A DNA stretch of 39,046 bases from Candidatus Afararchaeum irisae (lineage in GTDB: Archaea; Halobacteriota; Halobacteria; Halobacteriales; Afararchaeaceae). The stretch's first letter is position 1. The number at the start of each line of letters is the position of its first letter. Shown here piece by piece: positions 1 through 39,046 of the stretch. The position numbers and the translations under genes are program-made. The stretch spans positions 1-39,046 of the forward strand of contig JAXIOF010000116.1 in the NCBI GenBank assembly GCA_034190545.1, written 5' to 3'. The notes beneath the pieces are model-generated. The model was given only the letters and a program-made list of their open reading frames with translations, was not told where the DNA came from and did no database searches.

Positions 1-19
1 CAAAAAGCTCTGCTTTTTG
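1..19. repeat. Mini-hairpin, 8-bp arms, 3-base loop
   Basis: Perfect inverted repeat CAAAAAGC-TCT-GCTTTTTG at the very edge of the window. It has the same architecture (7-9 bp arms, three-base loop, C before and G after the loop) as the hairpins around the two TnpB genes. On the minus strand a reading frame starting with ATG at 86 runs through it to the window edge, with a serine-rich translation that I do not recognise, so a gene or an element relic may continue outside the window. Confidence 0.6.
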
Positions 20-129
20 AAGACCCCGAGGCACTCTCGCTGTATCTCTGTAGACTGTCTCGGGTGCCGAGTAGAATTTCTCTCATGCTGTCATACTCCG
101 AGGAGGTGAAGCAAGGCAGTTCTGTGAGT

Positions 130-1110
130 CTACTTCTTAAACGCGCTAGCAACGAGTAGAGGGAATACGAGTGTCGCCTCTGCTTCGACCTGTGTGTAGT
201 TGGTCTGTTCCTCCTTTATCTTTCCCCAAGAGACAGCCTCGTTGGGTGGTGCTCCCGACAGCGATCCGTCGCCCTCCATTCCCGTGGATATGTAGACGAC
301 GTAGTCGGCTCCGCCTCTGAAGAGGTTGGTCATTATGGCGTGGTGTTTCGGGACTCCGCCCCCGACCGCGATCAGACCCGTCTTTTCAGCGAGTAAGCCG
401 TCCTCGATGAGCGAGTCGTAGTCGTCGAGTATCTCGATTCCGACCTCCGAGTCGTAGCTCTGCCGGTAGAAGTAGAGGAAGTTGCCGACCTCGGCGTCTG
501 TCAGAGCGGGACAGTAGACGGGGACGTCGTTGTCGGCGGCTTGTTTGAGAACTGAGTCCTCGTCGTCGAGGGTCTCGCCGAGCTCACGAGCGAACTCGGT
601 GGGTGTCCTGACCTTCTCCTCGGCGAAGAAGTCGTCGAAGAAGTCGTAGAGGTACTCCTCCAGCCAGACGTACCGATCCGACGGGACGAAGATATTTCCC
701 AGACGGTTGATGCCCTTTTCACGTAGCTCCTCCTCGTCTGTCTCCCACTCTCCCATCTTGAACGGCATCTCGGTCTTGATGACGTCCTCGGTCAGCGATC
801 CCGAAGTCGTGATAACGACGTCGACGTACCCCTCTCGGACGAGATAAGCGACTGTCTCACGTAGCCCCGACGAGATGATGTTCGAGGTAAACGTGAGATA
901 GACCGTCGCGTCCTCTTCCTGCATACGTTCGGCGATATCAATTGCTTCTGCTAGCTGGGTTGCCTGGAACCCCGTCGTAGCGTAAGCATCGAGCATCTCA
1001 CGGAAGTCGAACTCGCCACGGAAGTCGTATCCACGTACGTCGGGGGTACTGATCTCCTCGTCAGTCCCGGGAAGGACGTGTTCACGGGAGTCAGAGTCGT
1101 CTTTATCCAT
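130..1110 (-). CDS. dys: Deoxyhypusine synthase
   Basis: Transfers the aminobutyl group of a polyamine to the conserved lysine of initiation factor aIF5A, the first step of hypusine formation, in the cytoplasm. The 326-aa product has the family features: an NAD-binding fold with the stretch around LTFTSNIISSGLRE, the central GGGVPKH motif, and near the C terminus SWGKI, whose lysine (about residue 297) is the family's catalytic lysine. An upstream in-frame ATG at 1173 would add 21 residues; I prefer 1110 because the protein then begins with a typical acidic haloarchaeal N terminus and an AT-rich box (about 1130-1142) lies roughly 25 bases upstream, fitting a leaderless transcript. It lies 79 bases downstream of lysK on the same strand, so it may have its own promoter and also receive operon read-through. 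Confidence 0.93.
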   Translation of the reverse strand: MDKDDSDSREHVLPGTDEEISTPDVRGYDFRGEFDFREMLDAYATTGFQATQLAEAIDIAERMQEEDATVYLTFTSNIISSGLRETVAYLVREGYVDVVITTSGSLTEDVIKTEMPFKMGEWETDEEELREKGINRLGNIFVPSDRYVWLEEYLYDFFDDFFAEEKVRTPTEFARELGETLDDEDSVLKQAADNDVPVYCPALTDAEVGNFLYFYRQSYDSEVGIEILDDYDSLIEDGLLAEKTGLIAVGGGVPKHHAIMTNLFRGGADYVVYISTGMEGDGSLSGAPPNEAVSWGKIKEEQTNYTQVEAEATLVFPLLVASAFKK

Positions 1111-1189
1111 GTAGGCGGTACGTCGCCCAGCGGTTTGAATATCTCGAAATGGATGGAGTAGATACGAGAGCAAGAGCGGGAACCAGAAG

Positions 1190-2251
1190 CTACGCCAGAT
1201 TATCCACGGCGTTCTCTATCACGTCGACTGCGTTCCTGAACTCGGCTATCTCTATGTGTTCGTCGGGGGTGTGGTCGAGGTTCGAGTCGCCGGGTCCGTA
1301 GGTCACCATCGGACAGTCCCACGACTCGGCGAAGACGTTCATGTCACTCGTCCCCGTCTTGACCGAGAGACCCATGTCGCCGTCCTCGTCACGTATCGAC
1401 CGCGTGAAGGCACGCACGACGGGGTTCGATCTGTCAGCCATAACGGGCTCCGTCGACTCTCCGAAGTAGAGGTCGCCGTCTCCGACGTGTTCCCTGACTT
1501 CGCTCTTGAGTTCGTCGACAGAGTGGCTCGGAGGTATACGTATGTTGCCACGGAGCTCCGACCTGAGTTCGAAGCCGTCGGAGTCGGACTCTATGTTGGT
1601 GGGCTTAGCCTGTAAACTCCGGAAGCCGTCCTCGTCGTCAGCGACTGTCTTGACGGCGTTCCAGAAATCGATGACGTCCTCTATCGCATTAACACCCGGA
1701 CGTGCTGTATGTATAACCTCCCCGGTGACACGGTAACGCAGACGGAGTATGCCACGGTATCCGAGTGTTACCGTGTCCCAGCCCGACGGCTCGCCGTTTA
1801 TGAGGAAGTCGGGCTCTTCGCGGTTCTGTGACAGGTACCGCGCTCCGCGTCCTGACTTCTCCTCCTCGACGACTGCCGCGACGGTGATACGTCTGTCGGT
1901 ATCAGTCTCGGCGTGGCGCGCCGCTCCGAGTATCATCGAGGAGAGTGGACCCTTGGCATCGACAGTCCCGCGTCCGTACATCTTACCACCCTCTATGCTC
2001 ACGGGAATCTCTCCCGGAACCGTGTCCATGTGGCTCGTGAGGAGTATCTCGTCGGAACTCTCGTCTTCTGTGTTTCCGACACTCGCTATGACGTTCCCTA
2101 CCGAGTCGGTCTCGACCTCGAACCCCATCTCTGGAAGCTCTTCGAGTAGGTAGTCACGTGCCTCGCCCTCGTTCTCTGACGGGCTGTATCTCTCTACGAA
2201 TCCCTTGAAGAACTCAATCTCCTCGTCGGAAGATAATGAGACGGATGTCAT
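1190..2251 (-). CDS. lysK: [LysW]-lysine/ornithine hydrolase (M20 family)
   Basis: Releases lysine or ornithine from the carrier protein LysW, the last step of the carrier-protein pathway. The 353-aa product is an M20-type metallopeptidase: SHMDTVPG (about residues 73-80) supplies metal ligands, [10 protein letters not shown] (about 93-102) follows, and [11 protein letters not shown] (about 130-140) carries the catalytic glutamate pair. A shorter M20 dimerisation region follows. It is the last gene of the lysM-W-X-Y-Z-J-K cluster, 15 bases after lysJ. Haloarchaeal annotations often call this argE. The sequence alone does not tell whether the organism uses the pathway for arginine, lysine or both. 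Confidence 0.92.
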
Positions 2252-2266
2252 CTTCTTGTATTTATA

Positions 2267-3436
2267 TTACAGAACTTCTTCGATCGTCTCGACTACCCTG
2301 TCGACGTGTTCTTCCTCGACAGTAAGGGGGGGAAGGAACCGTATCACGTTGACACCCGCCGAGAGTGCGAGTATGCCGTTCTTCGCAAGCTGAGACAGGT
2401 ACCGTCCGCTTCTTCCCCTGACCTGGACGCCGACCATCAGACCCTTCCCACGTACGTCGACTATCCTGTCTGAGTCGAGTCCTTCTATCCCCGAGGTGAG
2501 ACGTTCCCCCATCTTCTTCGCGTTCTCGGCGAGGTCGTTCTCGACTATGTAGTCGAGAGACGCACGTGCCGCCGCCGAGGTCACGGGGTTTCCACAGTAG
2601 GTTCCGCCGTGGCTTCCCTTCGGTATCTCCGCCATCTCTTCTGTGTAGACGACTGCGCTTATCGGAGTGCCCCCTCCGAGCGACTTCGCCGTCGTCAGAG
2701 CGTCGGGGGTGACGTCGTAATGCTCGTGGCTCCAGATCTCACCCGTCCTTCCGAGACCCGCCTGTATCTCGTCGAAGACGAGGTAAGCGCCGTGGTCGTC
2801 ACACAGGTCACGCGCCGCTTCTAAGTACTCCTCGTCGGCGGGGTATATGCCGCCCTCGCCCTGTATGGGTTCGAGGAGTACCATCGCAGTCTCGTCGTCG
2901 ACAGTCTCCTTGAGGTCGTCTACGTCGTTGTAAGACGCGAACTCGAACTCGGGGACGACGGGCTCGAAGGGCTCCCTGTACTTCGACTTCCACGTCGCCG
3001 ATATAGAGCCGTAAGTACGTCCGTGGAAACCTCTCTTCGCGGCGACTACCTTCCGGCTGTCGTCGTCAGTCGACCCCCTCGCGAACTTGATAGCGGTCTC
3101 GTTCGCCTCGGTTCCGGCGTTCGTGAGGAAGACCTTGTCGAGAGCCTCGGGCGTGATCTCGACGAGACGTTCCATCAGCTTTCCTCTCTCGGGGGTGGCG
3201 TACGAAGCCTGTGTGTAGGTGAATCTCTCCGCCTGTTCCTTTATCGCATCGACTACCTCGGGGTTCGAGTGTCCGACCGCCATCACTCCGTACGACGCTC
3301 CGAAGTCGAGGTACTCGTTTCCGTCGTGGTCGTAGACGTAGACGCCGTCACCCGACTCCACGGTTATGGGCTTCTTCGAGAAGACTCCCTCGTATCTCTT
3401 CTCCCTCTGAATTATCTCCTGGCTGTCGTCAGTCAT
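2267..3436 (-). CDS. lysJ: [LysW]-aminoadipate/glutamate semialdehyde aminotransferase
   Basis: A class-III PLP-dependent aminotransferase that converts the LysW-bound semialdehyde to the LysW-bound lysine or ornithine, using glutamate as amino donor. The 389-aa length is normal. Visible motifs are the cofactor-binding NAGTEANE, the DEIQAGLGRTG block with the aspartate that contacts the pyridine ring, and TTAKSLGGG (about residue 248), which holds the Schiff-base lysine. Its start overlaps the end of lysZ by 8 bases, so the two are probably translationally coupled. The haloarchaeal name argD is equally usable. Confidence 0.93.
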   Translation of the reverse strand: MTDDSQEIIQREKRYEGVFSKKPITVESGDGVYVYDHDGNEYLDFGASYGVMAVGHSNPEVVDAIKEQAERFTYTQASYATPERGKLMERLVEITPEALDKVFLTNAGTEANETAIKFARGSTDDDSRKVVAAKRGFHGRTYGSISATWKSKYREPFEPVVPEFEFASYNDVDDLKETVDDETAMVLLEPIQGEGGIYPADEEYLEAARDLCDDHGAYLVFDEIQAGLGRTGEIWSHEHYDVTPDALTTAKSLGGGTPISAVVYTEEMAEIPKGSHGGTYCGNPVTSAAARASLDYIVENDLAENAKKMGERLTSGIEGLDSDRIVDVRGKGLMVGVQVRGRSGRYLSQLAKNGILALSAGVNVIRFLPPLTVEEEHVDRVVETIEEVL

Positions 3437-4241
3437 TCTTATTAGTGAATACAGTTCCGTTTCCTTCGAGTGCTTGAGTCACGGGTGACTCTACGTTCGC
3501 CGATGCGAAGACGACTTCGGTCGCTCCCTTGTCGAGAGCCTCACGCGCCGCCATGACCTTCTTCTTCATCTTACCCTCGGCGTACTTCTCTATGACGTCG
3601 TCTATCTCGTCGTAGCCGACCTCCTCGATCAAGCTGTCTTCGTCGTCGGGGTCACGCAGAAGACCCGGGACGTCGGAGAGTATGGCGAGACGGCTTCCGA
3701 GTGCTCCCGCGACTGCCGCCGCCGACCTGTCGGCGTCTGTGTTGACAGCCGTACCCTCGTACGAGATCATGGGAACCGAGACTACGGGGGTGTAGCCGGC
3801 GTCGAGATGCATAGAGAGGAGTTCGTCGTTGACCTTCTCTATCTTGCCCGAGTGATCCCCTCTCATGACCTTCTTCCTGCCGTCTTCCTTGACTATCACG
3901 GTGTCCTTTCTCTCCCCCTCTAGAAGACGTCCGTCGACTCCCGAGAGACCGACTGCGTCGACACCGCGTGACTGGAGCCCCTCGACGAGGTCGGTGTTTA
4001 CGAGACCGGGCATAGCCATCTTGAAGATCTCCATCGAGTCCTCGTCTGTGAAACGTCCCTTGACTCCCGACGCGCTCGTGACATACGTCGGCTCGGTTCC
4101 GAGCCTCTCGTGGAGCCCGTCGACTACACCGCTTCCACCGTGGACGACTACGAAGCTGTCTTCTTCTATACCGGCTAAGTCGTCGAGGACGTTCTCGGGA
4201 TCTACGCCGCTCGTGCCACCTATCTTGACTACGAATGTCAT
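3429..4241 (-). CDS. lysZ: [LysW]-aminoadipate/glutamate kinase
   Basis: Phosphorylates the side-chain carboxylate of the LysW-bound amino acid, equivalent to N-acetylglutamate kinase but acting on the carrier. The 270-aa product belongs to the amino acid kinase family: KIGGTSG at the N terminus and VHGGSGVVDG around residue 34 form the phosphate-binding loops, and the C-terminal half has the NTDADRSAAAVAGAL nucleotide-binding stretch. Its ATG overlaps the lysY stop codon (4-base overlap) and its own end overlaps lysJ, making one tightly packed transcript. Also annotated argB in haloarchaea. Confidence 0.92.
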   Translation of the reverse strand: MTFVVKIGGTSGVDPENVLDDLAGIEEDSFVVVHGGSGVVDGLHERLGTEPTYVTSASGVKGRFTDEDSMEIFKMAMPGLVNTDLVEGLQSRGVDAVGLSGVDGRLLEGERKDTVIVKEDGRKKVMRGDHSGKIEKVNDELLSMHLDAGYTPVVSVPMISYEGTAVNTDADRSAAAVAGALGSRLAILSDVPGLLRDPDDEDSLIEEVGYDEIDDVIEKYAEGKMKKKVMAAREALDKGATEVVFASANVESPVTQALEGNGTVFTNKND

Positions 4242-5260
4242 ACTGGATGTAGTCCCGTGTGTTCTAACCCGGCTGTCTCGTCGAATCCGAACGCGATGTT
4301 CATGTCCTGCACAGCGGTTCCCGCGCTTCCCTTCATCATGTTGTCTATCGCGGAGAACGCCACCACGCGACCATCTCCGATCTCGAATCCGACGTCACAG
4401 TAGTTGGTTCCCTCGACTATCTTCGGCTCGGGGTATCTGTAGACACCGCGGCGCGAGTTGGCTATACGTACGAAGGGTTCGTCGGAGTAGGTCGACTTGT
4501 AGGCTCTCTTGAGGTCAGCCTTTGATACGTCTTCCTCGGGGAAGACATGTGCCGTCGACGCTATTCCACGCACTAGCTCTATGGCGTGGACGGTCATGCT
4601 CACGTCGAGCCCCGTCTCCTGGGTGATCTCCGCCTGGTGTCTATGGCTCGTCGGAGCGTACGGACGTACCGTCCTTGACCTCTCGGCGTGGTGCGACGCC
4701 TTGTTCGCGCTCGCTCCTCCCGCGCTCGAACTCGTCTTGACGTCTAGTACGACGTTGTCGTCTTCGTCCACGATATCCTCCTCGACGAGAGGATAGAGAC
4801 CGAGTATCGCCGCAGTCGCGTTACAGCCCGGCGCGGCGATGAGGTCGGAGTCGCGGATATCTTCCCTGTAGAGCTCGGGTATCCCGTATACGGCGTCGTC
4901 GAGAAGATCCGTGTTGGGATGCGGGTCGTACCATCTGTCGTAGTCGGCGGGGTCGTCGAGACGGTAGTCGCCGCTGAGGTCTATTATCTTCTCGCCGTAT
5001 TCGAGGAGGTCGGGAAGCTCCTCCATCGTGTAGCCGTGGGGAGTTGCTGTGAAGAGGACATCTACCTCTTCGAGGTCGTCCGGACTCGTGAACCTCAGGT
5101 TAGTCTTCCCCCTGAGGTTGGGATGTAGAGTCTCGACTGTCGCCCTCTCGTAAGACCGTGACGTGACCTGGCTGACCTCTACCTCGGGATGCTCTACGAG
5201 AAGACGGAGAAGCTCTCCGCCCGTGTATCCGCTTCCGCCTATGATGCTAGCTTGAATCAT
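4238..5260 (-). CDS. lysY: [LysW]-aminoadipyl/glutamyl phosphate reductase
   Basis: NADPH-dependent reductase making the LysW-bound semialdehyde. The 340-aa product starts with an N-terminal Rossmann motif (GGSGYTGGELLRLL, residues 8-21) and has the catalytic-cysteine motif APGCNATA near residue 147; the C-terminal part has the family's dimerisation fold with GNS/EGTNYCDVGF-type sequence. It is the ArgC paralogue of the carrier-protein pathway. The start overlaps the end of lysX by 14 bases. Confidence 0.92.
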   Translation of the reverse strand: MIQASIIGGSGYTGGELLRLLVEHPEVEVSQVTSRSYERATVETLHPNLRGKTNLRFTSPDDLEEVDVLFTATPHGYTMEELPDLLEYGEKIIDLSGDYRLDDPADYDRWYDPHPNTDLLDDAVYGIPELYREDIRDSDLIAAPGCNATAAILGLYPLVEEDIVDEDDNVVLDVKTSSSAGGASANKASHHAERSRTVRPYAPTSHRHQAEITQETGLDVSMTVHAIELVRGIASTAHVFPEEDVSKADLKRAYKSTYSDEPFVRIANSRRGVYRYPEPKIVEGTNYCDVGFEIGDGRVVAFSAIDNMMKGSAGTAVQDMNIAFGFDETAGLEHTGLHPV

Positions 5261-6122
5261 AATTCTCCTCTATGTAGTCGACGTACTCCGACGCGACGTC
5301 TATTCCGGTCGCCTCGGTGAGTGCCTTGAACTCTAAGCTGTGGTTGACCTCGTGGACAGTGTATCCGTCGTCGGTCTCCATTACATCGACCCCTAAGACG
5401 CCTCCACCGACTGCTTCGGCTGCGTCGAGGGCGACTTCTTCGAGTTCGTCGGTGACATCGCAGTTCGAAGCCTCGCCCCCTCTCGCGGCGTTCGTGATCC
5501 ATTCGTCGCTCGAACGGTAGATCGCTCCCACGATCTCGTCTCCGGCTACGATCACACGTATGTCACGTCCCGGCTTGTCGACGTAGTTCTGTATGTAGAA
5601 GACAGAGTGCTCGTAATGACCGAGGACGTCCTTATGTTCGAGGACTGCCTCCGCCGACTCGGGGTCGTTTATCTTCGCCAAGAGACGTGCCCACGAGCCT
5701 ATAACGGGCTTGACTACTACGGGGTATCCCATCTCGTCTATAGTATCGAGTGCCGAGTCGATGGTGAACGCCACTCTCGTCTCGGGGGTCGGCACGCCGT
5801 TCTCAGTCAGAGCGAGCGAAGTCTCGACCTTGTTTCCACAGACGCGTGAGACCTCATATCCGTTGAGGGTCGGCACTCCGTACGACTCGAAGAACCTCAC
5901 CGAGTAGAGCCCGCGCGAGTAACTTATCGCACGGTTGACGACGACGTCGAGGTCTTCTACATCTACGTCTACGTCAGCTCCCTCGATCCCCGATGCTCCG
6001 CTCAGTCCCAGAGAGACGTCGCGCGTGTCTATCTTGACGACGTCGTGTCCTCTGTCCCTCAGCTCGTTGAGGAGTAGCTTCTCGTCCTTACGTATACGGG
6101 AATAAAGGAAGCCGACCTTCAT
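5247..6122 (-). CDS. lysX: Glutamate/aminoadipate-LysW ligase (ATP-grasp)
   Basis: Attaches the alpha-amino group of glutamate or aminoadipate to the C-terminal glutamate of LysW, committing the amino acid to the carrier pathway. The 291-aa product is a RimK-like ATP-grasp enzyme: PVVVKPVIGSWARLL (about residues 134-148) binds ATP, PGRDIRV follows, and VLGVDVMETDDGYTVHEVN near residue 245 has metal-binding residues. It lies 4 bases after lysW. Substrate choice (ArgX versus LysX) depends on few residues and I cannot settle it by eye. Confidence 0.92.
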   Translation of the reverse strand: MKVGFLYSRIRKDEKLLLNELRDRGHDVVKIDTRDVSLGLSGASGIEGADVDVDVEDLDVVVNRAISYSRGLYSVRFFESYGVPTLNGYEVSRVCGNKVETSLALTENGVPTPETRVAFTIDSALDTIDEMGYPVVVKPVIGSWARLLAKINDPESAEAVLEHKDVLGHYEHSVFYIQNYVDKPGRDIRVIVAGDEIVGAIYRSSDEWITNAARGGEASNCDVTDELEEVALDAAEAVGGGVLGVDVMETDDGYTVHEVNHSLEFKALTEATGIDVASEYVDYIEENYDSS

Positions 6123-6126
6123 CTAA

Positions 6127-6300
6127 CTACTCTCCCCAGTCCTCTTCGAGTTCGGGTGCCTCTATGAGGTCGAGAGGATCTGTGTCTGCGACCTCAAGCT
6201 CAGCACCGCACTCGGTACAGTCTATTATCTCTCCGCGCTCTACCTCCCATTCTGGCTCTACCTCTGCTCCACATACGGGGCATTCTACTTTCTGTGTCAT
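6127..6300 (-). CDS. lysW: Amino-group carrier protein LysW
   Basis: Small acidic protein to which the pathway intermediates are covalently tethered through its C-terminal glutamate. The 57-aa product has two CxxC-type zinc ligands pairs (VECPVCGAE and DCTECGAE) and ends in EEDWGE, the conserved EDWGE tail whose last residue is the attachment point. I chose ATG at 6300 rather than the in-frame GTG at 6309, because the sequence AGGTGA lies about 7 bases upstream of the ATG and looks like its ribosome-binding site. It stands between lysM and lysX. Confidence 0.93.
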   Translation of the reverse strand: MTQKVECPVCGAEVEPEWEVERGEIIDCTECGAELEVADTDPLDLIEAPELEEDWGE

Positions 6301-6317
6301 TCTTGTCACCTGTATAT

Positions 6318-6728
6318 CTATATTTTCTCGTCTAGTATAAGACGTGTTCGTGTCGAGACGGTCTCGTCGAGCTTACGCAGCCGCGTCACGAGGTCGTTGA
6401 CCTCCGAGGTATCTGAGACGTCGACTACGACTATGAGATCCTCGTTTCCGCTGATCTCCCAGACGAAGTCTACGCCCTCCCAGTCGACTATCTCGTCCGA
6501 GACCTTCGAAGTCTCGACGTCTATGTCGACCTCGACCTCTATCATAGCGCGTACGTTTCCGACACTCGTCGAGACCGTGAAACGGCGTATCACGTCTTCT
6601 TCTCTGAGGCTCCGGACGCGGTTGCGCACTGTACCCTCCGAGGTTCCGACCTCCTCGGCTACCTCTGTGAAGGGCTTGCGTGCGTCGTGTTTGAGTACTT
6701 CGAGTATCTTACGGTCAGTCGCGTCCAT
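6318..6728 (-). CDS. lysM: Lrp/AsnC-family regulator, probably LysM
   Basis: A 136-aa one-domain-pair regulator: an N-terminal winged HTH (residues 3-50, with TSEGTVRNRVRSL as recognition region) and a C-terminal RAM/AsnC ligand domain (about 60-130). Lrp-family proteins of this position bind lysine or arginine and tune the adjacent LysW operon. It is the first gene of the cluster, separated from lysW by 17 bases. Two inverted repeats in its leader (6768-6782 and 6784-6798) are plausible binding sites. The name rests mainly on its position. Confidence 0.85.
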   Translation of the reverse strand: MDATDRKILEVLKHDARKPFTEVAEEVGTSEGTVRNRVRSLREEDVIRRFTVSTSVGNVRAMIEVEVDIDVETSKVSDEIVDWEGVDFVWEISGNEDLIVVVDVSDTSEVNDLVTRLRKLDETVSTRTRLILDEKI

Positions 6729-6748
6729 CGTCTCTTACAGACGAGACG
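6729..6748. promoter_or_regulatory. Inverted repeat abutting the lysM start
   Basis: CGTCTC and GAGACG arms with an 8-base spacer lie directly next to the lysM ATG. In the mRNA this hairpin would sit in the leader and could affect initiation. With six-base arms, chance is possible. Confidence 0.3.
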
Positions 6749-6767
6749 TCGGCTTAGAACATGAAGC

Positions 6768-6798
6768 TTACGAACTTCGTAAAGTCTTCTACGAAGAC
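6768..6798. promoter_or_regulatory. Candidate operator pair upstream of lysM
   Basis: Two adjacent perfect palindromes: TTACGAA-C-TTCGTAA at 6768-6782 and GTCTTC-TAC-GAAGAC at 6784-6798, about 40-70 bases before the lysM start. Lrp-family regulators bind short dyads of this size and often regulate their own gene. An AT-rich TATA-like box on the minus strand (6871-6880) lies further upstream, so the dyads would sit in the transcribed leader or at the initiation site. Confidence 0.45.
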
Positions 6799-6898
6799 GA
6801 AAACGCAGTACGTAGACCAAAACCCTTCTGTCACTCCCACTCTCAACTGAAACAGTGACAACATACTGAACTATATATTTCACTCAGTTTCATAGGCA

Positions 6899-7834
6899 TC
6901 AGTCAGTCTCAGACTTCTTTTCGAACTTCGAAGACGACACACTAGTCCCTACTTTTCCGCCTTCGATAGCCGCCGAGAGACCCTCAGGGGTCGTTATCAC
7001 ACCTCTCTCTCCGCCCCTCTCTACGAAGTCGGCACACGCTTCTACCTTGGGCATCATGCTACCCTCTCCGAACTCCCCCTCTCGTATATGTCGTCTGGCT
7101 TCCTCGGGGGTCATCTCCTCTATACGTCTCTCGTCATCGGTTCCGTATCCGAGATAGGCGTACTCAACGTCTGTGACCGACACGAACACCTCGGCGTCGA
7201 GACACGTAGCCATAAGACTCGACGTCTTGTCCTTGTCGACCACAGCCTCGACGCCTCTCAGACCTCCGTCCCTCACGACTGGTACTCCTCCACCCCCACA
7301 GCAGATGACGTGCGTGCCGGCTTCGACGGCTCTCGTAATTTCGTCTGACTCGACTATCTCGACCGGGTCGGGGGACGGAACCACCCTTCTGTAGGTGTCT
7401 CCCGTCTTCACGGTCTCGAACTCCTTCTCGCGCGCCTCTTCCTCGGTGTAATCCGGTCCCACGGGCTTCGTGGGGCTGTCGAAGGCGGTGTCGTCGGGAT
7501 CTACGACAGTCTGTGTGAGAAACGTCACGAACTCCGAGTCGGTCTCAACTGCGTTGTCGAGCTCCTGCTGAAGGAGGTAGCCTATCTGTGCCTGTGTCTC
7601 CGCCACCAACACGTCGAGGGGCATCCCGGGAGTCTCAGACCCCTCCTGCTGGAGCATCAGACTTCCCACCTGTGGACCGTTTCCGTGTGTCACTACGGCT
7701 CTGTGCCCTTCTTCTATCAGACTCGCTATCTCGGACGCAGTCTTCCTAATCTCCTCCCTCTGTTCCTCGACAGTCCCCTCCGCTCCTTTTCTGAGGACTG
7801 CGTTTCCACCGAGTCCTACTACGACTGTTTTCAT
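6899..7834 (-). CDS. arcC: Carbamate kinase
   Basis: Interconverts carbamoyl phosphate plus ADP with carbamate plus ATP; in fermentative haloarchaea it yields ATP from arginine degradation, and it can also supply carbamoyl phosphate. The 311-aa product matches the family: VGLGGNAVL (residues 6-14), THGNGPQVG (about 49-57), CCGGGGVPVV near 188 and VDKDKTSSLMA near 208. It is 170 bases upstream of lysM on the same strand and starts close to the stop codon of the lipoprotein gene. An AT-rich run (about 7842-7856) just upstream of its start may be a promoter inside the end of that gene. No arginine deiminase gene is in the window. Confidence 0.93.
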   Translation of the reverse strand: MKTVVVGLGGNAVLRKGAEGTVEEQREEIRKTASEIASLIEEGHRAVVTHGNGPQVGSLMLQQEGSETPGMPLDVLVAETQAQIGYLLQQELDNAVETDSEFVTFLTQTVVDPDDTAFDSPTKPVGPDYTEEEAREKEFETVKTGDTYRRVVPSPDPVEIVESDEITRAVEAGTHVICCGGGGVPVVRDGGLRGVEAVVDKDKTSSLMATCLDAEVFVSVTDVEYAYLGYGTDDERRIEEMTPEEARRHIREGEFGEGSMMPKVEACADFVERGGERGVITTPEGLSAAIEGGKVGTSVSSSKFEKKSETD

Positions 7835-7849
7835 ATAGCGTTATTTAAT

Positions 7850-8239
7850 TTAAACGACGGCTTTTACTGATGTCGACGAGACTTCTGCGGCTTTCTCGCC
7901 CTTCTCGGGGAACTCGACCCTGAACTCCCACGTCTCTCCTGCTTCGAGCGTAGACCTCGATGTCTCGGACTCGCCGAGCACAGTACCCCTGCTGTTGGTG
8001 AACTCGACTACGATACTCACGTCGTTGAGTCTACCTCCGATCACGTTCTCGGCGACGCCCGTGACTGCCATAGTCTCGTTGGGTGTTCCCTCGTTCTCGT
8101 GTACGTACTCTATGTCTCCGATGTCTATCTTCTTCTGACCTCCACCGCCCGAACATCCTGCGACTGAGACTGTGGCTGATGTGGCTACTACTCCGACGAA
8201 ACGTCTTCTCGTTATATACTGTGTCACTGTGTAACGCAC
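7850..8239 (-). CDS. Tat-exported lipoprotein with FxLYD-like domain
   Basis: The 129-aa product has a twin-arginine signal (TRRRFVG, residues 10-16), a short hydrophobic stretch and a lipobox-like VAGC with the cysteine at about residue 29, followed by a glycine-rich spacer, so it is probably a lipid-anchored protein on the outer face of the membrane. The remainder is a beta-rich domain (VTGVAENVIGGRLNDVSIVVEF, WEFRVEF) that resembles FxLYD domains. The function is unknown. A TATA-like box at about 8263-8272 is roughly 25-30 bases upstream of the ATG, indicating a leaderless transcript. Confidence 0.8.
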   Translation of the reverse strand: MRYTVTQYITRRRFVGVVATSATVSVAGCSGGGGQKKIDIGDIEYVHENEGTPNETMAVTGVAENVIGGRLNDVSIVVEFTNSRGTVLGESETSRSTLEAGETWEFRVEFPEKGEKAAEVSSTSVKAVV

Positions 8240-8340
8240 CGGTTTCCACCGCGGACTCTGAGGTTATATATCTAAGTCAGACGTGTGTCGCATCTCCGTG
8301 TTACTGAAGCCCGTTTCTATATAGCGGCATAGGATTTAAA

Positions 8341-8406
8341 CGAGCCACAGCCGTCGTCTTTCCGAACTCTCTATACGGTTCGACGAATAAATCCGGCTGT
8401 GGCTCG
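8341..8406. promoter_or_regulatory. 13-bp inverted repeat spanning the rio2 start
   Basis: CGAGCCACAGCCG (8341-8353) and its exact reverse complement (8394-8406) flank a 40-base spacer. The right arm contains the GTG start codon at 8399. If transcription starts just before the left arm (TATA-like box near 8315-8324), the mRNA leader could fold so that the start codon is paired. Confidence 0.7.
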
Positions 8407-9268
8407 TAACATAGCACCCGTATTCACTCAGCTTGAGGACAAGGACATACGCGTTCTCAACGCAGTCGAGAGAGGCATGAAGTCCTCGGAGTGGGTTCCC
8501 GAGTCCGAGATCGCGGGTCTCGCGCGTCTTCCACCCGAGGAGACCGAGTACCGTATCAGCAGACTTGAGGACAGAGAGCTAATAAGGGGTGAGACGGTTC
8601 AGTACAGGGGATACCAGCTTCTCTTCGCGGGATACGACGTACTCGCTCTCAACAGCTTCGTAAAAGCCGATCAGCTTACTGCGATGGGTGCGAAGGTCGG
8701 CGAGGGGAAGGAGAGCGTCGTCTACGAGTGTAAGAACGACGACACTAACCTCGTGGTCAAGCTCCACCGTGAGGGCTACTCGAGTTTCCGTGAGGTCGAC
8801 CGTCACAGGGAGTACACAGCTGACAAACACCACGTAAGCTGGATGTACACTGCGAGGAAGGCAGCCGAGAAGGAGTACGACGCACTCGTCGACCTCCACC
8901 CCGATGTCTCCGTTCCTAAGCCAGTCGACCACAGCAGACACGCCGTTCTCCTCGAACGTATGGAGGGGATCGAACTCAGGAGAGCCGACCTTGACAAGCC
9001 ACGTGTCGTCTTCGACGCCGTCGTAGCCGAGCTGTCGAAAGCTTGGGAGAGTGGCTACGTACACGCAGACATAAGCGAGTACAATATCTTCGTCTCGGGG
9101 AGTCAGATATGGATCTTCGACTGGCCTCAGACTGTCGAGACACACCATCCACACGCCGAAGAGCTTCTGAGACGTGATCTCAACAACCTCGTAAGCTACT
9201 TCTCACGTACCTACCCGAAGACGGAGTTCCCTGCCGTCGAAGACGTTATAGAGACTGTACGTGGCTGA
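8399..9268 (+). CDS. rio2: RIO-type serine/threonine kinase Rio2
   Basis: Atypical kinase/ATPase used in maturation of the small ribosomal subunit. The 289-aa product begins with the winged-helix domain typical of Rio2 (residues 1-85) followed by the RIO kinase fold: the nucleotide loop GEGKESVVYE (about 98-107), VVKLHREG with the catalytic lysine, the catalytic loop HADISEYN (about 220-228) and the metal-binding IFDWPQ (about 238-243). GTG is the only sensible start. It is read away from the lipoprotein gene and begins inside a long inverted repeat. Confidence 0.95.
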   Translation: MARNIAPVFTQLEDKDIRVLNAVERGMKSSEWVPESEIAGLARLPPEETEYRISRLEDRELIRGETVQYRGYQLLFAGYDVLALNSFVKADQLTAMGAKVGEGKESVVYECKNDDTNLVVKLHREGYSSFREVDRHREYTADKHHVSWMYTARKAAEKEYDALVDLHPDVSVPKPVDHSRHAVLLERMEGIELRRADLDKPRVVFDAVVAELSKAWESGYVHADISEYNIFVSGSQIWIFDWPQTVETHHPHAEELLRRDLNNLVSYFSRTYPKTEFPAVEDVIETVRG

Positions 9269-9313
9269 TACAGTTCGAGTTCTCCTCTAACTCCTTTCTG
9301 ACCTCTGACCCCT

Positions 9314-9376
9314 TGACTCTGAACCTCTTTCTCTACTCGTGTCCCCTGACTCTGAGCTTCTTTCTCTACTTGTGTC
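9314..9376. repeat. Tandem repeat, two 30-base copies, period 33
   Basis: Positions 9314-9343 and 9347-9376 differ at three of 30 bases; both are pyrimidine-rich on the plus strand and begin TGACTCTGA. They follow the rio2 stop codon and could be part of its transcription termination region. Confidence 0.75.
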
Positions 9377-9409
9377 TAATCCGTACTTTGTGCTGTTTAA
9401 CCGTAATAT

Positions 9410-9419
9410 CTAATATTAG
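9410..9419. promoter_or_regulatory. Palindrome CTAATATTAG, candidate operator
   Basis: One of three related ten-base palindromes (CTAAYRTTAG) between 9.4 and 10.1 kb; the third abuts the start of the ribbon-helix-helix gene at 10070-10079. Confidence 0.45.
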
Positions 9420-9460
9420 GAAGTTATCTTAGGACACTAAGTACTGGTTTAACCCAACTT

Positions 9461-9470
9461 CTAACATTAG
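9461..9470. promoter_or_regulatory. Palindrome CTAACATTAG, candidate operator
   Basis: Second member of the same family, 51 bases from the first. Outer bases are shared with the copy at 10070 (T before, AT after). Confidence 0.45.
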
Positions 9471-9736
9471 ATAGGGGTTTGTGTCGGAGAACCTCTGAGA
9501 TCCGCGAATCATAGGTCTCGTGAACCGAGGATTCACGACCAAGTACGTAGATCTTTGATTTGCTTTACCGTGAAGCCTCGGAAACACCCAACTTCGAGGT
9601 ACCAATTTCTGAATCTCCCCGGTCTCGTAAAACCAGTTTTCGACCTCTATCAGTAGGGGGTTCGACGGTGTCGAGATGGATAATCCGTATTTGAGAATTA
9701 CCGAATTCTTGTGCCAAACTCTCTGAGAGACTGGCT

Positions 9737-9769
9737 CGTCTGTCTGCCCCTATACACGGCAGATAGACG
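9737..9769. terminator. 12-bp stem-loop
   Basis: CGTCTGTCTGCC pairs with GGCAGATAGACG across a nine-base loop, with a single G-T wobble that would still pair in RNA. It lies about 90 bases before the DUF5786-type gene. It could be a terminator, a leader structure or a repeat relic; its role is not decided by the sequence. Confidence 0.4.
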
Positions 9770-9857
9770 CTACATAAATCTTATTCCGCTATACAGACTC
9801 TCTGTATTTCCCAACTACTTACTGTATAGAGAAGATACGTGTATACGGTGAAAACAG

Positions 9858-10025
9858 ATGGGGTTTGGATCTTATGACGAGAGTGAACAGGAGAATCAGC
9901 AGGGAGAGATAGAGACCGATGAGGACGAGATAATCACCACGGAGTCGTACGACGGCGAGGAAACCGTGGAAGCGGAGAGTGCCGACGAACTCCTCGAAAC
10001 CTACAAGCAGAACAAAGGCAACTGA
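9858..10025 (+). CDS. DUF5786-type small acidic haloarchaeal protein
   Basis: A 55-aa protein beginning MGFGSYDESEQENQ and very rich in glutamate and aspartate, ending in a short predicted helix (ADELLETYKQNKGN). The N-terminal motif is one I associate with the haloarchaeal DUF5786 family, whose function is not known. A TATA-like box (about 9824-9830) lies about 30 bases upstream of the ATG, consistent with a leaderless mRNA. It precedes the ribbon-helix-helix/recombinase pair on the same strand, 54-63 bases away, but that pair has its own promoter-like sequence. Confidence 0.8.
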   Translation: MGFGSYDESEQENQQGEIETDEDEIITTESYDGEETVEAESADELLETYKQNKGN

Positions 10026-10069
10026 CTCTTCTTCTTCTACCTAACGTCTGACAAAGATATATTAACTGT

Positions 10070-10079
10070 CTAATGTTAG
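10070..10079. promoter_or_regulatory. Palindrome CTAATGTTAG at the start of the RHH gene
   Basis: Third CTAAYRTTAG palindrome. It sits between a TATA-like box (about 10055-10064) and the two possible ATG codons (10080 and 10089), i.e. about where transcription should begin, an ideal position for autorepression. Confidence 0.5.
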
Positions 10080-10088
10080 ATGGGTCTG

Positions 10089-10550
10089 ATGTCAGACACC
10101 TCGAAGTCGAACGAAAAGGACTGGGAGAACGGTCTCAAGAGCGAGCCCGTGACTACGTATGTGAGTCACGAGACGAAGGAGGTCTGGAAACAACACGCCG
10201 AAAACCTCGATACCACACTCAGCCGTTTCGTAGAGATGATGGTAACTGCGGGGAGGTCGATGCACAAGGATACTGCGCCCGAGGGGTACGAGGACTCGGA
10301 TCTCGTCTCGGCGAACCGAGAGATTCAGGCTCTCAGAGACAGAATCGAGGAGATTGAGTCACATCCTGAGTCGGCTGATCCCATAGATGTCTATACGTCT
10401 CTCGACGAGGGCTATGTCACCGTAGACGGGATATCCGAGTCGATGGAGTACTCCGAGTCGGAGGTATATGAGGCACTCCAGACACTACTCGACGAGGAGG
10501 TCGTCGAGTACGACCCCATGAGAAACGCATATAGGAGGACGGATGCGTAG
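10089..10550 (+). CDS. Ribbon-helix-helix/winged-helix protein paired with recombinase
   Basis: Product of 153 aa if the ATG at 10089 is used (156 aa from 10080). I prefer 10089 because the TATA-like box at about 10055-10064 would put the transcript start near it. Residues about 20-60 look like a ribbon-helix-helix fold (strand TTYVS, then two helices ending TLSRFVEMMVTAGR), a short coiled-coil segment follows (ANREIQALRDRIEEIES), and the C-terminal 55 residues resemble a small winged helix (VDGISESMEYSESEVYEALQTLLDEEVVEYD). The stop overlaps the recombinase start by 8 bases, so the two are co-translated. Likely a DNA-binding accessory or regulator of the recombinase; no exact family name is secure. 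Confidence 0.75.
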   Translation: MSDTSKSNEKDWENGLKSEPVTTYVSHETKEVWKQHAENLDTTLSRFVEMMVTAGRSMHKDTAPEGYEDSDLVSANREIQALRDRIEEIESHPESADPIDVYTSLDEGYVTVDGISESMEYSESEVYEALQTLLDEEVVEYDPMRNAYRRTDA

Positions 10551-11556
10551 GATAGGCACCCAAGACCCGCTCGACGAAGTCGAGGGTCTTGAGAACCATG
10601 ACTTCATCTCCTACTTCATCGACGACATGGAGGCATACGGCAAGTCGTCGTCGACTCTTTACGAGTACGAACGTGTTCTGCGTGACTTCGATGACTTCAC
10701 TGACACCCACCACTCACGTGCTTCGAGACGTGACTGCATGGGCTATATCTCCGAACTCCGTAGTCGGGGACTCTCAGCGTCGACGGTCTCTACTTACGCT
10801 TCGTATCTCCACAGGTTCTACTCTTATCTCGTCAAGGCGGACGAGTTCCCCCACTCTAACAACCCGATGGCTCTCGTCACTGAGGAGATGAGCGAGGGAA
10901 TAGACAAGAATCCCCAGAGACGTGAGCTTTCTGTCGCCGAGGTCTCCAATTTCCTCAAGACAGTCAACCATCCGAGGGACAGATGTATACTCGTCACCCT
11001 CTTCAAGACGGGGATGCGCGCGGGTGAGCTTTCGAACCTCAAACTCGAAGACATCTCACTGACTACTGACCTCAACGATGAGTTCGGTCTGGGTGCAAAC
11101 GCGCGTCTGAGTCGGAACTCGCTCCTTGTCGTTAGCGACAGAGACGGAAACAAACGTCTGCGTGACACTCTGATTCCCATCGACGACGAGCTCAGGAAAG
11201 AGCTCGTGAGATGGCTGCGTGTGCGTCCCGAGAATGACTCGGACGCCGTCTTCGTCTCTCTCAGCAGGGCGTCCGAGACGGGAAGTCTCAGCCCTGAGGC
11301 GGTCTCTTCCCTGATGAGGAAGTACACCCAGCCCTACGGCTGGTGGGAGAAAGGCAGGGGGCTCGAAGAGAACGTCACCCCACATTACTGCCGCCATTTC
11401 TTCACGACCCATCTCAGAGAGGCTTCAGGAGACGACGCCCTCGTCAAGTACCTAAGGGGAGATGTCGGCGGAGACATAATCGAGACCTACACCCATCAGT
11501 GGGGTGACAACGTCCGTGAGAGCTATGAGAAGTACATATACCGTCTCGTTTCCTGA
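10543..11556 (+). CDS. XerC/D-like tyrosine recombinase
   Basis: The 337-aa product has an N-terminal SAM-like core-binding domain (about residues 15-105) and a C-terminal catalytic domain with the expected residues: arginine in TGMRAGELS (about 158), HYCRH (about 280-285) and the nucleophile tyrosine in TYTHQWG (about 315). Haloarchaea carry many such recombinases, some chromosomal, some on integrated elements. With the upstream DNA-binding partner it forms a two-gene unit. I found no paired attachment repeats bounding it, so whether it is a resident Xer or a remnant integrase remains open. Confidence 0.88.
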   Translation: MRRIGTQDPLDEVEGLENHDFISYFIDDMEAYGKSSSTLYEYERVLRDFDDFTDTHHSRASRRDCMGYISELRSRGLSASTVSTYASYLHRFYSYLVKADEFPHSNNPMALVTEEMSEGIDKNPQRRELSVAEVSNFLKTVNHPRDRCILVTLFKTGMRAGELSNLKLEDISLTTDLNDEFGLGANARLSRNSLLVVSDRDGNKRLRDTLIPIDDELRKELVRWLRVRPENDSDAVFVSLSRASETGSLSPEAVSSLMRKYTQPYGWWEKGRGLEENVTPHYCRHFFTTHLREASGDDALVKYLRGDVGGDIIETYTHQWGDNVRESYEKYIYRLVS

Positions 11557-11577
11557 GGTATATGTCTCCCATAAACT

Positions 11578-11910
11578 CTATTTCGCTATACTGAACACGG
11601 TGACTGTGACGAGACAGACGACGTATCCCACGACGAAGCCGATGGCAGCCGGTACCAGAGAACCCGAGAGACCGAGAGAGAGTCCCGAGAAGAGACGTCT
11701 CAGACCCACGAGAATCCAGATGACCTCGAAGACGACGCCGATTCCGACGAGTGCTACGACTCCGTAGACTGCGTATCTCACGAGACGGAGAACCTTCTTT
11801 ATCTCGCGGTACTCCTCTGAGACTTCCTCCAGAGATCCGAGGACGAGTTCCGTGACGATGAAGGCGAGTCTGTACACTGTCGAACGTGAGCCTGAGCCGT
11901 CGTGGGTCAT
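11578..11910 (-). CDS. Small membrane protein, unknown
   Basis: The 110-aa product has a soluble N-terminal third with an amphipathic helix (EEVSEEYREIKKVLRLVRYA) and two membrane-spanning segments: about residues 46-68 (YGVVALVGIGVVFEVIWILVG) and about 85-108 (VPAAIGFVVGYVVCLVTVTVF). I recognise no family. It is transcribed away from the acyl-CoA synthetase gene. A TATA-like CTTTATACACC (about 11919-11929) upstream of its ATG supports expression. Confidence 0.65.
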   Translation of the reverse strand: MTHDGSGSRSTVYRLAFIVTELVLGSLEEVSEEYREIKKVLRLVRYAVYGVVALVGIGVVFEVIWILVGLRRLFSGLSLGLSGSLVPAAIGFVVGYVVCLVTVTVFSIAK

Positions 11911-11987
11911 GCTCCGGTGTATAAAGACTCGGATGACTTCTACCTTTCGTCCGTATATTTATGTTCTGCCGACACGAGTTACAGCCG

Positions 11988-14153
11988 ATGGGTAAGCTCT
12001 CGAATCTCTTCTCGCCTTCACGTGTCGCAGTAATTGGAGCGACCGAAAGAGAGGGGTCTGTCGGACGTGTGGTGACACAGAATATACTCTCCGATTTCGA
12101 AGGGGAGGTGGTCGCTGTCAATCCCAACAGGGACGAGGTTCTCGGACTTCCGACTTACACCGACGTCGGCTCCGCTCCGGGTGAGATAGACCTCGGCGTC
12201 GTAATAGTACCCGCTCCCGTGGTTCTGGAGGTTCTCGAAGAGATGGGGGAGGCTGGCGTCACGAACGCCGTCGTAATAACTGCGGGGTTCTCGGAGGCGG
12301 GCGACGAGGGGAAGGCGAGAGAGGAGAGGCTGAAGGAGATCGCCGACGAGTACGGAATCAGCCTCGTAGGTCCTAACTGTATAGGAATCGTCGACACCGA
12401 ATCGGGTCTAAACACGACCTTCACACAGGTGAGGTACTCGAAAGGCACGACTTCGTTCCTGAGCCAGTCGGGGGCTCTCATAGGTGCAGTCCTCGAATGG
12501 GCTCCTTCTCACAACATGGGTTTCAACCAGGTCGTCTCTCTCGGCAACAAGGCTGTACTCGACGAGACCGACTTCATCGAGGACTGGAGTGACGACCCCG
12601 ACACCGACGTAGTGATGGCATACCTCGAAAGCATCGAGGACGGGAGGCGTTTCATCGAGAAGACACGTCAGGCTGTGACCGATACCCCCGTAGTCGCTCT
12701 CAAGGCGGGTAGGTCGGAGAAAGGGTCGAGAGCGGCGTCTTCACACACGGGTGCTCTCGCTGGGAGCGATGAGGCGTACGACGCCGCCTTCAGACAGTCG
12801 GGAGTCATAAGAGCTGAGACACTTCTCGAACTCTTCGACTACAGTGACACGCTCGCCGATCAGCCGGTTCCCGAGAAGGACGGCTTAGCAGTGGTCACCA
12901 ACGGTGGAGGTCCCGGGGTCATAGCCACCGACGCGGTCAGTGACTCGGTCGTCTCGTTCGCTGATCTGAGCCACGAGACCGTCGACTACCTCGAAGACCG
13001 TCTCCCCGACTCGGCTGTCGTTGAGAATCCTCTCGACATAATAGGAGACGCAGACGTAGACAGGCTGTCTGACTCACTCGATGCAGTTCTTGGAGATCCT
13101 GACGTCGGCGGTGCTCTCGTCATAGTCACTCCGAACGGAGTCCTCGACTACGGAGAAGCCGTCGATCCGATAGAGGAAATCCAGAGACGTCACTCGAAGC
13201 CTGTAGTGACTTGTATGATGGGATCCGACGACGAGACGAGCCAGAGGCTGAGTCAAGCTAACCTCCCCGACTTCTTCGACCCTGAGAGAGCGGTCGGGAG
13301 CTACGAGGCTCTTGAGAGGTACAGACGTATAAGACAGAGATCCCGGGAGGAGAGACAAGTCACGGAGTTCGACGTCGACGACGAGAGGGCACGTGGGATA
13401 ATCCGCGAAGCCGTCGAGGAGGGTCGTAACCGTCTCGGCGTCGAGTCGATGGAGATACTCGATGCCTACGGGATACCCACTCCCGACGGCACCGTCGTCG
13501 AGACAGCCGACGAAGCCGACGAGGCGGCGCGCAGTATCGGCTCCGAGATTCTCGTCCTCAAGATAGTCAGCCCAGACATAAGCCACAAGACAGACGTCGG
13601 CGGTGTCAGAACGCGTGTCTCCCCAGACGACGTCGGAGATGTCTTCTCGGAGATGGTCGAGGAGGTTCGAGACAGACGTCCCGAAGCCGAGATAGACGGC
13701 GTTCTCGTACAGGAGTCGGTCGACGTCTCGAAGGGCGAGGAGGTCATAGTCGGTGCGAGAAGCGATCCTCAGTTCGGTCATCTCCTCGTGTTCGGTCTCG
13801 GTGGCGTATTCGTCGAGGTCTTCGAGGACGTCTCCTTCCGTGTCCCACCTGTCACTCGGCGGGAGGCGGAGGAGATGACACGTGAGATCAGGTCGGCACC
13901 CCTCCTGAGAGGTGCGAGAGGACGTGATCCCCTCGATACCGACGGTGTCACCGAGGTCATACAGAGGATGTCACAGATGGTGACCGAGATCGATGCGATC
14001 GAAGAAGTCGAGACCAACCCCGTCTTCGTGGGAGCCGGCGGCGTTCAGAAGTCTTCTATCTCTGATTCTGAGGACGTCAGCCGAAGACTCATGGACGTCG
14101 TCGCACTCGACTTCCGTATGACAGTCGCCGACGACGAGGGCGGCTATGAGTAG
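11988..14153 (+). CDS. acd: ADP-forming acetate/acyl-CoA ligase, alpha-beta fusion
   Basis: Converts acyl-CoA, ADP and phosphate to the acid, CoA and ATP, the archaeal way to make ATP from acetyl-CoA; it also runs in reverse. The 721-aa product has a CoA-binding Rossmann domain (SRVAVIGATEREGSVG, residues 9-24), a succinyl-CoA-ligase-like domain with the phosphorylated histidine in SSHTGALAG (about residue 252), and a C-terminal ATP-grasp domain (about 495-715). An ATG at 11961 would add nine residues, but a TATA-like sequence at about 11951-11962 overlaps it, so the ATG at 11988 is the better start. Its end overlaps the broken kinase gene on the other strand by 10 bases. Confidence 0.9.
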   Translation: MGKLSNLFSPSRVAVIGATEREGSVGRVVTQNILSDFEGEVVAVNPNRDEVLGLPTYTDVGSAPGEIDLGVVIVPAPVVLEVLEEMGEAGVTNAVVITAGFSEAGDEGKAREERLKEIADEYGISLVGPNCIGIVDTESGLNTTFTQVRYSKGTTSFLSQSGALIGAVLEWAPSHNMGFNQVVSLGNKAVLDETDFIEDWSDDPDTDVVMAYLESIEDGRRFIEKTRQAVTDTPVVALKAGRSEKGSRAASSHTGALAGSDEAYDAAFRQSGVIRAETLLELFDYSDTLADQPVPEKDGLAVVTNGGGPGVIATDAVSDSVVSFADLSHETVDYLEDRLPDSAVVENPLDIIGDADVDRLSDSLDAVLGDPDVGGALVIVTPNGVLDYGEAVDPIEEIQRRHSKPVVTCMMGSDDETSQRLSQANLPDFFDPERAVGSYEALERYRRIRQRSREERQVTEFDVDDERARGIIREAVEEGRNRLGVESMEILDAYGIPTPDGTVVETADEADEAARSIGSEILVLKIVSPDISHKTDVGGVRTRVSPDDVGDVFSEMVEEVRDRRPEAEIDGVLVQESVDVSKGEEVIVGARSDPQFGHLLVFGLGGVFVEVFEDVSFRVPPVTRREAEEMTREIRSAPLLRGARGRDPLDTDGVTEVIQRMSQMVTEIDAIEEVETNPVFVGAGGVQKSSISDSEDVSRRLMDVVALDFRMTVADDEGGYE

Positions 14154-15678
14154 TCGTCGGTGTCGGGGTGTTCCGTCTTCTCGTCTCTGAGACACATCCT
14201 AACCACGGTACCTCTCGGCTCTTTCTCCTCAAAACTTATCTCTCCCATGGATCTCTTGACTATCCAGTTGACGAGCCAGAGTCCGAGACCGCTTCCGTGG
14301 TAGAGGGGCTCTATGTTCTGTTCGTCGCCGAGAACACCGACGTCTGACTCGGGCACCCCGGGTCCGTTGTCCGAGACTCTTATCTCGACTTTTCCGTCGG
14401 AGCTATCGACCTCCTCGGGTGGCGACCTGTCGGAGATTATCTCGACTAGCTCGCGTTCCTTGTCGGTAGTCTCAAGCAGACGGTCTCCGACGTCGCGTAT
14501 CTTCTCGGCGTACTTCCTCTCGTCTTCTGTCAGAGTCTCTGACTCAGAAAGCTCCTCGGCGTAGCCGAGTATTATGTTCATCTTATTGTGCATGTTGTGG
14601 CGGAGGACGCGGTCGAAGACCTGGAGATGTTTCTGTCTCTCCTTGAGCTCGGTGTTGAGGACTCTGAGCTCCCTTTCCCTCTTATCTTAATACGGTCGAG
14701 TGCCGCCTTCGCGTTTCTCGCAAGTGTCTCGACGAAACGCACGTCTGAGTCGTCAAAAGCAGCCTTGTGTGTCTCACCGACGCTCACTGTTCCGTATCCA
14801 TCTATCGGGACGTACATCACCGATCTCACGTCTTTCCTGTCGTACTCCGTCTCGGCTTCACGTATGTCGTCGAAGACGTATGTCTCCGACTCCCTGTACG
14901 CTTTCCCAGCAAGGCTGTCGTGTACAGGATACGTCGGCGTGTCGCCTCTGACCTCCTCTGTCTTAGAAGTCGAGGAAGCAATCACGAGGTCTTCTTCTTC
15001 GGCGAAGCGCACTCCGTTTGCGGGGAAGCCGAGTACGTTCTTCGTAGCCTCGACTATCCTCTGAGCCACCTCGTCGGCGTCGTCGGCGTCTATGATCTTA
15101 CGCGTTGTCTCGTGGAGGCTCGTGAGTATATCCTTGCTCCTCTGTAGTCTCTCGACGTTTTTCCTCTGGTCTATGGCTAGCTTGAGAAGAGCCGCGACTG
15201 TCTTTCCTGCGTTTACGGTGTGGTCGTCGTACTCGACTTCCTTGCTCGGGTCGGGTGCTCCTGTTCCTATGAGTCCGTGATCTCCCACGGGAATCATTAT
15301 CCCCGACCCCACCGGGAGTTCGGGATGAACCTCGCCGACGTCGTAGATACTTATGCCGTCACTCTCGAACTGATCCCATTCCAGGTCGTGTCTGCTTATC
15401 TCTCTAGGCGCGAACTCCTCCGCCGACCCGGTCGCTTTTACGAGACTCAGACGTTCTTCCTCCTCGTCACGTATCCAGCAAGCACCGAAAGGCAGATCGA
15501 CTATCTCAGTAAGAGACCCCACGGCGATTTCACACAGCCTGTCGATGTCTTTCACCCCGTCGTCCTGGAGCCTCCGCGCCGCCTCGTAGACAGACCTGAC
15601 GGTCTTACCCGGATCTGCGTCGAAGTCTGTGCCCGAGTCAGAGCCTGAGGACTGTCCCCCCGAGCCTTTATCCCTCAT
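14144..15678 (-). pseudogene. Histidine kinase, frameshifted and lacking the N-box
   Basis: Two reading frames together cover one sensor kinase. The first (15678 to about 14685) encodes two GAF domains (about residues 28-165 and 185-320). The frame then changes within about 14671-14685: in the other frame the sequence continues into a helix and the phospho-acceptor box RVLRHNMHNKMN, and on into the second frame that ends at 14144 with SDNGPGVP and HGSGLGLWLVN of the HATPase domain. A -1 shift, equivalent to one lost base, joins them. Between the dimerisation helices and SDNGPG only about 25 residues remain, so the segment that normally holds the N-box asparagine needed for Mg-ATP is absent. 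Frameshift plus internal deletion argue for a decaying gene; an assembly error could explain only the former. Confidence 0.75.
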
Positions 15679-15743
15679 ATGACACCGTTCCTACAACCCT
15701 ACACGACTGAGGGTAATAGATTTTTGGGGAGTTATAAGGGGTC

Positions 15744-15944
15744 TCAGGCAATCTCGCCGAAGGAGCCGAAGTACCTGTCGAGTGCTGCCTCGACCGCCTC
15801 GTCTTCGTCGTCGAAGTCGTCGAGTGCCTCGCTCAGAAGCTCGAGGAAGTAGGAGTCGTTGACGAGACGGCTCGCGTTACGTCTCGTGAGTCTGCGTTCC
15901 TCGTCGGGGTTTCGGCTTCCCTCGGTGTCTGTGTTCTCCTTCAT
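15744..15944 (-). CDS. Small acidic protein, unknown
   Basis: A 66-aa protein with a charged, probably disordered first third (rich in E, R, N) and a helical remainder (NDSYFLELLSEALDDFDDEDEAVEAALDRYFGSF). I do not recognise a family. The base composition and codon use match the neighbouring native genes. It lies between the kinase pseudogene and the rhodanese gene, all on the minus strand but with gaps of 44-65 bases. Confidence 0.6.
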   Translation of the reverse strand: MKENTDTEGSRNPDEERRLTRRNASRLVNDSYFLELLSEALDDFDDEDEAVEAALDRYFGSFGEIA

Positions 15945-15988
15945 CCTCTGCGCCCTAAGTCTTCCTTGTTGAAGAAACTGTCTGTGGT

Positions 15989-16345
15989 TTACACTAGATC
16001 GGCTTCGGGATCGCCTTTAGTTTTGTAGAGTTCGTCCCAGGCGGTTATGCCGCCTTCGAGGTTGTAGACTTCGTCGAAGGCGTCGAGGTTTGAGAGGAAG
16101 TCACAGGCGTCCTGGCTTCTCGATCCGCTGTGGCAGTAGACGAGGAGTTTGTTGCCTTCTATCTCGTCGACCCTGTCGGGGAGTATTTCGACGGGTATCA
16201 GATGGTCGACGCCAGGTATCCGTTTCCACTCGTACTCGTCGGGGTTTCTGACGTCGAGTACGAAGAAGTCGTCGTCCTCGACCATCTCCTTTGCGTCGTC
16301 GGGTGTTACGTCGTTGAAGCTCTGATCCTGTGTTATCTCTTTCAT
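15989..16345 (-). CDS. Single-domain rhodanese
   Basis: A 118-aa single rhodanese domain with the active-site loop YCHSGSRS (cysteine about residue 70), the N-terminal VLDVRNPDEYEWKRIPG and C-terminal NLEGGITAWDEL. Such proteins move sulfane sulfur in thiolation or sulfide metabolism. The reading frame extends upstream to 16387, but I start at 16345 because a TATA-like box at about 16367-16376 lies inside that extension, 22-31 bases before the ATG, and because MKEITQD begins the conserved fold. Confidence 0.88.
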   Translation of the reverse strand: MKEITQDQSFNDVTPDDAKEMVEDDDFFVLDVRNPDEYEWKRIPGVDHLIPVEILPDRVDEIEGNKLLVYCHSGSRSQDACDFLSNLDAFDEVYNLEGGITAWDELYKTKGDPEADLV

Positions 16346-16379
16346 ATTACAACTGTAGTACCACAGCCATATAAGTCTT

Positions 16380-16401
16380 ACCACCACTGGGGAATGGTGG
16401 T
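16380..16401. promoter_or_regulatory. Inverted repeat ACCACCA/TGGTGGT
   Basis: Seven-base arms with an eight-base spacer lie between the psd stop codon and the rhodanese promoter. It could be the psd terminator or an operator upstream of the rhodanese TATA box. The same arm sequences, in opposite order, flank the start of the 47-aa AbrB-like gene at 18561-18581. Confidence 0.5.
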
Positions 16402-16402
16402 G

Positions 16403-17005
16403 CTATCTCAGCGCAAGGATCGACTCGCCCGCTCTGACTCTGTCACCCTTCTCTACTTCGAGGTCTTCGCGCGAGTAGGCTCCCGGAAAGACGACGTCGA
16501 CGCGTGAACTGAACGCTATCATTCCTATGCATTCGCCCCTTTCTATGGAGTCACCCTCTTCGACGTAGGACGTCACCCGTCTCGCGACTGTGCCCGCTAT
16601 CTGTACCGTCTCTAACTCTCCGTCCGGGGTCTCGAACCGTGTTACCACGCGCTCGTTTCTCTCGCTCGACTTCGAGAAAGCGGGAAGATGACTTCCGTCT
16701 ATATGTGTCTGTGAGACGACCCTTCCGTCGAGAGGAGCTCTGTTGACGTGGACGTTGTGGAGGTTCATGAAGACGCCGACGCGGAGCCTTCCCTCCTCCT
16801 GCCTCACGACTGAGACACGTCCGTCGGCGGGAGAGACGACGCCCTCGTCAGGCACGTCACGGTCGGGGTCTCTGAAGAAGGCGGCGACGAGGAAAGGCAG
16901 GACGACGAGAGACAGGCTTATGAGCGAGTCCCAGAACGGCACCGCGACGAGTGGGAGACAGCCCAGTAGAATCCATCTCAGGGAGCCTTCTGCTAGTCTC
17001 GGCAT
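16403..17005 (-). CDS. psd: Archaetidylserine/phosphatidylserine decarboxylase
   Basis: Membrane-associated pyruvoyl enzyme that makes the ethanolamine head group of archaeal lipids. The 200-aa length fits the short archaeal/proteobacterial-type subfamily. Two hydrophobic segments occupy residues 10-42, then FFRDPDRDVP and SPADGRV (about 58-66), MNLHNVHVNRAP (about 80-91) and the self-processing site near residues 166-172. In the usual form the chain is cut between glycine and serine of an FGS motif; here the sequence is AFSSRVDV, so glycine is replaced by serine. The cleaved serine itself is present. It is read from a start next to the TnpB element. Confidence 0.88.
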   Translation of the reverse strand: MPRLAEGSLRWILLGCLPLVAVPFWDSLISLSLVVLPFLVAAFFRDPDRDVPDEGVVSPADGRVSVVRQEEGRLRVGVFMNLHNVHVNRAPLDGRVVSQTHIDGSHLPAFSKSSERNERVVTRFETPDGELETVQIAGTVARRVTSYVEEGDSIERGECIGMIAFSSRVDVVFPGAYSREDLEVEKGDRVRAGESILALR

Positions 17006-17058
17006 TTAAGCTTGAGACGTCGACTCGACGGTTAAGGATTTCCGTCCACTAGTGTCAA

Positions 17059-17085
17059 CTACCCCACCCTACTTCGCTCGGTCTG
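17059..17085 (-). mobile_element. Probable right end of the TnpB element
   Basis: Read on the minus strand, the sequence downstream of tnpB ends in GAGCGAAGTAGGGTGGGGTA followed by GTTGAC. A related sequence (GCGAGTGAGTAGGGTGGAG) occurs on the same strand at about 18793-18812. This is where the right end, and so the 3' end of a TnpB guide RNA, would be expected; the exact boundary is inferred. Confidence 0.5.
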
Positions 17086-17095
17086 ACGACCACGT

Positions 17096-17116
17096 CTCAA
17101 ACTCTACGAGTTTGAG
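17096..17116. repeat. Mini-hairpin, 9-bp arms, 3-base loop
   Basis: Perfect CTCAAACTC-TAC-GAGTTTGAG in the noncoding segment between the tnpB stop and the probable right end. It would be part of any TnpB guide-RNA scaffold made from this region. Confidence 0.8.
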
Positions 17117-17119
17117 GGC

Positions 17120-17140
17120 TCGGAAATCAGAGATTTCCGA
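17120..17140. repeat. Mini-hairpin containing the tnpB stop codon
   Basis: Perfect TCGGAAATC-AGA-GATTTCCGA. The last residues of TnpB (FGNL) and its stop codon (17127-17129) are encoded inside it. On the minus strand it reads GTTCGGAAATC-NNN-GATTTCCGAG, close to the copies at 18949-18969 and 37805-37823, which share the preceding GTTCG. Confidence 0.8.
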
Positions 17141-18485
17141 ACGCTCGTTGAGAATGGGGCTTGTCCATGTACTCAACCTCTAACCTCTCGGTGGAGGAAC
17201 TATCCTCACTCGGTTTCAGTGTACCGGACTTAAGGGCAAGTTGACACGTTGCCCGTCCGTCGTCTGACTTTTGCACACGACGGACGTGTTGCGAATCGTT
17301 AGATTCGCATACGTCTGCAAAGCTTTGCTTTGTAACATAACGAAGACCGACATTCTTAGAAGCGTTGTAGTCTGCGTCTACCGAATACCCACACTCTCGA
17401 CACTCAAAGTCGTGTTTCGTCCTGCGGTTACTTCGGTCGGTGTGTCCACAGCGAGAACAAGTCTGACTCGTGTACTCTGGATTCACCGACTCGACAGAAA
17501 CGCCGTACTCTTCGGCTTTGTACTCCACGAACGCGACGAACTGATTGAACGCCCACTGTTGGAACTTCGGGGCGTTCGAGATACGCTCACGGATGCCGTC
17601 AAGCTCCTCGAACACGATAGTAGAACAGTCGTGGCGTACAGCCTCTTCCACGACCTTATTAGTCCACTCGTGGAGCCTCTGGCTACTCCACCGGCTGAAA
17701 CGGTCGCCCATACGCTCTATGACCTCGTGAGCGCGACGTGAACCGTTCTGTTGGAGTGACGCACGTCTATCTTCGTACTCGTCGCGTTCGTGGTTGATAT
17801 GGTCGCTTGAACCTACGAACCGTCCCGTAGAGGTGACGGCGAAGCTACCTGTGCTGTTCAGATCTACACCGAGAACCGTTCGCAAATCTTCAATCTGCGA
17901 GCCATCGAAGCTCCCGCTTCGAGACGTTCCGCTCTCGGTTTCTCCTACGTCCTCTTCTTTCACGACTGAGATATGCAGGTAGTAGTCGCCGTCCCTGTGG
18001 TGTAGCGTTGCTTCTTTGCGTTCCCACTCTTCGGAAAGGTACTCTGTCTGAGGGTTGTCACCCGTTTCGTCTATCACGAAGTCGGCTTGTACGCGTCCGT
18101 CTACGGTTGCGAGAGTACAGCCGTCGTCGGTGTACGTAACGGTTCGGTAGTCGTAGGCGACGAACCAACTCTGGAAAGTGGGTTTCGTGGCTTGTTCACC
18201 CTCTTTCCACCGGCTGATTACCTGTTGTAGACTGTCTACGGCGTAGTCACGCGCCTTCTGTATCAGTCCGGTGTTGAGTCCCGTCCTTTCCTTGATGTCG
18301 TCGTAGGTCTGTTCGTGTAGCCACGTCTTGCGGGTGTCTATGTGACCGTCGTCGGTTCGGTTGTTCCACGCGTAGTCTACGGTGTACTGACATGCTTCTC
18401 GGAACGCCCTGAACGTCTCTCGTAGGCGTTCCTCGTCGGAGCCGTCAACGTCAAGCTTGACCTGTACAGTACGCCGTAGCTCCAT
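17127..18485 (-). CDS. tnpB: TnpB, RNA-guided nuclease of an IS1341-type element
   Basis: IS200/IS605-superfamily accessory protein; TnpB proteins are RNA-guided DNA nucleases that keep their element in the population. The 452-aa product has an N-terminal DNA/RNA-binding region, a RuvC-like nuclease with its three acids in GVDLNSTGS, FEELDGI and DADYNASKN, and the zinc finger CSRCGHTD...CRECG between the last two. All catalytic residues are intact. After YNASKNVGLRYV there is an unusual 17-residue segment (TKQSFADVCESNDSQHV) before RRVQKSDDG; its DNA consists of two mini-hairpins, so it looks like an in-frame insertion. No TnpA transposase is in the window, so the element could move only with help in trans. 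Confidence 0.92.
   Translation of the reverse strand: MELRRTVQVKLDVDGSDEERLRETFRAFREACQYTVDYAWNNRTDDGHIDTRKTWLHEQTYDDIKERTGLNTGLIQKARDYAVDSLQQVISRWKEGEQATKPTFQSWFVAYDYRTVTYTDDGCTLATVDGRVQADFVIDETGDNPQTEYLSEEWERKEATLHHRDGDYYLHISVVKEEDVGETESGTSRSGSFDGSQIEDLRTVLGVDLNSTGSFAVTSTGRFVGSSDHINHERDEYEDRRASLQQNGSRRAHEVIERMGDRFSRWSSQRLHEWTNKVVEEAVRHDCSTIVFEELDGIRERISNAPKFQQWAFNQFVAFVEYKAEEYGVSVESVNPEYTSQTCSRCGHTDRSNRRTKHDFECRECGYSVDADYNASKNVGLRYVTKQSFADVCESNDSQHVRRVQKSDDGRATCQLALKSGTLKPSEDSSSTERLEVEYMDKPHSQRAFGNL
17254..17286. repeat. 10-bp inverted repeat inside tnpB
   Basis: CGTCCGTCGT at 17254-17263 and its exact reverse complement at 17277-17286, with a 13-base spacer. It encodes part of the C-terminal tail just downstream of the two in-gene hairpins and may form RNA structure at the 3' end of the tnpB message. 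Confidence 0.6.
17290..17309. repeat. Mini-hairpin inside tnpB, 8-bp arms, 4-base loop
   Basis: TGCGAATC-GTTA-GATTCGCA, perfect arms, within the coding sequence for the unusual segment after the RuvC/zinc-finger region. It is the only clear member with a four-base loop. Confidence 0.75.
17318..17332. repeat. Mini-hairpin inside tnpB, 6-bp arms, 3-base loop
   Basis: CAAAGC-TTT-GCTTTG, eight bases from the preceding hairpin and also within the coding sequence. Together the two account for most of the 51 bases that seem to be inserted. Confidence 0.6.
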
Positions 18486-18519
18486 ATTTATGTATTATAT
18501 CTCTACTTACTTAGCTCTT

Positions 18520-18537
18520 GTGGGGTAATTTACCCAC
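18520..18537. mobile_element. Palindrome near tnpB 5' end, candidate left end
   Basis: GGGTAA-T-TTACCC with further matching GTG/CAC outside one bulged base lies between the tnpB start and the AbrB-like gene. Subterminal palindromes recognised by TnpA lie at the ends of IS200/IS605 elements; position and shape fit a left end, but the cleavage site cannot be assigned. Confidence 0.4.
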
Positions 18538-18560
18538 TCAAAGCACTAAGGCTTAAGTAG

Positions 18561-18581
18561 TGGTGGTCTATATCACCACCA
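18561..18581. promoter_or_regulatory. Palindrome TGGTGGT/ACCACCA overlapping a start codon
   Basis: Seven-base arms with a seven-base spacer (CTATATC). The right arm ends in the A of the ATG of the 47-aa gene. A protein bound here would block that gene and could act on the divergent tnpB promoter. Confidence 0.55.
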
Positions 18582-18724
18582 TGGCAGAAGTCAGAATACA
18601 AAATCCAGACATACACGAAGAGAAGACAGCAGATGGAAAGGGTCGTGTATATTTGGGCAAAGATTATGAGAACAGGAAGGTCAGAATAGTGGTGGAAGTA
18701 GTTGACGACGAACCGGAAGAGTAG
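18581..18724 (+). CDS. 47-aa AbrB-like protein beside tnpB
   Basis: Small acidic protein with a segment TADGKGRVYLGKDYENRKVRIVVEV resembling half of a SpoVT/AbrB swapped-hairpin DNA-binding fold. Similar short genes often accompany haloarchaeal TnpB elements. It is divergent from tnpB, with 95 bases between the starts that hold two palindromes, one covering its own start. An autoregulatory DNA-binding role is an inference. Its codon use is more A-rich than that of the housekeeping genes around it. Confidence 0.7.
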   Translation: MAEVRIQNPDIHEEKTADGKGRVYLGKDYENRKVRIVVEVVDDEPEE

Positions 18725-18741
18725 GAGTTGACGGGCTGTCC

Positions 18742-18758
18742 CAAAATCTCCGATTTTG
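18742..18758. repeat. Mini-hairpin H1
   Basis: CAAAATC-TCC-GATTTTG, 7-bp perfect arms, three-base loop. Confidence 0.8.
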
Positions 18759-18764
18759 TTACCG

Positions 18765-18783
18765 ACAAATTCTTCGAATTTGT
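18765..18783. repeat. Mini-hairpin H2
   Basis: ACAAATTC-TTC-GAATTTGT, 8-bp perfect arms, three-base loop. Same loop and core as the copy at 37782-37798. Confidence 0.8.
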
Positions 18784-18819
18784 GACTGTATCTCCACCCT
18801 ACTCACTCGCTACTCTCAT

Positions 18820-18840
18820 CTGTAAATCTTTGATTTACAG
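18820..18840. repeat. Mini-hairpin H3
   Basis: CTGTAAATC-TTT-GATTTACAG, 9-bp perfect arms, three-base loop. Confidence 0.85.
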
Positions 18841-18846
18841 GGCATG

Positions 18847-18867
18847 ACGAGACGCGAAGCGTCTCGT
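18847..18867. repeat. Mini-hairpin H4
   Basis: ACGAGACGC-GAA-GCGTCTCGT, 9-bp perfect arms, three-base loop. Confidence 0.85.
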
Positions 18868-18873
18868 TGCAAC

Positions 18874-18894
18874 CGAAAACGCGTAGCGTTTTCG
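18874..18894. repeat. Mini-hairpin H5
   Basis: CGAAAACGC-GTA-GCGTTTTCG, 9-bp perfect arms, three-base loop, seven bases from H4. Confidence 0.85.
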
Positions 18895-18901
18895 AGGACA
18901 C

Positions 18902-18918
18902 GCGAATCCAAGATTTGC
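18902..18918. repeat. Mini-hairpin H6, one wobble
   Basis: GCGAATC-CAA-GATTTGC, 7-bp arms in which one pair is G-T. It would still pair as RNA. Confidence 0.65.
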
Positions 18919-18926
18919 TCCCGTCC

Positions 18927-18943
18927 CGAGATCTCCGATCTCG
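18927..18943. repeat. Mini-hairpin H7
   Basis: CGAGATC-TCC-GATCTCG, 7-bp perfect arms, three-base loop; flanking bases CCC and CGGG extend the pairing with a bulge. Confidence 0.8.
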
Positions 18944-18948
18944 CGGGC

Positions 18949-18969
18949 TCGCTAATCGGAGATTAGCGA
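18949..18969. repeat. Mini-hairpin H8
   Basis: TCGCTAATC-GGA-GATTAGCGA, 9-bp perfect arms, three-base loop. Followed by ACGGTTCGTAGAG, comparable to ACGCTCGTTGAG after the hairpin at the tnpB stop. Confidence 0.85.
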
Positions 18970-19038
18970 ACGGTTCGTAGAGGGTGGAGTCTTAGCCCTG
19001 CCAAAAGATAAAATACTCCGACCACGTATACGGATTAG

Positions 19039-19908
19039 ATGATTGAGGCAGACGGGCTCCGGAAGGAGTACGGTGGATTCGTGGCTGTCGACGGTATCTC
19101 GTTCTCGGTCGACGACGGTGAGATATTCGGGATAATAGGACCCAACGGCGCGGGGAAGACTACGACCTTAAAGATGGTCTCGGGTCTCGTCGAACCTACG
19201 GCTGGGAGCGCGAGGGTCGCTGGATACGACTCCGAGTCGCTCGACATGAGGTACCATCTCGGCTACCTCCCCGAGGAGTCGCCGCTCTATGAGGACATGA
19301 CTGCGGTCTCGTACCTCAAGTTCTTCGCCGACCTCTACGACGTTCCGAGCCACGCCGCCGAGGAGAGGATACATGAGACACTCGACCGTCTCGACCTCGA
19401 ACACCGCGACAGGAAGATAGGCGACATGTCTAAGGGTATGAAGAGGAAGGTCGCCATAACACGGTCACTTGTCAATGACCCCGATGTTCTGATATACGAC
19501 GAGCCGGCGAGCGGTCTCGATCCCCTCACGACTAACTACATAATCGAGTTCATGCGTGACCTCCGCGACGAGGGAATGACAATGATCTTCAGCGCGCACA
19601 ACCTCTTCCATGTCGAGGAGATCTGTGACCGAGTCGTAATTCTCAATGAGGGTGATGTAGTCGCACGTGGCACACTCGACGAGATACGTGACGACTACGG
19701 CGGAACCGAGTACCACGTCTACTCGACCGTCGACGTTGAGGGACGCGAGACGGAGACGGAGGACGGCAGGTACAGGATAGTCCTCGACTCGATGGACGGC
19801 GTCGAGGCACTCCGCGACGAGATCCACGCCGAGGGCGGCGAGATAGACGACATACGTACACACGAGCCGAGCCTCGAAGAGATATTCCTCAACGTAGCGA
19901 GGAGGTAA
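19039..19908 (+). CDS. ABC transporter ATP-binding protein (NatA-like)
   Basis: Cytoplasmic ATPase of an ABC-2-type exporter. The 289-aa product has Walker A GPNGAGKTT (residues 34-42), the Q-loop region LPEESPLYEDMT, the signature MSKGMKRK (about 130-137, lysine replacing the first glycine of the usual SGG), Walker B VLIYDEP (about 149-155) and an H-loop in FSAHNLF. A C-terminal extension of about 80 residues follows, as in sodium/drug-exporter ATPases. A TATA-like box (about 19006-19017) 22-33 bases upstream suggests a leaderless operon start. The two permease genes follow immediately. Confidence 0.93.
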   Translation: MIEADGLRKEYGGFVAVDGISFSVDDGEIFGIIGPNGAGKTTTLKMVSGLVEPTAGSARVAGYDSESLDMRYHLGYLPEESPLYEDMTAVSYLKFFADLYDVPSHAAEERIHETLDRLDLEHRDRKIGDMSKGMKRKVAITRSLVNDPDVLIYDEPASGLDPLTTNYIIEFMRDLRDEGMTMIFSAHNLFHVEEICDRVVILNEGDVVARGTLDEIRDDYGGTEYHVYSTVDVEGRETETEDGRYRIVLDSMDGVEALRDEIHAEGGEIDDIRTHEPSLEEIFLNVARR

Positions 19909-19909
19909 T

Positions 19910-21709
19910 GTGAGGCTCTCGAAGATACTCCGTATATCCAAGTGGGAGGTCACGAAGTCGACGGGCGACATCGACAGACGCACCGGTGTTCTCGTCCTAC
20001 TCGGTGTCTTAGCCGTCGGGGCTCTCGTCCTCGGATACGTCCAGGCGGGAGCCGTCCTCGATCAGGGGATATACCGTGTCGGAGTCTCGGAGGACTCCGA
20101 GTACTACGAAGCCGTCGAACTCTCCGACCGTCTCGTGGCGAGAGAGCCGAGTATCAAGAAGGTCAGAAACGGTGATCTCGACGTCTCTATAGACCAAAAC
20201 GGCGACATCCGTTACCACGACTCGAAGAAGGGGAAGGCTGCGGTATCGGAGCTCAGGAGCGCGGTACAGAACTACAACCGCTTACTCATGTCGAGGGAGG
20301 CAGACGAGGGGAGGGGAGTAGCCGCTTTTCCCGTGAGGGTGAACCTCCTCTACGTCAACCAGAATATCACAGTCGGAGGGGGTGACACAGGAGACGGAGC
20401 CGGTGGTGGTGGCGGGGGAGCAACCGGCGGAGGAACGGGTGGTGGAACAGGTGGTACAGGCAGTGACACGGGTCAGACCCCTGTGCCATCCGTCTCGGGA
20501 GGCGGCGGATCGAACATATTCGACTCGAACGAAGGAGCCACGACGCCCTCGGGAATATCGCCTCCGTTCCCGTTCGAGTCACTCATACTCGCGTTCGCCT
20601 TCATAGTCCCGATGAACTTCATCATACAAGCTTACGCGAGTAGCATGATAGACGAGAGGATAAACAGACGTGGTGAGCTACTCCTGATCTCCCCCGTCAC
20701 GAGGTTCGACGTGATAGCGGGGAAGACTCTTCCCTACTTCGTCGGCATGCTCGGAGTTGCCTCGCTCACTGCGGGAGGTATAGGCTATATTGCGGGCGAA
20801 CTATCGGCTCGGTCGGTGGCTGTGATGGTCTCAGCCGTCGTTCCCGTTATGCTCGCCTTCCTCTCGACTTCGTTCGTAGGAGCGATGTTCTCCCGGTCGT
20901 TCAAGGAGCTCACCTTCGTGACAGTCTCCATAAGTGTCTTCCTCACCGCATACGTCTTCATACCCGCTATATTCACCGACGTCCATCCCATCGCCGTGAT
21001 ATCGCCCATAACACTCGTCGTAAATGTCTTAGAGGGTAGCTCGGTCGCTGTCTCCGACTACGTCTTCTCGACAGTTCCGCTCTACCTCACCTCGGGAGTC
21101 CTCTTCGCACTCGGAGGTGGGGTCTACCGCGAGGAGGATATGTTCACTCAGCGTCCCGTGCCTCTCAAGGCACTCGACTCGGTGGCGAGCCTCATCTACC
21201 GACGTCTCAGCGTCTTCAAGCTGAGTATACTCCTCATACCCTTCGTCTTCGGAGCCGAGCTACTCGGAATTGCTACGCTCTTCGCGCTCCCCGTCGGTGT
21301 CTCCGTTCCCGCACTCATGGTTATGATAGCCGTGATCGAGGAGGTCGCAAAGAGCGTCCATATCTACGCGGGCTTTGAGAAGTCCTACTTCGAGAGAACG
21401 CGGCGCGAGGCGGTCGTACTCGGAAGTCTGAGCGGCTTCGGCTTCTTCGTCGGCGAGAAGATAACTCTCATCACTCAGCTTGTCGGACTTCCGAACCTCG
21501 AACTCGGACGTGCAGCCTTCGGAGGACATCCCGGGCTTCCGACCGCACTCGGTCTACTCCTCGCGCCGCTCGTCCTCCACGTCGTAACTGCGTCAGTCTC
21601 GTCGCTCGGTGCGTCGCGCGGAAAGAGAGGATACGCGATAGGTCTCGCGGGAGCCGTCGTGATACACGCAGTCTACAACATAACGGTGGTGACTACACTT
21701 GGGATTTAA
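19910..21709 (+). CDS. ABC-2 permease fused to PrsW-like membrane protease domain
   Basis: Starts with GTG overlapping the GGAGGTAATGTG end of the ATPase gene. The 599-aa product has one N-terminal membrane segment (about residues 27-46), a large outside domain with a remarkable glycine/threonine linker (about 157-190), five or six membrane segments of ABC-2 type (about 225-405), and a C-terminal membrane domain (about 430-599) with EEVAK (about 477-481), FFVGEK (about 507-512), a later LHVV and HAVYN near the end. These match the pattern of PrsW/CPBP-like intramembrane proteases (EExxK plus later E/H residues). Substrate and cleavage target are unknown. Confidence 0.82.
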   Translation: MRLSKILRISKWEVTKSTGDIDRRTGVLVLLGVLAVGALVLGYVQAGAVLDQGIYRVGVSEDSEYYEAVELSDRLVAREPSIKKVRNGDLDVSIDQNGDIRYHDSKKGKAAVSELRSAVQNYNRLLMSREADEGRGVAAFPVRVNLLYVNQNITVGGGDTGDGAGGGGGGATGGGTGGGTGGTGSDTGQTPVPSVSGGGGSNIFDSNEGATTPSGISPPFPFESLILAFAFIVPMNFIIQAYASSMIDERINRRGELLLISPVTRFDVIAGKTLPYFVGMLGVASLTAGGIGYIAGELSARSVAVMVSAVVPVMLAFLSTSFVGAMFSRSFKELTFVTVSISVFLTAYVFIPAIFTDVHPIAVISPITLVVNVLEGSSVAVSDYVFSTVPLYLTSGVLFALGGGVYREEDMFTQRPVPLKALDSVASLIYRRLSVFKLSILLIPFVFGAELLGIATLFALPVGVSVPALMVMIAVIEEVAKSVHIYAGFEKSYFERTRREAVVLGSLSGFGFFVGEKITLITQLVGLPNLELGRAAFGGHPGLPTALGLLLAPLVLHVVTASVSSLGASRGKRGYAIGLAGAVVIHAVYNITVVTTLGI

Positions 21710-22769
21710 ACAGGTACTCACGGTAGCTAGACGTGAACTCTCGTCGCTGAGGAGCGAGAAGACAGTCGTCCTCGCCCTCATGATACAGCTCTTCATAGCC
21801 GCTTTCTCGTCTTTCCTCGTCGTGGGTCTCGTCTCGATGTATAGCCCCGACGCCGTCGGGGACAGCGGCTTCACGGTCGACTTCGGGGTCACGGGTGACG
21901 CTGCCGACGACGTAGCGCGTGCGATAGACGACGAGGACGGCTGGAGGGTCTCGGAGTACGAAAGCTACGAGGCGGCTATGTCGGAGTTCAGCCGGGGTGG
22001 TCTCGACGTAGTCCTCGACACCTCACGTCTCGAAAACGGACGTATCGAAATCACGGCTGTCGTCCCCGACTCCAGCATACGTACGACCCTCATCGTCGTA
22101 CAGGCGAAACAGGCTCTCCAGACCGTCGAGAGGAGCCAGAGAGCCGAGATGAGTTCGACCCTCGAACGTCAGCCGGTTCCCCTTCCTGAGAAGGTCGGAT
22201 CGAGCCCCTACTTCGGCTTCACCTACACGGTTCTCATACCACTCCTGATGTTCCTCCCAGTCTTCATAAGCGGGAGCATCTCGTCCGACTCGATCACTGA
22301 GGAGTTCGAGAGGGGAACATTCGATCTCCTTAGGACGGCTCCGATCTCCGAGAACGAGATAATCGACGGCAAGATGGCGGCTATGGCTGTCCTCTCGCCC
22401 GTACAGGCGGCGGTCTGGCTCGGACTCCTACGTTTCAACGGCACTACCGTCGTGCGTCCCTTCCTACTCGTCACCGTCGTCGCCGCATTCTCCGTGATAA
22501 CCGTGACCGCGGGCTCAACCGTCGCACTCCGGTTTAGAGACAGGAAGAAGGCACAGTTCATCTACTCCGTGAGTCTCATGCTGATATTCGGCGCGCTCCA
22601 TCTTGACCTCGGCGTCATACCCGAGTCACCCACCAACACCGTCGCGAAGCTAGCTATGGGTAGCTCGACACCCGAGACGTATCTCATGGTCGCCGTCTAC
22701 GCCGTTCTCGCAGTAGTGGGCTATCTCGCCGTCAGACGCGGTCTCGTCCCCTCGGTATCCGAGTCTTAA
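21699..22769 (+). CDS. ABC-2 type permease
   Basis: Second permease of the exporter. The 356-aa product has an N-terminal membrane anchor (about residues 23-46), an extracellular domain of about 120 residues and five membrane segments in the C-terminal half; the region SITEEFERGTFDLLRTAPISENEIIDGK is the typical ABC-2 coupling segment. I use TTG at 21699, overlapping the preceding gene by 11 bases, because the protein needs residues just downstream of it and no ATG or GTG is better placed. Translational coupling is likely. Confidence 0.85.
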   Translation: MGFKQVLTVARRELSSLRSEKTVVLALMIQLFIAAFSSFLVVGLVSMYSPDAVGDSGFTVDFGVTGDAADDVARAIDDEDGWRVSEYESYEAAMSEFSRGGLDVVLDTSRLENGRIEITAVVPDSSIRTTLIVVQAKQALQTVERSQRAEMSSTLERQPVPLPEKVGSSPYFGFTYTVLIPLLMFLPVFISGSISSDSITEEFERGTFDLLRTAPISENEIIDGKMAAMAVLSPVQAAVWLGLLRFNGTTVVRPFLLVTVVAAFSVITVTAGSTVALRFRDRKKAQFIYSVSLMLIFGALHLDLGVIPESPTNTVAKLAMGSSTPETYLMVAVYAVLAVVGYLAVRRGLVPSVSES

Positions 22770-22772
22770 CAA

Positions 22773-22790
22773 CGAATAGATACTTATTCG
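22773..22790. promoter_or_regulatory. Inverted repeat in promoter of zinc-ribbon gene
   Basis: CGAATA and TATTCG with a six-base spacer, 21-38 bases before the ATG at 22811; the AT-rich centre coincides with the expected TATA position, so it may be promoter or operator. Confidence 0.4.
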
Positions 22791-22810
22791 ATGAGGACAA
22801 CCTACGGAGT

Positions 22811-22990
22811 ATGCAGGAAACCTGGGTAAACGTCGAATGTAACAGCTGTGGAGAGACTTGGGAGGTAAAGGTCTCACAACTTCCCTCAGAAAACGGTGAC
22901 TTCAGATGTAAGGAGTGTGGCAACGAGGCTCCCGTCAAGGAGTTCCTCAAGACGGAGAAGGATCTCGAAGTCTACGACGAACTCAAGTAG
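22811..22990 (+). CDS. Small zinc-ribbon protein
   Basis: A 59-aa protein with two CxxC pairs, VECNSCGE (about residues 8-15) and FRCKECGNE (about 31-39), then a charged helix (KEFLKTEKDLEVYDEL). It looks like one of the small zinc-finger protein families common in Halobacteria; the molecular role is unknown. It follows the exporter operon but has its own promoter-like sequence 20-40 bases upstream. Confidence 0.8.
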   Translation: MQETWVNVECNSCGETWEVKVSQLPSENGDFRCKECGNEAPVKEFLKTEKDLEVYDELK

Positions 22991-23002
22991 TACCGACTCA
23001 TA

Positions 23003-23635
23003 TCACACCGCGTCGACTGCGGTCTCAAGTAGGTCGAGAGCACGTACGGCGTCGTCTCTCTCTACGACTATTATCGTCTCAGTGTAACACGAGGTGATGT
23101 CGACTATGTTTATCTCCTCCGACATGAAACGTGATATCATGTACGACAGAACACCTGAGACATCGGTGATCTCCTCGGGCGACTCGACGACGATACCCGT
23201 GAGGTCGTGTCTCTCCTCGACGACCTCGCCCTCGCCGTCCTCGATACCCTCCCTGACCTCGTCGGCGTAGGTGTCGTCTGTGACTACCGTGGTGTAACTT
23301 CTCCCACGAACGAGATGGAAGAAGCCCGACTCTATACCCAAGTCTCCCACACGTGTCGCCGTGAAAGAGACTACGTTTCCCCTCAGAGAGACCCTCGAAC
23401 CGCCGAGCACCTTTCTTACCCTCTCGACGTTCTCGACGCCGTCTTCAAGCTCGTCGCCGTACCGTCTCAGTGCCGTCGTCACCGCCTCTATGTTGACGTC
23501 CCCGCCGACCTCCTCCTCGACCTCGGGCTTTATCTTCCTCGCTAAAGCGCGGTAGTTGACGACGCCCTCACGGAGACAGTCGAGCATATACGGGTAACGC
23601 GAGACTACATCACGGCAGTCCTGTGCGAGTGACAT
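23003..23635 (-). CDS. ACT-domain protein, haloarchaeal
   Basis: The 210-aa product has a helical N-terminal half (residues 1-75, REGVVNYRALARKI and IEAVTTALRRYG) and a C-terminal half with one or two ACT-like modules (about 80-205; GIVVESPEEITDVSGVLSYMISRFMSEEINIVDITSCYTE). ACT domains bind amino acids, so it may be an allosteric sensor; the N-terminal half resembles a DNA-binding or oligomerisation region but no motif is decisive. It is divergent from argG, with about 106 bases between the starts, which would be compatible with a role in amino acid metabolism. Confidence 0.75.
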   Translation of the reverse strand: MSLAQDCRDVVSRYPYMLDCLREGVVNYRALARKIKPEVEEEVGGDVNIEAVTTALRRYGDELEDGVENVERVRKVLGGSRVSLRGNVVSFTATRVGDLGIESGFFHLVRGRSYTTVVTDDTYADEVREGIEDGEGEVVEERHDLTGIVVESPEEITDVSGVLSYMISRFMSEEINIVDITSCYTETIIVVERDDAVRALDLLETAVDAV

Positions 23636-23741
23636 ACATGTAGTACGTCATAACAGACTAAAATACTGTGGTTTTGAACTATATAAGTCATTAACGACCC
23701 AAATACAAAGACTTTAGTTCTTTTACGTCTTAGACTGAGGT

Positions 23742-25007
23742 ATGACAGAGACGGATACACGTAAAGCAGTCCTCGCCTTCTCGGGAGGTCTCGACACGAG
23801 CGTCTGTGTTCCCCTTCTCAAGGAGGAGTACGGATACGACGAGGTCATTCCCGTAGTCGTCGACGTCGGACAGCCCGAGGAGGACATGGAGGAAGCCTAC
23901 GAACGCGCCGAGGAGCTCGACCTCGATCTCCGTGTCGTCGAGGCGAGCGAGGAGTACGCCGAGGAGTACATACTCCCCCTCATAAAGGCAAACGGAAGCT
24001 ACGAGGGTTACCCGATGGGCACCAGCATAGCGCGTCCCATCATAGCGCGCCACTGTCTCGATATAGCCCTCGAGGAGGACGCCGACGGTCTCGCACACGG
24101 CTGTACGGGAAAGGGCAACGACCAGCTCAGATTCGAGGCGGTCTGGCGTGAGTCCGACCTGGAGATAATTGCCCCGATGCGTGAGAAGAACCTCACTCGT
24201 GAGTGGGAGATAGAGTACGCACAGGATCACGGCATGAGCGTCCGAGCGACGAAGGAAGAGCCGTGGTCGATAGACTCGAACCTCTGGAGCCGTTCGATAG
24301 AGGGAGGAGAGCTCGAAAACCCGTCGAACGAGCCTCCCGAGGAGATCTTCGAGTGGACGGCGTCTCCCGTCGATGCCCCCGACGAACCCGATGTAGTCGA
24401 GATAGAGTTCGAGGAGGGCAGACCCGTCGCTCTAAACGTCGTCGAGGAAACCTCGACTGGCTCTCAGACTCCGTCCGAGAATGGGGAGATGGAGCTTCTC
24501 GAACTCATAAGGGAGCTACACGACGTCGCGGGGAAACACGGCGTCGGAAGAAACGACATGATGGAGGACCGCGTCTTAGGTCTCAAGGTGCGCGAGGTCT
24601 ACGAGCATCCCGCTGCGACAGTCCTCCTCAAGGCGCACGAGGATCTCGAGAGCCTTGTCCTGACACGTTCACAGCTCAAGTTCAAGTCGGGGGTCGAGGA
24701 AGAATGGAGCGAACTCGCCTACAAGGGTCTCGTCAACGAGCCTCTCTATGACAACCTCAACGCCTTCATAGAGTCGACACAGGAGAACGTCACCGGAACC
24801 GTGAGGATCAAGCTCCACAAGGGAACCGCACGCGTCGTCGGACGTGAGAGTCCCTACGGTCTATACGGCGAGGAGATGGTCTCGTTCGACACGGGAAGCG
24901 TGACACAGGACATAGACCAGACCGACGCCGTCGGCTTCTCGAAGTACCACGGCATACAGGGACGGTTCAGGAAGAAGTTTAATACTGGAGGACATTCACA
25001 AAGTTAG
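23742..25007 (+). CDS. argG: Argininosuccinate synthase
   Basis: Joins citrulline and aspartate with ATP, the penultimate step of arginine synthesis. The 421-aa product has the N-type PP-loop AFSGGLDTSV (residues 12-21), GYPMGTSIARP (about 88-98), the ATP/citrulline region HGCTGKGNDQLRFE (about 120-133) and IAPMREKNLTREWE. Length is normal. In many haloarchaea argH follows directly; here the next gene is an unrelated, AT-rich permease and no argH is present in the window. Confidence 0.95.
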   Translation: MTETDTRKAVLAFSGGLDTSVCVPLLKEEYGYDEVIPVVVDVGQPEEDMEEAYERAEELDLDLRVVEASEEYAEEYILPLIKANGSYEGYPMGTSIARPIIARHCLDIALEEDADGLAHGCTGKGNDQLRFEAVWRESDLEIIAPMREKNLTREWEIEYAQDHGMSVRATKEEPWSIDSNLWSRSIEGGELENPSNEPPEEIFEWTASPVDAPDEPDVVEIEFEEGRPVALNVVEETSTGSQTPSENGEMELLELIRELHDVAGKHGVGRNDMMEDRVLGLKVREVYEHPAATVLLKAHEDLESLVLTRSQLKFKSGVEEEWSELAYKGLVNEPLYDNLNAFIESTQENVTGTVRIKLHKGTARVVGRESPYGLYGEEMVSFDTGSVTQDIDQTDAVGFSKYHGIQGRFRKKFNTGGHSQS

Positions 25008-25212
25008 TGAGCAAGATCAGATATTTTGTTTCAAAAATAGAGCAAGACTGGGATACAGATGTCTCTAAGAATACTGGGTATATGTTATTTCTTGTATTCT
25101 ACTCGTAGAAACTATTTGTGTTCCAAGTTTTTGACTCTCCCATAAGGATCAGTAGTTGGATATGAGATGGATAACTAAACTTATTATTGGGGGATACTAG
25201 TAGAGTAGACAC

Positions 25213-26526
25213 ATGGGTAAAGAGCTAGGTCTGAAAGAGATAGTCGCCATGGGACTTGGAGGTATAATCGGCGGGGGAATCTTCGCAGTACTTGGTGTAG
25301 CTGCCAGACTCGCCGGGAATGCGGCGTTTCTGTCTTACTTCGTTGCTGGTCTAATAGCACTAGCGTCGGGCTACTCTTATTCAAAAATAACTGCTGAACT
25401 CGAAGAAGAGGGTGGATCGTTTACTTTTTTAGAGTACTATCTCTCAAACACGGACATAGCCGGAATGGTTGGATGGATGCTCATAGTTGGCTATATAGGA
25501 ACAATGGCAATGTATGCCTATGCGTTCGGTTCATTCACGTCGGGTCTCATCGGCATGGAGTCCCCTCTCGCTAGAGGAGCTATCTCAGTAGGAGTTATCT
25601 TCCTGTTCGTGGCGGTAAATCTGTCTGGGGTCGAGAAGTCAGGGAGTTCGGAGGATATACTTGTCTATGGCAAGATTGCAGTCCTCTCCCTTTTTATACT
25701 AACCGGGATATGGGCAGTTGTAACCCGTCCATCGCTGTCATTTTTCCAGGGTGGACTGTTCAACAAGGGAGTTACGTCACCCATCACTGCTATAGGTGCC
25801 ATATTCGTGTCGTTTGAGGGATTCCAGCTACTCACCTATGAGATCTCTGAGACCAAAGGAGGTATTCCAACACTCAAGAAAGGCATACTTTACTCAGTCG
25901 GAATCTCGACCCTGATATACGTCTTAGTGTCCGCTGTGACTACTAGTCTCGTCTCTCCAGAACAGATAATAAACCACAAAGAGACTGTCTTAGCTTTTGC
26001 TGCCTCAAAAGTGTTTGAGAACTCTCTGGCACGGACTGTCTTTACGTGGCTGGTGAGTGTTGCTGCGATCTTTTCGACGGCTTCAGCAATTAACGCCACC
26101 CTCTTTGGAACAGCTAAGCTCGCAGATAAGATTGCGACTGACAAAAAACTCCCCCAGATATTTTCCTTCAGGAACTGTAAAGGAGTCCCCTCCAGAAGCC
26201 TACTTATAGTAGGATCTTTATCTGCATTATTTACATTCATAGGGACTCTAGAGGAGATAACCACGTTCGCGTCTGTTGTGTTTATTGGTCTGTTTGGAGT
26301 AGTAAACACGATAGTTGTGGCTAAGATTGACCTCTCTGGTGCTATGAAGCTCATCCCTGCATTCGGAGTACTTGGGGCGTTTTCGGCTTTGGTTCTTCTA
26401 ATATGGCATCTCTATACGACTAAGATCCATATGTTAATCTTTGTTGCGGGTATTTTCAGTACGATTATAGTAATAGAGTTGCTGTATTTCGAACGGGAAG
26501 AAATTGAAGACGGACTGCCTGGGTAA
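25213..26526 (+). CDS. APC-family amino acid permease, probably acquired
   Basis: The 437-aa product begins with the APC motif MGLGGIIGGGIFAVLG (residues 13-28) and has about 12 membrane segments, the usual topology of amino acid-polyamine-organocation transporters. Substrate is unknown. Compared with the neighbours the DNA is clearly richer in A and T, uses TTT, AAA and GGA more, and the protein is less acidic; the 205-base leader is also AT-rich. This points to recent acquisition, perhaps disrupting an argG-argH arrangement. A TATA-like TAAACTTATTATT lies about 35 bases before the ATG. Confidence 0.85.
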   Translation: MGKELGLKEIVAMGLGGIIGGGIFAVLGVAARLAGNAAFLSYFVAGLIALASGYSYSKITAELEEEGGSFTFLEYYLSNTDIAGMVGWMLIVGYIGTMAMYAYAFGSFTSGLIGMESPLARGAISVGVIFLFVAVNLSGVEKSGSSEDILVYGKIAVLSLFILTGIWAVVTRPSLSFFQGGLFNKGVTSPITAIGAIFVSFEGFQLLTYEISETKGGIPTLKKGILYSVGISTLIYVLVSAVTTSLVSPEQIINHKETVLAFAASKVFENSLARTVFTWLVSVAAIFSTASAINATLFGTAKLADKIATDKKLPQIFSFRNCKGVPSRSLLIVGSLSALFTFIGTLEEITTFASVVFIGLFGVVNTIVVAKIDLSGAMKLIPAFGVLGAFSALVLLIWHLYTTKIHMLIFVAGIFSTIIVIELLYFEREEIEDGLPG

Positions 26527-26600
26527 CCTCCTCTAAAGCCTTAAAAAAACATCCATGGAACCAAGATTTCAGTTCACAAAAAGTCAGATTACCCTATCTG

Positions 26601-26738
26601 TCAGTATGAAACCAGACGTGCACACATGAAGTCGTCAAGGCATTCCTTGAAATGCTCGTGGTCGTGATGAACGTAAAATAGAGCGGCAGCACTCTCTTTT
26701 TTCAGATCCTTAGGTTGGTTGTTCATTCTGTCCGACAT
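26601..26738 (-). CDS. Possible 45-aa protein, unknown
   Basis: A short frame encoding a polar N terminus and the segment ALFYVHHDHEHFKECLDD, which is rich in histidine and acidic residues. AT-rich bases about 20-30 upstream of the ATG could serve as a promoter. I recognise no family; it may be a real small gene brought with the permease or a truncated remnant. Confidence 0.35.
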   Translation of the reverse strand: MSDRMNNQPKDLKKESAAALFYVHHDHEHFKECLDDFMCARLVSY

Positions 26739-26833
26739 CACAGTCTATACTACTATTTAGAACTACATATATGTTTGGTATAGGTTGTCAACCAAGGAGC
26801 TAGAGCGGTGTTCACCTAATGACAATATCGTGC

Positions 26834-26870
26834 TTTAGTATTACTCACCGCCCCTCGTAGAGGCGGTCTC
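26834..26870. repeat. 37-bp direct repeat, left copy
   Basis: Identical over 37 bases to 27614-27650, and partly similar for another ten bases beyond. The right copy is the end of the phosphodiesterase gene (last codons, stop and following bases); this left copy reproduces the same codons, YEGR and stop, without a gene attached. It marks one border of the VapBC islet. Confidence 0.9.
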
Positions 26871-26913
26871 GTAGATCCAGTAACGTAACTGCTTTGCGCA
26901 AACCCACCCAAAG

Positions 26914-26929
26914 ACACAATATTCTGTGT
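26914..26929. promoter_or_regulatory. Inverted repeat ACACA/TGTGT before vapB
   Basis: Five-base arms with a six-base AT-rich spacer, 17-32 bases before the vapB start. Antitoxins of the ribbon-helix-helix type usually repress their own operon at such dyads. Confidence 0.4.
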
Positions 26930-26945
26930 ATACATACTTTTCTGT

Positions 26946-27176
26946 ATGCCCAGCATCACGGTCAACGTAGACGCCGACCTCAAAGAGCGAATGGAAGAGC
27001 ATCCCGAGATCAACTGGAGTGAGGTAACACGCCAAGCCATACAGGAGAAAGTAGAGACACTTGAAGTAATGGACGAACTCACAAGTGAGAGCGAGCTTAC
27101 CGAAACTGACGTTCAGGAGATCGCCGAGAAGATCAACGAATCCGGACGTAATCGCGCCGACAAGGACTTAGTGTAG
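26946..27176 (+). CDS. vapB: VapB-like ribbon-helix-helix antitoxin
   Basis: The 76-aa product starts with a ribbon-helix-helix motif (ITVNVDADLKERMEEH then INWSEVTRQAIQEKV, residues 4-37), followed by an acidic, probably flexible tail that would wrap the toxin. It is 9 bases upstream of the PIN-domain gene. Codon choice (more ATC, CGC, CAA, less ATA and AGA) differs from the native genes around it, supporting transfer. Part of the repeat-bounded islet. Confidence 0.85.
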   Translation: MPSITVNVDADLKERMEEHPEINWSEVTRQAIQEKVETLEVMDELTSESELTETDVQEIAEKINESGRNRADKDLV

Positions 27177-27185
27177 ACTCGAAAG

Positions 27186-27602
27186 ATGAAGCTGGTTATC
27201 GACGCCAATGTTGTTATCTCTGCACTTATCGCCGATTCAAAGACACGTGAACTCATCGTCACACTCGAACCCGATCTCCTGACACCTGAGTTTGTCCACG
27301 ACGAAGTCGAGAATTACGAAGACATGATTGCAGTGAAGTCGGGCATGGAACCGGATCGAGTAGAACAGTTCATGGATCTCCTGTTCCGGTACATCGAGAC
27401 GACTCCTGCTGACGAATTCTATCAGTCGATTGAGACAGCGAAAGAAGCAATCGGAGATACCGACCCGGACGATGTGCTCTACTTAGCCTGCGCGATCGAA
27501 AGAAATGCTGCTATCTGGAGCGATGACTCTGACTTCGACAGACAGGACTTAGTCGACACTTACTCGACGAGCGACGTAATCAACTCGTTTGATACAGTCT
27601 AA
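27186..27602 (+). CDS. vapC: PIN-domain ribonuclease toxin
   Basis: The 138-aa product is a PIN domain with acidic residues at the expected places: D6 in VIDANVVI, E40 in HDEVENY, the DPDD cluster (about 94-97) and SDDSDF (about 112-117). PIN toxins of this type cut structured RNA and are held inactive by the partner antitoxin. The segment WSDDSDF and the overall length resemble the PIN_3-like branch rather than classical VapC, so the exact subfamily is open. Ends 11 bases before the right copy of the direct repeat. Confidence 0.85.
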   Translation: MKLVIDANVVISALIADSKTRELIVTLEPDLLTPEFVHDEVENYEDMIAVKSGMEPDRVEQFMDLLFRYIETTPADEFYQSIETAKEAIGDTDPDDVLYLACAIERNAAIWSDDSDFDRQDLVDTYSTSDVINSFDTV

Positions 27603-27613
27603 TGCCTCTGCGT

Positions 27614-27650
27614 TTTAGTATTACTCACCGCCCCTCGTAGAGGCGGTCTC
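27614..27650. repeat. 37-bp direct repeat, right copy (3' end of phosphodiesterase gene)
   Basis: The copy that belongs to the resident gene: it holds the last codons and stop of the phosphodiesterase (stop at 27625-27627) and about 11 bases beyond. It includes a small stem CCTC-GTA-GAGG inside ACCG...CGGT, possibly the gene's terminator and a recognisable structure for a recombinase. Confidence 0.9.
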
Positions 27651-28293
27651 CTAGTTCCTGAGGCAGACCCACGTCTTCTATCCTCTCGTCGACCTCTTCT
27701 ATCGGATACTCGACACGTCTCAGATCGACCTCGAACTCCTCGGTGTCGAGTACGGCGTACGCCGCCCGCGGGTCTCCGTCACGTGGCTGTCCCACGCTCC
27801 CCGGGTTGACTATGGTACCTTCGTCGAAGGTCTCTGAGTGCTGTACGTGTGTGTGTCCGAGTACGAGAACGTCCTCGTCCCCTATCAGTCTGGGCGAGAA
27901 CTCGTGGGGTCTCGTGTACCTGTCAGGGGCGTCGGGGGCACCGTGTGCGATATGTATACTAACACCGTCGTTCTCGATGTCTTTCTCGACGGGAAGTGAC
28001 TCGATGTACTCGAGGTCGTCGTCGGAGAGTCTGTCGCGTGTCCAGTCGACTGCACGTCCCGCTACTGAGTGGAAGCCGAAAGACGACCCACCGGCTACGG
28101 CGCGGTCGTGGTTGCCCTTTATCGACTCCACCCCTCTCTCCCTGAAGACGTCGATCACCTCAGTCGGGTAGGGGTTGTATCCGACTACGTCTCCTGCGTG
28201 TATCACACAGTCACAGTCGACTTCCATGTCTCGGAGCACCGATTCGAGTGCGGGAGCGTTACCGTGGACGTCGCTTATGATGCCTACTCTCAT
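27625..28293 (-). CDS. YfcE/MJ0936-type metallophosphoesterase
   Basis: A calcineurin-like phosphodiesterase: DVHGNAPALE (residues 8-17), GDVVGYNPYP (about 38-47), GNHDRAVAG (about 64-72), HGAP and GHTHVQ (about 140-145) are the metal-binding blocks. 222 aa from ATG at 28293. The frame stays open to 28332 but the conserved MRVGIISDVHG begins at 28293. Natural substrate unknown. Its 3' end is the target of the direct-repeat islet, yet the reading frame is complete. Confidence 0.9.
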   Translation of the reverse strand: MRVGIISDVHGNAPALESVLRDMEVDCDCVIHAGDVVGYNPYPTEVIDVFRERGVESIKGNHDRAVAGGSSFGFHSVAGRAVDWTRDRLSDDDLEYIESLPVEKDIENDGVSIHIAHGAPDAPDRYTRPHEFSPRLIGDEDVLVLGHTHVQHSETFDEGTIVNPGSVGQPRDGDPRAAYAVLDTEEFEVDLRRVEYPIEEVDERIEDVGLPQELGDRLYEGR

Positions 28294-28349
28294 GTCTTCA
28301 AATACGTTCCCGATCCCCAAGTCTCTGTTCAATAGACGTCTTCAAATAC
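28294..28349. repeat. 12-base direct repeat GTCTTCAAATAC
   Basis: Exact copies at 28294-28305 and 28338-28349 in the region between the divergent phosphodiesterase and riboflavin synthase genes. The second falls about 23-34 bases before the ribE ATG, where a TATA element is expected. Confidence 0.5.
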
Positions 28350-28371
28350 TGCGGGTTCCTGAATCTATATT

Positions 28372-28971
28372 ATGTTCACGGGAATAATAGAGGAGACGGG
28401 CGAGATACAACACGTCGACGAGACCGATGACGGCGTGCGTATCAGAATACGTGGCGACGAGGTTCTCGGAGACGTCGAGGAGGGCGCGAGCATAAGCGTG
28501 AGCGGCGTCTGTCTCACTGTCGAGGAGTACGGAGACTCGTGGTTCGAGGTCTTCCTCGCGCAGGAGACCGTCGAGAAGACCTATCTCGGAGACCTCTCCG
28601 AGGGCGACGTCGTCAACCTAGAACGTGCACTCCGCGCCGACGACAGACTCGACGGACATTTCGTACAGGGACACGTCGACACGACGACCCAGGTAACCGA
28701 TGTGAGACGCGTAGGTGACGACTGGGAGTACGACTTCGCTCTTCCCGACGACTACTCGGATTACATAGTCTCGAAGGGATCGGTCTCATTGGACGGAATA
28801 AGCCTCACAGTCGCCGAAGTCGAAGAGGAGAGCTTCACCGTCGCTGTGATACCCACGACACACGACCTCACAAATCTCTCGGAGAAAGAAGTCGGGGACA
28901 GCGTCAACATCGAGGTCGACGTCATAGCCAAGTACGTCGAGAGTCTCGTATCAGACTTCGGACAGACGTAG
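28372..28971 (+). CDS. ribE: Riboflavin synthase, lumazine-binding type
   Basis: Dismutates two molecules of dimethylribityllumazine into riboflavin. The 199-aa product is the bacterial-type trimeric enzyme with two homologous barrels: MFTGIIEETGEI starts the first and VVNLERALRADDRLDGHFVQGHVD the second, with ISVSGVCLTV and VSLDGISLTV as the matching ligand-binding motifs. Many archaea use an unrelated enzyme; haloarchaea commonly have this one. Its last 21 bases overlap the end of the VOC gene on the other strand. Confidence 0.95.
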   Translation: MFTGIIEETGEIQHVDETDDGVRIRIRGDEVLGDVEEGASISVSGVCLTVEEYGDSWFEVFLAQETVEKTYLGDLSEGDVVNLERALRADDRLDGHFVQGHVDTTTQVTDVRRVGDDWEYDFALPDDYSDYIVSKGSVSLDGISLTVAEVEEESFTVAVIPTTHDLTNLSEKEVGDSVNIEVDVIAKYVESLVSDFGQT

Positions 28972-29631
28972 GTAATGTCCGTCGGGGTCACGTATAACCA
29001 CAGAGCCATCTGAGTTTTCGGAGACCCAACAAGCCTTCTCTTCTGTCTCTTCGAGCCCGTCGAGGCTCTCGACCTCTATACCCATCTCGACGTGTACACC
29101 GCCTCTCGCGTCGGCGATTCCGAGATGTGGCTCCCAGAGTTCGAGGTCGAATCCCCCCGCGTCGAGACGAAGCCTCCGCCGCACGTCACCTCTGTCGTAG
29201 ACCTCCATGCCGAGCGACTCGTAGAACTCCTCCGACCTTTCGAGGTCTTCGACTTCGAGGACGACCTCGAATATACCGGTTATTCCCTCTCCCTCGCTGT
29301 CTTTCGCTCCTATCTCGACACAGTGCCCGTCGGGGTCGTAGAAGTAGGCTGACTTCGCCTCGCCGAAGGAGTACTCCGAGACCGAGAGTCCGAGGTCTAA
29401 GAGACGTGACAGCCACGATCCGTACTCCTCTGTCGGAGTCGAGAGTGCGAAATGCGTGTGTACTCCTCCTCTCGGAAGACCCGACGGTCTCCTCAGTACG
29501 ACTTCGGTACCCCCCGCGTCGAGACTCACGGCTCGGTCGGTCTCGTCGTCGACTTCGAGACCCAGGTTCGTGTAGAACCCCCTTGCCCTCCTCAGATACT
29601 TGACTTCGAGACCCAGCCGACTTAGCTCCAT
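28951..29631 (-). CDS. Tandem VOC (glyoxalase/dioxygenase) protein
   Basis: The 226-aa product consists of two vicinal-oxygen-chelate domains, residues 1-112 (LGLEVKYLRRARGFYTNLGLEV ... YFYDPDGHCVEIG) and 118-226 (VVLEVEDLERSEEFYESLGMEV ... DPDGHYLRL). Metal-ligand histidine and glutamate positions are visible in the first domain (HTHF, CVEIG). Such proteins include extradiol dioxygenases and glyoxalase relatives; the reaction here is unknown. The 3' end overlaps ribE tail to tail; the 5' end is divergent from nreA. Confidence 0.85.
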   Translation of the reverse strand: MELSRLGLEVKYLRRARGFYTNLGLEVDDETDRAVSLDAGGTEVVLRRPSGLPRGGVHTHFALSTPTEEYGSWLSRLLDLGLSVSEYSFGEAKSAYFYDPDGHCVEIGAKDSEGEGITGIFEVVLEVEDLERSEEFYESLGMEVYDRGDVRRRLRLDAGGFDLELWEPHLGIADARGGVHVEMGIEVESLDGLEETEEKACWVSENSDGSVVIRDPDGHYLRLSEV

Positions 29632-29698
29632 ACTTGACCTGCGTTATGCAGCACTAACACTAAAACTAAAGGTAACGCGGCTCGTCTGGGAAAGTAGA

Positions 29699-30949
29699 TT
29701 GCGACTCGACGACTACATAGAGATAGAGATCGACTCCGACGAGTCCTACGAGAGACGGAGACTCGCCAAAGAGAAGTCGTACGAGATCCTCGACTACCTC
29801 ACCGAGTCGAAGAACCGTTTCGAGGAGGTAGAACAGAGCGGCTCGCTCTTCGGAAGCACGTCTCCTTCGGTATTCGTCGGCAGGTCGAACTACCCGCGTG
29901 TCTCGGCGGGTCTCCTCTCTCCGGTCGCCGAGGAAGAAGACGCCTCGGAGTTCTCCGAGAGTCAGGACTGGTACGAACGCGGTCTGGGTATCGACAACGT
30001 CCTTCAGTACCGCACCGGACTCCTCAACTCCGACACCAGACTCGACGTAGAGGCGAGAGGCGGATTCGTCGACGTACAGCAGGAGGTCGCACTCGCCGAC
30101 CGTCCCGTCGATGTCGAGATACAGCTCGACGACACCCCCGACTTCGATGTCTCACTCGACCAGATTGCGACTCCCACAGGACCCAGAGCGACAGCCGACG
30201 AGGCGGAGCTTACCGAGAACCCTCACGTGCCCCGAAGCGTCGAGAAGGTATTCGGAGACGACGACTGGAAGGCGGAGGACGCGATGACGTATCTCTACGA
30301 CAAGGGCTTCGACGTCTACGAGATAGACGACATACTCTCGGCGGGTGCTCTCGGGCAGTCTGACGAGAGGAAGCTCGTCCCTACGAGATGGTCGATAACC
30401 GCGGTCGACGACGCCGTCGGCAGCCACATACGACACGAGATCAAGACCAACCCGTCGGTCGACTCCACGTATGTCTGGGAGAACACCTACATGGGAAACC
30501 GTTACTGGGTGATACTCTCGCCGGGGCAGTGGGAGTTCGAGCTAGTCGAGATAAAGAGTCCCGGGAGTATCTGGAACCCGTCCCCCGACGGAGACGTCTA
30601 CATGGCGAGCGCACACGAGGGATACGACGGAAGGACGACCTACGTCGACGAGACCGCGGGGGCGTACTACGCCTCACGCATCGGGGCTCTCGACTATCTC
30701 CGGTCGGTCGGACGACAGGCAAAATGTCTCGTAATACGTGAGGTCACCGACGATTACTGGGCTCCCGTCGGAGTCTGGCAGATACGTGAGAGCGTCCGGA
30801 ATGCTTTCGAGGACGAGAGCGGAGTCGCTGAGACCTTCCCCGAAGCAATAGATAAGGTTGTCTCGCGTCTCCCCGTCTCGACCGACCGTCTCAGACGTAA
30901 GTCGACTATGGTCTCGGGGCTCCAGACGAGTCTCGACGACTTCTTCTAG
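29699..30949 (+). CDS. nreA: NreA-type DNA repair protein with PIP box
   Basis: Archaeal Nre proteins act in DNA damage tolerance and bind the PCNA clamp. The 416-aa product has the conserved N-terminal YERRRLAKEKSYEILDYL, central PRVSAGLLSPV and LSPGQWEFELVEIKSPGSIW, and ends in QTSLDDFF, a textbook PCNA-interacting box (QxxLxxFF). The frame runs back to an ATG at 29600, but that start would overlap the start of the divergent VOC gene; TTG at 29699 gives the usual MRLDDYIE beginning and has an AT-rich box (about 29658-29671) roughly 30 bases upstream. Confidence 0.88.
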   Translation: MRLDDYIEIEIDSDESYERRRLAKEKSYEILDYLTESKNRFEEVEQSGSLFGSTSPSVFVGRSNYPRVSAGLLSPVAEEEDASEFSESQDWYERGLGIDNVLQYRTGLLNSDTRLDVEARGGFVDVQQEVALADRPVDVEIQLDDTPDFDVSLDQIATPTGPRATADEAELTENPHVPRSVEKVFGDDDWKAEDAMTYLYDKGFDVYEIDDILSAGALGQSDERKLVPTRWSITAVDDAVGSHIRHEIKTNPSVDSTYVWENTYMGNRYWVILSPGQWEFELVEIKSPGSIWNPSPDGDVYMASAHEGYDGRTTYVDETAGAYYASRIGALDYLRSVGRQAKCLVIREVTDDYWAPVGVWQIRESVRNAFEDESGVAETFPEAIDKVVSRLPVSTDRLRRKSTMVSGLQTSLDDFF

Positions 30950-30957
30950 TTTTAGTT

Positions 30958-31602
30958 TTAGATGATCTCGTCTACTGCGTCGCTCAGGGCGTCGAGCCCC
31001 TTCTCGAAGTCCCACTCCCCTCCGTCGCCCGTGTAGTTCGAGACCGCGATCACCGCCGAGACTTCGACGTCTCTGAGGTAACAGACCTGTGCGACACCGG
31101 CGGTCTCCATGTCCTCGACGACCGCGCCCGTCCTCTCACGTATCTCGCGCGCAGTCCTGTCGTTCGCCGAGACTGACGAGACGGTGGCTACGGCTCCCGA
31201 TCCGTCTGTCTCGACGTTGACGGGCGAGAGGTCGTACTCGTTGTATCTCCCCGGTGCTGTCTCGAAACCGAGGTCTTCCATGCCGTGGAACTCGTCGCTT
31301 GTGAGACCCAGGTCGGCGTGTACTGCACGCGTTCCCATAACTACGTCGCCGACCTCGACAGCCGTGTCTCGGAAGGCACCGCCTATACCTGCGTCTACGA
31401 CCTTCTCGATGTCGTACCTTTCGAGAGCCAACGTTACCGACGCCGCGGCGTTACTCCTCCCTATTCCCGTTACGACGACCAGGCTGTCGCCACACGAGTA
31501 GACCGGACGTCCGAGCACCTCGTCGACGGCTTCGGCTTCTCTTTCTCCTAAGACCGCCTCGGCTTCCTCCTCCATCGCTACACATACGAGTCTGTCTGCC
31601 AT
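30958..31602 (-). CDS. Nucleosidase of the futalosine hydrolase/MTA-SAH family
   Basis: The 214-aa product is a PNP/UDP-family nucleosidase: VTGIGRSNAAASVTLAL (about residues 41-57), DAGIGGAFRD (about 69-78), and the active-site segment VEDMETAGVAQVCY (about 163-176) with SNYTGDGGEWDF toward the end. The ME pair and SN.TG pattern resemble futalosine hydrolase as well as 5'-methylthioadenosine/SAH nucleosidase; I cannot choose. Extended upstream frames are antisense to the helicase gene, so ATG 31602 is used. Convergent with nreA, eight bases apart. Confidence 0.8.
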   Translation of the reverse strand: MADRLVCVAMEEEAEAVLGEREAEAVDEVLGRPVYSCGDSLVVVTGIGRSNAAASVTLALERYDIEKVVDAGIGGAFRDTAVEVGDVVMGTRAVHADLGLTSDEFHGMEDLGFETAPGRYNEYDLSPVNVETDGSGAVATVSSVSANDRTAREIRERTGAVVEDMETAGVAQVCYLRDVEVSAVIAVSNYTGDGGEWDFEKGLDALSDAVDEII

Positions 31603-31629
31603 CCGTAACCGTCTTAACTCCTCCAGACC

Positions 31630-34600
31630 TTGTTTCTTTACGGTGATAATATCTCCGACTCCTCCCCTTCTCACTCCCAGAAACAGACAGAAGACAGCCG
31701 TGTCGACGCCGACACAGACGTTGACGCCGACGCCGACGGTCAGATCGACGACGCCCACGTCCTCGAACTCCTAGAGCCCTCAGTAAGGGACTGGTGGGTC
31801 GACGAGTTCGGCGAGTACACAGATATCAACAACGGCTACTTCACACCGCCCCAGAAGGAAGCTGTCCCCCTGATACACGAGGGGGAGAACGCACTCATAG
31901 CGTCGCCGACGGGCAGCGGAAAATGTGTTACTCCCGATACCCCACTCTTAGTAGACGAAGACGGTGAGAGCCGGGTACTCAGAGCCTCGGATCTCCTCGA
32001 CAAGACCGAGACTAAGGTAGCCGACGTCGACCACGACGGTGAGCTACACACGAGTAGCATAAGCTCCTACTCTCTCACAGACGACGGCGAGATAGAGACG
32101 AAGGACGCACTCGTCTACTCCGAGACCTACTCGGGAGACGTATACCGGCTCAAGACCGTCTATGGAAGGGAGGTCGAGCTAACACCCGACCATCCTCTTC
32201 TCGTCGAGACCCGCGACGGCTCCGAGTGGAGACGAGCCGAGGAGGTCGATGAAGGGGACAGGATCGGTGTCCCGAGGCGTATAGATCTACCAGAGGAGAC
32301 ACAGACACCCCACCTCGAAACCGCCGTCCGAAAGCTCAGACAGAGATTCGAAGACGCCGTCACGTCTGACGAGTCGGAGAGTCTCAAAATACGTCTGCGG
32401 GAAGCCGATGGAGTCTCCGACTTATCTGAGAAGGATCTGAGACGTCTCCTGTGTCTCGCGCGCCTTACTATTACCGAGGCTGCCGAGACTCTCTCAGTGA
32501 GTCCTGCTACCGTACACAGACGTGTCACGTCACCTGAGAGCTTTGACGACGATGACCTGGGTCTTCTGAGACTGATAGAGGAGAGGTTCGAGCCTCTGGG
32601 TGAGACGGAGGTTGCCGTCGTGATGAACAACGGTGCTGTTTCGAGGTTCGAGTACCCCGAGACGGTAGACGCCGAGGTCGCGAGACTCGCTGCTTTCGTC
32701 CTCGCCGAGGGGTTCATAGGCGACTACGACAGGAGCGGCATGGTATCTGTCTCCCAGAGTAAGAGAACCGATCTTCTCGAAGAGGTAAGACGTACTGCGG
32801 AGGAGAGGTTCGGTGTCGTCTTCGAACTCAAGGAGGGTAGCTCTAAGGACTACGCAGTAAACGACTCGGCTTTCGCTGTCTTCTTCTCAGAGCTCCTAGA
32901 CATAGACACGGGAGAGGGAAGGGAAGTCGATCTACCCGACTGGATTCTCAACGCTCCGAGAGACGTCAAGAGGGCTTTCGTCTCGACCTTCCTCTCACTC
33001 GAAGCCGAGGTCAGAAACGACGAGGTACGTCTGACACAGGCTAACGAGATGAAGATAGAACAGATCAACTACCTCCTGATGTCGTTCGGGATACTCGCGT
33101 CACGCCGAACTGTCTCGAAACGCGCCACTAACTCCGGGATGGAGAAGAGGGAGTACACGACCTTAACCGTCAGACGGAAGCAGAGTCTCCGGCGTCTCGT
33201 CTCTGAGTTCGACATACGCCATCCCAACACAGCCTCAGCCGAGAGACACGCAGTAGGCGACGGCTCGGGATACATAACACAGAGAGGCTTGGACAAGCTG
33301 GATTCGGCTCTCGACTCTCCCCCCGACGGCACAGACCCCGACCTTGAGGAAACTGTGGGGGAGATGCGTGACTCGAACGTTGTCTGGCTCGAAGTCACGG
33401 AGAAGGAGACCGTCGACTACGACGGCGAGATAATCGATCTCAACGTCCCGGATCTCCACAACTTCGTCGGTGGTTCGGGAGGGATGTACCTACACAACAC
33501 TCTCGCCTCCTTTACATCGATCATAAACGAGCTATTCAGGAAGAGCAAGGAAGACGAACTCGAAAACTCGGTCTACTGTCTCTACGTCTCGCCCCTCAAG
33601 AGCCTCGCCAACGACATACATCGGAACCTCGAAGTTCCTCTTGAGGGCATAGACGAGGTCGCGCGTGAGAACGGACACGACCCCGCCGAGATACGCCACG
33701 CTATACGCCACGGAGACACGAGCGACTACGAGCGTCAGAAGATGCTCGACGAGACTCCCCATATCCTCAACACGACCCCAGAGACCCTCGGGATACTCCT
33801 CAACTCGCCCAAGTTCCGTGAGAAGCTCAGGACTGTCGAGTACGTCATAGTCGACGAGATACATTCGCTCGCCGACAACAAGCGGGGCGTCCATCTCTCT
33901 GTCTCTCTCGAACGTCTCGAAAACCTGTGTGAGACTTCACCGACACGTATAGGCTGTTCGGCGACAGTCGAGCCTCTCGAAGACATCGCCGACTTCCTCG
34001 TGGGATACGACGAGGCGGGAGGCGAACCGCGCGATTCGACCGTCGTCGACACACGTTTCGTACGTGACTTCGACATACAGCTCCGGTGTCCGACCGACGA
34101 CCTCATACACACACCCAACGACGAGATACAGGACGCCTTCTACCAACAGCTACACTCGATGGTACAGGATCACGACAACACTCTGATATTCACGAATACG
34201 CGGTCGGGCGCGGAGAGGGTTCTGCACAACCTACGTGACAGGTTCGACGTCTACGACGACTCGAACTCGGGCTGCCACCACGGCTCGGTCGGAAAGGAGG
34301 GGAGAAAACAGATCGAGGAGGATCTTAAGTCGGGCGACATCGACTTCGTGACCTCGTCTACGTCTCTCGAACTCGGCGTCGACATGCCCCATCTCGACTT
34401 AGTCGTTCAGGTCGGCTCGCCGAAGTCGGTAGCGGGTCTCCTTCAGCGCATAGGAAGGGCGGGACACTCCCTCGGAGAGACAGTCGAGGGACGTGTGATA
34501 GCACTCGACCGCGACGAACTCGTAGAGTGTGCGGTGATGCTCAAGAAGGCGGAGGAGGGCTTCGTCGACCGCGTCTTCGTTCCCGAGAAGCCACAGGACG

Positions 34601-35934
34601 TCCTCGCTCAGCACGTCTACGGAATGGCGATCAACTCAGTCCGCCCCGAGCGCGAGGTCGTCGAGACGGTAAGAAGGGCATACCCCTACCGCAACTACAA
34701 ACGTGACGACTGGGAGTCTCTGATGAGGTACCTCACTGCCGACTACGAGGGGATGGAAGACCGCTCGATATACGCCAAGGTCTGGAGGGACGAGAACGAT
34801 GACGGCACCACGGTGATAGGCAAACGCGGAAAGATGGCGCGTGTCATCTACATGACCAACATAGGCACTATACCCGACTCGTTCACGATCGACGTCTTCG
34901 TGAGAGGAACCGACGAGTGGGTCGGCGACCTCGACGAGGGGTACCTCGACAACCTCGACAAGGGCGACGTCTTCGTTCTGGGAGGACAGAACTACGAGTT
35001 CAAGTACCGCAGGGGATCGAAGGTCTACGTCGATCCCACGACTGCCTCGCCGACAGTCCCTTCGTGGTTCTCCGAGCGTCTTCCGCTGTCGTACGACCTC
35101 GGACGTGAGATACTCAGGTTCAAACGCCAGACTGTCGAACGCCTACACGACGAAGACGCTGACGCGCGCGACTGGCTCTCGTCGTACCCCATTGACCCGA
35201 ACTCGGTCGAGAGCATACTCCGTATATTCGACGAACAGCTACGTTACGCGAGCGAACTCAGCGTCTCGACCGACGAACGTTTCGTCGTCGAACAGGTCGT
35301 AGACACAGACGCCGGGAGACGTCATTACTACTTCCACTCGAACTACGGGAGGAAGTTCAACGACGGTCTCTCACGGATAGTCGCCCACGAGGCTTCACGC
35401 CGCATAGAGACCAACGTCAAGATCTCGGTCGCAGACAACGGCTTCGCTGTCTCGATGCCTATGAACCGGAAGATCGACGTCTACGACGTCATAGACTCCG
35501 TGAATCCCGACAACGCCGAAGAGATACTCAGGGACGCACTCGACGGAAGCGAGCTACTCAAACGGTACTTCCGTATAAACGCGACGCGTTCGCTGATGAT
35601 ACTCAAGAACTACAAGGGCAACACCAAGAGCGCTAAGAGACAGCAGGTCTCCTCCGACATGCTGATACATTACGCCGAGGATCTCGACGGTTTCGTCGTA
35701 TTAGAGGAGACCTACAGGGAGGTCACCGAGGACAAGCTCGACATAGACCACATACAGGACATACTCGGCGAGATACACGACGGCGACGTGGATGTCGTCG
35801 GAATCGAGCCCGAGAGTCCGACGCCGATGGCTTTCGGAATCGCGTCACTCGCTGCGAGCGACGTCGTCCTCGCCGAGGACAAGTCGAAGGTCTTAGAGGA
35901 GTTCCACGACAGGGTGATGGAGGAGATCGACTAG
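31630..35934 (+). CDS. lhr: Lhr-like ATP-dependent helicase interrupted by an intein
   Basis: Superfamily-2 helicase of the Lhr/Ski2 type, acting in DNA repair and recombination. The 1434-aa precursor consists of an acidic N-terminal tail, the helicase N-part to SPTGSGK (residue 98), a 525-aa intein, and the rest starting TLASFTSIINELF. After splicing a 909-aa enzyme results, normal for Lhr core proteins. Motifs: Walker A split by the intein, DEIHSLADNKRG (motif II), SATVEP (motif III), TNTRSGAERVLHNL, and TSSTSLELGVD...QRIGRAGHS (motifs V-VI). The start is uncertain: TTG at 31630 is the longest option and homology only begins near residue 42. The end overlaps thrB by four bases tail to tail. 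Confidence 0.88.
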   Translation: MFLYGDNISDSSPSHSQKQTEDSRVDADTDVDADADGQIDDAHVLELLEPSVRDWWVDEFGEYTDINNGYFTPPQKEAVPLIHEGENALIASPTGSGKCVTPDTPLLVDEDGESRVLRASDLLDKTETKVADVDHDGELHTSSISSYSLTDDGEIETKDALVYSETYSGDVYRLKTVYGREVELTPDHPLLVETRDGSEWRRAEEVDEGDRIGVPRRIDLPEETQTPHLETAVRKLRQRFEDAVTSDESESLKIRLREADGVSDLSEKDLRRLLCLARLTITEAAETLSVSPATVHRRVTSPESFDDDDLGLLRLIEERFEPLGETEVAVVMNNGAVSRFEYPETVDAEVARLAAFVLAEGFIGDYDRSGMVSVSQSKRTDLLEEVRRTAEERFGVVFELKEGSSKDYAVNDSAFAVFFSELLDIDTGEGREVDLPDWILNAPRDVKRAFVSTFLSLEAEVRNDEVRLTQANEMKIEQINYLLMSFGILASRRTVSKRATNSGMEKREYTTLTVRRKQSLRRLVSEFDIRHPNTASAERHAVGDGSGYITQRGLDKLDSALDSPPDGTDPDLEETVGEMRDSNVVWLEVTEKETVDYDGEIIDLNVPDLHNFVGGSGGMYLHNTLASFTSIINELFRKSKEDELENSVYCLYVSPLKSLANDIHRNLEVPLEGIDEVARENGHDPAEIRHAIRHGDTSDYERQKMLDETPHILNTTPETLGILLNSPKFREKLRTVEYVIVDEIHSLADNKRGVHLSVSLERLENLCETSPTRIGCSATVEPLEDIADFLVGYDEAGGEPRDSTVVDTRFVRDFDIQLRCPTDDLIHTPNDEIQDAFYQQLHSMVQDHDNTLIFTNTRSGAERVLHNLRDRFDVYDDSNSGCHHGSVGKEGRKQIEEDLKSGDIDFVTSSTSLELGVDMPHLDLVVQVGSPKSVAGLLQRIGRAGHSLGETVEGRVIALDRDELVECAVMLKKAEEGFVDRVFVPEKPQDVLAQHVYGMAINSVRPEREVVETVRRAYPYRNYKRDDWESLMRYLTADYEGMEDRSIYAKVWRDENDDGTTVIGKRGKMARVIYMTNIGTIPDSFTIDVFVRGTDEWVGDLDEGYLDNLDKGDVFVLGGQNYEFKYRRGSKVYVDPTTASPTVPSWFSERLPLSYDLGREILRFKRQTVERLHDEDADARDWLSSYPIDPNSVESILRIFDEQLRYASELSVSTDERFVVEQVVDTDAGRRHYYFHSNYGRKFNDGLSRIVAHEASRRIETNVKISVADNGFAVSMPMNRKIDVYDVIDSVNPDNAEEILRDALDGSELLKRYFRINATRSLMILKNYKGNTKSAKRQQVSSDMLIHYAEDLDGFVVLEETYREVTEDKLDIDHIQDILGEIHDGDVDVVGIEPESPTPMAFGIASLAASDVVLAEDKSKVLEEFHDRVMEEID
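31924..33498 (+). other. Intein in the helicase Walker A motif
   Basis: 525 residues between lysine 98 and threonine 624 of the precursor. Splicing residues are all there: Cys at the first position (CVTPDTPLLV), block B ELTPDHPLLV with its TxxH, a C-terminal block ending HNFVGGSGGMYLHN with penultimate His and final Asn, and Thr as the following residue. A LAGLIDADG-type endonuclease core follows as LAAFVLAEGFIGD (about residues 352-367) and a divergent second motif AFVSTFLSLEAEV (about 448-460) that lacks the usual glycine. Between the splicing half and the endonuclease lies a predicted helix-turn-helix (about residues 266-305, LTITEAAETLSVSPATVHRRV). Confidence 0.92.
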
Positions 35935-36830
35935 CTGCGTTTGAGTACCTGAACCCCCTCTCCGACACGTGCCTGGTACGCGCGTGACTCGACACCCTCC
36001 TCCCAGAACCCCTCGACGAAAGCCTCCGCTACGTCTGACTTGACGTCCTTGTCACAGACCCCGAGAAGAGACGGTCCTGCCCCGCTTATGGTCACCGCCT
36101 CCGCGCCCGCCTTCATCGCCTTCTGGCTCGCGGCGTCGTATCCGTCTATCAGAGGCGACCTCGCGTCTTCGACCACGGGGTCACACATCCCGCTCGCTAT
36201 AAGCCGTATGTCGTCCTCTAAGACGCCTGCGACTACCTTCGACGCGTTCGCTACAGTCTTGGATCTCTCTCTGAGAGACACAGAAGACGGAAGCGCGTCG
36301 CGCGCGTCCCTCGTACTCACGACGACCTCGGGGACTGCTACGACACAGTGGAAATCCGTCTCGAACGACTGAGTTCCGTTGTCGGGGTCTGAGACCGAGA
36401 AGCCGCCCTTTATACACGGAGCGACGTTGTCCTTATGCGCCTCGCCGCTCACGACCTTCTCGCCCTGTGCCGCCGCCTCGATAAGCTCGTCGTCGGAGAG
36501 GTCGAGACCGTAGAGGTCGTCGAGTGCGACAGCGACCCCCGCCGCCGACGCCGCGCTCGACCCGAGACCGCTGCTCGGACGTACACCCTTGTCGATCTCT
36601 ATACGTGCCGAGACCCCAAGCTGTCTTGCGACCTCACCTGCTGTGTTCTTCTTGGGGTCCTCGGGTATGAAGCTCGATCCCGCGCCTCTGACCTCTATGC
36701 TCGTCTCGTCCGCCTTCTCGACCCGGAGTATGTCGGCGGGCTTGTCGAGTGCGATACCGAAGACATCGAAGCCGCTTCCCAGATTTGCCGAGGTAGCGGG
36801 AGCACGGACTTCTACCATAGACGTAGACAT
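35931..36830 (-). CDS. thrB: Homoserine kinase
   Basis: GHMP-family kinase phosphorylating homoserine in threonine synthesis. The 299-aa product has the substrate motif PATSANLGSGFDVFG (about residues 11-25), the ATP loop PSSGLGSSAASA (about 85-96) and the C-terminal ITISGAGPSLLG-like motif TISGAGPSLLG. ATG at 36830 is used; MVEV at 36818 is a possible alternative. The promoter region is shared with the divergent zinc-ribbon gene. Confidence 0.95.
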   Translation of the reverse strand: MSTSMVEVRAPATSANLGSGFDVFGIALDKPADILRVEKADETSIEVRGAGSSFIPEDPKKNTAGEVARQLGVSARIEIDKGVRPSSGLGSSAASAAGVAVALDDLYGLDLSDDELIEAAAQGEKVVSGEAHKDNVAPCIKGGFSVSDPDNGTQSFETDFHCVVAVPEVVVSTRDARDALPSSVSLRERSKTVANASKVVAGVLEDDIRLIASGMCDPVVEDARSPLIDGYDAASQKAMKAGAEAVTISGAGPSLLGVCDKDVKSDVAEAFVEGFWEEGVESRAYQARVGEGVQVLKRS

Positions 36831-36852
36831 GGTCTTGGGTTAGAGGGGACAA

Positions 36853-36867
36853 CGAAAACCGTTTTCG
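36853..36867. promoter_or_regulatory. Palindrome CGAAAAC-C-GTTTTCG at a divergent promoter
   Basis: A perfect seven-base-arm palindrome lies exactly midway between the thrB start (36830) and the zinc-ribbon start (36891), 23-38 bases from each, where the TATA element of either leaderless transcript would be. It may serve both promoters. Confidence 0.5.
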
Positions 36868-36890
36868 AGTTAGAGTCACAAGACGCGTAT

Positions 36891-37061
36891 ATGCCAGCAA
36901 CCCTAGAGGTGAGATGTGAGAACGACGACTGTGAACTCGACATGTTCGAGCTCCATTATACCTACGGCATGCCCGACGAGACCGGTGTCGACGACTTCAC
37001 GTGTCCCTACTGTCTCGAAAAGGAGGATCTCACTCGGGTAGAGATAGAGACAGAGACGTAG
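36891..37061 (+). CDS. 56-aa zinc-ribbon protein (DUF7559-like)
   Basis: Small protein starting MPATLEVRCENDDCELDMF and containing a second pair CPYC; the two cysteine pairs should hold one zinc. The sequence pattern (LEVRC..DDCELDMFELHYTY) looks like a conserved haloarchaeal family of unknown role. A frame open far upstream exists but is antisense to thrB, so the ATG at 36891 is the start. The last 32 bases overlap the 3' end of the redoxin gene on the other strand. Confidence 0.82.
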   Translation: MPATLEVRCENDDCELDMFELHYTYGMPDETGVDDFTCPYCLEKEDLTRVEIETET

Positions 37062-37557
37062 ACTCCTCCACCTCGTCGTAGTCGGGGAACTCGGGCCACT
37101 CCGACGCGACCCAGGCGTGCTCGACAGTCATCTCGTCGTCTAAGACGAAGACGGCTGGACGTGGCTCTTCTACTCCTTCCATTCCGTCGAGGTCGTGTAC
37201 GACGCCGTACTCCTCTGCGATCTCGTTCGAAGGGTCGGAGAAGAGACGCGCGTCGAGGTCGTTGTCGTCTATGAACTTTATGTGCTCGTACGGCGTTGAG
37301 ATCGAGACACCGACGACCTCGGCTTCGTCTGCCCAGCCTCTCTCTTGGATCTCGTTCCAGATGTATATAGCGGGGAACGAGCCGTCCATCGGATGGAAGA
37401 CAACCACGACGCCGTCGTCGGACTCCTCGACGACCTCCGACAAAGAGGTGTCCTCCCAGTACTCGTCGTTGACGAGAGGACGCGTGAAGTCGGGCGCAGT
37501 CTCTCCTTCTTCTATCCTGTCGGTCTCGGGGAGTTCGACCACGTCGAAGTCAAGCAT
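37030..37557 (-). CDS. Redoxin-domain protein without cysteines
   Basis: The 175-aa product has the AhpC/TSA thioredoxin-like fold (ETAPDFTRPLV, VVVVFHPMDGSF, VVGVSISTPYEH, RPAVFVLD). At the position where peroxiredoxins carry the peroxidatic cysteine (after VFHPMDGSF) the sequence reads PAIYIWNE, and no cysteine occurs anywhere in the protein, so it cannot be a classical peroxidase. A start at 37566 would add three residues; MLDFDVVELPE at 37557 looks like the natural beginning. It was presumably co-transcribed with the glutaredoxin-like gene upstream, now damaged. Confidence 0.8.
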   Translation of the reverse strand: MLDFDVVELPETDRIEEGETAPDFTRPLVNDEYWEDTSLSEVVEESDDGVVVVFHPMDGSFPAIYIWNEIQERGWADEAEVVGVSISTPYEHIKFIDDNDLDARLFSDPSNEIAEEYGVVHDLDGMEGVEEPRPAVFVLDDEMTVEHAWVASEWPEFPDYDEVEESTSLSLSLPE

Positions 37558-37762
37558 TTGTCTCACCTCCGTACCTGTCGTCGAGGTACTGTACTATGTT
37601 GTCGCTCTCGGCTATCACGACTCCCGAATCCGCCTCGACGAGCACGGGGATGAGACGCGTGTTGGCGACTCTCTTAACGACGTTTCTGTAGCTGTGCATG
37701 GGTCTCACGAAACGTGAGTCGTAGTCGACGCCGTACTCGTTGAGCTTTCTCACAGGCGGTAC
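37550..37762 (-). pseudogene. Glutaredoxin/GST-N-like gene, 5' part destroyed
   Basis: From VRKLNEYGVDYDSRF (starting at 37753) to the stop at 37550 the sequence is a good thioredoxin-fold glutaredoxin/glutathione-transferase N domain (LIPVLVEADSGVVIAESDNIVQYLDD). The usual start, first strand and CPxC active site are missing: immediately upstream another frame carries a possible remnant ASYRL, so a short deletion with frame change removed the active site, and beyond that the DNA is hairpin-bearing mobile-element sequence. The open frame extends to 37873 but that part is translated hairpin DNA. It is next to the redoxin gene. Confidence 0.65.
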
Positions 37763-37781
37763 GAGGCGGATGCCCCCGTCC

Positions 37782-37798
37782 CGAATTCTTCGAATTCG
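37782..37798. repeat. Mini-hairpin, 7-bp arms, 3-base loop
   Basis: CGAATTC-TTC-GAATTCG, upstream of the second tnpB and next to the broken glutaredoxin-like gene. Confidence 0.75.
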
Positions 37799-37804
37799 TG
37801 TGCG

Positions 37805-37823
37805 CGCAAATCGAAGATTTGCG
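37805..37823. repeat. Mini-hairpin, 8-bp arms, 3-base loop
   Basis: CGCAAATC-GAA-GATTTGCG. Followed by AACGACC; on the minus strand it reads GTTCGCAAATC-NNN-GATTTGCG, matching the pattern of the copies at the first tnpB stop and at 18949-18969. Confidence 0.8.
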
Positions 37824-37935
37824 AACGACCCTTGAGGTCGGGGAGGAAGCCGACACCTGATGCCACAAACCACGCTACGATGGCAGGCCGACTCCCAGAC
37901 ATATAAGTAACACCAGCCATATATGTGAAACCACA

Positions 37936-39046
37936 GTAGAATACCGTCGCACCGCCGTCATCAAACTCGACACACCCGAAGGAGCCGACGCTTCCCTTCG
38001 AGAGACGGTCGAGCAGTTCAAACACTGCGCCAACACCGCGAGCGACTGGTGCTGGCACGGAGACGACGGATACCATGTCACTTCGAAAGCCAAAGCCGAA
38101 GACGCGCTTTACGACGACTTGCGCGACGAAACCGACCTCACCGCGAACCTCGTCCAGAAAGGGATTCGCAGGGCAGTCGAAGCCGTCAAAAGCGGAGTCT
38201 CTCGTCTCGAACGTGGCGAGAACACGTCGCAACCGTACTTTTCTGCCGATAGCGCGGTCTATGACAAGCGGAGTGCGACGTTCCACCGCGACCACGTTTC
38301 TCTTTCGACCGTAGACGGGCGCGTCGAGTGCGACTACATTCTCCCTGACAACTCGGAGAAACCTCCGACGAAGTACGTCTCCGACGAGGATTTCGAGTTT
38401 CGAATGGCGAACTTGCAGTACCGTGACGGTGACTGGTATCTCCACGCCTCAATGCGAAAAGTCGAAGCAGACGACGAAGCGTCTGAATCCGAGTCCAAGC
38501 ACAGAACAGTCCTTGGTGTGGATTTGGGCGTCAACAACCTCGCCGTTGCTTCGACTGGACGGTTCTGGTCGGCAGACGAGTTCAATCACTGGCGACGAGA
38601 GTACGAGAAGCGTCGGGCCTCGCTCCAGCAGTGTGGCTCGCGTCACGCCCACGAAAACATCGAGAGCGTCGGGCAGAAAGAGTACGGGCGGTTCGAGATA
38701 TACCTGCACACGGTGGCGAACGAACTTATCGAGGAGGCGGTCGATAACAACTGTTCGCACATCGTATTCGAGGATTTGACCCACATTCGGGAGAACATCC
38801 CTGAGGCGTCGTGGCAACACGACTGGGCGTTCCGCCGCCTCTACGAGTACGTCGAATACAAAGCCAAAGAACACGGCGTCGAAGCCGTCCAAGTTGACCC
38901 GCGAAATACGTCGAAGCGTTGCTCGACGTGTGGGTTTACCCACGACGATAACCGGAACGGGGAGTCGTTCGATTGTCGGCAGTGTGGGTACGAGAACCAC
39001 GCCGACTACAACGCTTCCAAGAACATCGGTTTGCAGTATCTCCGTC
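37936..39046 (+). pseudogene. tnpB: Second TnpB, no start codon, runs off the window
   Basis: An open frame without stop from 37861 to the window end encodes a second IS1341-type TnpB of another branch: VEYRRTAVIKLD at the N terminus, RuvC acids in GVDLGVNN, FEDLTHI and HADYNASKN, and zinc finger CSTCGFTH...CRQCG. The catalytic residues are intact. However, no ATG, GTG or TTG occurs in frame near the 5' end; the ATG at 37923 is one base out of register and meets TGA at once, so an extra base seems to have destroyed the start. A TATA-like ACATATAAGTAA precedes it by about 20 bases. Codon use (ATC, CGC, TTG) is unlike the native genes. Only about the last tenth is missing. Confidence 0.82.

Follow-up and report, generated by a model that had tools for sequence, protein, structure and literature searches.

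The window analyzed here comprises positions 1 to 39,046 (forward strand) of contig JAXIOF010000116.1 from Candidatus Afararchaeum irisae (Halobacteriales; assembly GCA_034190545.1). It carries a TnpB gene (positions 17127..18485, minus strand; PF07282, 93 bits), a small plus-strand open reading frame (ORF) of 47 aa (18581..18724), and, beside the latter, an array of eight short hairpins at 18742-18969. The small ORF may encode an AbrB-like protein, as judged by inspection only; a small ORF of this kind accompanies the palindromic element both in the window and at two loci (L074 and L078) of the genome taken as that of Halorutilus salinus (G009). Pairs of hairpins are also found at the right end of the TnpB element (17091..17147, minus strand, a class A unit; 69 bits with the covariance model R1) and upstream of a second TnpB gene (37775..37831, minus strand; 61.5 bits with R1). 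A hairpin at the contig edge (1..19), CAAAAAGC.TCT.GCTTTTTG, has the same arms as those at the end of an IS200 tnpA element on contigs C31 and C5 of the same genome. The window also contains a large helicase-like ORF of 1434 aa (31630-35934, plus strand) with an apparent intein in its P-loop (SGKCVTPDTP...GMYLHNTLAS), recognized by reading only. An Rfam search of the window returned zero matches.

The array matches its description in the first-pass annotation: seven of the hairpins are perfect, and the remaining one (18902..18918, plus strand; GCGAATC.CAA.GATTTGC) includes a single G-T pair. All eight have arms of 7-9 bp and a loop of exactly 3 nt that is preceded by C and followed by G. The first two perfect hairpins (18742-18758 and 18765-18783, linker TTACCG) form unit 1 (18740..18789, plus strand), whose span contains the second copy of a CTGT direct repeat, the first copy being located at 18736-18739; the R1 match to this unit extends over 18733-18789, and its homologues are found elsewhere in the genome (C2:195 and C39:38093). 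The other six hairpins lie between the inverted pair CTCCACCCT (18792-18800) and AGGGTGGAG (18981-18989), which is also as previously noted. These two sequences are the arms of a host palindrome (18792..18989), and the right ends of IS605-type elements show the same kind of inverted pair. Inside the palindrome, a run of three perfect hairpins (18820-18840, 18847-18867, and 18874-18894, plus strand; linkers ggcatg and tgcaac) recurs on contigs C25, C43, and C75, and the last two perfect hairpins (18927-18943 and 18949-18969, with the linker gcccg on the minus strand) make up a class A double-hairpin unit (18920..18976, minus strand) that scores 75.5 bits with R1 and is included in alignment A1.

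Triloop hairpins are overrepresented in a sample of this genome, so the refuting condition named in the first-pass annotation, a count no higher than in random sequence, does not hold there. In the four sampled contigs, chosen without regard to hairpins (374,718 bp, or 20% of the genome), loop-3 hairpins whose arms are perfect and 8 bp or longer number 56; each of the other loop lengths between 0 and 15 gives 5-22, and order-2 Markov sequence gives 11. A loop length of 3 is the only clearly enriched one in these 375 kb. C-G closure is seen in 81 of the 97 loop-3 hairpins of this sample that have arms of at least 7 bp. About 809 kb of the genome contain 221 hairpins in 77 groups. Where the linkers of an array could be assigned to classes, inner linkers that join two hairpins (gcca, gcccg, tcgcaca, and their variants) alternate with outer linkers that contain ACG, and 10 of the 12 arrays with at least two classed inner linkers have a single orientation (table read by eye). 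The repeating unit is not a single hairpin but a pair of hairpins with a short linker, ∼40-57 bp in length and often arranged head-to-tail. Each such element consists of two hairpins that have perfect arms of 7-10 bp and C-NNN-G triloops and are separated by a linker of 2-8 nt, and the two classes of units can be aligned without gaps over 57 columns (A1) and 63 columns (A2).

The R1 model, whose E-values are rough, has matches in 219 of the 295 Halobacteriales genomes. Only seven matching genomes from other lineages were detected in a phylum-wide sample; all seven encode mcrA, and five come from one family of small genomes that probably represents Methanonatronarchaeia. The units of these methanogens are 39-45 bp long, contain 36-44% G+C, and follow the same triloop rule. 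Units are also carried by replicons of cultured isolates, including Halobacterium salinarum pNRC200, Natronomonas pharaonis PL131, and a Salinigranum plasmid, and Haloferax mediterranei pHME132 carries an array. A search of phage records found no units. A pattern scan of named genomes identified 12 stretches, in Halobacteriales metagenome-assembled genomes (MAGs), Halorutilus, a Euryarchaeota MAG, and three bacterial MAGs; the contigs of the last three (L140, L141, and L147) match the half-palindrome pattern, possibly through chance or contamination.

The double hairpin is an insertion element, and its mobility is deduced from comparisons between genomes; empty sites are found in Halorutilus and in genes for an SDR protein and an AstE-like protein. 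In the Halorutilus genome, the site near the small ORF reads GGGCTGTATCTCCACCCTACTCACTccattcggtcgttcgttGAGGGTGGAGTCTTAGCCC and is free of such hairpins; unit 1 is missing, and the sequence there is GGGCTGTATCTCC. Relative to this genome, the window has an additional 50 bp at CTGT, with CTGT doubled, as well as the six-hairpin array within the palindrome, whose CTCCACCCT and AGGGTGGAG arms in Halorutilus flank 26 hairpin-free nucleotides. The inverted pair is part of the host element, which is empty in Halorutilus; the first-pass annotation had overlooked this relationship, along with the paired nature of the unit and its insertion with a short duplication. The SDR gene of one genome (G126) contains a 57-bp in-frame unit that is missing from 11 congeners. 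The AstE-like gene is filled in three genomes by a 54-bp in-frame unit with an exact GACG duplication and is empty, with a single GACG, in nine congeners. In both copies of the tnpA gene, on contigs C31 and C5, two double hairpins of 45 bp and 51 bp interrupt the FVWCPKYR motif; the tnpA of another genome (G038) has this motif unbroken. The two in-frame inserts shared by these copies (L022 and L023) have identical arms and partly different loops; an insert loop in the C31 copy creates a TAG stop at a place where the frame of the C5 copy is open. The TnpB gene of the window itself contains a degenerate in-frame unit (17873..17928, plus strand; 42 bits with R1) that adds ∼48 bp; the encoded peptide TSRSGSFDGSQIEDLR precedes TVLGVDLN and is also present in one paralogue (L026) and missing from another (L041). 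A TnpB encoded on contig C87 (L036) may have a further in-frame insert, located elsewhere in the gene (HYRDVRQTKSDEPSRTNSSGDGRYYLH).

Insertion is accompanied by a target duplication of 3-4 bp. Direct repeats of this length flank 14 isolated methanogen units versus 2.8 expected from shuffled pairings (p=0.0005), and in Halobacteriales other than the window's genome there are 10 cases of 4-mer direct repeats versus 4.8 in shuffled pairings (p=0.0015). In the window's genome, the excess is weak overall, and at some of its sites the duplication is inexact, limited to CG or AG. Joining of flanks within this genome in search of empty sites yielded mostly array rearrangements and few usable comparisons. 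The idea that the arms are copied from the host target came from a DnaK gene (L125), where the flank and the arm share GACGTTGACGAATC; it received no support at the SDR, AstE-like, and tnpA sites, GACGTTGACGAATC is also a normal start of the unit, and the DnaK comparison is not clean.

The covariation of the arms and the statement that mainly the architecture is kept, both made on the basis of the window, hold up on larger sets of units, the latter across Halobacteriales and methanogens. In alignment A1, which comprises 16 units picked as perfect, 43 cells are changed on both sides (versus 11.3 in shuffles) and none on one side only; its covariation score of 0.42, compared with 0.12, was reached in 0 of 500 shuffles. 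Alignment A2 has 21 two-sided cell changes and one G-U. Paired changes in both alignments are far above shuffled and slid controls, with the ratio of paired to unpaired changes being inflated by the ascertainment of both sets as perfect. A wider collection of 69 units, gathered with the covariance model, contains 127 hairpins, of which 116 have all seven inner pairs intact; mismatches occupy 14 cells (3 GT/TG, 5 AC/CA, and 6 other), with no excess of wobble (G-U) pairs. In 38 of the 64 paired changes in A1 and A2, the purine switches sides, a change that cannot pass via a G-U pair. C-G closure is found in 125 of the 127 hairpins of the wider set, and their loops, read in unit orientation, are R-N-A in 60 cases and T-N-Y in 53, where chance would give about one quarter; in methanogens, the respective counts are 30 and 31 of 66. 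Such similar counts mean that the loop nearly always reads C-(purine)NA-G on one strand and C-TN(pyrimidine)-G on the other, with neither strand preferred. C-GNA-G triloops in DNA form unusually stable mini-hairpins, and the GCGAAGC mini-hairpin has reportedly been used in published work. The strand symmetry of the loops fits a DNA hairpin or cruciform better than a single recognized RNA strand.

Changes that follow insertion are documented in one gene, which supplies all the evidence of in situ decay. The AstE-like insertion inherited by three species has since acquired five substitutions (T to C and A to G in G478; A to G twice and A to C in G486), one of which may be in the loop, and none has been compensated. 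At this gene, therefore, pairing did not recover once the unit was in place, and the perfect hairpins and paired drift seen between copies would have to originate during copying or mobilization. The first-pass annotation had asked whether the structure is kept by selection or produced by copying one arm from the other, which was the right question; the lack of a G-U excess, the strand-symmetric loops, and the one-sided, uncompensated decay favor the view that the arms of an element become complementary as it is being copied or moved, and at that step templating and selection both fit.

The TnpB connection stood less well: proximity of the further hairpins to TnpB genes is above chance, but in an unselected sample only a minority of the clusters (3 of ∼13) adjoin tnpB, and not all, as had been stated for the window. 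Within the genome, 34 matches to tnpB and three to tnpA were identified. Units are found within IS200/IS605 ends, tnpA, and tnpB, and several clusters sit in IS605-type elements, at their palindromic right end; relatives of these elements that lack hairpin units exist in the same genome. The link to TnpB is mainly a matter of the choice of landing site. A right-end hairpin is reported for omega RNAs of Halobacterium (PMC12558985); ends of this type may therefore accommodate inserts. In two TnpB families (L112, L117, L122, and L128; L113, L118, L119, and L120), members from different genomes share the position of a unit close to the 3' end; its arms are conserved, and its loops vary freely. At odds with a simple account of paired drift between copies, the arms of some homologous IS families are identical despite ∼30% divergence of the flanks, although the search that showed this required exact arms.

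The best explanation of these observations, to which we assign a probability of about two-thirds, is a non-autonomous mobile double-hairpin element whose arm complementarity is set in a folded stage of mobilization. In the window's genome, IS200/IS605 elements would offer safe landing sites in their palindromic ends, where the element builds up head-to-tail; it also lies singly elsewhere, even in frame inside genes. It would move via a stage in which each hairpin folds, either as a single strand or as a cruciform, and the complementarity of the arms would be fixed during that stage, most likely by one arm templating the other (through snap-back synthesis or repair of hairpin mismatches) or, alternatively, by mobilization of well-paired copies only. 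The arms would then drift in pairs from copy to copy, and each inserted copy would decay as ordinary DNA. Templated arm copying and paired-only mobilization both fit the data, with the purine-swapping changes and strand-symmetric loops leaning toward templating; both the folded intermediate and the templated copying are inferred. A more specific version, which is tentative and falls short of even odds, is a transposable element with architecture as its heritable content: in Halobacteria and halophilic methanogens alike, each round of copying would rewrite one arm from the other by snap-back templating, letting the sequence drift in pairs while the two C-NNN-G triloop hairpins are transmitted intact.

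Perfect pairing could also arise if a transposase or nuclease accepted only well-paired triloop hairpins, with independent sequential mutations, no templating, and selection of compensated variants at mobilization. Such an enzyme would likewise account for both the perfection between copies and the decay after insertion, and hairpin recognition is the rule for the IS200/IS605 TnpA, whose substrates are single-stranded DNA hairpins. However, one-sided intermediates should then be visible, and changes passable via G-U or via tolerated mismatches should be favored, whereas purine-swapping changes are in the majority and mismatches are few, which makes this account rather unlikely. The suggestion that the hairpins themselves are IS200/IS605 ends, similar to PATEs and moved by the Y1 transposase TnpA, draws on the same substrate preference and on the clustering of units in IS605-type ends, where they flank or interrupt tnpA. 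It appears improbable, as PATEs and IS605-type elements insert without the target duplication (PMC3119063) that accompanies the double-hairpin units, many units reside in host genes far from any IS, and the presence of units does not track that of tnpA, which was found in 10 of the 24 relatives with units and in 6 of the 15 without (39 relatives), although old copies could outlive the enzyme.

Still less probable is the maintenance of the arrays by selection as functional RNA structures, such as omega-RNA stems or terminators. The right-end hairpin of Halobacterium omega RNAs (PMC12558985) and the conserved 3' position of the unit in the two TnpB families would agree with it, but the G-U excess is absent, the loops are equally frequent in both orientations, the units lie in either orientation relative to genes and inside the SDR, AstE-like, and tnpA genes, and the inherited AstE-like copy decays uncompensated. 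Snap-back chimeras produced during library construction or assembly might be suspected in a draft genome of 117 contigs with several arrays at contig ends; with the same units in complete isolate replicons and the same site filled in three related genomes, we count an artifact as already refuted.

Among the known systems, the double-hairpin elements of fungal and sponge mitochondria (PMC10085805, PMC2800124) have several features in common with the archaeal units: two adjacent hairpins, a size of tens of bp, dispersal in spacers and genes, variable sequence, occurrence in tandem groups, and presumed mobility. The archaeal units differ in that they reside on archaeal chromosomes, adhere strictly to C-NNN-G triloops, insert in frame into conserved protein genes, and make 3-4 bp target duplications; flanking duplications were reported to be lacking in Allomyces (PMC2800124). 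Haloarchaeal PATEs and IS605-type elements are also palindromic and occupy the same genomic neighborhood, but PATEs have one palindrome near each end and no target duplication (PMC3119063), whereas the double-hairpin units are accompanied by a duplication and lie both inside such ends and far away from them. SMR-A of Haloquadratum is another very small element that lands, by an enigmatic mobilization, within the near-terminal palindromes of IS605-type elements and PATEs; unlike the double-hairpin units, which are 40-57 bp long, have variable arms, generate duplications, and do not land exclusively in such palindromes, it is ∼110 bp long, has prominent inverted terminal repeats and highly conserved sequence, and makes no duplication (PMC3119063). 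REP sequences, REPINs, and CGTC-tagged palindromes are similarly short stem-loops with small loops that form dimers and are in some cases intragenic, and the CGTC families likewise have no known transposase (PMC3733652, PMC3116915). However, the loops of CGTC repeats are 4-5 nt long (PMC3733652, PMC3116915) rather than 3, and the archaeal units lack a constant tag of the GTAG/CGTC kind, their flanks being target-derived and variable by site and genome (GACG in Halobacteriales; TGT, TAT, and ATGA in methanogens). The target duplication is reminiscent of MITEs, and since the two hairpins have related arms, the ends of the unit are loosely inverted. Rickettsia palindromic elements also insert in frame into protein genes; compared by description alone, they are set apart by their greater length and by sequence that is kept within a family. 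In its behavior, the archaeal unit resembles the mitochondrial double-hairpin elements and, inside genes, the Rickettsia palindromic elements.

No earlier description of such elements in archaea was found in the literature searched, the coverage of which excludes most subscription journals. The double-hairpin units would extend to archaea a kind of tiny mobile DNA that has so far been described mainly from mitochondria, and their presence in cultured model organisms (Halobacterium salinarum, Haloferax mediterranei, and Natronomonas pharaonis) makes them amenable to experiment. Clean pairs of filled and empty sites make it testable how hairpin elements move and whether arm covariation arises by one templated step or by selection. 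In-frame insertion adds peptides of 15-19 residues and would be a route to new protein sequence. The units also carry a warning: stems can covary perfectly where there is no functional RNA, although such covariation is usually taken to prove one.
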